Source: Rhodopseudomonas pentothenatexigens (GTDB lineage: Bacteria > Pseudomonadota > Alphaproteobacteria > Rhizobiales > Xanthobacteraceae). From it: a DNA stretch of 64,000 nt. Under the pieces are notes generated by a model that was given only the letters and a program-made list of their open reading frames with translations, was not told the DNA's origin and searched no databases. Where the stretch lies: NCBI RefSeq assembly GCF_900218015.1, contig NZ_UFQQ01000001.1, positions 124,001 to 188,000 on the forward strand. The letters are read 5' to 3'. Shown in pieces: positions 1-64,000 of this stretch; within the stretch, counting starts at the first letter, position 1, and the number at the start of each line of letters is the position of its first letter. The translations under genes and the position numbers were made by a program.

Positions 1-252
1 CTTCAGCGATTTCGACTCCAGCAGCCAAGGGCCGGGAACGTAGTCGATCACCAGATGCGCGAAATCCGGCTGGCCGGTCACCGGGCACAGCGAGGTGAAT
101 TCCGGCGCGGTGAAGCGAGCCAGGAAATTGGTGTCCTTCTGCGGGTTCGGCACCCGGTCGAGCTTGGCGGCTTCCGGCCGATCCGGCCATTCGACGGCTT
201 GGCCGAGCTGCAGGGGCGAGGAGGCGGCGGATTTGCGGGGCGTTTTCGACAT
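1..252 (-). CDS. queF: NADPH-dependent 7-cyano-7-deazaguanine reductase (QueF), C-terminus beyond window
   Basis: Only the first 84 codons are in the window; the gene continues past the left edge. QueF reduces preQ0 to preQ1 in queuosine biosynthesis, in the cytoplasm. The visible protein contains [13 protein letters not shown], where the Cys is the one that forms the thioimide with the nitrile substrate in this family, and ends near ESKSLK, the start of the QueF substrate/NADPH motif. The N-terminal tail is rich in Ser, Ala and Lys, as is usual in alphaproteobacteria. The ATG at 252 is the first start after a stop-rich intergenic stretch, and the gene is divergent from eno. The assignment is secure although the gene is partial. 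Confidence 0.93.
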
Positions 253-284
253 GGCTTGAAACTGTGGTCTCCGTTACCGCCGTC

Positions 285-1722
<1,438 letters not shown>

Positions 1723-1729
1723 ACGAAAA

Positions 1730-1760
1730 ATGGCCGCGATGATGTGATCGTCGTGGCCAT
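1730..1760 (+). terminator. Hairpin after eno
   Basis: ATGGCCGCGATGAT pairs with ATCGTCGTGGCCAT, a 14-pair stem with two G-T pairs and a three-base loop, starting 8 bases after the eno stop. The trailing sequence is poor in T, so intrinsic termination may be weak. Confidence 0.55.
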
Positions 1761-1828
1761 CGCCTCGTCTTGAACCCCGCGCGCGGCTGCATCATGGTGC
1801 GGCCGCAACAGACAGCAGGGAGAGAGAC

Positions 1829-2965
1829 GTGACCGAGGCCATCACCGGACTGCAACTGCGCTCGCTGATCAAGGCGAGCGGCGACCTCGAAGTCTCGCTG
1901 GTGCCGGTGAGCATTCCCGAGCCCGGCCCCGACGAGGTGGTGGTGCGGGTCGAAGCCACCCCGATCAATCCGTCCGATCTCGGCCTGTTGTTCGGCGCCG
2001 CCGACATGTCGACCGCGAAAGCGTCCGGCAGCGCGGATGCGCCGGTGATCACCGCCAAGGTGCCGGAAGCCGCCATGAAGGCGATGGCGGGCCGGCTCGA
2101 CGAGTCCATGCCGGTCGGCAACGAGGGCGCCGGCACGGTGATCAAGGTCGGCAGCTCGGATGCAGCGCAGGCGCTGCTCGGCAAGACCGTAGCGATGATC
2201 GGCGGTGCGATGTACGCGCAATACCGCCTGATCAAGGCGGCCGACTGCCTGAAGCTTCAGGACGGCACCACCGCGGCCGATGGCGCCTCGTGCTTTGTCA
2301 ATCCGCTGACCGCGCTCGGCATGACCGAGACGATGAAGCGCGAGGGCCACAAGGCGCTGGTGCACACGGCCGCGGCCTCCAACCTCGGCCAGATGCTCAA
2401 CCGGATCTGCCTCAAGGACGGCATAGATCTGGTCAACATCGTGCGCAGCGAGGCGCAGGCCAAGCTGCTGCGCGACATCGGCGCCAAATACGTGGTGGAT
2501 TCCACCGCACCGACCTTCCTCGACGATCTCACCGAGGCGCTGGTCAAGACCGGTGCCACCATCGCGTTCGACGCGATCGGCGGCGGCCGGCTTGCAGGCC
2601 AAATCCTGAGCTGCATGGAAGCGGCGATCGGCAAGACCGCCACCGGCCCCTACAGCCGCTACGGCTCGAACATTCCGAAGCAGGTCTATATCTACGGCAG
2701 CCTCGACACCAAGCCGACCGAGATCGTCCGCAATTTCGGCTTCGCCTGGGCGGTCGGCGGCTGGCTGCTGTTCCCGTTCCTGCAGAAGATCGGCGCCGCC
2801 GATGCTGCGCGCCTGCGCGCCCGCGTTGCCGCCGAGATCAAGACCACCTTCGCCAGCCGCTACACCAAGGTGGTGTCGCTGAAGGAGGCTCTGACGCTCG
2901 ACGCCATCGCCGTCTACAACAAGCGCGCGACCGGCGAAAAGTATCTGATCGATCCGACCAAATAA
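1829..2965 (+). CDS. Zinc-type alcohol dehydrogenase / quinone oxidoreductase-like protein (MDR superfamily)
   Basis: A 378-residue medium-chain dehydrogenase/reductase. The N-terminal GroES-like half contains PDEVVVRVEATPINPSDLG, and the middle VGNEGAGTVIKVG corresponds to the family's GxExxGxV motif. The C-terminal Rossmann half includes LVHTAAASNLGQMLNRICL in place of the usual nucleotide-binding glycine run. No catalytic-zinc cysteine set is visible, so a quinone- or enone-reductase type is likelier than a zinc alcohol dehydrogenase. The substrate is unknown. The start at 1829 (GTG) follows a strong AGGGAGAGAG ribosome site. It lies alone between the eno hairpin and the oxygenase gene. 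Confidence 0.8.
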   Translation: MTEAITGLQLRSLIKASGDLEVSLVPVSIPEPGPDEVVVRVEATPINPSDLGLLFGAADMSTAKASGSADAPVITAKVPEAAMKAMAGRLDESMPVGNEGAGTVIKVGSSDAAQALLGKTVAMIGGAMYAQYRLIKAADCLKLQDGTTAADGASCFVNPLTALGMTETMKREGHKALVHTAAASNLGQMLNRICLKDGIDLVNIVRSEAQAKLLRDIGAKYVVDSTAPTFLDDLTEALVKTGATIAFDAIGGGRLAGQILSCMEAAIGKTATGPYSRYGSNIPKQVYIYGSLDTKPTEIVRNFGFAWAVGGWLLFPFLQKIGAADAARLRARVAAEIKTTFASRYTKVVSLKEALTLDAIAVYNKRATGEKYLIDPTK

Positions 2966-3007
2966 ACGCCGCGATTGCCTGAGAAACCTGCTGGCTGTCG
3001 CCGCAAT

Positions 3008-3022
3008 TGAGAGTTATTCTCA
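3008..3022. promoter_or_regulatory. Fur-like palindrome (7-1-7) in front of the oxygenase gene
   Basis: TGAGAGTTATTCTCA is a near-perfect 7-1-7 inverted repeat, close to the classical Fur-family operator TGAGAAT-N-ATTCTCA, and it ends 27 bases before the next gene's ATG. It also fits TGA-N9-TCA, the RirA-type iron operator. It is flanked by CCGCA and TGCGG, so the whole could also fold as a hairpin terminating the upstream gene. Control by iron or manganese is an inference. Confidence 0.45.
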
Positions 3023-3049
3023 TGCGGCGCAGCAGAGCAGGGCACAATC

Positions 3050-3853
3050 ATGGACCAAATGGCTGAACGGCGTCCGTCGGAATTGGCGGAGGCGACTGCC
3101 GCATTGATCAATCACATCGTCGGGGCGATCGAATCCGCCGCCGTGGTGATGGAGCCGTTCTACCATCTCGAATTCGTCGGAATCTTTCCGGCGCTGGTTT
3201 ACGCGGCGATCCTCAAGGCGATGCCGCAGAGCAACGACTATCGGCCGATGCATGGCCGCAGCAAGGGCAATGATCTCGCTGACGGCACTCACACCCGGGT
3301 GAAGATCGACCTGTTTCCGGAATACATCCGGCACCTGCCGCCCGAGCAGCGCTCGGTCTGGCGCATGGTCGGCGATGCGCTGTGCTCGGAGCCGGTGAAG
3401 GACGCGTTTCGGCGCAAGCTGGCGCCGGCGCTGGAGCGGCGGTTCGGCCCCGGCGCCCAGTCGGTCGGGATGTTTCCGATCCCGATCCTGACCCGCGACA
3501 TCCCTGGCTACAAGATCACGCCGCACACCGACACACACTGGAAGGGCATCACCGTGCAGCTCTATCTGCCGCGTGACGAAGCCCACACCGATATCGGCAC
3601 GATCTTCCATGATGTCTTGCCGGACGGCTCGATGCCGAAGACACGGCAGATGAAGTTCGCGCCGAATTCGGGCTATGCCTTCGCGGTCGACAAGCACACC
3701 TGGCACTCGGCTGATACCGTCCCCGCGGACGTCGAGACGCGGGACAGCATTCTGCTGACCTATTTCGTCGACCAGGGCGTCCTCAAAGTGCTGCGCAATC
3801 GCGGCAAGCGGATCGGCAACTTCGTGCTCAACGAGATCCGCGCGCGGACCTGA
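3050..3853 (+). CDS. 2-oxoglutarate/Fe(II)-dependent oxygenase-like protein
   Basis: A 267-residue cytoplasmic protein with the features of a 2OG-Fe(II) dioxygenase. HTD at residues 159-161 supplies the first two iron ligands, H219 in HTWHSAD is the likely distal histidine, and R231 in RDSILLTYF is at the spacing expected for the 2-oxoglutarate-binding Arg. This reading is from motif spacing only. The substrate is unknown; relatives act on small molecules or on nucleotide-linked sugars. A Fur-like palindrome overlaps the probable promoter, which would suit an iron enzyme controlled by iron. It is transcribed alone, with a palindromic repeat following it. Confidence 0.65.
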   Translation: MDQMAERRPSELAEATAALINHIVGAIESAAVVMEPFYHLEFVGIFPALVYAAILKAMPQSNDYRPMHGRSKGNDLADGTHTRVKIDLFPEYIRHLPPEQRSVWRMVGDALCSEPVKDAFRRKLAPALERRFGPGAQSVGMFPIPILTRDIPGYKITPHTDTHWKGITVQLYLPRDEAHTDIGTIFHDVLPDGSMPKTRQMKFAPNSGYAFAVDKHTWHSADTVPADVETRDSILLTYFVDQGVLKVLRNRGKRIGNFVLNEIRART

Positions 3854-3886
3854 TTGACGCCCTTAGTAGCGAAGGTGCTATGCTTC

Positions 3887-3973
3887 GTCATGGCCGGGCT
3901 CGTCCCGGCCATCCGCGCGTTCTTTGTTGAGCCGCCGTAAGGCGTGGATGCTCGGGAAAAGCCCGGGCATGAC
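3887..3973. repeat. Palindromic element, GTCATGGCCGGGCT class
   Basis: GTCATGGCCGGGCT at the left end and AGCCCGGGCATGAC at the right end form inverted termini around an inner palindrome (CCGGGCTCGTCCCGG). This is the widespread alphaproteobacterial element often seen between genes. It sits between convergent genes (the oxygenase and the LysE exporter), where it could also act as a bidirectional terminator. Confidence 0.75.
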
Positions 3974-4004
3974 GGCCGTGAGACGATCAGCGTATTAACA
4001 GGCG

Positions 4005-4619
4005 TCACCGCTCCGCGGTCGCCAGCTTGGCGCCGAGCGCCACGAAGGCGGCGGCGAAGCTGCGGCGGAGCCAGGTCATCACTTGCGGCCGGGTGATGAC
4101 GTGGTCGCGCAGCCAGGCGGCGAACAGACCGTAGATCACGAACACCACGAAGGTCATCAGCATGAAAATGCCGCTCAGCTCGACCATCCGGCCGAGCGGA
4201 TGCGCGTCGTCGGCCGAGACGAACTGCGGCAGGAAGGCGAGGAAGAAGATCGACAGTTTTGGATTGAGGATGTTGATCAGCACGCCGGTCACCGTCATCT
4301 GCAGTGCTGAGCGTGCGCCGACATCGCTCTCGACGCTGAGCGGGCCGCGCTCGCCGAGCGTCTTCCACGCCATGTAGAGCAGATAGGCGACGCCGAGATA
4401 TTTGAAGGTCTGGAACGCCACCGCGCTGGTGTGGAGCAGGGCGGCAAGGCCGAGGATCGCCGCCGCCATGTGTGGCACGATGCCGATGGTCGAGCCGAAC
4501 GCCGCGATCGCGCTGGCGCGTGAGCCGCGCGACAGGCCGGTGGCCACCGTATAGAGCACGCCGGTTCCGGGCGAGGCGACGACGATCAGCGAGGTGATGA
4601 GAAATTCGGCAGTCACCAT
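4005..4619 (-). CDS. LysE/RhtB family amino-acid exporter
   Basis: A 204-residue inner-membrane exporter. Five or six hydrophobic segments are visible, and the family signature ASPGTGVLYTVATGLSRG is near the N-terminus (the usual form is PGP, here PGT). GFGSTIGIVPH-like and ILNPKLSIFFLAFLPQFV segments match the LysE fold. Family members export Lys, Arg, homoserine, threonine or similar compounds; the substrate here is unknown. The start at 4619 is preferred over the longer frame because the upstream 31 residues are charged and would precede the first membrane span. It is divergent from the CoA-transferase gene, 92 bases away. Confidence 0.85.
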   Translation of the reverse strand: MVTAEFLITSLIVVASPGTGVLYTVATGLSRGSRASAIAAFGSTIGIVPHMAAAILGLAALLHTSAVAFQTFKYLGVAYLLYMAWKTLGERGPLSVESDVGARSALQMTVTGVLINILNPKLSIFFLAFLPQFVSADDAHPLGRMVELSGIFMLMTFVVFVIYGLFAAWLRDHVITRPQVMTWLRRSFAAAFVALGAKLATAER

Positions 4620-4711
4620 TGCGCGCTCCGCTCCTGCCAGACACTTGCAATTTGCCTCGCGCCACTGAAACAGTGCGCGCCGAAACTCATAACACGAAAA
4701 CGGAGACCGCA

Positions 4712-5854
4712 ATGGGTGGACCGCTCGCCGGAATCAAAGTGATCGAGATCGCGCAGGCGATCGCCGGGCCGATGGCCGGGATGATCCTCGGCGACATGGG
4801 CGCCGAGGTGATCAAGATCGAGAAGCACGACGGCGGCGACGATGCCCGGCACTGGGGCCCGCCCTTCGTCGACGGCGATTCCTTGCTGTTTCATACCTAC
4901 AACCGCAACAAGCGTTCGGTGACGCTCGACATCAAGAACCCGGACGACGTCGCGCGGCTCAAGGAGCTTGTCCAGGATGCGGACATCCTGATCCAGAATC
5001 TGCGCTCCGGCGTGGTCGCTTCGTGCGGCATCGGGCCTGACGTGATGTGCGCGGTCAATCCGCGGCTGATCTATTGTTCGGTGTGGGCGTTCGGCAAGTC
5101 CGGTCCGCTGAGCAAGGAGCCGGGCTTCGATCCGCTGCTGCAGGCCTATGGCGCGGTAATGTCGCTGACCGGCGGTCCGGAGCATCCGCCGACCTTCTGC
5201 GCGCCGCCGATCAACGACCGCGCCACTGCACAGTGGTGCGTGATCGGCGCGCTGGCGGCGTTGCAGCAGCGCCATGTCACCGGCAAGGGATGCGTGATCG
5301 ACACCTCGCTGTTTGACACGGCGGTCGGCTGGGTCGACATGTCGCTCAGCGGCTATCTGCTCGACGGCGAGCCGCCGGTGCGCCACGGCACCGCCAGCGG
5401 CACGCTGGCGCCGTATCAGGTGTTCGAGACCGCCGACCGTCCGATCGTGATCGCGGCCGGCAACGACCGGCTGTTCGCCAGATGCGCCGAGGTGCTCGGC
5501 CATCCGGAGTGGAGCGCCGACCAGCGCTTTGCGCGGGTGCGCGACCGGCAGGCGCATCGGCCCGTCCTGATCCCGCTGATGCAGGAGGTGCTGAAGAGCC
5601 GCAGCGCCGCCGACTGGCTCGCTGCGCTCAAGGGCGCCGGCGTGCCGGTGAGCCCGGTCAACGACATCCCGGAGCTTGCCGCCACCGAACAGCTCGCCGC
5701 GGTGGATCTGCTGCGCACGATGCCGGATACCGGCCTCAAGGTCGCCGGTCTGCCGATCGTGTTCGACGGCGAACGGCCGCATCCGGAGCTCGCCACGCCG
5801 AAGCTCGGCGCGCACAACCATGAGGTGCTGGGCAACCGCGCGGCGGCTCAATAG
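4712..5854 (+). CDS. CaiB/BaiF (family III) CoA-transferase
   Basis: A 380-residue CoA-transferase. The start LAGIKVIEIAQAIAGPMAGM and the run GAEVIKIEKHDGGDDARHWGPPF are typical of the formyl-CoA transferase superfamily, as is NRNKRSVTLDIKNP. The C-terminal part VPVSPVNDIPELAATEQL matches the family's closing region. Members move CoA between acids such as oxalate, carnitine or succinate and aromatic acids; the actual substrate cannot be read from sequence. ATG 4712 follows the weak AACGGAGAC and gives the standard N-terminus. No partner enzyme (decarboxylase or dehydrogenase) is adjacent. Confidence 0.88.
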   Translation: MGGPLAGIKVIEIAQAIAGPMAGMILGDMGAEVIKIEKHDGGDDARHWGPPFVDGDSLLFHTYNRNKRSVTLDIKNPDDVARLKELVQDADILIQNLRSGVVASCGIGPDVMCAVNPRLIYCSVWAFGKSGPLSKEPGFDPLLQAYGAVMSLTGGPEHPPTFCAPPINDRATAQWCVIGALAALQQRHVTGKGCVIDTSLFDTAVGWVDMSLSGYLLDGEPPVRHGTASGTLAPYQVFETADRPIVIAAGNDRLFARCAEVLGHPEWSADQRFARVRDRQAHRPVLIPLMQEVLKSRSAADWLAALKGAGVPVSPVNDIPELAATEQLAAVDLLRTMPDTGLKVAGLPIVFDGERPHPELATPKLGAHNHEVLGNRAAAQ

Positions 5855-6022
5855 GGCGGGTGAGGCCGGCGCTGTGGCCGGCGCAGAGGTGGACGCGGAC
5901 GGTTTCCCCCATCAAAACCGCGTCATCACAGCGACGATGTCGTGAGTTGAGCTTTCTCCGTCGTCGCGGCGGGCTAGGCTCGCCGCGAGAGTATTTCCAT
6001 TGCTGCTCCGGAGGAATTCCCT

Positions 6023-6583
6023 ATGGCTCCACCCCATCGCGTCGCCGTCGTCGTCGGCAGCCTGCGCAAGCAAGCGTATTCGCTGCGCACCGCGCAGGCG
6101 CTCGCCAAGCTGGCCCCGGACTCGCTGAAGCTCGACATCGTCACGCTGCACGGCCTGTCGATGTACAACCAGGATTTAGAGACCGACGCGCCGCCGTCCG
6201 ACTGGACCAAGTTCCGCGACGACATCAACGCTTCCGACGCCGTGCTGTTCGTGACGCCTGAATACAATCGCTCGATTCCCGGTGTGCTGAAGAACGCGAT
6301 CGACGTCGGCTCGCGCCCGTACGGCAAGAGCTGCTTCGACAAGAAGCCGGCCGGGGTGTTGTCGAATTCGCCGGGCGCGATCGGCGGCTTCGGCGCCAAC
6401 CACCACCTCCGTCAGTGCCTGGTGTTCTTGAACATGCCGACGCTGCAGCAGCCGGAGGCCTATGTCGGCGGCATTGCGGATGCGTTCGCCGAGGACGGCA
6501 CGCTGGTCAAGGACTCCTTGCGCGAGTTCCTGCAGAAGTACATCGACGCCTTCGCAGGCTTTGTCGCCCAGCAGTACAAGTGA
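6023..6583 (+). CDS. NADPH-dependent FMN reductase (ChrR/ArsH-like flavodoxin fold)
   Basis: A 186-residue flavoprotein. VVVGSLRKQAYSLRTAQAL forms the flavin-phosphate loop and TPEYNRSIPGVLKNAIDVGSRP is the second family signature. Members reduce FMN, quinones, chromate or azo compounds with NAD(P)H and guard against oxidative stress. The ATG at 6023 follows GGAGG at good spacing. It is monocistronic by spacing. Its physiological substrate is unknown. Confidence 0.88.
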   Translation: MAPPHRVAVVVGSLRKQAYSLRTAQALAKLAPDSLKLDIVTLHGLSMYNQDLETDAPPSDWTKFRDDINASDAVLFVTPEYNRSIPGVLKNAIDVGSRPYGKSCFDKKPAGVLSNSPGAIGGFGANHHLRQCLVFLNMPTLQQPEAYVGGIADAFAEDGTLVKDSLREFLQKYIDAFAGFVAQQYK

Positions 6584-6670
6584 AGTCCCGCCTGCGTCCC
6601 GTCGGTTGCGAGCTGGCGGGACCAGTGCGGCGTTAGCCGCACGTTAACCGCGCTATCCGATGGTGCGGCC

Positions 6671-6988
6671 ATGGTCACCCGCAGTCGTCTCAAATCGATC
6701 CTCGCCGGCATCGCGCTGTACGCGATCGCCGCCGCCGTGATCGGCTATTTCGGCGTCAACGCCTACACCGGCCGCTACGGCCTGACGGCGCAGCAGGAGC
6801 TCGACCAGGAGATCACCGCGCTCACTGCCGAGCTGGTGCAACTGCGCCAGCAGCGCGCCGAGGCCGAGCAGCGGGTGTCGCTGCTGCGCTCCGACCGGAT
6901 CGATCCCGATATGCTCGACGAGCGCGTGCGCTATCAGCTCGACTTCGCCAATCCGGCGGACCTGGTGCGGATGCTGCCCGCGCGCTGA
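6671..6988 (+). CDS. ftsB: Septum formation initiator FtsB/DivIC family protein
   Basis: A 105-residue bitopic membrane protein with a single transmembrane helix at about residues 10-30, followed by a coiled coil (LDQEITALTAELVQLRQQRAEAEQRVSLL) and a short tail containing DMLDERVRYQLDF, the usual alphaproteobacterial FtsB ending. It acts in the divisome with FtsL and FtsQ. Its place just ahead of pdhA is conserved in related genomes. The start at 6671 gives the expected short cytoplasmic N-terminus. Confidence 0.88.
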   Translation: MVTRSRLKSILAGIALYAIAAAVIGYFGVNAYTGRYGLTAQQELDQEITALTAELVQLRQQRAEAEQRVSLLRSDRIDPDMLDERVRYQLDFANPADLVRMLPAR

Positions 6989-7140
6989 GTGCGCAAATTC
7001 CAAAAATCTGGACGAACGATTTCGAAAGTTTCGTGTCGCTGCACTGCGGCATATTGATTTGCGCGCAGCGACATAGCGATCCTTTCAAGCCGCTATAAGT
7101 TACGATAGAGAGGCTCATCTCATCTCTCATCGGAATCGCC

Positions 7141-8175
7141 ATGGCTGCACCCAAGAAGAGCGCCGCGAAGGAAACAGCACAGGACAAGGCCGGAGGAGCG
7201 TCACCGTCGAACGTGCCGCCTTTCACCAAGGAACAGGAGCTCGGCGCTTTTCGAGAGATGCTGCTGATCCGCCGCTTCGAAGAGAAGGCGGGTCAGCTCT
7301 ACGGCATGGGTGCGATCGGCGGCTTCTGCCACCTCTACATCGGCCAGGAAGCCGTCGTCGTCGGCATGCAGATGGCGCTGCGCGAAGGTGATCAAGTGAT
7401 CACCGGGTATCGCGATCACGGCCACATGCTCGCCTGCGGCATGGAGGCCAACGGCGTGATGGCCGAGCTCACCGGACGCCGCGGCGGCTACTCCAAGGGC
7501 AAGGGCGGCTCGATGCACATGTTCAGCCGGGAGAAGAGCTTCTTCGGCGGACACGGCATCGTCGGCGCGCAGGTTTCGCTCGGCACCGGCATCGCCTTCG
7601 CCAACCGCTATCGGGGCGACGGTCGCGTCTGCCTGGCTTATTTCGGCGACGGCGCCGCCAATCAGGGCCAGGTGTACGAGAGCTTCAACATGGCGGAGCT
7701 GTGGAAGCTCCCCGTGGTGTACGTGATCGAGAACAACCGCTACGCGATGGGAACCTCGGTGACGCGCTCCTCGGCGCAGACCGATTTCTCCAAGCGCGGC
7801 GTGTCGTTCAACATTCCGGGCGAGCAGGTCGACGGCATGGACGTGCGCGCGGTGAAGGCCGCCGGCGACAAGGCGGTTGCACATTGCCGCGCCGGCAACG
7901 GTCCGTTCATTCTCGAAATGCAGACCTACCGCTACCGCGGTCACTCGATGTCTGACCCGGCGAAGTACCGGTCGCGCGAAGAAGTCGACAAGATCCGCAA
8001 CGATCAGGATCCGATCGAGCAAGTCCGCAAGCGTCTGCTGGCGCTCGACATGACCGAGGACGATCTCAAGGCGATCGACGGCGAAGTTCGCAAGATCGTC
8101 AACGAGTCGGCTGACTTCGCACAGCACGATCCCGAGCCGGATCCGTCCGAGCTGTACACCGATGTGTATCGCTGA
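7141..8175 (+). CDS. pdhA: Pyruvate dehydrogenase E1 component, alpha subunit
   Basis: A 344-residue thiamine-diphosphate enzyme subunit that decarboxylates pyruvate as part of the pyruvate dehydrogenase complex. The TPP motif is seen as GDGAANQGQVYESFNMA, and the phosphorylation-loop-like segment TYRYRGHSMSDPAKYRSREEV is intact. A Lys/Ala-rich N-terminal tail of about 25 residues precedes the conserved start of the fold, as in relatives. It heads the operon pdhA-pdhB-DUF5076-pdhC-orphan-lpd. The 152-base gap before it presumably holds the operon promoter; I could not define a box there. Confidence 0.97.
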   Translation: MAAPKKSAAKETAQDKAGGASPSNVPPFTKEQELGAFREMLLIRRFEEKAGQLYGMGAIGGFCHLYIGQEAVVVGMQMALREGDQVITGYRDHGHMLACGMEANGVMAELTGRRGGYSKGKGGSMHMFSREKSFFGGHGIVGAQVSLGTGIAFANRYRGDGRVCLAYFGDGAANQGQVYESFNMAELWKLPVVYVIENNRYAMGTSVTRSSAQTDFSKRGVSFNIPGEQVDGMDVRAVKAAGDKAVAHCRAGNGPFILEMQTYRYRGHSMSDPAKYRSREEVDKIRNDQDPIEQVRKRLLALDMTEDDLKAIDGEVRKIVNESADFAQHDPEPDPSELYTDVYR

Positions 8176-8233
8176 TTCCCGCCTTGCCGTGTCGCGGCTG
8201 CTTCCCGCCTGACTGAATGACTGCGGAGCCCCA

Positions 8234-9643
8234 ATGCCAATCCAAGTTCTGATGCCCGCGCTGTCGCCGACCATGGAGAAGGGCAACCTGTCGAAATGGC
8301 TGAAGAAGGAAGGCGACAAGGTCAAAAGCGGTGACGTCATCGCCGAGATCGAGACCGACAAGGCGACGATGGAAGTCGAAGCCGCCGACGAGGGCACGCT
8401 CGGCAAGATCCTGATCCCCGAAGGCACCAACGATGTCGCGGTGAACACGCCGATCGCCACCATCCTGGGCGACGGCGAGAGCGCCGCGGATGCCGACAAG
8501 GCGTCCGATCCGGCCGTGCAGAACAAGGTTTCGCAATCGGCACCGCCATCAGCGGAGCCAGAAGCCGCGCAGGCGAAGTCCGCAGCCGCGCCCGCACAGC
8601 ATGCGCCCGAAGCGCCGACCGTATCGGCGGCCGCCGATCCGGATATTCCTGCCGGCACCGAAATGGTGACGGTGACGATCCGCGAAGCGCTGCGCGATGC
8701 GATGGCCGAGGAAATGCGCCGCGATCCCGACGTGTTCGTGATGGGCGAAGAGGTCGGCGAGTATCAGGGCGCCTACAAGGTCACGCAGGGGCTGCTGCAG
8801 GAATTCGGCGACCGCCGCGTGATCGACACCCCGATCACCGAGCACGGTTTCGCCGGCGTCGGCGTTGGTGCGGCGATGGCCGGTCTGAAGCCGATTGTCG
8901 AGTTCATGACCTTCAACTTCGCCATGCAGGCGATCGACCAGATCATCAACTCGGCGGCGAAGACGCTGTACATGTCGGGCGGCCAGCTCGGCTGCTCGAT
9001 CGTGTTCCGCGGCCCCAACGGCGCCGCCTCGCGCGTCGCCGCGCAGCACAGCCAGGACTACTCGGCCTGGTACTCGCAAATCCCCGGCCTGAAGGTGGTG
9101 GCGCCGTATTCGGCCGCCGACGCCAAGGGCCTGCTCAAGGCGGCGATCCGCGATCCCAATCCGGTGATCTTCCTCGAACATGAGATGCTGTATGGCCAAT
9201 CGTTCGAGGTGCCGAAGCTCGACGACTACGTGATCCCGATAGGCAAGGCGCGGATCGTTCGTGAGGGCAGCGACGTCACGCTGATCTCGTGGTCGCACGG
9301 CATGACCTACACGCTGAAGGCCGCCGACGAACTGGCCAAGGACGGCATCTCGGCCGAAGTGATCGATCTGCGCACGCTGCGTCCGCTCGACACCGAGACG
9401 ATCATCGCTTCGGTGAAGAAGACCGGTCGCGCCGTGACGGTCGAAGAGGGCTGGCAGCAGAACGGCATCGGCGCCGAACTCTCCGCCCGGATCATGGAGC
9501 ACGCGTTCGATTATCTGGACGCGCCGGTGACGCGGGTATCCGGCAAGGATGTGCCGATGCCGTATGCCGCCAATCTCGAAAAGCTGGCGCTGCCCAGCGT
9601 CGCCGAGGTGGTCGAGGCCGCCAAAGCCGTTTGCTATCGGTGA
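8234..9643 (+). CDS. pdhB: Pyruvate dehydrogenase E1 beta subunit with N-terminal lipoyl domain
   Basis: A 469-residue protein with a biotinyl/lipoyl domain at residues 1-78 (acceptor K43 in [11 protein letters not shown]), an Ala/Pro/Glu linker at about 79-140, and then the E1 beta fold starting at [18 protein letters not shown]. The lipoylated E1 beta arrangement is known in alphaproteobacteria such as Zymomonas and Sinorhizobium. The lipoyl domain is almost identical to that of PdhC downstream, in DNA as well as protein, suggesting duplication or gene conversion. It follows pdhA by 58 bases. Confidence 0.97.
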
Positions 9644-9647
9644 GCCT

Positions 9648-9944
9648 ATGACCGGACCCAAGCAACAGCCGCTGCCGCCCGACGTCGAAGGCCGCGAGGA
9701 CGCGATCGAAGTGCTGCGCGCCTTCGTGCTCGACGGCGGTCTGTCGATCGCTTTCATGCGCGCGTTCGAAGATCCGGAGATGTGGGGGCTGCTGCTGGTC
9801 GACATCGCCCGCCACGCCGCGCGTGCCTATGCGCGCGAGAGCGAATACACCGAAGACGAGGCGCTGGAGCGCATCGTCGAGATGTTCGAGGCCGAGCTGT
9901 CGCGCCCGACCGACACCGGCGCCACCACCGAACGGCCGCAGTAA
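9648..9944 (+). CDS. DUF5076-type small protein of the PDH operon
   Basis: A 98-residue acidic protein that begins 4 bases after the pdhB stop and ends 12 bases before pdhC, so it is co-transcribed. The centre GGLSIAFMRAFEDPEMWGLLLVDIARHAARAY is well formed, and the protein resembles the DUF5076 family found at this locus in related genomes. It has no signal peptide or membrane span. Its function is unknown; a role in the pyruvate dehydrogenase complex is inferred only from position. Confidence 0.75.
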   Translation: MTGPKQQPLPPDVEGREDAIEVLRAFVLDGGLSIAFMRAFEDPEMWGLLLVDIARHAARAYARESEYTEDEALERIVEMFEAELSRPTDTGATTERPQ

Positions 9945-9956
9945 GGTTCTGTCCTC

Positions 9957-11363
9957 ATGCCGATCAACATTCTGATGCCCGCGCTGTCGCCGACCATGGA
10001 GAAGGGCAACCTTGCGAAGTGGCTGAAGAAGGAGGGCGACAAGGTCAAGAGCGGCGACGTCATCGCCGAGATCGAGACCGACAAGGCGACGATGGAAGTC
10101 GAAGCCGCCGACGAAGGCACGCTGGCCAAGATCGTCGTGCCCGAAGGCACCCAGGACGTGCCGGTCAACGACGTGATCGCGGTGCTGGCCGAGGACGGCG
10201 AGGACGCCAAGGCGGCGGGGGCAGGGGCGAAGACGACTACCGCCAGCGCCCCCTCACCCCAGCCCTCTCCCCAGAGGGGAGAGGGAGCCGGCCCAGCAGC
10301 TGGCAAGGCCGAGGCCAACTCGCACGCACAGGACAAGGCTGACCAAAAGCCGACGCCCCAGCCGTTGTCACCTCTCCCCAGCGGGGAGAGGTCGCCGCCG
10401 CAGGCGGCGGGTGAGGGGGCCGCGGCGCCAGCGAATGGCCGCGTGTTCGCCTCGCCGCTGGCGCGACGGCTCGCCAAGGACGCCGGCATCGACATTTCCA
10501 GCGTCAGCGGCAGCGGCCCGCACGGCCGCGTCATCGCCCGCGACATCGAGCAGGCCAAGCGCGGCGGCGGCCTGAAGGCGCCGGCTGCGGCGCCTGCGGC
10601 CGGTCCGGCGATCGCGCCGGCGATGTCCGATCAGCAGATCCGCGCGCTGTATCCGGAAGGTTCCTACGAAGTCGTGCCGCACGATGGCATGCGCCGGACC
10701 ATTGCGCAGCGGCTGACCCAGTCGACCCAGACCATTCCGCATTTCTATCTGACGATCGACTGCAACCTCGACCGGCTGATGGCTGCGCGCGAGGACATCA
10801 ACGCCGCCGCCCCGAAGGACAAGGACGGCAAGCCGGCCTACAAGCTGTCGGTCAACGATTTCATCATCAAGGCGATGGCGATCGCCCTGCAGCGGATTCC
10901 CGACGCCAACGTGTCGTGGACCGAAGCCGGCATGCTGAAGCACAAGCACTCCGACATCGGCGTTGCGGTGGCGATGCCGGGCGGGCTGATCACCCCGATC
11001 ATCCGCAGCGCGGAGACGGCGTCGCTGTCGTCGATCTCGGCGCAGATGAAGGATTTTGCCGCCCGCGCGCGGGCCCGCAAGCTGAAGCCCGAAGAGTATC
11101 AGGGCGGCACCACCGCAGTGTCCAACCTCGGCATGTACGGCATCAAGGACTTCACCGCGGTGATCAACCCGCCGCACGCCACCATCCTGGCGGTCGGCAC
11201 CGGCGAGCAGCGTGCCATCGTCAAGGACGGCAAGATCGAGATCGCCACCATGATGAGCGTGACGCTGTCTTGCGATCACCGCGCCGTCGACGGTGCGCTC
11301 GGCGCCGAACTGATCGGCGCCTTCAAAACGCTGATCGAAAATCCCGTGATGATGATGGTGTGA
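9957..11363 (+). CDS. pdhC: Pyruvate dehydrogenase E2 (dihydrolipoamide acetyltransferase) with repeat-derived linker
   Basis: A 468-residue E2. The lipoyl domain is at residues 1-78 (acceptor K43), the peripheral-subunit-binding domain at about 163-198 ([33 protein letters not shown]), and the catalytic domain at about 235-468, with the active-site [14 protein letters not shown] near the C-terminus. The linker at about 98-155 is encoded by two palindromic repeat units inserted in frame (10250-10419) and reads [14 protein letters not shown] and [22 protein letters not shown]. Since flexible linkers tolerate length change, the enzyme should still work. It transfers the acetyl group to CoA and forms the core of the complex. 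Confidence 0.96.
10250..10419. repeat. Two palindromic repeat units inside pdhC
   Basis: Unit 1 has the palindrome CCCTCTCCCCAGAGGGGAGAGGG at 10263-10285, preceded by CCCTCACCCC. Unit 2 has CCTCTCCCCAGCGGGGAGAGG at about 10371-10391, followed by GCCGCCGCAGGCGGCGGGTGAGGGGG. This CCCTCTCCCC/GGGGAGAGGG class is widespread between genes of alphaproteobacteria. Both units are read in frame through the interdomain linker of PdhC. Confidence 0.85.
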
Positions 11364-11370
11364 TAAATTC

Positions 11371-11949
11371 ATGACGGAGGATCAAGTTAGCGACTCTGTC
11401 GTGAAGGAGTTTCTTGCTTCTTGGCCGGACCAGTTCTCTGTCGACGGGAAGAAGTGGCTATGCATGCGAAAGAAGCGCGAAGACTCTATGCCCTATTTGT
11501 ATGTGCCTGGGTCTAGGCAGTTCGGTACTCAACCGGATGCTCTCTACGGGCACTTTGGGCTTGATCCCGAATGTAACGAGATAGAGTTCGCCGATCTAAT
11601 TGCGATCGAGGCCTGCAACACAGACCAAAATCTGTTCGACAAGCGATCTCGCTATGTTGATCAGAACCGCCTTGGGGTGTTTTGCCAAGAGAAATGGCTG
11701 AAGCGGAAGAAAGTTGAAATCGGAAATAACGATTGCGGGTTACAAAACATACCCGTCCGATTTCAATCCATTCTTTACATCCTGCCCGACGCTCTCTTTG
11801 AGCGACTTCGGCAGCATTTGCATCCTTGGGGAAATGAGTATTTCCTGCCGCTGAGCCGTCGGAGCGAGGAGTTCTCGTCGATGTTCAAGCACATGGTTCC
11901 TCAATCTCATTTCTTTGGCTGCGAATATGAATTGGTGCTAGATGTCTGA
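11371..11949 (+). CDS. Low-GC orphan gene between pdhC and lpd
   Basis: A 192-residue protein of no family I recognise. It starts 7 bases after the pdhC stop and its stop codon overlaps the lpd start by 8 bases, so it is embedded in the operon. Base use differs sharply from its neighbours: about half GC by eye, with codons such as TTT, CTT, AGA and ATA that pdhC avoids. No signal peptide or membrane helix is seen. The middle is rich in charged and aromatic residues, and the C-terminal third (LYILPDALFERLRQHLHPWG) looks like a folded domain. Other alphaproteobacterial pdh operons I know lack it. Recent acquisition is inferred. Confidence 0.7.
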   Translation: MTEDQVSDSVVKEFLASWPDQFSVDGKKWLCMRKKREDSMPYLYVPGSRQFGTQPDALYGHFGLDPECNEIEFADLIAIEACNTDQNLFDKRSRYVDQNRLGVFCQEKWLKRKKVEIGNNDCGLQNIPVRFQSILYILPDALFERLRQHLHPWGNEYFLPLSRRSEEFSSMFKHMVPQSHFFGCEYELVLDV

Positions 11950-13363
11950 CACCTCCTTCGACGTCATCATCATCGGCTCCGGGCCCGGCGGCTATGTCGC
12001 GGCGATCCGTGCGGCGCAGCTTGGGTTCAAGACCGCGATCGTCGAGAAGTCGTATCTCGGCGGCATCTGCCTGAACTGGGGCTGCATTCCGACCAAGGCG
12101 CTGCTGCGCTCGGCGGAGATCTATCACTACATGCAGCACGCCAAGGATTACGGGCTGTCGGCGGACAACATCTCGTTCGATCCGAAGGCGATCGTGCAGC
12201 GCTCGCGCGGGGTATCGAAGCGGCTGAACGACGGCGTCGGCTTCCTGATGAAGAAGAACAAGATCTCGATCATCTGGGGCGCGGCGACCATCGACGCGCC
12301 GGGCAAGCTGACGGTCAGCGTCTCCAAGACCGAGGCGCCGAAGGGCGCGCTGCCGCCGGGCAGCTATCAGGCCAAGCACATCATCGTCGCCACCGGGGCG
12401 CGGCCGCGGGTGCTGCCCGGGCTCGAGCCGGACAAGAAGCTGGTCTGGACCTATTTCGAGGCGATGGTGCCGGAGGTGATGCCGAAGTCGCTGTTGGTGG
12501 TCGGGTCAGGGGCGATCGGCATCGAGTTCGCCTCGTTCTTCCACACCATGGGCGCCAAGGTCACCGTGGTCGAGGTGCTGCCGCAGATCCTCCCGGTCGA
12601 GGACGCCGAGATCGCCGCGCTCGCCCGCAAGCGGTTCGAGAAGCAGGGCATCAAGATCCTGGCCGGCGCCAAGGTCACCAAGCTCGACAAGAAGGCAGAT
12701 AGCGTCGTTGCCACCATCGATCCGGGTAACGGCAAGCCGGAGACTGCCGAATTCGACCGGGTGATCTCGGCGGTCGGCGTGGTCGGCAATGTCGAGAATC
12801 TCGGGCTGGAGAAGCTCGGCGTGAAGCTCGATCGCGGCACCATCGTCACCGACGGGCTCGGCCGGACCAACGTCCCCGGCCTGTACGCGATCGGCGATGT
12901 CGCCGGACCGCCGATGCTGGCCCATAAGGCCGAGCACGAGGGGGTGATCTGTGTCGAAGCCATCAAAGGCCTGCATCCGCACCCGCTCGACAAGAGCCTG
13001 ATTCCCGGCTGCACCTATTGCCAGCCGCAGATCGCTTCCGTGGGGCTTACAGAGGCCAAGGCGAAGGAGCAGGGCCGGGAGATCCGGGTCGGCCGCTTCC
13101 CGTTTACCGCCAACGGCAAAGCGATTGCGCTCGGCGAGGACCAGGGCCTGGTCAAGGTGATCTTCGACAAGAAGACGGGTCAGCTCCTGGGCGCGCATAT
13201 GATCGGCGCCGAGGTCACCGAGCTGATCCAGGGCTACGTCGTGGCGATGAACCTCGAGACCACCGAGGAAGAGCTGATGCACACCGTCTTCCCGCATCCG
13301 ACGCTGTCGGAAATGATGAAGGAAGCCGTGCTCGACGCCTACGGCAAGGTGCTCAACGCCTGA
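11942..13363 (+). CDS. lpd: Dihydrolipoyl dehydrogenase (E3)
   Basis: A 473-residue FAD disulphide oxidoreductase that reoxidises the lipoyl groups of the complex. The FAD motif GSGPGGYVAAIRAAQLG, the redox-active disulphide GGICLNWGCIPTKALL, the NAD motif VVGSGAIGIEFASFFHTMG and the C-terminal His-Glu pair region HTVFPHPTLSEMMKEA are all intact. The start ATG lies inside the 3' end of the preceding orphan gene (8-base overlap), which implies translational coupling. A hairpin after the gene ends the operon. Confidence 0.97.
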   Translation: MSDTSFDVIIIGSGPGGYVAAIRAAQLGFKTAIVEKSYLGGICLNWGCIPTKALLRSAEIYHYMQHAKDYGLSADNISFDPKAIVQRSRGVSKRLNDGVGFLMKKNKISIIWGAATIDAPGKLTVSVSKTEAPKGALPPGSYQAKHIIVATGARPRVLPGLEPDKKLVWTYFEAMVPEVMPKSLLVVGSGAIGIEFASFFHTMGAKVTVVEVLPQILPVEDAEIAALARKRFEKQGIKILAGAKVTKLDKKADSVVATIDPGNGKPETAEFDRVISAVGVVGNVENLGLEKLGVKLDRGTIVTDGLGRTNVPGLYAIGDVAGPPMLAHKAEHEGVICVEAIKGLHPHPLDKSLIPGCTYCQPQIASVGLTEAKAKEQGREIRVGRFPFTANGKAIALGEDQGLVKVIFDKKTGQLLGAHMIGAEVTELIQGYVVAMNLETTEEELMHTVFPHPTLSEMMKEAVLDAYGKVLNA

Positions 13364-13390
13364 CCCCAGCGGCGACTAAATGCACCTGAC

Positions 13391-13414
13391 AAGGGTGTCC
13401 GCCAGGACACTCTT
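13391..13414 (+). terminator. Hairpin terminator of the pdh operon
   Basis: AAGGGTGTCC, then GCC, then AGGACACTCTT form a stem of about ten pairs with one G-T pair, 28 bases after the lpd stop, followed by GTTGC. Confidence 0.65.
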
Positions 13415-14026
13415 GTTGCTATGCCGCAACAGTTCCGCATCATTTAACCGTCTTTGACGGTCGCTCTTGCACACGCCGCTTTTTGGCCACACCGGTCAAT
13501 GAGATCATCAGACCTAAGCCGAGCGCAGGTCGATGGTCTCACCGGAAGGTCCGGAAAGCCCGACAGCGAGGCGGCCGGAAAGACGAGTTCGCGATGTTCG
13601 CCACGACGCCTATCAAGTCGATGCCGACGAGCCGCCAGAACGCTGGCGGTTTCGCGAACCTGTCGGGGGCGGTTACCAACGGCCGATCGAGTGGCTTCGG
13701 CGCCCCAGCTCACGTCTTCAAAAAGTCACTGTCTGCCGCGGATTTGCAGCGGCTCGGCCGTCATCTCGCCAAACAGCAGGGCGATGGTGAGGTTGCCCAG
13801 CTCCCGGCGACGATCTTGCGCAATCATGGCCACATAAGGTGCGATCACCTGACCGTCGAACAGCCGACGGCCGGTCGCGGCCGTGACAGAAAATTGACCG
13901 CCGTGGCGCCGGCAACTGACCCGTCCGAAACGGGTGTTGCCGCGACAGAGGAGAGGGCGGGAGCGTGTTGGATGGAAAGCCGGCGGGTCGATGCGACCGC
14001 ACCGGGGGTGACCCGCGAGATGTGCG
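13415..14026. other. 612-base stretch without a supported gene
   Basis: Several short frames overlap here but none has a recognisable product, good start and ribosome site together. On the minus strand, 13735-13900 reads TGRRLFDGQVIAPYVAMIAQ and continues with RRRELGNLTIALLFGEM to a stop. This looks protein-like and may be the remnant of a gene, but no start with a ribosome site precedes it. The last 100 bases should hold the promoter of the Sel1 gene. Confidence 0.4.
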
Positions 14027-14848
14027 ATGCGGAATTTTAAGCGTAGCGTTTTTGCCGCGTTGCTGATCGGCGCCGGAGCGAGCGCCGTCCCGGCGGCTGC
14101 GTTCGAAGGCACCCCGGTTCGCCCGGAGGACACCGCGATCCCGGTCGCCACCAGCCAGCCGGCCACCGTGCCGGCGCTGAAGAAGGCGCTGCCGGCGGCG
14201 CCGTCGACCACCTCGCTGACCGCCCTGCAATATGCCGCCGAAGGCGGTCACCCGATCGCGCAGTGGCGGCTCGGGAAGATGTATGCCGACGGCAACGGCG
14301 TCGATCAGGACGACCTGCGCGCCTTCGACTATTTCAGCAAGATCGCCAACGCCCATGCCGAGGACAGCCCGTCGGCACCGCAGGCCGCGATCGTCGCCAA
14401 CGCCTTCGTGGCGCTCGGCCGCTACTATCTCGACGGCATCCCGAATTCGAAGGTCAAGCGCGATCCGGAGCGGGCGCGCGAGATGTTCTCCTACGCCGCC
14501 TCGTATTTCGGCAATGCCGACGCGCAGTACGATCTGGCGCGGCTGTACATCGAGGGCGTCGGCGTGCCGCGCGACTTCCGCTATGGCGCGCGCTGGCTCG
14601 GTCTCGCCGCTCAGAAGGGCCAGCACCAGGCCCAGGCGATGCTCGGCCAATTGCTCTTCAACGGCGACAAGCTACCCCGCCAGGCCGCCCGCGGCCTGAT
14701 GTGGCTGACCCTGGCCCGCGATGCCGCGACGCCGGAAGAGGCCTGGATCAAGGACAGCTACAACCGGGCGGTCGCCAAGGCCTCCGACGACGACCGGGTG
14801 ATGGCGCTGCAGATGCTCGAGCACTGGGTCCAGGGCCGGCGGGACTGA
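14027..14848 (+). CDS. ExoR-like periplasmic Sel1-repeat protein
   Basis: A 273-residue secreted protein. A signal peptide (residues 1-24, ending AAAFE) is followed by four or five Sel1-like repeats (ALQYAAEGGHPIAQWRLGKMY, AREMFSYAASYFGNADAQYD, GARWLGLAAQKGQHQAQAML). It resembles ExoR of Sinorhizobium, which binds the periplasmic domain of the ExoS/ChvG sensor kinase and represses exopolysaccharide synthesis. No exoS/chvI pair is present in the window, so the regulatory role is inferred from similarity. The start ATG 14027 overlaps a purine-rich GAGATG stretch. Confidence 0.72.
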   Translation: MRNFKRSVFAALLIGAGASAVPAAAFEGTPVRPEDTAIPVATSQPATVPALKKALPAAPSTTSLTALQYAAEGGHPIAQWRLGKMYADGNGVDQDDLRAFDYFSKIANAHAEDSPSAPQAAIVANAFVALGRYYLDGIPNSKVKRDPERAREMFSYAASYFGNADAQYDLARLYIEGVGVPRDFRYGARWLGLAAQKGQHQAQAMLGQLLFNGDKLPRQAARGLMWLTLARDAATPEEAWIKDSYNRAVAKASDDDRVMALQMLEHWVQGRRD

Positions 14849-14907
14849 GGCGGTCGCGCGGGGGGCGTCGCCAGCACCGGCGATCCATCCTTATTGGTAA
14901 GCATGAC

Positions 14908-15026
14908 GTCATCCTGAGGTGCTCGGCGCATCGCGGCGGGCCTTGAAGATGGCCGTAAGGATGGTCGGCGCCGTCCGTGAGGCCGCCGTCGCCTTCAAGG
15001 CCGTTTGCGCGCCACCTCAGGATGAC
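14908..15026. repeat. Palindromic element with GTCATCCTGAGGTG termini
   Basis: GTCATCCTGAGGTG at the left and CACCTCAGGATGAC at the right (one extra C beside it) are inverted copies enclosing about 90 bases that can pair with each other in part (GGCCTTGAAG and CTTCAAGGCC). It lies between the convergent Sel1 and xth genes. Confidence 0.8.
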
Positions 15027-15049
15027 GGCACGCAGTGCTTCAATAGCGC

Positions 15050-15841
15050 TTACGCCGTCTCCAGATCGAAATCCGCCCACACCGGGACGTGGTCGGACGG
15101 CTTTTCCCAGTTGCGCACATAGCTGTCGATGCCGACGTGGCGCAGCCGGTCGGCGGCCTGGGGCGACAGCAGCAGATGGTCGATCCGCAGCCCCCAGTTC
15201 TTCTGCCAGGCGCCGGCCTGGTAGTCCCAGAAAGTGTACTGGCCGGGCGCGTCGGTGGTGGCGCGCAGCGCGTCGGTGAGGCCGAGGCCGAGCAGGGTCT
15301 GGAAGCTCTCCCGGGTCTCGGGGCGGAACAGGGCGTCCTCCGTCCAGGCGGCCGGATTGTGGACGTCCTCAGCGTGGGGGATGACGTTGAAATCGCCAGC
15401 CAGGATCAGCGGCTCCTCGGTCTTCAGCCGCTGCTGGGCGTAGTCGCGCAGCCGCGCCATCCAGCTCAGCTTGTACGGATACTTCTCGCTGCCGACCGGA
15501 TTGCCGTTGGGCAGATACAGGCAGGCGACGCGCACCACGCCGCGCTTCAAAGACACCACGCCTTCGAGAAATCGGGCATGGACATCGGCGTCGTCGCCGG
15601 CAAGGCCCGGATTGGCTTCTTCGAGCGGATATTTTGACAGCAGCGCCACGCCGTTGAAGGTCTTCTGGCCGTGGGTGACGACGTTGTAGCCGAGCGCCTC
15701 GATCGGCTCGCGCGGAAACGCCTCGTCGACGCATTTGATCTCCTGCAGGCAGACCACGTCGGGCCGGCAGTCCTGCAGCCAGGTCAGGAGATGGTCCAGC
15801 CGCTGCCGGACCGAATTGACGTTCCAGGTGGCAATCCGCAT
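15050..15841 (-). CDS. xth: Exodeoxyribonuclease III
   Basis: A 263-residue AP endonuclease / 3'-5' exonuclease of base excision repair. It begins with MRIATWNVNSVRQRLDHLL and shows the magnesium-ligand motif CLQEIKCVDEAFP, the catalytic LILAGDFNVIPHAEDVHNP, and the C-terminal WGLRIDHLLLSP and KPSDHVPVWADF. The start at 15841 gives the family N-terminus; the longer upstream frame is rejected. It is divergent from the HTH gene, with 166 bases between. Confidence 0.96.
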   Translation of the reverse strand: MRIATWNVNSVRQRLDHLLTWLQDCRPDVVCLQEIKCVDEAFPREPIEALGYNVVTHGQKTFNGVALLSKYPLEEANPGLAGDDADVHARFLEGVVSLKRGVVRVACLYLPNGNPVGSEKYPYKLSWMARLRDYAQQRLKTEEPLILAGDFNVIPHAEDVHNPAAWTEDALFRPETRESFQTLLGLGLTDALRATTDAPGQYTFWDYQAGAWQKNWGLRIDHLLLSPQAADRLRHVGIDSYVRNWEKPSDHVPVWADFDLETA

Positions 15842-16007
15842 TGCGCCGTCCGTTGCCCGGGATTGATTTGCGCCGCGGCAGATCGTGCCGTGCAGCGCTG
15901 TGATAGAGCAATCGGCGTCGGAGGCAAATCCGCCGCGGCGATGAGTTGCGGCGATCGCACCGCGGTCGCGGCGGCATGATGATCGGTCTGAAGACGGGGC
16001 GCCGGGC

Positions 16008-16364
16008 ATGTCGGGTCGCGGAGCACGAATGGTCGAAGCCATGCAGCTCAGGGGCATGACCAAGCAGCATGCCCTGGCATTCGCGATGGGCGTCAACGAG
16101 AGCACGATCACGCGCTGGAAGAACGACGGCCCGATCTCGGTGGATCATGCCGTGCTGTTGTGCGACACGCTCGACGTCTCGCTCGACTGGTTTCTGGCGG
16201 GCCGCGGGCGGATCGACGGCCACAAGGCACCGGCTCCGTCTGATTCGGCCGACTCCCAGCTGCTGAGCTGCGTCCGTCGCGTCGAGGCAAGGCTGCCGGA
16301 GCGATCCAAGACCCTGCTGATCGCCTTCATCACCTCGTTGTCTCCCGAGGCTTCCGACCTCTGA
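16008..16364 (+). CDS. Small helix-turn-helix (Cro/C1-type) regulator
   Basis: A 118-residue DNA-binding protein. The HTH spans about residues 15-60: MTKQHALAFAMGVNESTITRWKNDG with ISVDHAVLLCDTLDVSLDWFLAG, a classic XRE-type continuation. The C-terminal 45 residues may dimerise. An alternative start at 16029 (MVEAMQLRG) has a better GGAG site and would give 111 residues. It lies 162 bases upstream of, and in line with, the two tandem paralogues, whose leader holds the inverted repeat TTGCGTGTAATGCAA. Control of those genes is inferred from position only. Confidence 0.72.
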   Translation: MSGRGARMVEAMQLRGMTKQHALAFAMGVNESTITRWKNDGPISVDHAVLLCDTLDVSLDWFLAGRGRIDGHKAPAPSDSADSQLLSCVRRVEARLPERSKTLLIAFITSLSPEASDL

Positions 16365-16405
16365 AGCTGCAGAATTGCGGCCGGCGCAAGCGGCCGACGC
16401 GAGAT

Positions 16406-16420
16406 TTGCGTGTAATGCAA
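16406..16420. promoter_or_regulatory. Inverted repeat TTGC-N7-GCAA before the tandem paralogues
   Basis: TTGCGTGTAATGCAA is a partial palindrome (TTGCxTxxxAxGCAA), and a second palindrome, GTTGCGCAAC, lies at about 16456-16465. Both are in the leader between the HTH gene and the first paralogue and could be operator half-sites. There is no direct evidence of binding. Confidence 0.3.
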
Positions 16421-16526
16421 CTATAAGTTGATTTGGTCTCAGCATGTGGGGTTACAGTTGCGCAACCCAAGGTTGCATAAGCACCGTGGGTGCAATCGCA
16501 GATCCGTCGTCCCGCAGGAGATCATC

Positions 16527-17489
16527 ATGGCCACCACGATCACGATCAACGTCACCAACAAGAGCACCACGCTCCAGAACTTCTTCTTCTTCCAGCAGCC
16601 GGCGCAGTATTCCGGCGGCGCCCAGGTCTACAGCAACAGCCTCTACAGCCAGGCGCTGCTGCCCTACGACCAGTCGGGTGCGGTGCTGAGCTTCTCGATG
16701 GTGCTCCAGTACTATGCAGGCGTCCAGCAGCAGGTGGCGCCGCCGCAAGTCGGTCAGCCGTCCGGACAGCTCGCCGCGATTCAGCCGATCGACCTGACCC
16801 CCGCGGCGGGCGGCACGCCGACCAACAACACCACCAACATGACGGTCTCGCCATCGCTGGGCCTGTCGGTGCCGACCTCGACGCAGGGGCCGCAGGCCGG
16901 CTCGTTCCGGATTATCACGCCGGTGTTCAACCCGGTGCTGACCGCCTACAACGCGGGTTCCGCGGTGCAGTCGCTGTCCGGCGGCATCACGCTGTCGAAC
17001 TTCGTGACGGCCCAGCCGAACTCCAATCTCGACTGTCAGCCGATCATCAAGTTCTACGTCCAGACCGGCACCTATACGGCCGGCACGGTGATGAACTTCA
17101 CCTCGTCGTCGCAGGGGGCCGCGATCTGCGACGCCACCCCCGGCTACACCACGTTCAACGTCACCTATAACCTCAACGGCACCTGGACCGTGAAGAACAT
17201 GGCCTCCACGCTGTTGGCCGACGGCACCCGTGGTCTCGTCGAAAAGTCGGTCTACACCACGGGGCTGATCGCTCCGGTGGCGCCGAATGCCGAGATTCTC
17301 AACGAGGCCGGCACCGCCGTGGTTTCCACCGGTACCGCGGCGAACTTCCTGAAGCCGATCAACGTCGCGAACCTCAGCCAGCCCGGCAATATCGTGGTGA
17401 CCCGCGAGTATCAGGTCGGCCCGACCGGCGGACCCTACCAGGGCACGATGTGCACCCAGGTCGCCGGCAATACCGCCGTGTTCGATTAG
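16527..17489 (+). CDS. Uncharacterised protein, first of two tandem paralogues (FFFFQQP family)
   Basis: A 320-residue protein of no family I can name. It is rich in Thr, Asn, Gln, Ser and Ala, has few charges, and has no signal peptide. The conserved block MATTITIN is followed by TLQNFFFFQQPAQYSGG and LLPYDQSGAVLSFSM; later blocks are FRIITPVFNPVLTAYNAGSA, LSNFVTAQPNSNLDC, IKFYVQTGTYTAGTVMNF, CDATPGYTTFNVTYN and GTWTVKNM. The pattern suggests an all-beta fold. Compared with its neighbour it has an extra C-terminal segment of about 75 residues beginning at GLIAPVAPN. The start at 16527 follows CAGGAG. It is probably co-transcribed with the second copy, 128 bases on. Confidence 0.75.
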   Translation: MATTITINVTNKSTTLQNFFFFQQPAQYSGGAQVYSNSLYSQALLPYDQSGAVLSFSMVLQYYAGVQQQVAPPQVGQPSGQLAAIQPIDLTPAAGGTPTNNTTNMTVSPSLGLSVPTSTQGPQAGSFRIITPVFNPVLTAYNAGSAVQSLSGGITLSNFVTAQPNSNLDCQPIIKFYVQTGTYTAGTVMNFTSSSQGAAICDATPGYTTFNVTYNLNGTWTVKNMASTLLADGTRGLVEKSVYTTGLIAPVAPNAEILNEAGTAVVSTGTAANFLKPINVANLSQPGNIVVTREYQVGPTGGPYQGTMCTQVAGNTAVFD

Positions 17490-17617
17490 GAGCCGCCGCG
17501 CCGCCGACAATGAAGGTTTGATCGGGCGGCGTGGGAGCGACCGCGGCCGGGGGCCTCGACGGCCTCCGGCCGTTGGCGTTTCATCGACGTGGCTGGCGAA
17601 GCAACGGCGCGCACATC

Positions 17618-18352
17618 ATGGCCACCACCATCACCATCAATCTGCAAAACGGCGGCAATACGCTGCAGAACTTCTGCTTCTTCCAGCAACCGGCACAGTA
17701 TTCGAGCGGCGGTCAGGTATTTACCAGCAGCCTGTTGGGCCAGCCGCTGCTACCCTACCAAGCCTCCGGCGCGATCCTGAGCTTCATGATCACGCTGCAG
17801 ACCTACGCTGGGGTGCAGCAGCAGATTGCGCCGCTGCAGCCGGGACAGCCGGTCGGACAGGCCGGGGCGATCCGTGCGATTGAGCCGACTCCGGCGCAGG
17901 GCACGCCCACCGGCAACACCACGACGATGACGGTCACGCCGGCGCTCGGCCTGTCGCCGACCACGGTCACTGCCGGGCTGAACACCGGCGTATTCCGGAT
18001 CGCGACGGCAACGTTCAATCCGGTGCTGGTCGCCTACAATACGGGAGTGGCGATGCAGACGCTTGCCGGTGGAATCCTGCTGTCGAATTTCGTGACGGCG
18101 CCGCCCAGCGTCGCCCTCGACTGCACGCCGTCGCTCAAGTTTTACGTGCAGACCGGGACCTACCCCGCGGGGACCGCATTGGATTTCGGCGCAATGTCGG
18201 CGACGGCCGCGGTTTGTGACGCCACTCCAGGGTTCACGGCCTTCAACGTCAGCTACAACATCGACGGCACCTGGACGGTCAAGAACATGGTGGCTGGACG
18301 GCTCGCGAACGGCAAGCCCGGGCTGATCGTGAAGTCCGAATTCACCACGTGA
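17618..18352 (+). CDS. Uncharacterised protein, second tandem paralogue (FFFFQQP family)
   Basis: A 244-residue homologue of the preceding gene, alignable over almost its whole length: MATTITIN, TLQNFCFFQQPAQYSSGGQV, LLPYQASGAILSFM, FRIATATFNPVLVAYNTGVA, LSNFVTAPPSVALDC, LKFYVQTGTYPAGTALDF, CDATPGFTAFNVSYN and GTWTVKNM. It lacks the C-terminal extension of the first copy. Tandem duplication followed by divergence is clear. Its 3' end faces the ligand-gated channel gene with only 34 bases between the stop codons. Its function is unknown. Confidence 0.75.
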   Translation: MATTITINLQNGGNTLQNFCFFQQPAQYSSGGQVFTSSLLGQPLLPYQASGAILSFMITLQTYAGVQQQIAPLQPGQPVGQAGAIRAIEPTPAQGTPTGNTTTMTVTPALGLSPTTVTAGLNTGVFRIATATFNPVLVAYNTGVAMQTLAGGILLSNFVTAPPSVALDCTPSLKFYVQTGTYPAGTALDFGAMSATAAVCDATPGFTAFNVSYNIDGTWTVKNMVAGRLANGKPGLIVKSEFTT

Positions 18353-18386
18353 GGACGCGGCGGGATTGCCGGATCAACGTCTGTCG

Positions 18387-19442
18387 CTATCCCCGCAGCA
18401 CCAGCGCGAGACAGACGATCACCATGATCGACGGCAGGGCCCAGCGGCAATGTGAACGCAGCCCCGTAGCGAGCACGTGATAGCGCGAGTCCGGATCGCT
18501 GCGCGGCTTCCAGAGCAGCGCATCGATCAGCACCACGACCACAAGATAGAAATAGCCGAGCGAGATAATCTTCGCGATCGGGGTGTTCAACGAGATCGAA
18601 CCGGGGAAGCTCGCCTCGTAGGTGAAGCTGATCGCCGCCAGCGCGAGGAGGGCGGAGAACACCAGGCTGCCGTGATCCTTCGGCGCGGTGCCGGGGATCC
18701 ACAGCACGAACAGCGACACCGCCAGCGTCGAGACAATCGGGATGAACAGCCGCAGCAGATAGCGCTCCGACAGCCGCTCGATCCCGACGGTGGCGTTGAG
18801 CCGCGAGTAGGCGCGTGCGTTCCAGCCGGCGGCTTCGTCGTAGAAGAAGGTCAGGTCGAGCGGCCGCCAATCGATCACTGACAATTTCGGTTCGATCCGC
18901 GAGAACAACCGGTCGGTTTCGGTGGTCACCAGCATCGCGTCCTGTTTGGCGTAGCGCGGCAGCGAGAACGACAGCGACAGCCGCTGGCGGTCGAACGGAA
19001 ACGCCGCCATATCGACGCCGACGCGGAAATCGGCCTCGTAGCGCTCGACCAGCACGACACTGCCGTCGGCATAGACCGAGACCGCATCGACTTTGGCGCG
19101 GGGCTCGCCGAGCTGATTGTCGATCGCCAGGCCTGGCGTCCAGATTCCGGCGATGTACTGCCGTGCTTCGACGCCGACGCGGTCGATCCGCGAGGTGCCG
19201 GCGTCGAGCGGATCGAACCGCCGGCGCGGATCGGTCCAGCGCTGGGTGACTTCGATGTACAGCCTCGCGCGGCCGATCACCTCGCGAATTTCGGTGATGT
19301 CGAGCACGCGCAAGCCGATGCGGACTTGGACTGGCAGTTCGACGCCTTCGGGCAGCACTTCCGAGGGCGAGCTTGCGGCGGATGCGGGCGCACCGCACAG
19401 CGCAGCGAAAACGATCAGCAGAGCCGCCAGCAGTGACTTCAT
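18387..19442 (-). CDS. Prokaryotic pentameric ligand-gated ion channel (Cys-loop receptor superfamily)
   Basis: A 351-residue channel subunit. A signal peptide is at residues 1-22. The extracellular beta-sandwich at about 35-228 includes WTPGLAIDNQ (loop A/D region) and the superfamily signature FPFDRQRL at 149-156, without the two cysteines, as in other bacterial members (GLIC, ELIC). Four membrane helices are at about 229-249 (M1, with the conserved Pro in LFIPIVST), 257-276 (pore-lining M2), 289-312 (M3) and 333-350 (M4), with the short M3-M4 loop typical of bacteria. Its start overlaps the stop of the upstream sensor gene by 4 bases (ATGA). The ligand and ion selectivity are unknown. Confidence 0.9.
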   Translation of the reverse strand: MKSLLAALLIVFAALCGAPASAASSPSEVLPEGVELPVQVRIGLRVLDITEIREVIGRARLYIEVTQRWTDPRRRFDPLDAGTSRIDRVGVEARQYIAGIWTPGLAIDNQLGEPRAKVDAVSVYADGSVVLVERYEADFRVGVDMAAFPFDRQRLSLSFSLPRYAKQDAMLVTTETDRLFSRIEPKLSVIDWRPLDLTFFYDEAAGWNARAYSRLNATVGIERLSERYLLRLFIPIVSTLAVSLFVLWIPGTAPKDHGSLVFSALLALAAISFTYEASFPGSISLNTPIAKIISLGYFYLVVVVLIDALLWKPRSDPDSRYHVLATGLRSHCRWALPSIMVIVCLALVLRG

Positions 19443-20488
19443 GCCTGCGCCTCGTCGCGCGGCTTCAGCATCCGGGCCGACACCAAGAAGGCCACGAAGG
19501 CGAGCACAGTGCCGATCAGCGCCGCCGCGATCAGCTCGATCCGGGTCCGCTGCAACGCTGCGCCGTGCGACGGGAAGCTCTTCACTGCCGCGATGTTGCC
19601 GATCATCCGGCCGGAGAAGTCGATCAGCGGCTGCACCAGGATCGCGCCGGTCTCGCCGCCGATCCGATGCGGGGTGATCTCGCGGGTGCGGGCGAGGCGG
19701 ATGGCGCCGTCGCGCAACAAGCCGGTGAACAGCGGCGTGTCGGTCGAAGCGAGCGCGATCAGGTCGCCGAACTGCTCGCCCTTGTCGCCGGGCCTGCGCG
19801 GCGGCAACTCGGCGAGTGATTGGCTCAGCACCACCGCGATGTCGGCATTGGTCAGCGTCTTTACCTGTTCGAGGATCGGCTCGAGATTGAGACCGGCCTC
19901 GACGGTGCCGACGAAGCGGTCGCCGTCGTTGATCACCGCGATGCCGCGCACGAAGGTGCCGGCGACGCCGATCTCAAGGCCGACCTGGGAGCGCCGCGTC
20001 TTGTTGGCGGCGAGCACCATCTGCCGAAACTTGGTCAGGTCGTCGCCGAACTTATCCGGCAGATGCAGCCGCAGCAGATAGGTCATGTCGGCGGCGTGAA
20101 AGCCGAACACCGGAACGCCCTGGCTTTTCAGATACGCATAAGGGGCGGCCGTGAGTTCCGTCAGCGCGGCGCGGTCACCGGCGGCAAGTGCGCGCGCCAC
20201 AGCCCGCTGCCGCGCCGAGGTCTCCGCCTGGGTCAGCGCGAACCGTCCGGCTCCGTCGAGCGCGGCGGTGATCGCCTGGCTGACGGCCGCCATCTGGTGA
20301 TCGCGGTCGCGCGCGATCACGTCGTTCTGCATCGAGAAGGTGAGGGCGAGCATTGCGCCGAAGCTCAGCGCCAGCACCAGTGCGGTTATCAGGCCGGCAT
20401 GGACGCTGGAGACGCGCAGAGGCGGACGGGGAACGCTGGGAGGCACCGACATCGAGGTTTCCGGGGGCTGTTGACCCATCCTCGACAT
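19439..20488 (-). CDS. Membrane-anchored periplasmic sensor (double-Cache-like) without output domain
   Basis: A 349-residue protein with a transmembrane helix at about 30-51, a periplasmic domain of about 260 residues, a second helix at about 317-340 and a cytoplasmic tail of only nine residues. The periplasmic part (ITAALDGAGRFALTQAETSARQ, YLKSQGVPVFGFHAADMTYLLRLH, GIAVINDGDRFVGTVEAGLNL, GAILVQPLIDFSGRMIGNIAAVKS) has the layout of dCache ligand-binding domains of chemoreceptors. No HAMP, kinase, methyl-accepting or cyclase domain follows. The gene ends inside the start of the ligand-gated channel gene, so the two are translationally coupled. Starts at 20479 and 20452 are also possible. Confidence 0.78.
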   Translation of the reverse strand: MSRMGQQPPETSMSVPPSVPRPPLRVSSVHAGLITALVLALSFGAMLALTFSMQNDVIARDRDHQMAAVSQAITAALDGAGRFALTQAETSARQRAVARALAAGDRAALTELTAAPYAYLKSQGVPVFGFHAADMTYLLRLHLPDKFGDDLTKFRQMVLAANKTRRSQVGLEIGVAGTFVRGIAVINDGDRFVGTVEAGLNLEPILEQVKTLTNADIAVVLSQSLAELPPRRPGDKGEQFGDLIALASTDTPLFTGLLRDGAIRLARTREITPHRIGGETGAILVQPLIDFSGRMIGNIAAVKSFPSHGAALQRTRIELIAAALIGTVLAFVAFLVSARMLKPRDEAQA

Positions 20489-20682
20489 GGCCGCGCAACG
20501 CGCGGAGCATCGCGCGCTGCCAAAAAGCCGTTCGGAGGGTTCTTTGGCCGCGCCTTAGCGGACCTGGGAACCGGAACCAAGAGCAGATGGTACGGCAGGA
20601 GACGTTTGTCTTGACCTGGCGTCTCAAAGCCAACGGCTGCGGGTGCCGCCCGGCCGCCGCAACCGTGCCGTCGATCAGAACG

Positions 20683-21015
20683 TCAGATCGAGAAACTGGT
20701 GCCGCAGCCGCAGGAGGCGGTGGCGTTCGGGTTGTTGACCCGGAACGAGGCGCCGATCAGGTCGTCGACGAAATCGACTTCGGAGCCTTCGAGGAACGGC
20801 ACAGAGGCAGAATCGACCAGTACCACCGCGCCCTCTCTGGCGATCACTAGATCGTCGTCGGTCTTGGTGCGGTCGACGTCGAATTTGTACTGGAAGCCCG
20901 AGCAGCCGCCGCCTTCGACGCTGATCCGCAGCATCGCGCCTTGGCCTTCGCCCTTGAGGATTTCGCCGATCCGGCGCGCCGCGCGTTCGCTGATGGTGAC
21001 GCTCGATTCCGTCAT
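20683..21015 (-). CDS. erpA: Iron-sulphur cluster insertion protein, HesB/IscA family (ErpA-like)
   Basis: A 110-residue A-type carrier. The three conserved cysteines are seen in GGGCSGFQYKF and CGCGTSFSI at the C-terminus. It delivers Fe-S clusters to apo-enzymes. The start at 21015 gives MTESSVTISERAARRIGEIL, the usual N-terminus; the longer frame is not supported. It is divergent from the dGTPase gene and lies 194 bases upstream of the sensor-channel pair on the same strand. Confidence 0.9.
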   Translation of the reverse strand: MTESSVTISERAARRIGEILKGEGQGAMLRISVEGGGCSGFQYKFDVDRTKTDDDLVIAREGAVVLVDSASVPFLEGSEVDFVDDLIGASFRVNNPNATASCGCGTSFSI

Positions 21016-21120
21016 CTCGCCGCTCCGTGTTGACGGGCAGGGCCCGTCATTGGATTTCTTTGCCAACAGTAGTTAAGTGCGCCGCACCGCAGAATCAAAC
21101 GGTCAGGACGAGTCGCGCGC

Positions 21121-22335
21121 GTGTCGGTCGGTATGGCAGCCCCCCGTGCAGCCTTTGGCTGCGATCCGGACCACAGCCGCGGCCGGCAATTTCACGAGCC
21201 GCCGAGCCGGACCCGCAGCGCCTTTCGCCGCGATTGCGACCGCGTCATCCATTCCAACGCGTTTCGCCGGCTCAAACACAAGACCCAGGTCTTCGTGTTT
21301 CATGAAGGCGATCACTATCGCACCCGGCTGACCCACAGCCTGGAAGTGGCGCAGATCGCCCGGGCGCTCGCCCGTCAGCTCGGGCTCGACGAAGACCTCA
21401 CCGAAACCCTGGCGCTGGCCCACGACCTCGGCCATCCGCCGTTCGGCCACGCCGGCGAGCGGGCGCTCGATGCCTGCCTGAAGGACGCCGGCGGCTTCGA
21501 TCATAATGCCCAGACGCTGCGGGTGTTGACGGCGCTGGAGCACCGCTATCCGGAGTTCGACGGCCTCAACCTGACCTGGGAAACGCTGGAAGGCGTGGTC
21601 AAGCACAACGGGCCGCTGACCGACCGCGCCGGCGCGCCGCTGCCGCGTTATGCCGAGCACGGCGTGCCGCGTGGCATCACCGAGTTCAACCAGCGTTTCG
21701 ACCTGCAGCTCTGGAGCTTTGCGTCGCTCGAAGCCCAGGTGGCCGCGATCGCCGACGACATCGCTTACGACGCCCACGACATCGACGACGGCCTGCGCGC
21801 CGGGCTGTTCCGGATCGACGATCTGGTCGAGGTACCGCTGGTGGCGCGGATCGTGGCCGCGGTCGACCGGCGCTATCCGGGGCTCGACGACGGCCGGCGC
21901 GGCGCCGAGCTGGTGCGCGAACTGATCTCGACGCTGATCGGCGCGGTTGCCGCCGAGGCGCAGCGGCGGATCGGGGAGGCTAAGCCGGAATCGGCCGATG
22001 ACGTCCGCCGTGCCGACCGGGCACTGGTGGCGTTCCCGGCCGACACCGCGAAAGCCGAAGCCGAGATCAAGGCCTTTCTCTGGACCTGGATGTACCGCGC
22101 CGAGCGGGTGATGAAGGTGATGCGCGACGCCGAAACCATCGTCGCCGAGCTGTTTCAGCGGTACTGCGATCATCCGGAGGATCTGCCGCCGGACTGGCTG
22201 CCGGCCCATGGCCCGGTGGCCGAGTGCGAAGCCGACCGGCTGCTGCGGATTCGCAATTTCATCGCCGGGATGACCGACCGCTACGCGCTCGCCGAGCACC
22301 AGCGGCTTTTTGACACGACCCCGGATTTGCGTTAG
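21121..22335 (+). CDS. dgt: Deoxyguanosinetriphosphate triphosphohydrolase-like protein
   Basis: A 404-residue HD-domain hydrolase. Metal ligands are seen in [19 protein letters not shown] and [17 protein letters not shown], with further motifs [15 protein letters not shown] and [18 protein letters not shown]. Enzymes of this group hydrolyse dNTPs to deoxynucleosides and triphosphate. Start choice: GTG 21121 gives 404 residues, ATG 21133 gives 400. The pair dgt-argS is conserved in alphaproteobacteria; argS starts 50 bases on. Confidence 0.93.
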
Positions 22336-22385
22336 GCGGCGCCCGTCCGGCCCGAAACGGCCGCGCCCATTTCCCCTTTGCAGCC

Positions 22386-24179
22386 ATGGCCGAGCTCCCG
22401 ATGTCCACGCATCTTTTCGCCCGTCTCCTGTCGCGCGTGCACGCGGTGTGCGCGGCGCTGATCGAAGAGGGCGCGCTGCCCGCCGGGATCGACCTTTCGC
22501 GCGTCGTGGTCGAGCCGCCGAAGGACGCCTCGCACGGCGACATGGCGACCAACGCCGCGATGGTGCTGGCCAAGGACGCCAAGGCCAAGCCGCGCGATCT
22601 CGCCGACAAGATCGCCGAGAAGCTGCGCGCCGAGGACCTGATCGATCAGGTCGTGATCGCCGGTCCCGGCTTCATCAACCTCACGCTGAAGCCGGCAGTA
22701 TGGGCGGAGGCGCTACGCGCCGTGCTCGATGCCGGCGCCGGCTACGGCCGCAGCAGCATCGGCGGCGGCGAGAAGGTCAACGTCGAATACGTCTCGGCCA
22801 ATCCGACCGGGCCGATGCATGTCGGCCACTGCCGCGGTGCGGTGTTCGGCGACGCGCTCGCCAATCTGCTCGACGTCGCCGGTTACGACGTCACCCGCGA
22901 GTACTACATCAACGACGCCGGCGCCCAGGTCGACGTGCTGGCGCGTTCTGCCTTCCTGCGTTACCGCGAAGCGCTCGGTGAGGACATCGGTGCAATCCCC
23001 GAAGGACTGTATCCGGGCGATTATCTCAAGCCGGTCGGCGAGGCGCTGAAGGCCGAGCACGGCGCCGCGCTGAAGGACATGCCCGAGGCGCAGTGGCTGC
23101 CGGTCGTGCGGGCCAAGGCGGTCGCGATGATGATGGAGGCGATCAAGGGCGATCTCGCCGCGCTGAACATCACCCACGAGGTGTTCTTCTCGGAGCGCTC
23201 GCTGATCGAGGGCGGCCGCAACCGGGTGGCCGAGACCATCGAATTCCTGCGTTCCAAGGGCGACGTGTATCAGGGGCGTCTGCCGCCGCCGAAGGGCGCG
23301 CCGGTCGAGGACTACGAGGACCGCGAACAGACCCTGTTCCGGGCGACCGCCTATGGGGACGACGTCGACCGGCCGCTGCTGAAGTCCGACGGCAGCTACA
23401 CCTACTTCGCTTCCGACATCGCCTATCACAAGGTGAAGTTCGACGCCGGCTTCGCCAACATGGTCGACGTCTGGGGCGCCGATCACGGCGGCTACATCAA
23501 GCGGATGCAGGCGGCAATCAAGGCGGTGACCGCCGGCAAGGGCGCGCTCGACGTCAAGATCGTGCAGCTGGTGCGGCTGTTGCGCAATGGCGAGCCGGTG
23601 AAGATGTCGAAGCGCGCTGGCGACTTCGTCACCCTTCGCGAGGTGGTCGACGAGGTCGGTTCCGACGCCGTCCGCTTCATGATGCTGTTCCGCAAGAACG
23701 ACGCGGTGCTCGATTTCGACTTGGCCAAGGTGATCGAGCAGTCGAAAGACAATCCGGTGTTCTACGTCCAGTACGGCCACGCCCGCGGCCACTCGATCTT
23801 CCGCAATGCGCGCGAGGTGGTTCCCGATCTGCCGGAGGATTCGAAGGGGCGGGCGGCGATGCTGCGGCAGGCGCCGCTGGAGCGGCTGAACGATCCGGCC
23901 GAACTCGAACTATTGAAGCGACTGGCGCTCTATCCGCGCATCGTCGAGGCCGCTGCCCAGGCCCACGAGCCGCACCGAATTGCGTTCTATCTCAATGAGC
24001 TCGCGAGCGAATTTCATGCGCTTTGGACGCATGGCCGCGATTTGCCTCATTTACGCTTCATTATCAATAATGATGCAGAGATTACCAGGGCGCGCTTGGC
24101 GATGGTCCAGGGCGTCGTCTCGGTTTTGGCCTCGGGGCTCGCCATTCTCGGCGTCACTGCGCCGGACGAGATGCGATAG
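22386..24179 (+). CDS. argS: Arginyl-tRNA synthetase
   Basis: A 597-residue class I aminoacyl-tRNA synthetase. The HIGH-type motif is [19 protein letters not shown], the KMSKS-type motif is [21 protein letters not shown], and the N-terminal Add-1 domain and C-terminal anticodon-binding helical domain ([21 protein letters not shown]) are complete. Its length is normal for the bacterial enzyme. Start 22386 is the first ATG after the dgt stop; a second ATG at 22401 is possible. The SPOR gene follows after about 100 bases. Confidence 0.97.
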
Positions 24180-24281
24180 GGGATCGGCCGTCAGATGGGG
24201 ATCTGGAGCGGCTTGTGAAAGCGGCCGTGACGTCTGCGAAGGCGCCTTGGGCAGCTTTCCCGAATGGGACGCGACATCACG

Positions 24282-25943
24282 ATGACGGATCGATATCAGA
24301 ACCGACCTTTTCCGCTGGATGACGAGGACAGCCGTCCGGCCTCCCGCTATCCGCAGAAGCCGGAAAACGATCCACTCGCGGAGCTGGCCCGTCTGATCGG
24401 TCAGGCCGACCCTTTCGGCCAGTCCGCCGCCCGTGCAGAGCCGGCTCCGCCGGTTGCGCCGCAAACCCGCTCGACCGGTTTTCGCGCCAGTCGTCCGGCT
24501 GCGCCGCCCGCCGCGGATGAATTGTCGCCGCCTCCGATGCCGTCGTGGATGCAGCACCGCCAGACCCAGCGACCGGCCGAGCCGCCGCGGGCGCAGGAGC
24601 CGGCCTTTGCGCCTGCGCCGGAGCCGGATTTCAGCCGGCCGCCGTCATTCCTCAGTGCCGCGCCGCCGCGTCGTACCGAGTCGGCCAGCTTCGATCATGC
24701 GCCGTCGATGCAGCCGTCGATCGAGTCACGTCCGCTGGAGATGCACTCGTTCGATCCCGGCCCGATCGAACCGCGCAAGCCTGAGCCGCGATTGAACCCG
24801 ATCGAGCAGCGCCAGCTCGATCTGATGCAGCCCGACCGTGTGGTCTATGAGCCGCCATTCGACCCGCTGCCGGCGAGCCCGGCGTCGCTGGAGCCGAGCC
24901 GCTACGACGAGGCGCTGTACGGCCAGCTTCCGGCCGATCCCGCCCCGATAGGCGGTTATCAGGAGCCGCCTTATGGCTACGAAGACGGCTACGACGAGAC
25001 CTCCGACCCCCGCGCGCTGAAGCCGCGCCGCAATACCATGTTCATGGTGGTGGCGATTCTCGCGCTGGCGGTGGTCGGCACCGGCGGTGCGCTGGCGTAT
25101 CGCACCTTTGCCGGCGCCCCGCGCAGCGGCGAGCCTCCGGTGATCAAGGCCGACACCGGCCCGACCAAGATTCCCGGCCCGTCGAACGACAGCGCCGGAA
25201 AGCCGATCCAGGACCGGCTCGCCTCCGGGAGCGGCGTCGAGGCACTGGTGTCGCGCGAAGAGCAGCCGGCGGCCGACCCGTCGCGGATGCCCGGTTCGGG
25301 CCCGCGCGTGGTGCTGCCGCAGCTCAATCAGAATCCGAATCCGCCGGCGGTGGCCAGCGTCGCACCGGGTGTCAGGCCGAATCTGACGCCGCCGCCGAAC
25401 AACGGCACGCTGGCCGGCGACGAGCCGCGCAAGATCAGGACCTACAGCATCCGCCCGGATCAGGTCGATCCGTCCGGGCAGCCCGCCGGCGCTGCCGCGG
25501 CGCCTTCTGGCCGGCAGGCCAGCCGCACCGCGCCGCCAGCGGCCGCCCCGGCGCGCAGCCCCGGCCGCAGCGTCGAGGACGCCAATGCATCCGCCGGCAC
25601 TGCGCCTTTGTCGTTGTCGCCGAATGCCGGCGAAGCTCCGGCACCGCGGCCGCAGCGGGTCGCCTCGCTGCCCGCCGAACCGGCGGCAACGTCAGGCGGT
25701 TACGTCGTGCAGGTTTCGTCGCAGCGCAGCGAAGCGGACGCCAAGGCCTCGTACCGGATGCTGCAGGGCAAGTTCCCGTCGGTGCTCGGCTCGCAGTCCC
25801 ACATGGTCAAGCGTGTCGATCTCGGCAGCAAAGGTGTCTACTACCGGGCGATGGTCGGGCCGTTCGCGTCATCGGAACAGGCGCAGCAAGTCTGCAGCAG
25901 CCTAAAAAGTGCCGGCGGACAGTGCGTCGTCCAGAGGAATTAA
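24282..25943 (+). CDS. SPOR-domain membrane protein
   Basis: A 553-residue bitopic protein with a long Pro/Glu/Ala-rich cytoplasmic part (1-248), one transmembrane helix at about 252-275 (MFMVVAILALAVVGTGGALAY), a disordered periplasmic Pro-rich stretch, and a C-terminal SPOR domain at about 472-550 (GGYVVQVSSQRSEADAKASY and VYYRAMVGPFASSEQAQQVC). SPOR domains bind denuded septal glycan, so a role in division or cell-wall remodelling is likely. It sits between argS and nagZ, a conserved order in this group. The start at 24282 is chosen over 24264. Confidence 0.88.
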   Translation: MTDRYQNRPFPLDDEDSRPASRYPQKPENDPLAELARLIGQADPFGQSAARAEPAPPVAPQTRSTGFRASRPAAPPAADELSPPPMPSWMQHRQTQRPAEPPRAQEPAFAPAPEPDFSRPPSFLSAAPPRRTESASFDHAPSMQPSIESRPLEMHSFDPGPIEPRKPEPRLNPIEQRQLDLMQPDRVVYEPPFDPLPASPASLEPSRYDEALYGQLPADPAPIGGYQEPPYGYEDGYDETSDPRALKPRRNTMFMVVAILALAVVGTGGALAYRTFAGAPRSGEPPVIKADTGPTKIPGPSNDSAGKPIQDRLASGSGVEALVSREEQPAADPSRMPGSGPRVVLPQLNQNPNPPAVASVAPGVRPNLTPPPNNGTLAGDEPRKIRTYSIRPDQVDPSGQPAGAAAAPSGRQASRTAPPAAAPARSPGRSVEDANASAGTAPLSLSPNAGEAPAPRPQRVASLPAEPAATSGGYVVQVSSQRSEADAKASYRMLQGKFPSVLGSQSHMVKRVDLGSKGVYYRAMVGPFASSEQAQQVCSSLKSAGGQCVVQRN

Positions 25944-25991
25944 CGGCGGTTTCCTTGACCCTGGAGGCGTGCGCGGGCTAAGCGGCCCTGT

Positions 25992-27017
25992 ATGTCACCG
26001 CGCGCTTTCATCACCGGCATCGCCGGCCCCGGTCTCAGCGAGGACGAGCGCGGATTTCTCCGCGAATCGCGCCCCTTCGGCTTCATCCTGTTCAAGCGCA
26101 ATGTCGACAATCCCGCGCAAGTCGAAGGGTTAGTTGATGAATTGCGCAGAACGATCGATTCTCCGAATGCCCCCGTCCTGATCGACCAGGAAGGCGGTCG
26201 GGTGCAGCGGCTCGGTCCGCCGCATTGGCCGGTCTACCCGCCCGGCGCGGTGTTCTCGGCGCTGTACGATATCGACCCGGAGGCTGGGCTGACCGCGGCT
26301 CGGCTCAGCGCGCGGCTGATCGCGGACGATCTCGCCCGGCTCGGCATTACCGTCGACTGCCTGCCGCTCGCCGACCTGCCGGTGGCGGGCGCCGATGCGG
26401 TGATCGGCGATCGCGCCTACGGCACCACGCCCGACAAGGTCGCGGCGATCGCTCGCGCGGTCAGCGACGGCTTGGCGCAAGGGGGCGTGCTGCCGGTGCT
26501 CAAGCACATCCCCGGCCACGGCCGCGCCACCGCCGACAGCCATCATCGGCTGCCGACCGTCGACACTTCGCCCGAGGAACTCGACCGCACCGATTTCGCC
26601 GCGTTCCGGCCGCTCGCCGATCTGCCGATGGCGATGACTGCACATGTTGTGTTTAGCGCCCTGGACCCCGCCCAACCCGCGACCACTTCTGCGACAATCA
26701 TCGACCGGGTGATTCGCGAATCGATCGGGTTCCAAGGATTGCTGATGAGCGACGACGTTTCGATGAACGCGCTGGCCGGGAGCATCGCCGAACGCACTCG
26801 GGCGATCGTCGCGGCCGGCTGCGACGTCGTCCTGCATTGCAACGGCAAGCTCGACGAGATGCGGCAGGTGGCGGCTGAGACACCGCAGCTTCAGGGCAGG
26901 GCGCTGGCGCGCGCCGAGGCTGCCTTGGCGGCCCGCCATGCCGCGCAACCGTTCGACCGCGCCGCGGCGCGGGCCGAACTCGAAACCTTGATCGGCCGCT
27001 CGAGGGTGGGCGTATGA
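25992..27017 (+). CDS. nagZ: Beta-N-acetylhexosaminidase (NagZ, GH3)
   Basis: A 341-residue cytoplasmic glycosidase of cell-wall recycling that removes GlcNAc from anhydromuropeptides. Family motifs are ILIDQEGGRVQRLGPPHWP-like near residue 60, KHIPGHGRATADSHHRLP with the mobile catalytic His-Asp loop, and GLLMSDDVSMNALAG with the nucleophile Asp. The stop overlaps the scpA start by 4 bases (ATGA), so the genes are coupled. Length and motifs are standard. Confidence 0.95.
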   Translation: MSPRAFITGIAGPGLSEDERGFLRESRPFGFILFKRNVDNPAQVEGLVDELRRTIDSPNAPVLIDQEGGRVQRLGPPHWPVYPPGAVFSALYDIDPEAGLTAARLSARLIADDLARLGITVDCLPLADLPVAGADAVIGDRAYGTTPDKVAAIARAVSDGLAQGGVLPVLKHIPGHGRATADSHHRLPTVDTSPEELDRTDFAAFRPLADLPMAMTAHVVFSALDPAQPATTSATIIDRVIRESIGFQGLLMSDDVSMNALAGSIAERTRAIVAAGCDVVLHCNGKLDEMRQVAAETPQLQGRALARAEAALAARHAAQPFDRAAARAELETLIGRSRVGV

Positions 27018-27844
27018 CCGCTGAGATTCTGCAGTTCGAGACTGGCCGACCGGTCGAACAGGTCGACCAGGACGAGGCGCTCGTCGTCGACGTCGAGGGC
27101 TACGAGGGTCCGCTCGACCTGTTGCTGGCGCTGGCGCGACAGCAGAAAGTCGACCTGCACAAGATCTCGATCCTGGCGCTCGCCGACCAGTATCTGCTGT
27201 TCATCGAAGAAGCGCGGAAGATCCGGCTCGAACTCGCCGCCGACTACCTGGTGATGGCGGCATGGCTCGCCTTCCTGAAGTCGCGCCTGCTGTTGCCGGA
27301 GCCGCCGGCCCAGGAAGGCCCGAGCGCCGAGGATATGGCGAACGCGCTGGCCAACCGGCTGCGCCGGCTGGAGGCGATCCGCGAGGCGGCGAACTCGCTG
27401 ATGACGCGCGCCCAGCTCAACCGCGACATCTTCCCGCGCGGCGCGGCCGAAGACATCGCCGAAATCAGGCATCCGAAGTTCACCGCGACGCTGTACGACC
27501 TGCTCAGCGCCTACGCGTCGCAGCGGCAGTCGCGGGTGCTGACCACCGTGCATCTGGCCAAGCGCACGGTGTGGTCGCTGAGCGAGGCGCGTGCGTCGCT
27601 GGAGCGGCTGGTCGGGCTCGCCGAGGACTGGAGCCGGCTCGACGAATATCTGCTGCGCTACATGCCCGATCCGACGCAGCGCGCCACCGTGCTGGCGTCG
27701 AGCTTCGCCGCCGCGCTGGAACTGGTGCGCGAGGGCGAGGTCGAGCTGCATCAGGCCGCGCCGCTGGCACCCTTGTATTTTCGTAAGCGTCCGCCGTCTC
27801 CAGCGATGGAAGCGGCAACCTTGCCGGATACTCCGGTCGGGTAG
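27014..27844 (+). CDS. scpA: Segregation and condensation protein A
   Basis: A 276-residue kleisin. The start region VDVEGYEGPLDLLLALARQQKVDL is the family hallmark, followed by ADYLVMAAWLAFLKSRLLLP; the C-terminal winged helix is at about 210-265. It bridges SMC heads with ScpB for chromosome organisation. The start overlaps nagZ by 4 bases and scpB follows 20 bases later. Confidence 0.95.
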   Translation: MTAEILQFETGRPVEQVDQDEALVVDVEGYEGPLDLLLALARQQKVDLHKISILALADQYLLFIEEARKIRLELAADYLVMAAWLAFLKSRLLLPEPPAQEGPSAEDMANALANRLRRLEAIREAANSLMTRAQLNRDIFPRGAAEDIAEIRHPKFTATLYDLLSAYASQRQSRVLTTVHLAKRTVWSLSEARASLERLVGLAEDWSRLDEYLLRYMPDPTQRATVLASSFAAALELVREGEVELHQAAPLAPLYFRKRPPSPAMEAATLPDTPVG

Positions 27845-27864
27845 TGGAAGAAGGAGACCGAGCC

Positions 27865-29022
27865 ATGGCAAGTCTGGCGGAGAAGCGCTTCGTGGAGTTC
27901 GAACAGCCGGTCGAACATCTCGCCGATGACAGCGCCGAACAGCAGCCGCAGTCGCGGCCCGAGGAGCTGCGCCTGCTCGAAGCCCTGCTGTTCGCGTCGC
28001 CCGAGCCGCTCGATCAGGCCGCGCTCGCCAAGCGGATGCCGGAAGGCGTCGACGTCAAGGTGGCGTTGAAGCAGTTGCAGGAGGACTACGCCCATCGCGG
28101 CGTCAATCTGGTCCGCATCGCCAACAAATGGACGTTCCGCACCGCCGGCGATCTCGCCTGGCTGATGACCCGCGAGTCGACCGAGACCCGCAAGCTGTCG
28201 CGCGCGGCGATCGAGATGCTGGCGATCATCGCCTATCACCAGCCGATCACCCGCGCCGAGATCGAAGAGATCCGCGGCGTGGTGACGTCGAAGGGCACGC
28301 TCGACGTGCTGCTGGAGACCGGCTGGATCAAGCCGCGCGGTCGTCGCAAGACGCCGGGAAGGCCGCTGACCTTCGGCACCACCGAAGCGTTCCTGTCGCA
28401 GTTCAGCCTGGAATCGCTGACCGACCTGCCAGGCCTCGAAGAGCTCAAGGGCACCGGCCTGCTCGACACCCGGCTGCCGACCGGCTTCAGCGTGCCGACG
28501 CCGTCCGACGATCCGGCGTTGCGCGAAGACGAAGACCCGCTGGAACCCGGCGATCTGGACCTGGCGCTGGCACCGCAGGCCGACCCGGAGCATCCGGAAG
28601 ATGCCGCAGCGGCGACCGCTGCCGACACCGGCACCGCCGATGCGGCTGCGCCTGCCGAGGCCGGATTCGTCGAGACCGATCAAACCGTCGAGATCGAGAC
28701 CGGCGAGACCGAACAGCTCGGCGTGGCCGACGTTGGCATTGAGGAGACCGGCGTTGTGGAAGCCGGCGACGAAGTCGCGCTCGACGAGTCCGGCGCAACC
28801 GCGGACTTTGACGTGACCGCTGAGGCGGAAGCTGTGGACGAGGTGGCCATGGACGAGGTCGCCGAGGACGAGATGGCCGAAGCCGTGGACGAAATCGCCG
28901 ATCAGGACGAAGCGGCGGCCGAGGAGGTTGCCGACAATCCTTCGGACCTCGATACCGACGAGGCGGACGCCGCCGCCCACCTCGGCGTCGATCCGGACGA
29001 TCGCGGCGACGAGCCGGTGTGA
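27865..29022 (+). CDS. scpB: Segregation and condensation protein B with long acidic tail
   Basis: A 385-residue protein. The two winged-helix domains occupy about residues 25-205 (LRLLEALLFASPEPLDQAAL, KLSRAAIEMLAIIAYHQPITR, GRPLTFGTTEAFLSQFSLESL). The remaining 180 residues are a strongly acidic, Ala/Glu/Asp-rich disordered tail (for example VDEVAMDEVAEDEMAEAVDE), longer than in most ScpB proteins. ATG 27865 has AAGGAGACCGAGCC upstream; the GTG at 27844 is less likely. A hairpin after the stop separates it from tatA. Confidence 0.94.
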   Translation: MASLAEKRFVEFEQPVEHLADDSAEQQPQSRPEELRLLEALLFASPEPLDQAALAKRMPEGVDVKVALKQLQEDYAHRGVNLVRIANKWTFRTAGDLAWLMTRESTETRKLSRAAIEMLAIIAYHQPITRAEIEEIRGVVTSKGTLDVLLETGWIKPRGRRKTPGRPLTFGTTEAFLSQFSLESLTDLPGLEELKGTGLLDTRLPTGFSVPTPSDDPALREDEDPLEPGDLDLALAPQADPEHPEDAAAATAADTGTADAAAPAEAGFVETDQTVEIETGETEQLGVADVGIEETGVVEAGDEVALDESGATADFDVTAEAEAVDEVAMDEVAEDEMAEAVDEIADQDEAAAEEVADNPSDLDTDEADAAAHLGVDPDDRGDEPV

Positions 29023-29030
29023 TTGCGACC

Positions 29031-29054
29031 GGCGCCGTGCTTTGGAACGGCGCC
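29031..29054 (+). terminator. Hairpin after scpB
   Basis: GGCGCCGT, GCTTTGGA loop, ACGGCGCC: a perfect 8-pair GC-rich stem starting 8 bases after the stop codon. There is no clear T run. Confidence 0.5.
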
Positions 29055-29168
29055 TGCGGCGATCAACTCACCGTTGCGTCGGCATAAATCCTTGTTTCGG
29101 ACGGCTCTTTCACCTAGCTTCGCGGTGAATAGGGCTGGCGCGCCGCTCGAGTTTCGGGAGAATGCAGG

Positions 29169-29405
29169 ATGGGTTCACTCAGTATCTGGCACTGGATCGT
29201 CGTCATCGCGGTCGTCCTGCTGCTGTTCGGTCGTGGCAAGATTTCCGACCTGATGGGCGACGTCGCCCAGGGCATCAAGTCCTTCAAGAAGGGCTTGCAG
29301 GACGATGACAAGACAGCCGAAAAGTCCGAGCCGGTGAAGTCGATCGACCACACCTCCACGCCCGGTGCGACCAACCGCACCGACGTCGGCAGCAAGGCGG
29401 TCTAA
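29169..29405 (+). CDS. tatA: Sec-independent translocase protein TatA
   Basis: A 78-residue protein with one N-terminal membrane helix ([16 protein letters not shown]), the hinge [22 protein letters not shown] forming the amphipathic helix, and a polar tail. TatA assembles the pore that passes folded twin-arginine substrates. First of the tatA-tatB-tatC cluster; tatB follows after 176 bases. Confidence 0.96.
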
Positions 29406-29581
29406 GCGCAGCGCGGCAAGCGCGCTGTCTTTTGGGAAGCGGCGGTGCCGCGTCGCTCGGTGGTAATCCGGCGGCTCGCGCCGCCGGCCGTCCCGGAAGC
29501 ACGGCGCAACGCGCGGGCGGCGAGCGAGCCCGCACGCGGATCGTCAGCTCGCGGGCGGATTAAGGCATAGTCGGCCGTTTC

Positions 29582-30133
29582 ATGTTCGACATCGGGTGGA
29601 GTGAACTGATGGTGGTCGGGGTGGTCGCGCTGATCGCGATCGGCCCCAAGGAACTGCCGGGCGTGCTGCGCACGGTGGGGCAGTGGATGGGCAAGGCCCG
29701 AAGGCTCGCCAGCGAATTCCAGGGCCAGTTCCAGGAAGCGATGCGCGAGGCCGAAATGGCCGACCTGAAGAAATCGTTCGACGAGGTCAGGGAAGCCACC
29801 AGCGGGCTGTCGACCAACAACATGCTCACCAAGCTGTCGAGCGAGGTCACCGACGCCATGGCGCTCGACAAGGCGACCCATATCGACACCCCGCCGGTCG
29901 AGCCGACCACCCCGGCGCAGCCGACCCCCGAGACCTTCGTCGAGGCGACCCAGCACGATGCCGCGGTGTCCGAGCCGCTGGCGATCGTTCGCGAGGTGCA
30001 GTCGTCCGAGCCGGCGAATCTGCCGGTCGCGGCCGAGAGCCATGCGCTCGCCACGCCGGATGCGGCGCCGCCGGACCTCGCGCATCCCGAGCTCACCAGC
30101 TCTGAACTGCCCAAGGACGCAAAAGCGTCATGA
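29582..30133 (+). CDS. tatB: Sec-independent translocase protein TatB
   Basis: A 183-residue protein. The N-terminal [31 protein letters not shown] with its Glu in the membrane helix is diagnostic of TatB, followed by an amphipathic helix and a Pro/Ala-rich disordered tail from about residue 95. It recognises twin-arginine precursors with TatC. The stop overlaps the tatC start by 4 bases (ATGA). Confidence 0.96.
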
Positions 30134-30933
30134 GTGCCGAAGACATCGAGGCCTCGAAGGCGCCGCTGATGGACCACCTGATCGAGCTGCGCTCGCGGCT
30201 GATCAAGGCGCTGCTCGGCTTCGGCATCGCGTTCATCTTCTGCTTTTTCTTCGCCAAGCAGATCTACAACGTGCTGGTGTGGCCGTTCGTCTGGGTGGCG
30301 GGGCCGGAGAACTCGAAGTTCATCTACACCGCGCTGCTCGAATACTTCCTCACCCAGCTCAAACTGGCGATGTTCGGCGCCGGCTTCATCTCGTTCCCGA
30401 TCATCGCCACCCAGATCTACAAATTCGTCGCGCCCGGCCTGTACAAGCACGAGAAGAACGCCTTCGTGCCGTATCTGATCGCCACGCCGGGCTTCTTCGT
30501 ACTCGGCTCGCTGGTGGTGTACTTCCTGGTGCTGCCGATGCTGGTGCGGTTCTCGCTCGGCATGCAGCAGGTCGGCGGCGACGAGACCGCGCAGATTCAG
30601 TTACTGCCCAAGGTCGGTGAGTACCTGTCGCTGATGATGTCGCTGATCTTCGCGTTCGGCCTGGCGTTCCAACTGCCGGTGATCCTCACGCTGCTGGGCC
30701 GGATCGGCGTGCTCACCGCCAAGCAGCTCAAGGAGAAGCGCCGCTACTTCATCGTCGGCGCCTTCGTCATCGCCGCGGTGCTGACGCCGCCCGACGTGAT
30801 CAGCCAGGCCTCGCTCGCGCTGCCGCTGCTGCTGCTGTACGAGGGCTCGATCATCGCGGTGTCGATCGTCGAAAAGAAGCGAGCCGCCGAGAGCGCTGCA
30901 ACGCCCACGGACTCGTCGACGCCGGCCGCGTAG
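30130..30933 (+). CDS. tatC: Sec-independent translocase protein TatC
   Basis: A 267-residue polytopic inner-membrane protein with six predicted helices. [19 protein letters not shown] at the N-terminus and the loop [20 protein letters not shown] match the family. TatC binds the twin-arginine signal. A short charged C-terminus ([19 protein letters not shown]) follows the last helix. Confidence 0.97.
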
Positions 30934-31091
30934 GCCCAGCCGGCCTCGCGGGGCCGCGATCTTGCGCGGCTTTTACCTTGCGGCGCTGGTAACCGAGTCA
31001 GCATTGCGCGGCTTTCCGAATCGACCGCATGCTCGCGCGTGCAGCGAGGCCTTTCGTCGGTCGGCCCGTTGGCCCGACGATCGGTTATCCC

Positions 31092-34000
31092 ATGCGCGAA
31101 TTCCGAGCTACGATCCTCTCAGCGCTGCCATTGATCGGGTCGATCGCAGCGCCGCCCACGGCGCTCGCCCAGCAGCAGCCGAGTTGCACAGGAATCTGTG
31201 CCCTGCAGGCCGCCGATCAGGAAGCGCTGCTGGCCCCTTTCAACAGCCTGCCGGCAACCGCGCAGGGGCGGGCGGTGCTCGAAGCCAATCTCAATAAGCA
31301 GGTCGAGATCTATCTGAACTCGACCCAGGCCGAGAAGATCGCCGCCGGCACGGTGCTGATCCTGCCGGCGGTACCGGCCAACGTGCTGCTGCGTGCGTTT
31401 CCTGGCAATCCGGCCTATGGCTACAACGCCGAAGGCATCCCGACCGCACCAACGCTGCCGGCCTCGATCCTGCGGATGGAAGCCGCGATCATCGGCAGCA
31501 ACCAGATCGTCGCGATGAAGCCGTATTTCGGCACCACCGACGTCTACGGCAATGCGTACGGCTATCTGCCCGGCCAGACCGACAGCTACGGCAACCCGCC
31601 GCCGTATCAGGTCTCCGCGGCGATCTTGAACAACCCGTTCACACCGCAGAATTCGTCGTATCTGGCGTGGCAGAACCAGCAGACGCCGGGCGCGTATAAG
31701 ATCAATTGGGCACTCGGCGACTCCAACGTCGGCGACTTCCCCAGCGCCCACACCATGCTGGCGACGTCCAACGCGGTGCCGTTCGCGATCCTGGCGCCGG
31801 GTTATTATCAGCAATTCGTCATGGCGGCGGCGCAGTTCTCCTACGACCTCAACGTCTATGCGGCGCATTATCCGCTCGACGTGATCGGCGGCCGCATCAT
31901 GGCGACTTACGTCGCCGCCAACATGCTGGCCGGCAATCCGCTGTATGCGTCGGCTGATTTCAACACCACGCTTCTGCCGTCGCTCAGCACCGAGATGCAG
32001 AGCTATCTCGGCGGCGGCGCCAGTTCGCCCTATGCGTCGGCGTGCGCCAATCTGATCGCCTGTCTGAGCAGCGGGGTAATCCCGACCGCCGCGAGCTATC
32101 AGCAGCAGGCGGAGGCCTATCGGCATTTCCTGACCTACGATCTGCCGTCGGTCGGTCCGACCGATCTCGCGCCCGTGGTACCGGCGGAGGCGCATTATCT
32201 GATCGCGACGCGCTATCCGTATCTGACGACCGCGCAGCTCGACGAGATCCTCGCCACCACGGAGATGCCGTCGGGCGGGCCGCTCGACAACGGCAGCGGC
32301 TGGGCGCGGATCAATCTCTATGCGGCGGGCGGCGGCTACGGCGCGTTCCGCAGCAACGTCACCGTGACGATGGACGCGTCGCAAGGCGGCCTCAACGCGT
32401 TCGACATCTGGAGCAACGATATCTCCGGGCCGGGCGGACTGACGCTGGCGGGCACCGGCACGCTGGTGCTGGCCGGCGCCAACACCTACACCGGCGGCAC
32501 CCGACTTCAGAGTGGCAGCACGCTCGGCCTCAGCGGCAGTCTGCTCGGGCCGCTGTGGGTCGCGTCCGGGGCGAGCTTCGTAGTCGGCCGCAGCGGCACA
32601 TTCACCGGCGCGCTGAGTAACGACGGCACCGTCTACAACGCCGGCGTGGTCGATGGCAGCTTCAGCGGCAGCGGCGCATTCACCAACGCCGGCTGGCTCG
32701 GCGGCACCGGGACGTTCGGCTCGCTGGATCTCCGCGGCGGCTCGGTGGTGTCGCCGGGCCATTCGGTCGGCACCATCCAGGTCGTCGGCAGTCTCAACGT
32801 GGCGGCTGGCGCCGCTTACTTCGCGCAAGTGGAGGGGAGCACAGCCGACCTGGTCCAGGTCGGCGGCACCGCGAACTTGTCGGGCGGCGCCGTCATCGCC
32901 GGCCTGATCGGCCACAGCCCGATCCTCGGCCAAGCCTATCCGATCCTCACCGCGGCCGGCGGCATCACCGGAAGCTTCGCCAGCGCGGTAACCGACGATC
33001 TGCCGTTCCTCGCCGCGTCGCTGAACACCACGGCGAATACGGTGACGCTGACGCTGAACCGCAACGCCGTTCGGTTCGCCAGCCTGACGACCAGCTCTAA
33101 TCAGGCTGCGGTCGCCAACGCGCTCGATGCAGGTCCAGCGGCGAGCGGGCTCGGCCTGCTGATCGCCACGCAGTCGGCTGCCGGGGCGCCGCGCGCGTTC
33201 GATGCGCTATCCGGCGAGGTTCATGCCAGCGCCCAGTCGGCGCTGCTCGACGACAGCCTGATGCTGCGCGAGGCGGTGCTCGGGCGGATGCGACAGCGCG
33301 GGGTCACCGACACGGCGCTCGCCACCGGCCCCAGCGTCTGGGCGCAGGGCATCGGCAGCTGGGGCCGCAGCGGCAGCGACGGCAACGCCGCGGAGGCGAC
33401 GAGCTCGGTCGCCGGCTTCGTCAGCGGTGTCGATTACCGGTTTGGCTCCGGCTGGCAGGTCGGCCTCGCCGGCGGCACCACCAACTCCACCGTGACGGTG
33501 CGCGACCGCGCCAGCTCTGCCGGCATCGATACCGCGCATCTCGCCGGCTACGCGTCCGGCGAGGCCGGCCCGTGGCGGCTGCGCGCGGCGGCCTCGGCCA
33601 GCTTCAGCACGCTTTCGACCAGCCGCTCGGTGAGCTTCCCCGGCGTCACCGACATCGCCGGCGCCCGCTACGATGCGACCACCGCGCAGGCGTTCGGTGA
33701 AATCGGCTACCGCGTGGCGGTCGGGCAGGCCGTCGCCGAGCCGTTCGGCGGGCTGGCGCTGGTGCATCTGCATCGCGATGCGTTCACCGAAGGCGGCGGC
33801 ATCACCGCCTTGGCCGGGACGGGCCACAACGACGAGATCGGCTATTCGACGCTGGGCGGCCGGCTGACCACCAGCTTCACGCTGTCGCCCGGTCTGATGG
33901 CGATGCCGCGGTTGGCGGCGTCGTGGCAGCATGCGTTCGGAACGACGGCACCGATGTCGGATCTGGCGTTCCGCAGCACCGGCGAGCCGTTCGCGGTCGC

Positions 34001-34154
34001 CGGCGTGCCGCTCGACCGCGACACCGCGCTGGTCGAATGCGGCTTCGATCTACAACTCGGGCCGCAGGCGCGGGCCGGACTGGCGTACGCCGCCCAGCGC
34101 GGCGAGCGTGTCCGGCGCGACCAGGTCCGCGGCCTGCTGAGCTGGCAGTTCTGA
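31092..34154 (+). CDS. PAP2-type acid phosphatase fused to an autotransporter barrel
   Basis: A 1020-residue secreted protein. A signal peptide (1-28, ending TALAQQ) is followed by a phosphatase domain to about 300, with the PAP2 motifs VGDFPSAHTMLATS at about 212-225 (PSAH for the usual PSGH) and YAAHYPLDVIGGRI at about 255-268. One autotransporter-associated beta-strand repeat is at about 450-485 (LVLAGANTYTGGTRLQSGS), a passenger stem to about 700, and the autotransporter beta-domain at about 749-1020 ends in LLSWQF with the terminal Phe. The phosphatase is expected at the cell surface. Start 31092 is chosen because the signal peptide begins there; an upstream ATG at 31029 is possible. Confidence 0.85.
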   Translation: MREFRATILSALPLIGSIAAPPTALAQQQPSCTGICALQAADQEALLAPFNSLPATAQGRAVLEANLNKQVEIYLNSTQAEKIAAGTVLILPAVPANVLLRAFPGNPAYGYNAEGIPTAPTLPASILRMEAAIIGSNQIVAMKPYFGTTDVYGNAYGYLPGQTDSYGNPPPYQVSAAILNNPFTPQNSSYLAWQNQQTPGAYKINWALGDSNVGDFPSAHTMLATSNAVPFAILAPGYYQQFVMAAAQFSYDLNVYAAHYPLDVIGGRIMATYVAANMLAGNPLYASADFNTTLLPSLSTEMQSYLGGGASSPYASACANLIACLSSGVIPTAASYQQQAEAYRHFLTYDLPSVGPTDLAPVVPAEAHYLIATRYPYLTTAQLDEILATTEMPSGGPLDNGSGWARINLYAAGGGYGAFRSNVTVTMDASQGGLNAFDIWSNDISGPGGLTLAGTGTLVLAGANTYTGGTRLQSGSTLGLSGSLLGPLWVASGASFVVGRSGTFTGALSNDGTVYNAGVVDGSFSGSGAFTNAGWLGGTGTFGSLDLRGGSVVSPGHSVGTIQVVGSLNVAAGAAYFAQVEGSTADLVQVGGTANLSGGAVIAGLIGHSPILGQAYPILTAAGGITGSFASAVTDDLPFLAASLNTTANTVTLTLNRNAVRFASLTTSSNQAAVANALDAGPAASGLGLLIATQSAAGAPRAFDALSGEVHASAQSALLDDSLMLREAVLGRMRQRGVTDTALATGPSVWAQGIGSWGRSGSDGNAAEATSSVAGFVSGVDYRFGSGWQVGLAGGTTNSTVTVRDRASSAGIDTAHLAGYASGEAGPWRLRAAASASFSTLSTSRSVSFPGVTDIAGARYDATTAQAFGEIGYRVAVGQAVAEPFGGLALVHLHRDAFTEGGGITALAGTGHNDEIGYSTLGGRLTTSFTLSPGLMAMPRLAASWQHAFGTTAPMSDLAFRSTGEPFAVAGVPLDRDTALVECGFDLQLGPQARAGLAYAAQRGERVRRDQVRGLLSWQF

Positions 34155-34166
34155 CCGGTCTCGGTT

Positions 34167-35788
<1,622 letters not shown>

Positions 35789-35793
35789 GGCTG

Positions 35794-36456
35794 ATGACTC
35801 TCTCCGTCATTGCGAGCCGAAGGCGAAGCAATCCAGAGGCGCCGCGCTCGACGCTGGATTGCTTCGTCGCTGCGCTCCTCGCAATGACGGTGATCCTCGC
35901 AGCGATGAGTACGCCAGCCCACGCCGCCGGTCCCGCCGACCTGATCTCGCAGTTTCGTGCCAAGAACGGCCAAGGCAAGGTGGTGATGGACGCGGCGCTG
36001 AATGCGATCGCGCAGCGGCAGGCGGCTGCGATGGCGTCGAAGGACATCCTCAGCCACGAGGCGGGCGGCTCGTTCACCGCGCGGGTTGCGCCGGCCAAGG
36101 CGTCGCGCGCCGCCGAGAACATCGCCTACGGCTATCCGGATTTCCCCAACACGCTGAAGCAGTGGATCAACTCGCCGGGCCACCGCGCCAATCTGCTGCT
36201 GAAGGGCGCCTCGAAGATCGGCGTCGCCAGCGTCAGATCGAGTGCCAGCGGCCGGACCTACTGGGCGATGGTGATCGCCGGCGGCGAGGACAAGCCGAAG
36301 CCGAAACCCAAAGCCAAGCAGCCGGCCAAGCCGTCCGCGAAACTGGCCGCCAAGTCCAAAGCCGCGGCGCAGCCGCCGGCCACATGGGGCAAGCTGCTGC
36401 CGAAACCTTCCGCCGCACGGGATTGCACCGTGCGGATGCTCGGCCTGTGCATCTGA
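35794..36456 (+). CDS. CAP/SCP-domain secreted protein whose leader derives from a palindromic repeat
   Basis: A 220-residue protein. The first 32 residues are encoded by a palindromic repeat (35807-35888) and include CFVAALLAMTVILAAMSTPAHA, which works as the hydrophobic core and cleavage site of a signal peptide. The CAP domain follows at about 45-160 (ILSHEAGGSFTARVAPAKAS, AENIAYGYPDFPNTLKQWIN, SPGHRANLLLKGASKIGVA), and then a Lys/Pro/Ala-rich tail. It begins 5 bases after the serS stop, with AAGG at -8, so it is probably co-transcribed. CAP proteins have varied roles; this one's is unknown. Confidence 0.82.
   Translation: MTLSVIASRRRSNPEAPRSTLDCFVAALLAMTVILAAMSTPAHAAGPADLISQFRAKNGQGKVVMDAALNAIAQRQAAAMASKDILSHEAGGSFTARVAPAKASRAAENIAYGYPDFPNTLKQWINSPGHRANLLLKGASKIGVASVRSSASGRTYWAMVIAGGEDKPKPKPKAKQPAKPSAKLAAKSKAAAQPPATWGKLLPKPSAARDCTVRMLGLCI
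35807..35888. repeat. Palindromic element, GTCATTGCGAG class, forming the start of the CAP gene
   Basis: GTCATTGCGAGCCGAAGGCGAAGCAATCCAG on the left pairs with CTGGATTGCTTCGTCGCTGCGCTCCTCGCAATGAC on the right. This is the common alphaproteobacterial GTCATTGCGAG...CTCGCAATGAC element. Here it begins 13 bases after the A of the CAP start codon and is translated. Confidence 0.88.
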
Positions 36457-36545
36457 CCGGCGGGGCCGGCTATTTGCCTCTGGCGGCGGAGGCGGATAAG
36501 ACGGCGGCCTGAGCCCTCCCGACGACGAAAGGCGCTTCGGCAACC

Positions 36546-37313
36546 ATGCGGATTCTGTGCACCAACGACGACGGCATTCATGCGCCCGGCCTCAAGACGG
36601 TCGAACAGATCGCGCGTGCGATCTCCGACGACGTCTGGGTGGTGGCGCCCGAGCTCGACCAGTCCGGGGTGTCGCATTCGCTGTCGCTGAACGATCCGTT
36701 GCGCCTGCGCGAAGTCGGCCCGCGGCACTTCGCGGTGCGCGGCACGCCGACCGACTGCGTGATCATGGGCTCGCGCTTCATCCTCAAGGACAAGGCGCCG
36801 GATCTGGTGCTGTCCGGCGTCAACCGCGGCCGCAACGTCGCCGAGGACGTGGTCTATTCCGGCACCATCGCCGGTGCGCTGGAAGGCACCATTCTGGGTT
36901 TGCCGTCGTTCGCGTTGTCGCAGGAATTCACGCTGGAGACCCGCAACGCGCCGCTGTGGGAGACAGCGCGGACGCACGCGCCCGACATCATCCGCAAGGT
37001 GGTGAAGGCCGGCGTGCCGAAGAACACAGTGGTCAACATCAACTTCCCGGCCTGCACGCCCGACAAGGTCAAGGGTGTGGTGGTGACGCGGCAGGGCAAG
37101 CGCAATCCTGGCTTTCTGCGGATCGACGAGCGCCACGACGGCCGCGGCAATCCGTATTACTGGATCGGCTTCGAGAAGATCACGGTCGCCGACATGCCGG
37201 CCGAAGGCACCGATCTGGCCGCGCTCGCCGCCAACTTCGTGTCGGTGACGCCGCTCCGCCTCGACCGCACCGACGAGGCGTTTTCGGAAGAGTTGACCAG
37301 GACGCTGGGATAA
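36546..37313 (+). CDS. surE: 5'/3'-nucleotidase SurE
   Basis: A 255-residue metal-dependent phosphatase. [13 protein letters not shown] carries the metal-binding Asp pair, with [15 protein letters not shown] and [23 protein letters not shown] as further signatures. It dephosphorylates nucleoside monophosphates under stress. The link serS-surE-pcm is a conserved order, here interrupted by the CAP gene and a receiver gene. ATG 36546 follows GAAAGGCG. Confidence 0.96.
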
Positions 37314-37350
37314 GCTCGAAACGAGCGCGTCCGGAAATGGTCCGACGGAA

Positions 37351-37725
37351 CTACGCGGCGCCGCGCAGCGTGGCGTCGAGCGCCTGCTTCAGCGATTCGA
37401 TCTGGAACGGCTTCTGCAGCGCCGGGCGGTCGCGATAATCTTCCGGGACACCCTGGGTGCCGTAGCCGGTGGCGAAGATGAAGGGGCGGTTGCGCGCCTT
37501 GAGCAGGTCGGCGACCGGCGAGATCACCTTGCCGTTGACGTTGACGTCGAGGATCGCGATGTCGAATTCAGTGGCTTCGGCGAGCTGCAGCGCTTCGTTG
37601 ATTTCGCCGGTCTCGGCGGCGACGGAGAATCCCAGCTCCTCCAGCATGTCGACCACCATCATGCGGATCATCGCTTCGTCCTCGACCAGAAAAACGGAGC
37701 CGCCGGTCGGACTCGGTGTCGTCAT
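37351..37725 (-). CDS. Stand-alone response-regulator receiver protein
   Basis: A 124-residue single receiver domain: VFLVEDEAMIRMMVVDMLEE with the acidic pocket, phospho-acceptor Asp in FDIAILDVNVNG, the conserved Thr/Ser-type switch in FIFATGYG, and Lys in LQKPFQIESL. There is no output domain and no histidine kinase nearby, so it must be served by a distant kinase; lone receivers of this shape are common in this group. It is placed antisense between surE and pcm. Confidence 0.88.
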   Translation of the reverse strand: MTTPSPTGGSVFLVEDEAMIRMMVVDMLEELGFSVAAETGEINEALQLAEATEFDIAILDVNVNGKVISPVADLLKARNRPFIFATGYGTQGVPEDYRDRPALQKPFQIESLKQALDATLRGAA

Positions 37726-37953
37726 CGGGTGATGTCCTCGAGAATGTGCTGTTGCGGGCGCCGATCAACATCGCGGCGCTTCGCCGGACACCGTCGCAAA
37801 TAAGCGGCGGGTTGGCAAATGCAAGCACAGCGGCCGGCATTGCGTTGCGCTCCGCACTTGCCAGACTTCGACGACCACGCCAACACTCTGCCGAGAATCG
37901 CGTCATCCGGAACCCGCCCGGGCACGGCGCACCGATCGATCGCGAGACCCGAG

Positions 37954-38607
37954 ATGCCGAGCCCCGCGGCGCCGCCGCCCGAAAAGATGCTGTTCCAGCT
38001 CAGCCTGCGGCGGCGCGGCATCAGCGATCAGGCCGTGCTGCGAACCCTGGAGGCGGTGCCGCGCGACCAGTTCGTCGAGCCCGAGTATCGCGACGGTGCC
38101 TGGCGCGACACCGCACTGCCGATCGCCTGCGGCCAGACCATCAGCCAGCCGTTCGTGGTCGCCTACATGACCGAGCAGCTCGAACTGCGCCCGCGCGATC
38201 GCGTGCTCGAGATCGGCACGGGGTCGGGCTATCACACCGCGATCCTGTCGCGGCTGGCCGCCGATGTGCTCAGCGTCGAGCGCTTCAAGACGCTGGCCGA
38301 CCGCGCCCGCAGGCGGCTCGCCGACCTCGGCTGCCGCAACGTCGAGGTGATGTTCGGCGACGGCTTCGATCTGCCCGAGACCTCCGGCACGTTCGACCGC
38401 ATCCTGGTCACCGCGGCGGTGCCGGAGCTGCCGCAGCGGCTGCTCGATCAGCTCGATCCCGGCGGCGTGCTGATCGCGCCAGTCGGGCCGGCCCATGGAC
38501 GCCAGACCCTGGTGCGGCTGAGGCGCACGGCACAGGGCGACGAGCGCAAGGTGCTGGGCGACGTCCGGTTCGTACCGGCGCTGCGCGGTACCGCGCGCGA
38601 GCTTTGA
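37954..38607 (+). CDS. pcm: Protein-L-isoaspartate O-methyltransferase
   Basis: A 217-residue methyltransferase that repairs damaged Asp/Asn residues. [23 protein letters not shown] and the SAM-binding motif [18 protein letters not shown] are diagnostic, with [17 protein letters not shown] and GGVLIAPVG following. The start at 37954 is taken because the longer frame lacks similarity. It lies upstream of the LysM/LytM gene, the classical surE-pcm-nlpD order. Confidence 0.93.
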
Positions 38608-38727
38608 CCGCACTGGGTTTTTCAATTTCGCAGCGTCAACAAGCCGTTTCTTCGCAGGGTTAAACGGTTGTTTACTGCCGCGGTGTTTACTCAAATTACC
38701 AATCGTATTGCGTAAGAGTGAGTAACC

Positions 38728-40140
38728 ATGTCCCGCGTTGCCGCGTTGCTTTGCTCGCGCCGCGCCCCGCAAGTGGCGGTGCTGGCGTTGATGTCCGTCG
38801 GTTTCAGTGCGTGCAGCGCCGACATGCAGACACGCTTCCAGCAGGCTCCGTTCGGTCCGGTCGAGACCACCGGGTCGGTGGCGCCGCGGCCGCAGCGCCA
38901 GGAATTGCCTCAATACGCGCGGCCGCAATACCAGCCGCAATATCAACCGCAGCCACAATATCAGTCGCAGGCGCTGCCGCCGATCTCGACGCCGTCGTCC
39001 TATCCGGTCGCGAACGGCGGTGCGGGCTTTTCCGGCGGCGGACGCGGGGTGGCGTCCTACGAACCGCCGCCGCCGCGGGCGCCGATCGAGCCGACCGGCA
39101 GCGTCCAGGCGCCGCGCTCAGTGGCTGCTGCGCGGCCGATGCCGGCCGCCGCGGCGCCGGCTCCCAGCGCCGGAACCACGATCATCGTCGGCACCAGTGA
39201 CACCCTGGAGATCCTGGCGCAGCGCTATCGCGTGTCGACCGCCGAGATCCTCCGTGCCAACGGCTACAAGGGGCCGCGCCGGCTGCAGCCCGGCCAGCAA
39301 CTCGTGATCCCGAGCCGCAATGCCGCCGTCGCCCAGGCCGCGCCGATCGCCGCGCCGGCATCGGCTCCGCCGGCACCGCGTCCCGTCGCCACCGCGGCGC
39401 CGGGGCCCGCGCGGGTGCACTACGTCAACAACGGCGACACGCTGATGAACATCGCGCGCCGCAACAACATCTCGCTCGGCGAGCTGGCGCGCTACAACAA
39501 TCTCACCACCACGACCAAGCTGAAGCCGGGTATGAAGATCAACGTGCCGGGCGCCCAGGTGGCCGCCGCTGCTCCGGCGCAGCCCCAGATGCAGGCGCCG
39601 GCTCCCGCTGCTGCGGCGCCGGTGCGGATGGCCAACGTCGCGCCGACCACTCCGGCCGAGCCTCCGCAGAAAGCCCGGATGGTGGCGCCGACCGAAACTC
39701 CGCAGGCCGCCGCGCCGGCCGAAGCTGCGCCGGTGAAAGCCGCCGAGGCGACCGGTGCGCTGCCGAGCTTCCGCTGGCCGGCCCGCGGCCGCGTGATCAC
39801 CGCCTACGGCGCCAAGACCAACGGCAAGTCGAACGACGGCATCAACCTGGCGGTGCCGGAAGGCACCCCGGTGAAGGCCGCCGAAGACGGCGTCGTCGCC
39901 TATGCCGGCAACGAGCTGAAGGGCTACGGCAATCTGGTGCTGATCCGCCACTCCAACGGCTACGTCTCGGCCTACGCCCACGCCAGCGAACTGATGGTGA
40001 AGCGCGGCGAGACCATCAAGCGCGGGCAGGTCATCGCCAAGTCCGGCCAGAGCGGCGAGGTATCGTCGCCGCAGCTGCACTTCGAGATCCGCAAGGGATC
40101 GACCCCGGTCGATCCGCTGAAGTTCCTCAACGGCGCCTGA
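38728..40140 (+). CDS. nlpD: LysM/LytM (NlpD-like) cell-wall protein
   Basis: A 470-residue envelope protein. The N-terminal hydrophobic segment ends in FSAC, a near-lipobox, so it may be a lipoprotein. A Pro/Gln-rich stretch leads to LysM 1 at about 150-195 (SDTLEILAQRYRVSTAEIL), LysM 2 at about 230-275 (GDTLMNIARRNNISLGELA) and a C-terminal M23/LytM domain at about 350-470. The catalytic ligands are replaced (NDGINLAVP for HxGxD, QLHFEIR for HxH), as in NlpD/EnvC activators of amidases, so a non-enzymatic activator role in cell separation is likely. A strong hairpin follows. Confidence 0.9.
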   Translation: MSRVAALLCSRRAPQVAVLALMSVGFSACSADMQTRFQQAPFGPVETTGSVAPRPQRQELPQYARPQYQPQYQPQPQYQSQALPPISTPSSYPVANGGAGFSGGGRGVASYEPPPPRAPIEPTGSVQAPRSVAAARPMPAAAAPAPSAGTTIIVGTSDTLEILAQRYRVSTAEILRANGYKGPRRLQPGQQLVIPSRNAAVAQAAPIAAPASAPPAPRPVATAAPGPARVHYVNNGDTLMNIARRNNISLGELARYNNLTTTTKLKPGMKINVPGAQVAAAAPAQPQMQAPAPAAAAPVRMANVAPTTPAEPPQKARMVAPTETPQAAAPAEAAPVKAAEATGALPSFRWPARGRVITAYGAKTNGKSNDGINLAVPEGTPVKAAEDGVVAYAGNELKGYGNLVLIRHSNGYVSAYAHASELMVKRGETIKRGQVIAKSGQSGEVSSPQLHFEIRKGSTPVDPLKFLNGA

Positions 40141-40170
40141 GCAACGCGGTTGAGCGATACTGGGGAAGAC

Positions 40171-40201
40171 GAAATGCCCGGCCCGAAAGGCCGGGCATTT
40201 C
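40171..40201 (+). terminator. Intrinsic terminator after the LysM/LytM gene
   Basis: GAAATGCCCGGCC, CGAA, AGGCCGGGCATTTC: a perfect 12-13-pair stem with a tetraloop and T-rich 3' arm, 30 bases after the stop. Confidence 0.85.
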
Positions 40202-40534
40202 TAGTACGACGACGGTGTGCACACCGATGTGATCGAGCCTAGAGCGGTTCATCGTTTGATTGAAACGATCCGACCTTGCCGAAGGCACTGAGTCCTCATC
40301 CAGAGGAGCCCGGCGAAGCCGGGCGTCTCGAAGGATGGGGCAACGCATTCCCTGCGTCACATGGTTCGAGACGGCGCTACGCGCCTCCTCACCATGAGGT
40401 TGTGCGTGTGGCACGCGGTGCAGATCAGCTCTGATTCTATAAAAAGCAGAACTGCTCTAGAACGTTTCATCGATTGGCGCGGACGTTCCGAAGTGCAGTG
40501 CTGATCCAATCAGCAACTAAAAACCCCAGTCCCC
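40202..40534. other. 333-base intergenic region with repeats
   Basis: No gene is supported. The region holds a two-unit palindromic element at 40292-40399 and a pair of related half-sites, AGAGCGGTTCATCGTTTGATTG (40241) and CTCTAGAACGTTTCATCGATTG (about 40455). It separates the convergent LysM/LytM and outer-membrane protein genes. Confidence 0.5.
40292..40399. repeat. Two-unit palindromic element, CCTCATCC/CGTCTCGAAGGATGG class
   Basis: Unit A, CCTCATCCAGAGGAGCCCGG with CGTCTCGAAGGATGG (about 40294-40338), and unit B, CATGGTTCGAGACGGCGC with GCGCCTCCTCACCATGAGG (about 40360-40399). The same two units occur, in the other order, inside uvrA (59491-59609). Confidence 0.8.
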
Positions 40535-42277
40535 TCAGTGCACGCCGAACTTGTACGACGCCTGCACGAAGCTGCCGTAGCGCTCGACGCGGATCGGCAG
40601 CAACTGGGTCGGCACCGGGCTGCCGAAGCCTGCGGTCTCGACATCGGTCGCCCACATCGCCCAATAGCGGCCGCCGACACCGATGTTGAACGTCGGCGTA
40701 ACGTCGTAGCTCAGGATCGCCTCCAACTGAACGCCGCGGCCGGTGCCCCAGGCCGGCGAGTTCTTGTCGGCGACGTCGGTCCTGTTGTGGTGAATGTCGA
40801 GCGCCGAAATATGCGTGTAGGGCAGGTAAGCGGCGTCGACCAGCAGTCGGGTGTTCGGTGCGACCATCAGGGTGCCGTTCGCGCCGATCCGCAGCGAGTG
40901 CCAGTCTTCATACTGGCTGATCGAGATGCCTTGCCCCGATCCGCAGAATGACGTCGGATCAGCCAGCGCGATCTGGCGGCAATTGAATGCGTCCTTGCGG
41001 TCGCGATAGAAATTGTAGCCGGCGAACACGCCGAGCTTGCCGGATGCGTCGCCGAACAAATCGATGCCGGCGTCCAGCGTCGCATAGGCGATCGTGCCGG
41101 TGACCTTGCCGTGGTCCGTGTTCGAATACGCGGTGGCGCTGGTCGGATCGGTGGGGAACCAATCCTCGTCGTTCATCTTGCCCGCCACCAGCGCACCGCC
41201 GCCGGCAAAACCCTTCACAAACAGCTTCTGCGGGCTGTCGATCCGCCAGAACACCTCGCCGGAGTGTCCTTCGCTCTCGTAAGTGAGGCGCGAGACCAGA
41301 TGCTCCTGGAGGGCGTTGACCGTGCTGAGCGTCAGATCATTCTGATAGCGGCCGTGACTGTACCAGTAGCGCGCGCCGACATCGAACTGCCACGCCGACC
41401 ACGGATTGGTCGCCGGCGCTTTCATTGGTAGCAGCGAGGCCTGATCGAACGCGCCGTCACCGCGGCTGAACTGATAGTTCAGCCCGAGCTTGATCAGGTG
41501 CATGTCCTGACGCACCTGGGTCGGCGCGCCAAGCGTGTTGACCAGAGTTGTCGGGTCGAATGGGGTCTGCAGGAATCCGCCGCCGGGCGTGTCCATTCCG
41601 CGGCCGCCGAAATTCGCGTAGTCGTATTCGGCTCGCACCGACCAGCGCGGCGTCAGCGCGTGTTCGATGCCGGCTCCGACGGTCCAGCCCCAGCGCGTCG
41701 CGTTCAGTTCGGCGCCTGGCTGAGTCAGATAGTCGGACGCATTGGTGGTCATCGTCAGATTGCCGATCAGGAACGCGCCGCCGCCCTTGACGTACATCAG
41801 CGAGCGGCCCTGCGCGCCGAAGGCGTGGCCGAGCCGCGCGGTCAGGTTGCCCATCGCGTGCTCGCGGACGCGGCAGTTCGCCGAGACGAACTGCCCCGAA
41901 TACGCGAGGCACGTATTAGTGCCGTCGGAATCGACCGCCGAGGCATCGGCCTCGACGCCGAGCACCCAGGCCGAGCCCGGCGCCTGCCAGTTGTAGCCGC
42001 CCTGCACACCCGCGAACGCTTTCGGCATGCGGATGGTATCGCCATAGATCGAGGGGCCAAACGGGTTGTCCACCTTGGCGGTTCCGAAGCCGGCGCCGAG
42101 ATGCGCCCCGACATAGAAGCCGCTCCAGTTCCAGACCGGAATGGCCGGCGCCCGGACGGAGTCCGACGCCTGTGCCGGGCCGCACGCGACGGCGACAACG
42201 GTGGACAAGGAGATGACGTATCTGCGCACGGCTTCGGCCCCCGATGACTTGCGACCCCGATCCCGGCGGTCGTTCAT
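40535..42277 (-). CDS. Outer-membrane protein with two beta-barrel domains
   Basis: A 580-residue secreted protein. After a signal region (to about residue 37, ending AQASDS) comes an Omp25/31-type barrel: NWSGFYVGAHLGAGFG, GVQGGYNWQAPGSAWVLGVE, RWGWTVGAGIEHALTPRWSV, IKLGLNYQFSRGD, about residues 48-275. A second barrel-like domain runs from WQFDVGARYWYSHGRYQND (about 298) to FVQASYKFGVH at the end, with alternating strands throughout. Usual Omp25 proteins have only the first part. The function of the second half is unknown. A GTG start at 42229 would give a more typical signal peptide. Confidence 0.75.
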   Translation of the reverse strand: MNDRRDRGRKSSGAEAVRRYVISLSTVVAVACGPAQASDSVRAPAIPVWNWSGFYVGAHLGAGFGTAKVDNPFGPSIYGDTIRMPKAFAGVQGGYNWQAPGSAWVLGVEADASAVDSDGTNTCLAYSGQFVSANCRVREHAMGNLTARLGHAFGAQGRSLMYVKGGGAFLIGNLTMTTNASDYLTQPGAELNATRWGWTVGAGIEHALTPRWSVRAEYDYANFGGRGMDTPGGGFLQTPFDPTTLVNTLGAPTQVRQDMHLIKLGLNYQFSRGDGAFDQASLLPMKAPATNPWSAWQFDVGARYWYSHGRYQNDLTLSTVNALQEHLVSRLTYESEGHSGEVFWRIDSPQKLFVKGFAGGGALVAGKMNDEDWFPTDPTSATAYSNTDHGKVTGTIAYATLDAGIDLFGDASGKLGVFAGYNFYRDRKDAFNCRQIALADPTSFCGSGQGISISQYEDWHSLRIGANGTLMVAPNTRLLVDAAYLPYTHISALDIHHNRTDVADKNSPAWGTGRGVQLEAILSYDVTPTFNIGVGGRYWAMWATDVETAGFGSPVPTQLLPIRVERYGSFVQASYKFGVH

Positions 42278-42352
42278 CTTGCCGTATCTCGAATCGATGC
42301 GGCAAACCAGTTGCCGCCCGCTATCTTTACGAAACAGAATTGACCGCGCGTA

Positions 42353-43348
42353 TCATCGGGTGCCGAGGCGCACGGCGAGCCGGCCTGCCAGGTCCTGGAC
42401 GAACTGCCAGGCGACACGGCCAGAGCGCGAGCCGCGCGTCGTCGACCATTCCAGCGCTTCGCGTTCGAGCTGCTCGTCTTCGATCGCGATTCCGTAGTGC
42501 GCGCAGTAGCCGCGGACCATCGCCAGGAATTCGTCCTGGCTGCATTTGTGGAACCCGAGCCACAGCCCGAACCGGTCCGACAGCGATACCTTTTCTTCGA
42601 CGGCCTCGCCGGGATTGATCGCGGTCGAGCGCTCGTTCTCGACCATCTCGCGTGCCAGTAGATGCCGCCGGTTCGAGGTGGCGTAGAGAATCACGTTGTC
42701 CGGCCGGCCTTCGATACCGCCTTCGAGTACCGCCTTGAGCGATTTGTAGGAGGCGTCGTTGCCGTCGAACGACAGGTCGTCGCAGAACACGATGAAGCGG
42801 TAGTCCGAGGCGCGCAGCAGCGTCATCAGCGCCGGCAGGCTCTCGATGTCCTCGCGGTGGATCTCGATCAGCTTCAGCCGGCCGCCGACATCGGGCCGGG
42901 CGTTGACGGCGGCATGCGCGGCCTTGACCAGCGACGACTTGCCCATGCCGCGCGCGCCCCACAGCAGGGCGTTGTTGGCGGGCAGGCCGGTGGCGAAGCG
43001 TTCGGTGTTCTGCATCAGGGTGTCGCGCATCCGGTCGACGCCTTGCAGCAGCTCCATTTCGACCCGGCTGACCTTGGAGACCGGCGCCAGCCGGCCTTCG
43101 GGCTGCCAGACGAACGCCTCGGCGCGGTCGAGGATGTCGGCGGCGGGCTCTGGCACAGGAGCGGCCATCCGGCCGGCGATCGTCTCCAGCGCCACGGCGA
43201 TCCGCCCGAGCAGCGCCGAATCGGAGGCTGCGGCCGGTGCCGGGCCGGGGCGTTTTGCCGCGCGGCCGGCGGATGCCTTGCGGGCGGGCTTGTTGGGGGA
43301 AGGGGGGCGGGATGTGCGGGACGCTTGGCTGCGGGCTTTTTTGGTCAT
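42353..43348 (-). CDS. DUF815 AAA-type ATPase
   Basis: A 331-residue cytoplasmic P-loop ATPase. Walker A is LLWGARGMGKSSLVKA, Walker B is FIVFCDDLSFDG, and the sensor region is VILYATSNRRHLL. It matches the DUF815 family found across proteobacteria, whose role is not established. A Lys/Pro/Ala-rich N-terminal extension of about 45 residues precedes the fold. Start 43348 is preferred (MTKKARSQAS). It is divergent from yajC. Confidence 0.87.
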   Translation of the reverse strand: MTKKARSQASRTSRPPSPNKPARKASAGRAAKRPGPAPAAASDSALLGRIAVALETIAGRMAAPVPEPAADILDRAEAFVWQPEGRLAPVSKVSRVEMELLQGVDRMRDTLMQNTERFATGLPANNALLWGARGMGKSSLVKAAHAAVNARPDVGGRLKLIEIHREDIESLPALMTLLRASDYRFIVFCDDLSFDGNDASYKSLKAVLEGGIEGRPDNVILYATSNRRHLLAREMVENERSTAINPGEAVEEKVSLSDRFGLWLGFHKCSQDEFLAMVRGYCAHYGIAIEDEQLEREALEWSTTRGSRSGRVAWQFVQDLAGRLAVRLGTR

Positions 43349-43537
43349 TCTCGGCCTTCCTGACGCCGCAGGCTTAGCCGTCCCGGCGAAGCCTCGCAAG
43401 CGGCGGAAACACGGGAAAATGAGAGGGTTGGCAGCGTTGCAATTGGGACCGCGGCCGCTATAGTCCGCGCGAATTTGCGCCCCCCGGCCGATGCGTTCCG
43501 CGTCGCGCCGGCTCGCTTGTTTTTACGGGGAATCCGA

Positions 43538-43975
43538 ATGTTCGTTACGCCCGCTTACGCCCAGGCCGCTGCCGCCGGCGGCGACGCCAACAGCATGATC
43601 ATGTCGCTGCTGCCGTTCGCGCTGATCTTCGTCATCATGTATTTCCTGATCCTGCGGCCGCAGCAGAAGAAGGTGAAAGAGCACGCCGAGATGGTGAAGA
43701 ACATTCGCCGCGGCGACACCATCATCACCTCCGGCGGCCTGGTCGGCAAGGTCACCAAGGTGATCGATGACGATACCGTCGAATTCGAAGTCGCCGACGG
43801 CATCCGCGCGCGCCAGATGCGCCAGATGATCACCGGCGTCCGCGCCAAGGGCGAACCGGTCAAGGATGCTCCCGAAGCCAATGGCAAGGCCAAGGGCAAG
43901 AAGGACAAGGACGCCGCCGCCAAGACCGAGGGCGACAAGACCGAACCGACCAAGGACGACAGCGCGTCGAGCTGA
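43538..43975 (+). CDS. yajC: Preprotein translocase subunit YajC
   Basis: A 145-residue inner-membrane protein. One membrane helix (MSLLPFALIFVIMYFLILRPQQKK) is followed by the conserved KEHAEMVKNIRRGDTIITSGGLVGKV, and a Lys/Asp-rich tail. It associates with SecDF. Start 43538 (MFVTPAYAQ) follows the weak ACGGGGAATCC; the longer frame is less likely. It opens the yajC-secD-secF operon. Confidence 0.95.
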   Translation: MFVTPAYAQAAAAGGDANSMIMSLLPFALIFVIMYFLILRPQQKKVKEHAEMVKNIRRGDTIITSGGLVGKVTKVIDDDTVEFEVADGIRARQMRQMITGVRAKGEPVKDAPEANGKAKGKKDKDAAAKTEGDKTEPTKDDSASS

Positions 43976-44019
43976 TGCTCCGGCGCGCCGCCTGTTTCGG
44001 TTTCTGACGGGACAACTCG

Positions 44020-45621
44020 ATGCTTTATATTTCACGGTGGAAGGCGCTGGCGATCATCCTGACGGCGCTGGCGGTGTGCCTTTGCGCCGTCCCCAACTTC
44101 TTCCCCGAACACACCGTCAAGACCTGGCCGAAATGGGCGCAGCGTCATCTCGTGCTGGGCCTCGACCTGCAGGGTGGCTCGCACATTCTGCTCGAGGTCG
44201 ATGCCAATTCGGTGAAGAAGGACAAGCTCGATTCGGTGCGCGACGACGCCCGCCGGGTGCTGCGCGAAGCGCGGATCGCCTATACCGGCCTTTCGGCCAA
44301 GGGTGACGCGGTCGAGGTCCGGATCAGCAAAGAGAGCGACGTGCCAAGCGCGCTCACCAAGCTGCGCGAGCTGTCGCAGCCGCTGGGGGGGCTGCTCGGC
44401 TCCAACGGCCAGCGCAATCTGGAAGTCTCCGACGCCGGCGGCGGGCTGATCCGGCTGACCGTGCCGCAAGCGGCGATCGCCGACCGCGTCCGGCAGTCGG
44501 TCGACCAGTCGATCCAGATCGTCGAGCGCCGCGTCAACGAGCTCGGCACTGTCGAACCGTTGATCCAACGTCAGGGTGCCGACCGCATTCTGGTGCAGGT
44601 GCCGGGACTGCAGGATCCGACCCGACTGAAGGAGCTGCTCGGCAAGACCGCCAAGCTCGACTTCCGCATGGTCGATTCCTCGGTTTCGGGCGATCAGGCG
44701 ATGTCCGGCAACGTGCCGCCGGACTCCGAGCTGCTGATGAGCGCGTCTTCGCCGAAGCAGCCTTACGTCATCAAGAAGCAAGTGCTGGTGTCCGGTGCTG
44801 ACCTCACCGACGCGCAGCCTGGCTTCGACCAGCGCAGCGGCGAGCCGATCGTCTCGTTCCGCTTCAACACCAACGGCGCCCGCAAATTCGCCCGTGCCAC
44901 CACTGAGAACGTCGGTCTGCCGTTCGCCATCGTGCTCGATAACGAGGTGATCTCGGCGCCGGTGATCCGCGAACCGATCACCGGCGGCTCCGGCCAGATC
45001 TCCGGCAGCTTCACGGTGCAGGGCGCCAACGATCTGGCGATCCTGCTGCGCGCCGGCGCACTGCCGGCGCCGCTGACCATCATCGAAGAACGCACTGTCG
45101 GTCCCGGCCTCGGCCAGGATTCGATCGAGAAGGGCGAGCGCGCCGCCTATGTCGGCTCGATCCTGGTGATCGTGTTCATGCTGCTGACCTACCGGCTGTT
45201 CGGCGTGTTCGCCAACATCGCGGTCGCGGTCAACGTCGCGATGATCTTCGGGATCCTGTCGCTGCTCAACGCGACGCTGACGCTGCCCGGCATCGCCGGC
45301 ATCGTGCTCACCGTCGGTATCGCGGTCGACAGCAACGTGCTGATCTACGAACGAATCCGCGAGGAGCTGCGCTCCGGCCGCAATGCGATTTCGGCGATTG
45401 ATGCCGGATTCAAGCGTGCGCTGTCGACGATTCTCGACAGCAACATCACCACTTTCATCGCCGCCGCGGTGCTGTTCTATATCGGCACCGGCCCGGTGCG
45501 CGGCTTTGCGGTGACGCTCGGCATCGGCATCCTCACCACGGTTTTCACCGCCTTTACTTTGACCCGACTGATCGTCGCGACCTGGGTGCGCTGGAAGCGG
45601 CCGCACCACGTGCCGATCTGA
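44020..45621 (+). CDS. secD: Protein translocase subunit SecD
   Basis: A 533-residue RND-type membrane protein with six predicted helices and a large periplasmic domain. LVLGLDLQGGSHILLEVD near the N-terminus, RVNELGTVEPLIQRQG, and the transmembrane block GIAGIVLTVGIAVDSNVLIYERIREE are diagnostic. SecDF uses the proton gradient to complete export through SecYEG. It follows yajC by 44 bases and secF starts 25 bases on. Confidence 0.97.
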   Translation: MLYISRWKALAIILTALAVCLCAVPNFFPEHTVKTWPKWAQRHLVLGLDLQGGSHILLEVDANSVKKDKLDSVRDDARRVLREARIAYTGLSAKGDAVEVRISKESDVPSALTKLRELSQPLGGLLGSNGQRNLEVSDAGGGLIRLTVPQAAIADRVRQSVDQSIQIVERRVNELGTVEPLIQRQGADRILVQVPGLQDPTRLKELLGKTAKLDFRMVDSSVSGDQAMSGNVPPDSELLMSASSPKQPYVIKKQVLVSGADLTDAQPGFDQRSGEPIVSFRFNTNGARKFARATTENVGLPFAIVLDNEVISAPVIREPITGGSGQISGSFTVQGANDLAILLRAGALPAPLTIIEERTVGPGLGQDSIEKGERAAYVGSILVIVFMLLTYRLFGVFANIAVAVNVAMIFGILSLLNATLTLPGIAGIVLTVGIAVDSNVLIYERIREELRSGRNAISAIDAGFKRALSTILDSNITTFIAAAVLFYIGTGPVRGFAVTLGIGILTTVFTAFTLTRLIVATWVRWKRPHHVPI

Positions 45622-45646
45622 CGCATCGAATCCGAGAGAGCCTCAC

Positions 45647-46762
45647 GTGACAAACTGGATCTTGATCGGGCTGGGCGTTCTGATCGTGGTGCTGACCGTG
45701 GTCAGCATCTTCGGCTGGCTGCCGTCGCTGCGCGTCGTTCCCGATAACACCCATTTCGACTTCACCCGGTTCCGCCGGATCAGCTTCCCGATCTCGGCGG
45801 TGCTGTCGATCGCCGCGATCACGCTGTTCTTCACCCACGGACTTAACTTCGGTATCGACTTCAAGGGCGGCACTTTGCTCGAAGTCCGGGCCCATTCCGG
45901 CACCGCCGATATCGCGGGGATGCGGGCCACGCTGAACAAGCTCGATCTCGGCGACGTCCAGCTCCAGCAGTTCGGCGGTCCGGCCGAGGTGCTGATCCGT
46001 GTCGCCGAACAGCCCGGCGGCGATCAGGCCCAGCAGGCGGCGGTGCAGAAGGTGCGCGCCGCGCTCGGCGACTCGGTGGATTATCGCCGCGTCGAAGTGG
46101 TCGGTCCGCGCGTTTCCAGCGAGCTGCTCGCCTACGGCATGCTTGGCCTGATGCTGGCGATCCTCGGCATCCTGATCTATCTCTGGTTCCGGTTCGAATG
46201 GCAGTTCGCGCTCGGCGCGATGATCGCCAACGTCCACGACATCGTGCTGACGATCGGGTTCATGTCGATCAGCCAGGTCGATTTCGACCTGACCTCGATT
46301 GCGGCGCTGCTTACGATTCTCGGCTACTCGCTGAACGACACCGTCGTGATCTACGACCGTATCCGCGAGATGCTGCGGCGCTACAAGAAGATGCCGATGC
46401 CGCAGTTGCTCAACGAGTCGATCAACTCGACGCTGTCGCGTTCGATCATCACCCACGTCACCGTGACGCTGGCGCTGCTCGCGCTGCTGCTGTTCGGCGG
46501 CCATGCGATCCACTCGTTCACCGCGGTGATGATGTTCGGCGTGGTGCTGGTCGGCACCTACACCTCGATCTTCATCGCGGCGCCGATCCTGATCTATCTC
46601 GGCGTCGGCACCCACCGGCTCGACGAGCTGGAGGAGAAGCCGGCCAAGCCGGAGCCGGTGGCGCCGCCACCGCCGGAGACGATTCCGGCGCAGTTCGTCG
46701 ACGCCGAGCCGACCGCGCCGGCAGCCAAGCCGGCCAAGGCCGGCAAGCCGAAGAAGCGATAA
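45647..46762 (+). CDS. secF: Protein translocase subunit SecF
   Basis: A 371-residue partner of SecD. NFGIDFKGGTLLEVRAHSG, VVGPRVSSELLAYGML and AALLTILGYSLNDTVVIYDRIREMLRRY are family motifs; six membrane helices are seen and the C-terminus is Pro/Ala/Lys-rich. The start is GTG at 45647, preceded by CGAGAGAGCC. A perfect 13-pair hairpin follows. Confidence 0.96.
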   Translation: MTNWILIGLGVLIVVLTVVSIFGWLPSLRVVPDNTHFDFTRFRRISFPISAVLSIAAITLFFTHGLNFGIDFKGGTLLEVRAHSGTADIAGMRATLNKLDLGDVQLQQFGGPAEVLIRVAEQPGGDQAQQAAVQKVRAALGDSVDYRRVEVVGPRVSSELLAYGMLGLMLAILGILIYLWFRFEWQFALGAMIANVHDIVLTIGFMSISQVDFDLTSIAALLTILGYSLNDTVVIYDRIREMLRRYKKMPMPQLLNESINSTLSRSIITHVTVTLALLALLLFGGHAIHSFTAVMMFGVVLVGTYTSIFIAAPILIYLGVGTHRLDELEEKPAKPEPVAPPPPETIPAQFVDAEPTAPAAKPAKAGKPKKR

Positions 46763-46772
46763 GGGCGCGAAT

Positions 46773-46803
46773 CGAGCGGCTGCCGCCGAGCGGCAGCCGC
46801 TCG
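46773..46803 (+). terminator. Perfect hairpin between secF and the DUF498 gene
   Basis: CGAGCGGCTGCCG, CCGAG loop, CGGCAGCCGCTCG: a 13-pair perfect stem starting 10 bases after the secF stop, with no T run. It may terminate or process the transcript, and may lower expression of the two downstream genes relative to secDF. Confidence 0.6.
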
Positions 46804-46919
46804 GTGCCGCCGATGAACCGACGTCGCGCCGGCGCATTGACGCGCTGGCACACCCGCGCCGGACGGCGTCGATGCGAGGTGGCGCTGCATGACTCGAACT
46901 CTCGACCCGGGACGCTAGC

Positions 46920-47303
46920 TTGGCGCAACGCTCCGACATTCCGCACTTTCCGCGCACCGCCGCGATCGATGCCTACGGCAAGGGCGGGTTCTATTTCGCC
47001 GACATGTCGCACCAGGGATCGCTGCTGTTCCTGCCCGACGCGGTGTGGGGCTGGGACGTCACCAAGCCGGAGCAGATCGACCGCTACAGTCTGCAGCGCG
47101 TGTTCGACAACGCCAACGCGATCGACACCCTGATCGTCGGTACCGGCGCCGATGTTTGGATCGCACCGCGGCAGTTGCGCGAGGCGCTGCGCAACGTCAG
47201 CGTCGTGCTCGACACCATGCAGACGGGGCCAGCGATCCGCACCTACAACATCATGATCGGCGAGCGCCGGCGGGTGGCGGCGGCGCTGATCGCGGTGCCA
47301 TGA
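46920..47303 (+). CDS. Mth938/DUF498-domain protein (NDUFAF3 homologue)
   Basis: A 127-residue single-domain protein: AIDAYGKGGFYFADMSHQGS, VWGWDVTKPEQIDRYSLQ, LIVGTGADVWIAP and VVLDTMQTGPAIRTYNIMIG match the Mth938-like fold. The human homologue NDUFAF3 is a mitochondrial complex I assembly factor. The start is the TTG at 46920, for lack of any ATG before the conserved region. The stop overlaps the next start by 4 bases (ATGA), so the two are translated together. Confidence 0.88.
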   Translation: MAQRSDIPHFPRTAAIDAYGKGGFYFADMSHQGSLLFLPDAVWGWDVTKPEQIDRYSLQRVFDNANAIDTLIVGTGADVWIAPRQLREALRNVSVVLDTMQTGPAIRTYNIMIGERRRVAAALIAVP

Positions 47304-48169
47304 GCGCCGCCGGCGACAGCGATGCGGCGTTCTGCGCGGCATTGGTGCGCGAAGCTGACTTCGATCGCTACGCGGCGACGCTATTCGTCCCGCCGGAGAA
47401 GCGACGGTCGTTGCTGGCGCTCGCTGCGTTCAATGCCGAAATCGTCCGGGTGCGCGGTCAGGTCAGCCAGCCGCTACCCGGCGAGATCCGGCTGCAATGG
47501 TGGAGCGATCTGCTTGCAGGAAGTTCGCACGGCGATGCCGGGGGCAATCCTGTGGCCGCCGAACTGTTGCGCGTGATCGAACGGCACGCGCTGCCGGTCG
47601 CGCCACTGACCCGGCTGATCGAGGCGCGCATCTTCGACCTCTACAACGACCCGATGCCGGATTGGAGCGTGCTCGAGCCGCATCTGGCTGAAACCGAGGG
47701 CGCGCTGATGTCGCTCAGCGCGCAGGCGGTCGGGCCGGGCGCCGATCAGGCTTCGGATGCAATCGATCATGTGGCGCGGCACGCCGGCGTCGTGGTCGGA
47801 GTTGCGCGCATTGTGGCGCGGCTGCCTTATGATTTCGCACGTCGCCAACTGTATCTGCCGAACGACGTGCTGCAGCGGCACGGCTGTGACTTGGAGCAGG
47901 TGTTCGGCGGCCAATCGGCCCCCGCGCTGAAAGCCGCGCTTGCCGATGTCATCGCCGACGCGCGCAAGCATCTCGATCAGGCACTGAAGGAGATGACTGA
48001 GTTGCCGACGGCGGTGCGCCCAGCCTTCCTGTCGCTCGCTCTGGCTCGCCGCGATCTCGATCAGCTGGCGTCCCCGGATCGCGATCCGTTCACGCCGTTC
48101 GACCGCTCGCGGCTGGCGACGCTGTGGGCGCTGTGGCGAGCGAGCCGGAGCCGGACGTTCCGCAAGTAA
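47300..48169 (+). CDS. Squalene/phytoene-synthase-fold protein, NDUFAF6-like
   Basis: A 289-residue protein of the squalene/phytoene synthase fold. It lacks the first Asp-rich catalytic motif; the equivalent stretch reads LLALAAFNAEIVRVRGQVSQ, followed by GEIRLQWWSDLL, the pattern of NDUFAF6-type proteins rather than of prenyl synthases. RLPYDFARRQLYLPNDVLQRHG is also close to that subgroup. A complex I assembly role is therefore likelier than terpenoid synthesis. It overlaps the NDUFAF3-like gene by 4 bases. Confidence 0.82.
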   Translation: MSAAGDSDAAFCAALVREADFDRYAATLFVPPEKRRSLLALAAFNAEIVRVRGQVSQPLPGEIRLQWWSDLLAGSSHGDAGGNPVAAELLRVIERHALPVAPLTRLIEARIFDLYNDPMPDWSVLEPHLAETEGALMSLSAQAVGPGADQASDAIDHVARHAGVVVGVARIVARLPYDFARRQLYLPNDVLQRHGCDLEQVFGGQSAPALKAALADVIADARKHLDQALKEMTELPTAVRPAFLSLALARRDLDQLASPDRDPFTPFDRSRLATLWALWRASRSRTFRK

Positions 48170-48181
48170 CAGATCTCCCCG

Positions 48182-48204
48182 CTTCGCTCGCAATGACGGG
48201 ACAG
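48182..48204. repeat. Partial GTCATTGCGAG-class element
   Basis: CTTCGCTCGCAATGACGGGA is one arm of the element that makes up the start of the CAP gene at 35807. No matching left arm is seen, so this copy is truncated. Confidence 0.5.
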
Positions 48205-48244
48205 AGGCTCTGCGCCTTCAGGCAGCGCGACGCGCGACTGACGA

Positions 48245-49684
48245 CTACGCCGCCTTCGGAAGCTTCAGATGCGCGGCGATCCAGCCGTCGATGTCGGCGA
48301 GCGCGCGGGCCGACAGCGCCTGCTTGCGCGCGACGGACTTTTCCGGGCCGCGCAGCCGCTTGCCGTCGGGCCCCTTGGTCGGCGGGTTGGCGAGCGGCGG
48401 GAACAGGCCGAAATTGATGTTCATCGGCTGAAACGAGCGCGGGCCGGCGTCGATGGTCTCGATATGGCCGCCGGTGATGTGGCCGAGCAGGGAGCCGAGC
48501 GCCGTAGTCGGAGGCGGCGGAGCCAGGGGCGTGCCGAGCACATCGGCCGCGGCGGCCAGTCCGGCAAACAACCCTACGCTGGCGGATTCGACGTAGCCCT
48601 CGCAGCCGGTCATCTGCCCGGCGAACCGCAGCCGCGGAGCCGCGTGCAGCCGGAGGCTTTGGTCGAGCAGTTTAGGCGAGTTCAGAAACGTGTTGCGATG
48701 TAACCCGCCAAGCCTTGCGAATTCAGCGTTTTCCAGTCCAGGAATGGTGCGGAAAACACCCAGTTGTGCGCCGTGCTTCAACTTGGTTTGGAAGCCGACC
48801 ATGTTGTACAGCGTGCCCAGCTTGTTATCTTGGCGAAGCTGCACGATGGCGTAGGGCTTGACGGTCGAGTTGTGCGGATTGGTGAGACCGACCGGTTTCA
48901 TCGGACCATGCCGCAGCGTCTCGCGGCCGCGCTCGGCCATCACTTCGATCGGCAGGCAGCCGTCGAAATACGGGGTGTCCTTTTCCCAATCTTTGAAGTC
49001 GACCTTTTCGCCCTCGATCAGCGCATCGACGAAGGCGTCGTACTGCTCGCGGGTCATCGGGCAGTTGAGATAGTCGGCGCCGGTGCCGCCGGGGCCGACT
49101 TTGTCGTAGCGCGACTGGAACCAAGCGACTGACATGTCGATCGAGTCGCGATGCACGATCGGGGCGATGGCGTCGAAGAATGCCAGCGCGCTCTCGTCGG
49201 TGAGGCCCCGGATCGCCTCGGCGAGCGGCGCCGAGGTCAGCGGACCGGTGGCGACGATGACGTTGGCCCAATCCTGCGGCGGCAGGCCGGCGATTTCCTC
49301 CCGCCGGATCTCGATCAACGGATGCTCGGCCAGCGCCTTGCTGACTGCAGCCGAAAAGCCGTCGCGATCGACCGCCAAGGCACCGCCGGCCGGCACCTGG
49401 TTGGCGTCGGCCGCCTGCATGATCAGTGAACCGAGTTTGCGCATTTCGGCGTGCAGCAGCCCGACCGCATTGTTCGCGGCATCGTCGGAGCGAAACGAAT
49501 TGGAGCACACCAGCTCGGCGAGGCCGTCGGTCTTGTGCGCCTCGGTCATCCGGGTCGGCCGCATCTCGTGCAGCACCACGCGCACGCCGGCGCGCGCCAC
49601 CTGCCAGGCGGCTTCCGAGCCGGCGAGGCCGGCACCGATGACATGAACGACAAGTGAGGACGACGAAGAAAGGCTGCTGGTCAT
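48245..49684 (-). CDS. trmFO: Methylenetetrahydrofolate-tRNA-(uracil-5-)-methyltransferase TrmFO
   Basis: A 479-residue FAD- and folate-dependent enzyme making 5-methyluridine at position 54 of t[24 protein letters not shown] is the FAD motif; [21 protein letters not shown] and [20 protein letters not shown] carry the conserved cysteines. It ends in a Lys/Ala-rich tail, as in relatives. It is convergent with the NDUFAF6-like gene and transcribed from beyond the DUF1127 terminator. Confidence 0.95.
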
Positions 49685-49763
49685 CGGCTACAGCTAGCGT
49701 GTTTCAGCCGCGGGTCAATTCCGTTTCGGGAGCCCGCGGCAGCGTAGGGCCACCACAAACGAC

Positions 49764-49787
49764 AACGCCCGCCAGGAGGCGGGCGTT
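49764..49787 (-). terminator. Hairpin terminator of the DUF1127 gene
   Basis: AACGCCCGCC, AGGA, GGCGGGCGTT: a perfect 10-pair stem with tetraloop, 32 bases past the DUF1127 stop on the minus strand, followed there by GTCGTTTGTGG. Confidence 0.8.
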
Positions 49788-49818
49788 GGCCGTAGAGGGC
49801 AGAAACAGACGGTGCGGG

Positions 49819-49971
49819 TCAGCCGTTATAGTGACCCGAAGCGACGCGCGGGATGTCCGAACGGTCAAGTCCGATGTCGGCCAGTTCGCGATCGCTGAGC
49901 TGGGACAGCTCAGCGACGTTGCGCTGATAGTCCCGGAACGCGCGAAGCGCGCGGATGAGCGAAAGCAGCAT
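49819..49971 (-). CDS. Small DUF1127 protein
   Basis: A 50-residue Arg-rich protein: the family core RNVAELSQLSDRELADIGLDRSDIPRVA fills the second half. DUF1127 proteins are abundant in alphaproteobacteria; some influence RNA turnover and phosphate or stress responses, but the role of this one is unknown. The start at 49971 has AAGGAGAACTCCC in front. A perfect hairpin ends the transcript. Confidence 0.88.
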   Translation of the reverse strand: MLLSLIRALRAFRDYQRNVAELSQLSDRELADIGLDRSDIPRVASGHYNG

Positions 49972-50460
49972 GGGAGTTCTCCTTGTCCACGATTCAGTTC
50001 TTCGCGAGAACCGAAGCGTCGACAGAAAATATAGGCGAGGATTCGCCAAATCAGCAACGTAAATGCTGCACCGCAGCTAAGCGAAGAGCGCATGACTCTA
50101 GGAAGGAATGATTAACCCTTCCGGCCACCGGTCGTATGGCTCCGGCCACGGTAGGCCATGGTGTTCCACTACAGGTTAGCAGCCCTCGGAAGCTTCCGAG
50201 TTGAAATATAGTGCATTATCGGCCTGATCCAGATCAATCCGGGCGCAAATTCCGCCCTAGCTAGGAAAGTGGAGTTCGTAACGGCTCCGACGTCTGGGTT
50301 AAGACGTTGGAACAATTCCGTCCCACCGCATGCGTTATACGCATAAATACGGAGGCGATGAATGGAAGTTCAGTATCGGTCCGGCGGTTTGATCTACCGC
50401 AATGCACAACGGCGCGCAGGCCTCGGAGAGGCCGGCGGCCGGGACAGCCCCAAACTCACC
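49972..50460. other. 489-base intergenic region upstream of the DUF1127 gene
   Basis: The region contains a FixK/FNR-type box at 50224-50237, a small palindrome TGCGTTATACGCA at about 50331, and a weak small frame on the plus strand from 50358. It is AT-richer than its surroundings, as expected for a promoter region. I see no other gene. Confidence 0.5.
50224..50237. promoter_or_regulatory. FixK/FNR-type anaerobox
   Basis: CTGATCCAGATCAA matches the TTGAT-N4-ATCAA consensus of the CRP/FNR family (FixK, AadR and HbaR in Rhodopseudomonas) in all but the first base. It lies 253 bases upstream of the DUF1127 start and 121 bases upstream of a small plus-strand frame. Which promoter it serves is not clear. 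Confidence 0.5.
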
Positions 50461-50495
50461 TCAGCTTCCGCTGCGCTTCCAGCTCAAAAGGTTAG
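50358..50495 (+). CDS. Possible small ORF behind the anaerobox
   Basis: A 45-residue frame, MNGSSVSVRRFDL and onwards, Arg/Pro-rich, with a good GGAGG five bases before its ATG. It overlaps the end of the antisense DUF2189 gene. A second ATG at 50362 opens a longer frame that is only the complement of that gene. No homology is recognised; it may be a chance frame. Confidence 0.2.
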   Translation: MNGSSVSVRRFDLPQCTTARRPRRGRRPGQPQTHLSFRCASSSKG

Positions 50496-51357
50496 CTGGA
50501 AAGTCGGCCGCCGAACGCCGACCCGGCCGGCGCGCCGGAGGGGACGGGGGATTCGGATTGGGCTCGACCACTCTGCGATACAGATGCCATGTCGCATGGC
50601 CGAGCAGCGGAATCACCACCGCAAGCCCGAGAAACGCCGGGATCGAGCCGGCGACGAGCAGCGCCGCCACGATCACGCCCCAGGCGGCGATCGGCAGCGG
50701 ATTGGCAGCCACCACACGCAGCGAGGTGGTCATGGCGTCACCGATGCCGGCATGGCGGTCCAGCAGCATCGGAAACGCCACCACGCTGAGACACAGCGCC
50801 GTCAGGGCGAACAGAAAGCCGACGCCGCAGCCGACCAGGATCAGGCTCCAACCTTCCGGCGTGGTCAGGACCCGGCGGGCGAAATCTGGGATCGCGGCGG
50901 CCGGGGCATAGCCGAACAGCGCGACGTAAATTGCCTGCGCGGCCGCGAGCCAGACCAGAAACAGCGCAAGCAGGATGGCGCCGAAGCCGAGCATCGCGCC
51001 GAGCGACGGCGACCGCAGCACCGCGAGTGCGTCCGAAGCCGAGGCCGGTTCGCCGCGTTCGCGGCGGCGGCTCAGTTCGTACAGCCCGAGCGCGGCGAAC
51101 GGGCCGAGCAAAGCGAAGCCGGCGGCGAGCGGAAACAGCAGCGGCAGCACCGCGTAGCCTTGCACCAGCCGCGCCAGCACCAGGCCCAGCACCGGATAGA
51201 TCAGCACCAGCATCACCGCATGACTCGGCACTGCCTTGAAGTCGTCCCAGCCTCGCCGAAGCGCGATGCCGAGATCGGCGAGGCCGATGTGATGGATGGC
51301 GGGCGGGGCGGCGTCGGCAGCGATCGCCGACGGAGCAGATGAATAGGTCGTGGCCAT
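50461..51357 (-). CDS. DUF2189 integral membrane protein
   Basis: A 298-residue inner-membrane protein with about six or seven helices. HIGLADLGIALRRGWDDFKAVPSH opens the conserved region, followed by hydrophobic blocks (LVLIYPVLGLVLARLVQGYA, FGAILLALFLVWLAAAQAIY, GVIVAALLVAGSIPAFLGLA) and the closing PLLGHATWHLYRRVV. It matches DUF2189, whose role is unknown. The start at 51357 has GGGAGGACGAC before it. Confidence 0.85.
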   Translation of the reverse strand: MATTYSSAPSAIAADAAPPAIHHIGLADLGIALRRGWDDFKAVPSHAVMLVLIYPVLGLVLARLVQGYAVLPLLFPLAAGFALLGPFAALGLYELSRRRERGEPASASDALAVLRSPSLGAMLGFGAILLALFLVWLAAAQAIYVALFGYAPAAAIPDFARRVLTTPEGWSLILVGCGVGFLFALTALCLSVVAFPMLLDRHAGIGDAMTTSLRVVAANPLPIAAWGVIVAALLVAGSIPAFLGLAVVIPLLGHATWHLYRRVVEPNPNPPSPPARRPGRRSAADFPANLLSWKRSGS

Positions 51358-51705
51358 GCGTGTCGTCCTCCCGTATTCGACGTCGATGATTACCGGCCGT
51401 TGCGCCGAACACGGCGGGCCGGGCGCTTCTTGCGCGGACACGAACGATCAGAAGGAGCCAGACGCGAGAGCAACGAACGAACTGGTCCAGTGACCCGAAC
51501 TTGCCGCGACCTGTAACGGTATCCTAACGCTGCCGACGGCGGCGCGTTGCTCAAGCTTTGGTGAGCGCCATGGTGCAGCGCAGTCGACTGGCACGACGCG
51601 ATTGCGGTGCGGCCTCGTGGGTGAATTGATCCTGGCGCGGAACCCAATCTGGATGCACGCTGTTGAGCCGACGGTTACTCGGCATCGCAACAGGGGGAGG
51701 TCACC
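51358..51705. other. 348-base divergent intergenic region
   Basis: It lies between the divergent DUF2189 and DUF3597 genes and must hold both promoters. I see no recognisable operator, RNA or repeat in it. Confidence 0.4.
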
Positions 51706-52101
51706 ATGAGCATCTTCGGCAAGATCATGAATGCGATTTTCGGCAGCAGCGCCGAAGCGGCAGCACCGGCATCCGCTGAATCCTCCGCCGCGCCGACCAC
51801 CGCGGGCGCCGGCACCGCGCCGGCGCAGACCGCGCCCGCACAGACCGTCGACGTCGCGCCGATCCTCGATCAGGCGGTGAAGGCCAAAGGTGAGAAACTG
51901 GAATGGCGCACGTCGATCGTCGATCTGATGAAGGCGCTGGACATCGATTCCAGCCTGGCGGCCCGCAAGGAGCTCGCCAAGGAGCTCGGCTACAGCGGCG
52001 ACATGAGCGACTCGGCGTCGATGAACATCTGGCTGCACAAGCAGGTGATGGCGAAGCTCGCCGCCAACGGCGGCAAGCTGCCGGACGATATCAAGCACTG
52101 A
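51706..52101 (+). CDS. DUF3597-domain protein
   Basis: A 131-residue protein. MSIFGKIMNAIFGSSAEA and the C-terminal core VDVAPILDQAVKAKGEKLEW, TSIVDLMKALDIDSSLAARK, ELAKELGYSGDMSDSASMN match DUF3597; an Ala/Thr/Pro-rich linker separates the two. It is cytoplasmic by sequence, of unknown function. A strong GGGGGAGG precedes the start. Confidence 0.88.
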   Translation: MSIFGKIMNAIFGSSAEAAAPASAESSAAPTTAGAGTAPAQTAPAQTVDVAPILDQAVKAKGEKLEWRTSIVDLMKALDIDSSLAARKELAKELGYSGDMSDSASMNIWLHKQVMAKLAANGGKLPDDIKH

Positions 52102-52173
52102 GCTGACGACTCGCTCGCCGCCGCGCATCGCTTCGCTCGACAGCGGAGATGCGCGGCGGCGCTCGCGACGTGG

Positions 52174-52581
52174 TTAGGAGTCGAAGATCCTGAACACCGC
52201 GCTGGTGGTCACCAACAGCTTGTCGCCGGCGAGCGCTTCGGCGTCGATGAAGGCGAGGCTGCGCGACAGCTTCTTCATCGTGGTGCGGCCGGTGATCCAG
52301 CCGCCGGGTTCGATGGTGGCGATGAAGCGGCTGTCGAGTGACACCGTGGCGCAGCGCCGCTGCCCGGCGAGCACCACCGAGAATCCCAGGATGGTATCGA
52401 GGAAGCCGAGCAGCGCGCCGCCGTGCAGCACGCCGTTGGGATTGCCGTGACGTTCGTCGCTGAGGAAGCCGAACTCCGGCTGACCGTCTGGGCTCTGCCG
52501 CCAGTAATACGGCCCGTTGGTGCCGATATAGCCGTCCTGGACGGCGAACGCTTGAAAGCCCGGCGGCGACGAAACGGTCAT
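52174..52581 (-). CDS. PaaI-family hotdog-fold thioesterase
   Basis: A 135-residue protein with the hotdog thioesterase signature GNPNGVLHGGALLGFLDTILG and the following strand TVSLDSRFIATIEPGGWITG. It would hydrolyse an acyl-CoA, the identity of which is unknown. The start at 52581 gives the family-like N-terminus. It runs antisense to, and is separate from, the DUF3597 gene. Confidence 0.85.
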   Translation of the reverse strand: MTVSSPPGFQAFAVQDGYIGTNGPYYWRQSPDGQPEFGFLSDERHGNPNGVLHGGALLGFLDTILGFSVVLAGQRRCATVSLDSRFIATIEPGGWITGRTTMKKLSRSLAFIDAEALAGDKLLVTTSAVFRIFDS

Positions 52582-52712
52582 TGGTACGGCTCCTGCGGAG
52601 CGCGGCCGCAGGAGATCCCAGGACCTGCCGGCGTGCCGCACGCGACGGAACCGATGCCACAGCGGACGGCGGCGGGCAATCGGCGGACCGCGGGCAAGCG
52701 GTCCGCCAAGAC

Positions 52713-53003
52713 TTACGCGGTGAGGTCGGCGTATTCCGGATGGGCGTCGAGGTAGTCGGCGACGAAGCCGCAGCCGGCACTGACCTTGGCCCCCTCGGCG
52801 CGGATCAGATCGAGCGCGCCGCGGACCAGACGCGAGGCGATGCCGCGGCCGCGCAGCGGCGGCGGGGTTTCGGTGTGGGTGATGACGACGCGGCCGCCGG
52901 CGCGGCGATAGTTGGCGAACGCGATCTCGCCATGGGCATCGAGTTCGAAGCGGTTCAGCGCCTTGTTATCGCGCACAATGGCTTCGGTGATGGTCTCGCT
53001 CAT
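52713..53003 (-). CDS. Small GNAT-type N-acetyltransferase
   Basis: A 96-residue minimal acetyltransferase: RFELDAHGEIAFANYRRAGG, ITHTETPPPLRGRGIASRLV (acetyl-CoA loop PLRGRGIA) and SAGCGFVADYLDAHPEYADL. This is the compact YidJ-type GNAT form; substrates are not known. It is followed by the thioesterase gene on the same strand after 131 bases. Confidence 0.9.
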   Translation of the reverse strand: MSETITEAIVRDNKALNRFELDAHGEIAFANYRRAGGRVVITHTETPPPLRGRGIASRLVRGALDLIRAEGAKVSAGCGFVADYLDAHPEYADLTA

Positions 53004-53274
53004 GGCGGCTCCTCATTCTCGGTGTCGGCGCGCCGGCCGAAGCCGGACGTGCCGTTGGCTGTCAAGTGATGCCGCCCCCGGTGTTGTCAAGGGTGCGTGG
53101 CGAGTTGGCGCGGCTTTGTCGCGACGCCGCCGGCGGCAATCGATCGTGCCGAGGGTATGGCCACACCGGACTGCGCCGCGCAACCCGGAGAATCCCGGAG
53201 CCACTGCGAAGATGTCGTGCGCCACGGTACACATCCCATCGCGCCGCAGCGATCGCGAGTGCTGACCGCTTCGG

Positions 53275-53802
53275 TTAGTTTTTCAGCGATGCCTCGAGCG
53301 TCTGCCGCACCGACCACGGCTGGCCTTCAGCACTGCCGCGGATGTCGTCGATCCGCCACGACTCGCCGTCGCGCACCAGATCGTAGCGGATCACGCCGTC
53401 GGCCCCGACCTTGCGGCGTTGGCTGCCGATCAGCGCCACCGCCAACGTGGCGCCGCTGTCGTCCTGGCGCTCGGCCTTGATGACGAAGGACTTGATGTCC
53501 GGGTCCTGCGAATTGCTCACCGGATCGAAATCGATCGGCCCGATCTCGCCGTCCGGAACCTTGGCCTCGGCCCTGGTCCACAGCGCGGCGAGGGATTTCG
53601 ACAGATATTTCGCGCGCTCCTTGGCGTTGTTGACGAAGGCGCCGCCGGCATTGTCCTTGGCGGCCGCTTTGTAGAGCCTGGTCAGCAGCGCGGCCGGATC
53701 GCCGGCCTGCGGCTTGGCGGGCGTCTGCGCCGACGCGGCAGCGGGAAAGGCACCAGCGGCGAGGCAGGCGAGCGAAGCGAGCGCGAGGCGGCGGGTGAGC
53801 AT
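53275..53802 (-). CDS. Secreted DUF3828-like protein
   Basis: A 175-residue protein with a signal peptide (1-25, ending ASAQT) and a single alpha/beta domain with LTRLYKAAAKDNAGGAFVNN and GVIRYDLVRDGESWRIDDIRG, typical of the DUF3828 / NTF2-like periplasmic group. Its function is unknown. It is probably monocistronic. The 271 bases between it and the GNAT gene hold nothing I can identify. Confidence 0.7.
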   Translation of the reverse strand: MLTRRLALASLACLAAGAFPAAASAQTPAKPQAGDPAALLTRLYKAAAKDNAGGAFVNNAKERAKYLSKSLAALWTRAEAKVPDGEIGPIDFDPVSNSQDPDIKSFVIKAERQDDSGATLAVALIGSQRRKVGADGVIRYDLVRDGESWRIDDIRGSAEGQPWSVRQTLEASLKN

Positions 53803-53851
53803 GGCGGATCCTGTCGACGTCGAGGCGCGGCAACGAGGCCCGGCAAGAGGC

Positions 53852-54628
53852 TCAGTCGCGGCCCTCGTCCGGAATATTCAGCACGGTGCCGCACGCCTTG
53901 CAATGCACCGCGTCGGCATCGTGGCGCTGCAGCCCGCAGGTCGGGCAGGGGAAGCGCACTTTATTCGGGCTGATCAGTGCCCGCGCCAGATTGAAGAACA
54001 GCGTCACGCCGAAGATCATGATCACCACGCTGATCATCCGGCCCAGCGTGCCGGGCAGGGTGATGTCGCCGAATCCGGTGGTGGTCAGCGCGGTGACGGT
54101 AAAGTACAGGGCGTCGGCATAGTTGGCGATCTGCGGATTGCGGAAGTGCTGGGTCTCGTAGACGATCGCCGTCATCACGAAGATGAAGACGGCCAGCCGC
54201 GCGACCGCGATCACCACCTCCTCGTGGCGGCGGAAGAAGCTGCTGTCGCTGCGCAGCCGGGTCAGCATCTGGTAATCCTGGAACGCGCGCAGCGTGCGCA
54301 GGATGCGCAGGAAGCCGGCGCCCTCGCCGGGCAGCGGCGCCAGGAACGAGACGATCGCGACCAGGTCGGTCCAGGTCGCCAGCCGGCCGAACTCCCGCAT
54401 CGGCCCGCGGCTGGCATACAGCCGCGCGGCGAAGTCGATCAGGATCAGCACGCCGAACCCGACGTCCAGCACCTCGACGACCGGAGTCGGCGGCAGGAAC
54501 GAAGTGCCGACGATGAACAGCAGCGTGGCGATATCGAACGCCAACAGGCCGTAGCGGAACGCCACCCCGCGCGGCGTCGCGCCGTCGTAAAGTCGCCGAA
54601 CGGCGAGTCGGAAGTCGTGCAGCGTCAT
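53852..54628 (-). CDS. Six-helix potassium channel with C-terminal zinc ribbon
   Basis: A 258-residue inner-membrane channel subunit. Helices S1-S4 lie in residues 25-120; S4 shows Arg at 108, 111 and 114 in FLRILRTLRAF, the voltage-sensor spacing. The pore region has the filter TTTGFGD at about 182-188, and S6 follows. After the last helix a compact CPTC...CKAC motif (228-246) forms a putative zinc ribbon facing the cytoplasm. Start 54628 is preferred over a longer frame. A metal- or redox-gated function is inferred only from the ribbon. Confidence 0.85.
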   Translation of the reverse strand: MTLHDFRLAVRRLYDGATPRGVAFRYGLLAFDIATLLFIVGTSFLPPTPVVEVLDVGFGVLILIDFAARLYASRGPMREFGRLATWTDLVAIVSFLAPLPGEGAGFLRILRTLRAFQDYQMLTRLRSDSSFFRRHEEVVIAVARLAVFIFVMTAIVYETQHFRNPQIANYADALYFTVTALTTTGFGDITLPGTLGRMISVVIMIFGVTLFFNLARALISPNKVRFPCPTCGLQRHDADAVHCKACGTVLNIPDEGRD

Positions 54629-54803
54629 GGTTCGATTATTGGCCCGGGACGGGCGGCGGACGCAATGGGCAAGGGATGAAGACGCCGTCGTCGGTCTTGC
54701 GAGCGTGGCGTTCACTACTTCGGAGACAGGACTCCTTCCACGGATTCACCTAGTCTCCGACATCGACGCGCCGAGCTGCATGGCCGCAATTGAGGAGCCC
54801 GCC

Positions 54804-55568
54804 ATGGCGAAACGGTTTCGCCCGATCAACCTGCCCGCGCCTTATCTCCGGCGAGTCTGGCTCGACGACGCCCGCGTCGCCGATCCCGAGGCCTATCCGT
54901 TCTGCTTGCCCTTCCTGCGGGACGGCTTCGAGCTCGGCTTCGACGCCGCGATTACCATCATCGTCGGCGAGAACGGCACCGGCAAATCGACTTTGCTCGA
55001 AGGAATCGCGGCGCTGGCCGGCTACGACGAAGCCGGCGGCGGCAAGGGCTACAGGCCAGTCGACCACTCGCAGGCGCTGGAGAAGATGGGTGGACAGCTC
55101 GCGAAAGCGCTGCGTGCGAGCTGGCTGCCGAAAATCACCACCGGCTGGTTCTTCCGCGCCGAGAGCTTCTTTTCGGTCGCGCGCTATCTCGATCTCGCCG
55201 CCTACGAAAGCGATGGGATTCCGCCGGACTTCCTGTCGCATTCGCACGGCGAGGGCTTCCTGAGGTTCTTCGAGGAACGCTGTCAGCGCCAGGGCATCTT
55301 CATCTTCGACGAGCCGGAATCCGCGCTGTCGCCGTCGCGGCAGATCGAGTTCCTCAAGCTGCTACGGCGGATGGATCAGGCGGGCAATTGCCAGGTGATC
55401 ATGGCGACGCATTCGCCGATGCTGATGGCCTATCCACATGCGCGGCTGCTGCGTCTGTCGAAATACGGCCTTGAGCCGGTGACGCTCGAACTGACCGACC
55501 ACTTCCGGGTGCTTCGGGAATTCTGCGCCGACCCGGCGCAGTTCGTCGATACGGTGCTGAACGAGTGA
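54804..55568 (+). CDS. AAA-type ATPase, SMC/ABC-like (COG3910 type)
   Basis: A 254-residue P-loop ATPase. Walker A is IIVGENGTGKSTLLEGIAAL, the signature-like LSHSHGEGFLRFFEER precedes Walker B IFIFDEPESALSPSRQIEFL, and the switch His is in VIMATHSPMLMAYP. It is a single-domain soluble ATPase of unknown role; relatives occur alone or with nucleases. The start at 54804 follows GAGGAG. No partner gene is adjacent. Confidence 0.87.
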   Translation: MAKRFRPINLPAPYLRRVWLDDARVADPEAYPFCLPFLRDGFELGFDAAITIIVGENGTGKSTLLEGIAALAGYDEAGGGKGYRPVDHSQALEKMGGQLAKALRASWLPKITTGWFFRAESFFSVARYLDLAAYESDGIPPDFLSHSHGEGFLRFFEERCQRQGIFIFDEPESALSPSRQIEFLKLLRRMDQAGNCQVIMATHSPMLMAYPHARLLRLSKYGLEPVTLELTDHFRVLREFCADPAQFVDTVLNE

Positions 55569-55646
55569 GGGGGCAGACGGCTGTTGGGACATTTGTAGAG
55601 CGGATCAGCCCGACGCGCGCCATCCGCCCTTCGCGGTGAGCCGACC

Positions 55647-56021
55647 CTACTTTCCGCAGTTCCAGATCGGACCGATCGGCGTCTGTGTCCAGCACGGCCC
55701 GAAGCTGCCGCCATTGTAGCGGCCGCGATAGAAGCCGGGCCGCCCGAGATAGCGCCACTCGCCGCTCCATGGGCCGTTCCAGCGATAATAATCCGGCGTC
55801 GGATCGATGTACCACGGCCGCTTCGGCCGCAGCATCGCGAGCTGCTCGCGCGTGAGTTTCTGCTTGAACAATGGTACGGCGTTGTTCGGCGGCTGCACAT
55901 AGCCGGGCAGGAAGCCGTAGCCGTGGGAGCGCTTGGCATGCTTCTTGGTCGAAGCGGCCGAGGCGGCGGCGGGGAGCAAAGCGAGGGCGGCGGCGAGGGT
56001 GAGGGCGGTGAGGCGGGACAT
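55647..56021 (-). CDS. Small secreted protein of unknown function
   Basis: A 124-residue protein with a clear signal peptide (1-22) followed by a Lys/His-rich stretch and a Gly/Tyr/Trp/Pro-rich region (WNGPWSGEWRYLGRPGFYRG). One pair of cysteines near the C-terminus (FGPCWTQTPIGPIWNCG) could form a disulphide. It resembles the small Trp/Gly-rich envelope proteins of Bradyrhizobium and Rhodopseudomonas, for which no function is known. Confidence 0.7.
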   Translation of the reverse strand: MSRLTALTLAAALALLPAAASAASTKKHAKRSHGYGFLPGYVQPPNNAVPLFKQKLTREQLAMLRPKRPWYIDPTPDYYRWNGPWSGEWRYLGRPGFYRGRYNGGSFGPCWTQTPIGPIWNCGK

Positions 56022-56098
56022 GAGGGGAGTGTAGACGGGAGGAGGCGGGAGGGCGATTCAAATTGAGGGCGATATGAGTGCGACCCGCGGTCAAGCAG

Positions 56099-56176
56099 GT
56101 AGCCCGCATGAGCCCAGCTATATGCGGGACTCGTCGCGAAGATAAATCCCGCATTCGCTACGCTCATGCGGGCTAC
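56099..56176. repeat. Palindromic element with perfect 15-base inverted ends
   Basis: GTAGCCCGCATGAGC at 56099-56113 and GCTCATGCGGGCTAC at 56162-56176 are exact inverted copies around 48 bases. This is the GTAGCCCGCATGAGCG class. It lies between the small secreted gene and the HEPN-type gene. Confidence 0.85.
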
Positions 56177-56248
56177 GCTCGCTGCATGAAATCTCCCTAC
56201 CATCGTCGCGGAGCGGCTGATACGCCTTCATAAGAGTGTCCGAACGAA

Positions 56249-57292
56249 TTACTCAAGGATGGTACGAAATTTGATGGACGACAGATCGTTCTTGATAACG
56301 TAGCGGATCAACCACAAAAGAAGACCAATTGCAAAAAGCTGGCTTTCACTTTCTTCTTTGAATCTGGAGGGCTGATCTTCTTCGTGCCGAAAAGCGGACC
56401 TGAGATTTCGATTTCCGTGAAGCATTTTGGACCTGTAGCTATATGTCTTTTCCATCATCTCAAGAATCCATTTCGACTTGTCATAGCCTTGAAACAGCAC
56501 TTCCAGCTTCACCTTAAGCTGTCCGATGGAAGATCTTCCTCCATCTACAAGTAGGGCCTCTATGCCAGCTACGGCCCACACCAAGTCAGAGAGTTCATCA
56601 TTTCGCCAGCTCTCGACAAAAAGTCGCGTGAAGAAACTTAAAGATTTGGACGCCGGCGTGTCGCTGTAGCCTTTAAGCATTCCGTTCTGTTGTTGTGTCC
56701 AACGAACTGCTTCTGAAGTCTCAACGTCAATTAGTGGAACGCCATTGGATTCAAGAAAATCAGCGGCCTCACTTACCAAAGAGTACAGATGCAGGTTTCG
56801 ATCTGTGGGTTCATCGTTGATGGACCAAAGCGACTTGACGACATGAGTGGCGGTCGGACATGCGATAGAGATGCCGCATAGGAATGTTTGAATGTCCGCG
56901 TAAAGCGCGATCGGCAGTTCGTGTTTGCGCCATCGTTCAAATTCTCGATGGCTGTAGGCTCCATCGTCGCTATCTTTTAGGCCGATGTCGGCCGCGCAAT
57001 AGGAGCAGTATCCTGATATTTTGAGCGCCCAATTACAGTATTGGACGATGAATTTCTTCCCGAGCAACCCCTTATGGGAACTTGTCAACGAAATTAGATC
57101 TACAGTCAGGCGTTGATTGACAATTCCCGGTCCGCAGTAAGTTGTGATAAATCGCGGTTCTTCGAAGAACGCCTTAAGCTTCTCAAAGTCGGGAACAGAT
57201 GATCCGCAGTCATCAATGAACGGATACAAGGCGAACAGGGCGGAAAAATCGAAACCAACTGGCTCGTGCCTGGGAAGCGCTTCTGTTCCCAT
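56249..57292 (-). CDS. HEPN-type protein, low GC, directly behind uvrA
   Basis: A 347-residue protein. The C-terminal third carries AGIEALLVDGGRSSIGQLKVKL and YSYRSKMLHGNRNL, where R-S-K-M-L-H is the R-x4-H motif of HEPN ribonucleases. The N-terminal 200 residues are unrecognised and include CSYCAADIGL with paired cysteines. GC is far lower than in the surroundings and many codons end in A or T. It begins 4 bases after the uvrA stop and lies on the same strand. A defence role is possible for such proteins but is not shown. Confidence 0.7.
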   Translation of the reverse strand: MGTEALPRHEPVGFDFSALFALYPFIDDCGSSVPDFEKLKAFFEEPRFITTYCGPGIVNQRLTVDLISLTSSHKGLLGKKFIVQYCNWALKISGYCSYCAADIGLKDSDDGAYSHREFERWRKHELPIALYADIQTFLCGISIACPTATHVVKSLWSINDEPTDRNLHLYSLVSEAADFLESNGVPLIDVETSEAVRWTQQQNGMLKGYSDTPASKSLSFFTRLFVESWRNDELSDLVWAVAGIEALLVDGGRSSIGQLKVKLEVLFQGYDKSKWILEMMEKTYSYRSKMLHGNRNLRSAFRHEEDQPSRFKEESESQLFAIGLLLWLIRYVIKNDLSSIKFRTILE

Positions 57293-57296
57293 TTAC

Positions 57297-60386
<3,090 letters not shown>

Positions 60387-60469
60387 ACGGGTGTCCAGAC
60401 GCGCGACAACGCGCCGGTTGGGGCGCGCGCCGGAGAGACCGGGGCAGACGCCGGATGGGGCTGAGCCTG

Positions 60470-60484
60470 GAACATAGGAAGAAC
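60470..60484. promoter_or_regulatory. LexA (SOS) box of uvrA
   Basis: GAACATAGGAAGAAC fits the alphaproteobacterial LexA operator GAAC-N7-GAAC (GTTC-N7-GTTC on the other strand). It ends 84-98 bases upstream of the uvrA start, a normal place for SOS control of this gene. Confidence 0.75.
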
Positions 60485-60701
60485 GCGAGGCGATTGCCAG
60501 AGGCTCGGTGCGCCATCAACCGGATTGTTGCATGCGACTGGCGAGGTTCTCGGGCTGAACCCTTCACAGGCGCGACGTCGTGCCGATGCGCTCCCCCGCG
60601 GGTGCGATCCGGAACCGGGCCTGGACATGCAGAAGGCCGGCGCGAGGCCGGCCTTCCGAAGCAAAACTGAATGCTGCGACGCTGAAGCAGCGACGCGATT
60701 C

Positions 60702-61463
60702 TCAGTAGCGCGCCACCACCGGGCCGCCCCAGCGATAGTTGATGCGGGCGGTGACGACGTCGACGTCCTGCTTGATGCGGTCGACATTGGTGGTCGGCGA
60801 GAAGTTCATGTCGCGGCTGTCGAGGAAGATGTGATCGTATTCGACGCCGAACGACCAGTTCGGGGTGAAGCCGTATTCCATGCCGGCGCCGACGGTGCCG
60901 CCCCAGCGGGCTTCATTCGAGTCGTCGTTGAGCACGCCGGTGGCGGTGATGTAGCGGCTGTACTTGGAATTCACCACTGCGGCGCCGCCCTTGACGTACA
61001 GCAGAGCGTTGTCCCAGGCATAGCCGACGCGGGCGGTGAACAGGCCGAAGGCGTCGACCTTGCTCTCGTTGGTGAAGGCCGGGAACGAGGTGCTGATGTT
61101 CGAGCCCTTGAAGTCGGCCCAGTTGCCCTGCGCTTCGAGGCCGAACACCCAGGTGCCCATCTGCCAGTTGTAGCCGACCTGACCGCCAACCGTGCCGCCG
61201 GAGGCGTCGTGGCAGCCTTCCGAGACGTTGGCCGCGAGCGGCGCAGCGGCAGTGCCGGCGAAGTCCCAGCAGTTGCGGCTGGTGCCCCAGCCGCCGTTGG
61301 CACCGACGTAGAAGCCCGACCAGTTGTACATCACCGGGATCACCGGCGGCGCCTTGGTGTAGGGGCGGGCGGCGAGATCGGCGGCCATCGCGGGGGCCGC
61401 ATTCGTCGCAATCAGGCCACCCAACGCAATCAGACCGACAGTCCCCAATAGAAACTTCTTCAT
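60702..61463 (-). CDS. Omp25/Omp31-family outer-membrane protein
   Basis: A 253-residue single beta-barrel. The signal peptide (1-27, ending APAMAAD) and the typical start ARPYTKAPPVIPVMYNWSGFYVGANGGWG are followed by eight strands, ending GGPVVARY-like with a terminal aromatic residue (NYRWGGPVVARY). Such proteins are major surface porins or adhesins in Rhizobiales. One Cys pair (NCWDF, EGCHD) might form a disulphide. It is divergent from ssb, with 489 bases between. Confidence 0.92.
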   Translation of the reverse strand: MKKFLLGTVGLIALGGLIATNAAPAMAADLAARPYTKAPPVIPVMYNWSGFYVGANGGWGTSRNCWDFAGTAAAPLAANVSEGCHDASGGTVGGQVGYNWQMGTWVFGLEAQGNWADFKGSNISTSFPAFTNESKVDAFGLFTARVGYAWDNALLYVKGGAAVVNSKYSRYITATGVLNDDSNEARWGGTVGAGMEYGFTPNWSFGVEYDHIFLDSRDMNFSPTTNVDRIKQDVDVVTARINYRWGGPVVARY

Positions 61464-61952
61464 CGCAATTCTCCGGTTGTCTGCTGCACCGGTTCCTGGT
61501 CCGCCAGTTGTCCCGCTTGCGGATCAAGGAAAGCGCGAGCGCCCATCTCAAATTCCGGTTGCGACTATACGCCTGCGCTCGCCGATGCGCCGTCTCCGAA
61601 ATGCAACAGTCGCGAGCAAAGACGCCTTCATAAAACCGACATTGAGGAAGGAAATCGGCCTGCAATTGCAGCGAGATACCGGCGCGGCGCGCCGTTGTCA
61701 TCGGACGGTACTTCCGCCCCAGGCCCGACGAGGCAGCGAGCGACCGTGGACTTCACCCTTCTCTTTGGAACAAAAATAGAACATAATCGTGCCGCTCGCG
61801 GTCGTGGATAACGGGGGCGAGGGGAGCGTTTTCTGGCACAGCCGTATGGGCGGCGGGGCGCCGACAGCGTAAGCGCTTGGGCAGAGGACCGCAGCGCCGG
61901 ATGGCGTGCCGCGGCGGCCGAACAGTATGGTGAGCTTTGAGAGGAGACGTCG
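61464..61952. other. 489-base divergent region before ssb
   Basis: It holds the promoters of the Omp25-like gene and ssb and a LexA box at 61768-61782. Short frames on both strands have no recognisable product. No repeat is seen. Confidence 0.5.
61768..61782. promoter_or_regulatory. LexA (SOS) box of ssb
   Basis: GAACAAAAATAGAAC is an exact GAAC-N7-GAAC with an AT-rich spacer, as preferred by alphaproteobacterial LexA. It ends 171 bases upstream of the ssb start. uvrA and ssb are thus likely induced together. Confidence 0.8.
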
Positions 61953-62465
61953 ATGGCGGGCAGCGTGAACAAGGTGATCCTGGTCGGAAACCTCGGCGCC
62001 GATCCGGAGATCAAGCGGACCCAGGACGGTCGCCCGATCGCCAACCTGCGGATTGCCACCTCGGAGACCTGGCGCGACCGCGCCACCGGCGAGCGCAAGG
62101 AAAAGACCGAATGGCACCGCGTGGTGATCTTCAACGAAGGGTTGTGCAAGGTCGCCGAGCAGTACCTGAGAAAAGGCGCGAAGGTTTACATCGAAGGTCA
62201 GTTGCAGACGCGCAAATGGACCGATCAGAGCGGCGCTGAGCGCTACAGCACCGAGGTTGTGCTGCAGAACTTCAACTCGAATCTGACCATGCTCGACGGC
62301 CGCAGCGGTGGCGGCGGTGGGGGTGGTGGCGGCGGTTACGGCGACGACAATTCCGGCGGCGATTTCGGCTCCAGCGGCCCGTCGGGCGGCGGCGCGCGGC
62401 GGCCGCTGCCGGCCAGCAGCGGCGGCGGTCGCGGCAGCGACATGGACGACGACATCCCGTTCTGA
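61953..62465 (+). CDS. ssb: Single-stranded DNA-binding protein
   Basis: A 170-residue protein with the OB fold at residues 1-112 ([71 protein letters not shown]), a Gly-rich linker and the acidic tip MDDDIPF that binds repair and replication partners. The length is normal. The start at 61953 follows GAGGAGAC. A LexA box lies upstream. Confidence 0.97.
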
Positions 62466-62548
62466 GCCGACGGATCTGAGCCATTCCGGCCGCACCCGGC
62501 CGGGATGGCCGGCAGCGCCGCTCTCGGTCCGGCAACGGGGCGGATGCT

Positions 62549-62911
62549 TCAGCGCGCCAGCAGCGCCCAGCCGAGCTGGAGCTGGGTCAGGGCGAACAGC
62601 GTGCCGAACAGGCGCTGGTTATGACGGGCGAGCCAGCGCGGCAGGTAGATGTCGAAATTGTCGGCGCGGTCGTCGGTGTAGCGTGCCGCCAGCGTGGTCA
62701 GCGGGCAGCGCATCCGGTTCAGCAGCAGCACCACGACCTCGCCCCAGACGAACACGCTGAGCCAGAGCGCGGCGACGAGCTGCCCGAACCCGATCGTCAC
62801 CGGGATCGCGATGATCGACGAGGCGAAGAACGCCCAGATCGCGGTGTGCAGCAGCCGCACCGCGACCAGCGCCTGGGCGGGCCGTGCAGTGCGGGCGGCC
62901 AGCGGCGTCAT
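62549..62911 (-). CDS. Small membrane protein behind the CNNM/CBS gene
   Basis: A 120-residue protein with three or four hydrophobic segments (LLHTAIWAFFASSIIAIPVT, IGFGQLVAALWLSVFVWGEV, LFGTLFALTQLQLGWALL) and a cytoplasmic-looking loop (CPLTTLAARYTDDRADNFDIY) also seen in small DUF2784-like membrane proteins. Its start overlaps the stop of the upstream CNNM/CBS gene by 4 bases, so the two are coupled. Its function is unknown. Confidence 0.7.
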   Translation of the reverse strand: MTPLAARTARPAQALVAVRLLHTAIWAFFASSIIAIPVTIGFGQLVAALWLSVFVWGEVVVLLLNRMRCPLTTLAARYTDDRADNFDIYLPRWLARHNQRLFGTLFALTQLQLGWALLAR

Positions 62912-64000
62912 GGCGAGGCTTCGTCGTCGGGCAGCCGGCTGGCCAGGATCTTGTCGATCCGGCGGTGATCGAGGTCGAGGATTTCGAACCGCCACCCTTC
63001 GAAGTCGAACTTGTCGCCAACGCTCGGCAGCGCGCCGAGATGCGACAGGACCAGGCCAGCGACAGTGTGATAGTCGCGCGGCGCCGGCACCGGAATGCCG
63101 AGCAGATCGCCGAACTCGTCGACCGGCATCCACCCCGCAATCAGGTACGAGCCGTCGTCGCGGCGAACCACCGCGGGTTCCGGCGGCCCCTGTTCGGAGC
63201 CGAACGCGCCGACGATCGATTCCAGAATATCCGCGGTGGTCACCACGCCCTCGAAGCCGCCGAACTCGTCGTACACCAGCCCCATGTGCACCGCAGAGCT
63301 GCGCAGCATCAGCAGCGCGTCACGAGCATCGGCCGAGGCCGGGATCACCGGTGCGTCCCGCACCAGCGCTCGGAAATCCGGCGTCTCGCCGCGCAGGTAG
63401 ATCTCCAGCACGTCCTTGGCCTGGATGATGCCGATCGGATCGTCGCGATTGCCGTCGGAGGCCGGCAGCCGTGAATGCCGGCTTTGCAGGAAGGCGTCGC
63501 GGATGTCCTCGGGCGGATCGGTGAGGTCGATCATGTCGACCTCCGGGCGCGGCGTCATCACCGCGCCCACCGGCCGGTCGCCGAGCCGCATCACGCCGGC
63601 GATCATCTGCCGCTCGCCGGGTTCGAGCACGCCGGCGGTTTCGGCCTCCAGCACCAGGCTATGGATCTCCTCCTCGGAGACCTTGTCCTCCGGTTCGCTG
63701 CTTTTGCCGAGCAGCGTCAGGATCGCTTTGCCGGACAGGTCGAGGACCACCACCACCGGCAGAGAAATCCTGGCGAGCAGCGCCATCGCGGGAGCCACCT
63801 TGGCGGCCACCGCCTCCGGATCGCGCAACGCCAATTGCTTAGGGACCAATTCACCGACGATCAGCGTCGCGTAGGTGATCAACGTCACCACCACGCCGAC
63901 GCCGAGGATGTCGGCAAACGGCACGCTGTTCGCAGCCAGCCAGTCGCTGAGACGCTGGCCGAGGGTGGTGCCCGAAAACGCACCGGACAGCACGCCCACC
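62908..64000 (-). CDS. CNNM/CBS-domain (HlyC/CorC family) membrane protein, N-terminus beyond window
   Basis: About 364 residues are visible; the gene starts past the right edge. The end of the CNNM transmembrane domain (VVVTLITYATLIVGELVPKQLALRD) is followed by a CBS pair (IAGVMRLGDRPVGAVMTPRPEV, GFEGVVTTADILESIVGAFG) and the C-terminal CorC/HlyC domain (YLIAGWMPVDEFGDLLGIPV, EILDLDHRRIDKILA). Family members are linked to magnesium or cobalt efflux; the old label of haemolysin is unreliable. The downstream small membrane gene overlaps by 4 bases. Confidence 0.9.
   Translation of the reverse strand, partial: VGVLSGAFSGTTLGQRLSDWLAANSVPFADILGVGVVVTLITYATLIVGELVPKQLALRDPEAVAAKVAPAMALLARISLPVVVVLDLSGKAILTLLGKSSEPEDKVSEEEIHSLVLEAETAGVLEPGERQMIAGVMRLGDRPVGAVMTPRPEVDMIDLTDPPEDIRDAFLQSRHSRLPASDGNRDDPIGIIQAKDVLEIYLRGETPDFRALVRDAPVIPASADARDALLMLRSSAVHMGLVYDEFGGFEGVVTTADILESIVGAFGSEQGPPEPAVVRRDDGSYLIAGWMPVDEFGDLLGIPVPAPRDYHTVAGLVLSHLGALPSVGDKFDFEGWRFEILDLDHRRIDKILASRLPDDEASP

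Follow-up and report, generated by a model that had tools for sequence, protein, structure and literature searches.

Within the 64,000-nucleotide stretch of Rhodopseudomonas pentothenatexigens DNA analysed here (hereafter the window; contig NZ_UFQQ01000001.1, positions 124,001 to 188,000), two genes follow one another on the minus strand: first a gene for a membrane-bound sensor protein, then a gene for a pentameric ligand-gated ion channel (pLGIC) subunit, whose ATG overlaps the TGA of the sensor gene (Table 1). An earlier note on this DNA had described such a channel and sensor pair joined by an ATGA overlap; we found both the pair and the overlap in the DNA, and the coordinates of that note match the window sequence exactly. 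Four-base overlaps are frequent in bacterial operons, and the overlap alone therefore says only that the two genes form an operon. A promoter scan found none, compared with 0.2 in shuffled sequences, and a terminator scan found one, compared with 1.7. The channel is 96% identical to that of one Rhodopseudomonas sp. record and 86% identical to that of R. pseudopalustris. Elsewhere in the window, the plus strand carries two tandem genes (16428-17489 and 17531-18352) that encode similar proteins with a common TITIN...LQNF.FFQQPAQYS stretch, as judged by eye, and that matched no Pfam family at E values up to 0.01.

Table 1. Positions of the two genes and of the features discussed, numbered from the first base of the window
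Feature	Position	Strand	Basis
pLGIC subunit, 351 aa	18387..19442	-	PF02931, E=2e-15; matches to solved ELIC/GLIC chains
Sensor protein: two membrane helices, dCache_3 domain in the periplasm, cytoplasmic tail of ~12 residues	19439..20488	-	PF14827, E=1.9e-20; hydropathy
ATGA overlap, 4 bases (sensor stop and channel start)	19439..19442	-	Sequence; comparison
Channel residues 199-216, loop C region, including Gly206-Trp207	18795..18848	-	Comparison of paired and unpaired rows; alignment to GLIC stretch

The two proteins of the locus

In a profile scan, PF02931, the ligand-binding-domain profile of the pLGIC or Cys-loop (Pro-loop) receptor superfamily, matched residues 34-187 of the channel with 57.3 bits (cut-off 26). 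PF02932 remained under its cut-off (E=0.56); despite this, the profile alignment of the channel runs through the membrane domain of GLIC. A phmmer search against solved structures gave matches to pLGIC chains of ELIC, GLIC and 6v4a (which we take to be DeCLIC) at E values of 4e-12 to 2e-10 among the 60 matches listed, with aligned stretches that start at channel residue 31-66 and end at 306-351; GLIC and ELIC thus have the same fold as the channel described here. Hydropathy and alignment placed four hydrophobic helices in the channel besides an N-terminal hydrophobic stretch, which is presumably a signal peptide, and both the FPFD (Pro) loop and the M1 proline (P235) are present, with F148, P149, D151 and P235 invariant in 12 aligned rows. 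Judged by its sequence, the protein is a pLGIC, for which assembly into a pentamer and ligand-gated conduction are predicted from the family. The position that we presume to be -1' of M2 by GLIC-based numbering carries an acidic residue in 10 of the 13 paired channel rows, as read by eye from the alignment. Because an acidic residue at this position goes with cation selectivity, this suggests cation flow through the paired channels.

The sensor matched PF14827 (dCache_3) over profile positions 5-229 of 239, and since the score of 73.9 bits compares with a cut-off of 25.7, we consider the domain a true Cache domain, the type that had been proposed earlier. It lies between two hydrophobic helices placed by hydropathy at residues 33-51 and 319-337, which gives a cytoplasmic tail of 12 residues and not the nine counted in the earlier note. 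The true start of the protein may be Met4 (20479) or Met13 (20452), because the first ATG is an AGG in L022/L057 and hence is not conserved. As a single sequence, the sensor found nothing among solved structures at E values up to 1, and the five matches of a sensor profile to such structures (E 0.21-0.69) were set aside. Single-chain AlphaFold models built on three-row alignments (window, L022 and L023) reached pLDDT values of 39.1 and 38.7 and were unusable.

Conservation and shared inheritance of the pair

How widely is this arrangement kept? Among 34 distinct pLGIC loci, a sensor gene lies directly upstream of the channel gene in 18 and not in the other 16; conserved linkage, which the earlier note had named as a check on its proposal, thus reaches well beyond the genus. 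Chance does not account for the arrangement, which is found in as many as 18 separate loci. Of 249 genomes searched within the order, 17 contained channel matches, 18 in all; ten of these loci are paired and eight unpaired. To these, 61 genomes of the genus and its relatives added six paired loci, a sample of the phylum (398 genomes) two paired and three unpaired loci, a sample of the class (385 genomes) three unpaired loci, another sample from the order (397 genomes) one unpaired locus, and a collection of genome contigs one more unpaired locus. No further pLGIC loci were found in one family (12 genomes) and one other order (48 genomes), and no channel match is listed for nine genomes labelled genus g2, a genus from the family of the window that we guess to be Bradyrhizobium. 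A plasmid collection likewise gave no channel match, which we regard as neutral. Weak matches may have been missed, because the best few candidates per genome were scored. One paired locus, that of G690, carries the kinship label 'same phylum', from which we read that this pair lies outside the class.

The counts exclude repeats (L057 lies within L022 and L059 within L023), and further copies were counted once (L021, L025-L032, L035, L061, L065/L078/L095, L066/L094, L068, L071-L077, L079-L087, L089, L090, L092, L093 and L096-L102). The lack of a partner is weaker evidence at L069 and L070, because the former has fewer than 700 bases upstream of the match and the latter an interrupted frame. 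The 16 Rhodopseudomonas genomes have either both genes (7) or neither (9). In the nine genomes without the channel, a sensor search gave no match in one and, in the other eight, matches of at most 36% identity in frames of 658-944 aa. We saw no orthologous short sensor without a channel in the 249 and 16 genomes, in which weak candidates were not all scored; one short dCache_3 frame that has no channel beside it (G014:C402) was rejected as a counter-example, as it is truncated at the end of its contig.

A candidate start codon for the channel is present at the -4 overlap in 16 of the 18 paired loci (10 ATG, 6 GTG), and in the remaining two the candidate is an ATG at +1 (G253) and a TTG at +16 (G210). 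No third neighbour was common to three or more of the 13 loci for which longer flanks were compared (11 outside the genus and two inside it). A first clustering had included alternative frames of the pair itself; once aligned stretches inside the channel or sensor were removed, clusters were left only in the near-relative pairs L022/L023, L098/L102 and L099/L101. Upstream of the unpaired channels, where one frame was scanned at each of 10 of the 16 loci, there was no Cache or PBP match, which we regard as neutral evidence, and six of the ten frames matched no family. One genome (G065) carries two divergent sensor-channel pairs, L093 and L099, both linked and in the same order. At L014, a frame for a pyridoxal-dependent decarboxylase (60-1445, plus strand; PF00282, 3e-52) is followed after 10 (or 34) bases by an unpaired pLGIC that begins at 1456 or 1480. 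Such enzymes often make amines. ELIC is reported to be activated by primary amines (PMC3119659), and the two genes of L014 may therefore be an amine-signalling pair.

In a channel tree with 10 of the 16 unpaired loci (L012, L015, L024, L069, L070 and L088 were left out), the 18 paired channels formed a single clade with support of 100/99, under a long-branch warning for G167+G690 on one side and the unpaired rows on the other that points to a possible false joining. The 18 paired sensors likewise formed a single clade (support 100/100) against the domains of 20 of 23 scanned methyl-accepting chemotaxis proteins (MCPs), with a long-branch warning for G065b. The channel and sensor trees of the 18 pairs have 9 of 15 splits in common, compared with a mean of 0.31 and a maximum of 4 in 5000 label permutations, and four of the six discordant splits per tree fall within Rhodopseudomonas. 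The distances of the 13 non-redundant pairs are correlated (r=0.74), a value reached in none of 5000 Mantel permutations. Shared species history partly explains this agreement; the two pairs of G065 and the grouping of G167 with G690 across distant genomes do not come from species history alone.

Probable chemoreceptor descent and conserved residues

Where might the sensor have come from? The sensor query found 51 matches in the 249 genomes. Ten of them adjoin a channel, one is truncated at a contig end, and the other 40 lie in frames of 611-797 aa. The 23 of these 40 long relatives that were scanned all carry MCPsignal above its cut-off, and HAMP is listed for 21 of the 23, in three of these below the cut-off. 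The idea of a chemoreceptor module, put forward in the earlier note, thus holds in terms of descent, the closest long relatives scanned (23 of 40) all being MCPs. The 18 paired sensors, all scanned, each contain dCache_3 and no signalling domain above the cut-off; none has MCPsignal, the signalling domain of an MCP, and the sensor of L032 gave two weak GAF matches that miss the cut-off and lie within the Cache stretch or directly behind it. Their tails are of two kinds, with 8-12 residues in 11 loci and 53-66 residues in seven. The 11 short tails, including that of the window, leave no room for a HAMP linker. The seven long tails are HAMP-sized; one gives a HAMP match with E=0.0067, below the cut-off, and most open with Arg-Pro or a similar proline motif, as HAMP does.

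The simplest history would start from an MCP whose kinase-control half was lost; the loss of HAMP would have followed in the Rhodopseudomonas branch. We infer this direction of loss, because the trees have no root and because kinases and c-di-GMP enzymes also belong to the wider dCache_3 family. A survey of Cache proteins gives 883 with dCache_3, of which 327 are histidine kinases, 248 c-di-GMP enzymes, 236 MCPs and, by its ion-channel column, none ion channels; the ion-channel proteins in its Table 1 stand under dCache_1 (PMC4822843). As that column counts only VWA_N and VGCC_alpha2 companions, a separate pLGIC would escape the survey.

We compared 13 non-redundant paired sensors with the 20 MCP domains. 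Fourteen positions are conserved in both groups, 12 of them in distal-lobe residues 124-199, and R140, D150, R155, E172 and E197 occur in all 13 paired sensors and in 17-20 of the 20 MCPs. With these distal-lobe residues kept, the dCache_3 domain of the sensor is a putative binder of small molecules. Nearer to the membrane the two groups differ: an Asp before TM2 is present in 95% of the MCPs versus less than 30% of the paired sensors, 85% of which have a glycine in TM2 (G326). At equal distal-lobe identity, the identity among paired sensors exceeds that among MCPs by 0.11 in TM1, 0.11 in the proximal lobe and 0.14 in TM2 (jackknife SE 0.038, 0.034 and 0.052, respectively); at a distal identity of 0.3-0.4, the difference in TM2 is small (0.25 versus 0.20). 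We read this excess as a suggestive sign that a partner located in the membrane or close to it constrains the paired sensors; the pairs of sequences compared depend on one another, and at low identity the effect is small.

The paired channels have a mark of their own. Gly-Trp at channel positions 206-207 is present in all 13 non-redundant paired rows (from 18, near-copies having been dropped) and in none of 15 unpaired rows (taken without L024 and L070; L075 and L067 are the same gene in this comparison). The surrounding stretch aligns with a stretch of GLIC that we take to be loop C and, unlike the paired channels, the GLIC sequences aligned do not have Gly-Trp. M4 of the channel, where an outside helix would be expected to make contact, was rejected as the contact site, as it has no extra conservation in paired channels (0.38 versus 0.42 in unpaired channels; at lower identity, 0.26 versus 0.26).

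A putative split receptor and its alternatives

For Rhodopseudomonas, an operon of a pLGIC gene and a stand-alone Cache gene was predicted by Tasneem et al. in 2004, who suggested that the two products cooperate, with motility as a downstream use (PMC549065); the operon and the idea of cooperation are therefore not new. The genus, the two kinds of gene and the idea are the same here, but that report concerns one bacterium, whereas the present comparison covers an 18-locus clade and adds the relatedness to MCPs, the loss of output, the shared inheritance and the features on the channel side. What is added is the step from a remark on one genome to a conserved two-gene family with a probable chemoreceptor origin and specific residues for experiments. 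Among the matches listed in open-licence PMC text, with preprints outside the scope, there was no later study of a pLGIC and Cache pair.

We are highly confident that the channel and the sensor have some functional linkage, and we think it probable, by a modest degree, that the channel is gated or tuned by the sensor as its ligand-binding subunit, both being parts of one split receptor for which contact, ligand and current are predicted. Its sensor would be the periplasmic half of an MCP, without the signalling domain and, in the Rhodopseudomonas branch, also without the HAMP linker, and would lie next to the pLGIC pentamer in the inner membrane. Binding of a small molecule to the distal Cache lobe would cause a change that passes to the membrane-proximal lobe and the transmembrane helices and, because the sensor has no cytoplasmic output, the channel would receive the signal from the side, plausibly through its altered loop C hairpin, the helices or both, so that an ion current would be opened or tuned. 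Here we infer the evolutionary direction of loss, the physical contact, the direction of control, the ligand, the stoichiometry and the ion selectivity. Several points count against such a split receptor: chemoreceptor Cache modules usually dimerise, which is at odds with a pentamer, M4 has no extra conservation, the TM2 difference is small at a distal identity of 0.3-0.4, and both trees carry long-branch warnings. We also entertain, as a bolder idea that we would sooner doubt than believe, that this channel branch gave ligand recognition over to a decapitated chemoreceptor subunit that signals sideways, with loop C as a fixed docking hairpin. If true, this would be a heteromeric ligand-gated channel with its agonist site outside the channel protein, and parts of a chemotaxis receptor would have been rewired to an electrical output.

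Might the Cache protein act without gating the channel? In the proposal of Tasneem et al., it would concentrate or sense a ligand for the channel's own binding domain with no gating contact, and other bacterial pLGICs indeed adjoin stand-alone PBP-II genes (PMC549065). The extra constraint in the helices and proximal lobe of the sensor would be needless for a mere ligand catcher. Loop C caps the usual pLGIC ligand site, and a Gly-Trp of the loop C region kept in channels about 25% identical would be odd for a site of varying ligands, which makes this proposal, in our view, unlikely. A little less likely again is that the sensor-derived protein has lost ligand binding and aids the folding or membrane residence of the pentamer. 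Its upstream position and co-presence fit a subunit needed for biogenesis, and the extra constraint does sit in the membrane parts of the sensor, but the distal-lobe residues common to chemoreceptors, which a pure chaperone could afford to lose, are still conserved.

Alternatively, the truncated sensor might pair with full-length MCPs while the channel works alone; MCPs dimerise, and two dCache_3 MCPs are also present in this genome. We hold this to be improbable, as the sensor clade excludes the 20 MCPs, most paired sensors lack the MCP-typical Asp before TM2, and the genomes searched (249 and 16, weak candidates not all scored) showed no orthologous short sensor apart from a channel. That the genes are chance neighbours or hitch-hiking members of an operon, with no functional link, is hardly credible: short overlaps are common in bacteria, but the 18 loci, which by their kinship labels span two classes, the single clades, the splits common to both trees and the lack of any other conserved neighbour all speak against it.

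A sensor that gates the channel would also bear on how Cache proteins work. The single route considered open for Cache sensor signalling is the C-terminal helix into a cytoplasmic domain (PMC4822843); if the sensor gates the channel, it would be a Cache sensor barred from this route, which must signal sideways. Ligand sensing in the receptor superfamily would then be modular and movable to another protein. The role and the opening stimulus of bacterial pLGICs are poorly known, and a constant chemoreceptor-related partner offers a concrete handle, by a ligand search with the isolated Cache domain and by a comparison of gating with and without the partner. There would also be a parallel to alpha2-delta of animal voltage-gated calcium channels, likewise a Cache-bearing auxiliary subunit of an ion channel; that channel is unrelated, and the likeness would be one of analogy and not of kinship. 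The same parallel has been drawn for fused bacterial forms (PMC549065).

These fused pLGICs, with N-terminal MCP_N/Cache or PBP modules (PMC549065), likewise combine the core of the channel with a sensor module in the periplasm, but in a single chain, whereas the sensor described here is a separate membrane protein with two helices of its own. DeCLIC (PMC12664993) is also a bacterial pLGIC, and an accessory part in the periplasm modulates it; unlike the separate sensor, its N-terminal domain belongs to the same chain and binds calcium, and the word Cache is absent from the main text of that paper. For GLIC and ELIC, the titles and abstract openings among the matches listed made no mention of a partner gene. 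Among the channels collected here, L067 (1285-2997, minus strand) has a 570-aa pLGIC frame in which about 244 residues precede the channel core; these residues matched no Pfam family at E values up to 0.001 and may be an undescribed N-terminal domain or merely an open frame. The most distant paired channels, L092 and L094 (G167 and G690), have an M1-M2 loop that is seven residues longer, and their M2 has Gly-Gly where other paired channels have Ser-Ala, Ser-Ser or Thr-Thr.
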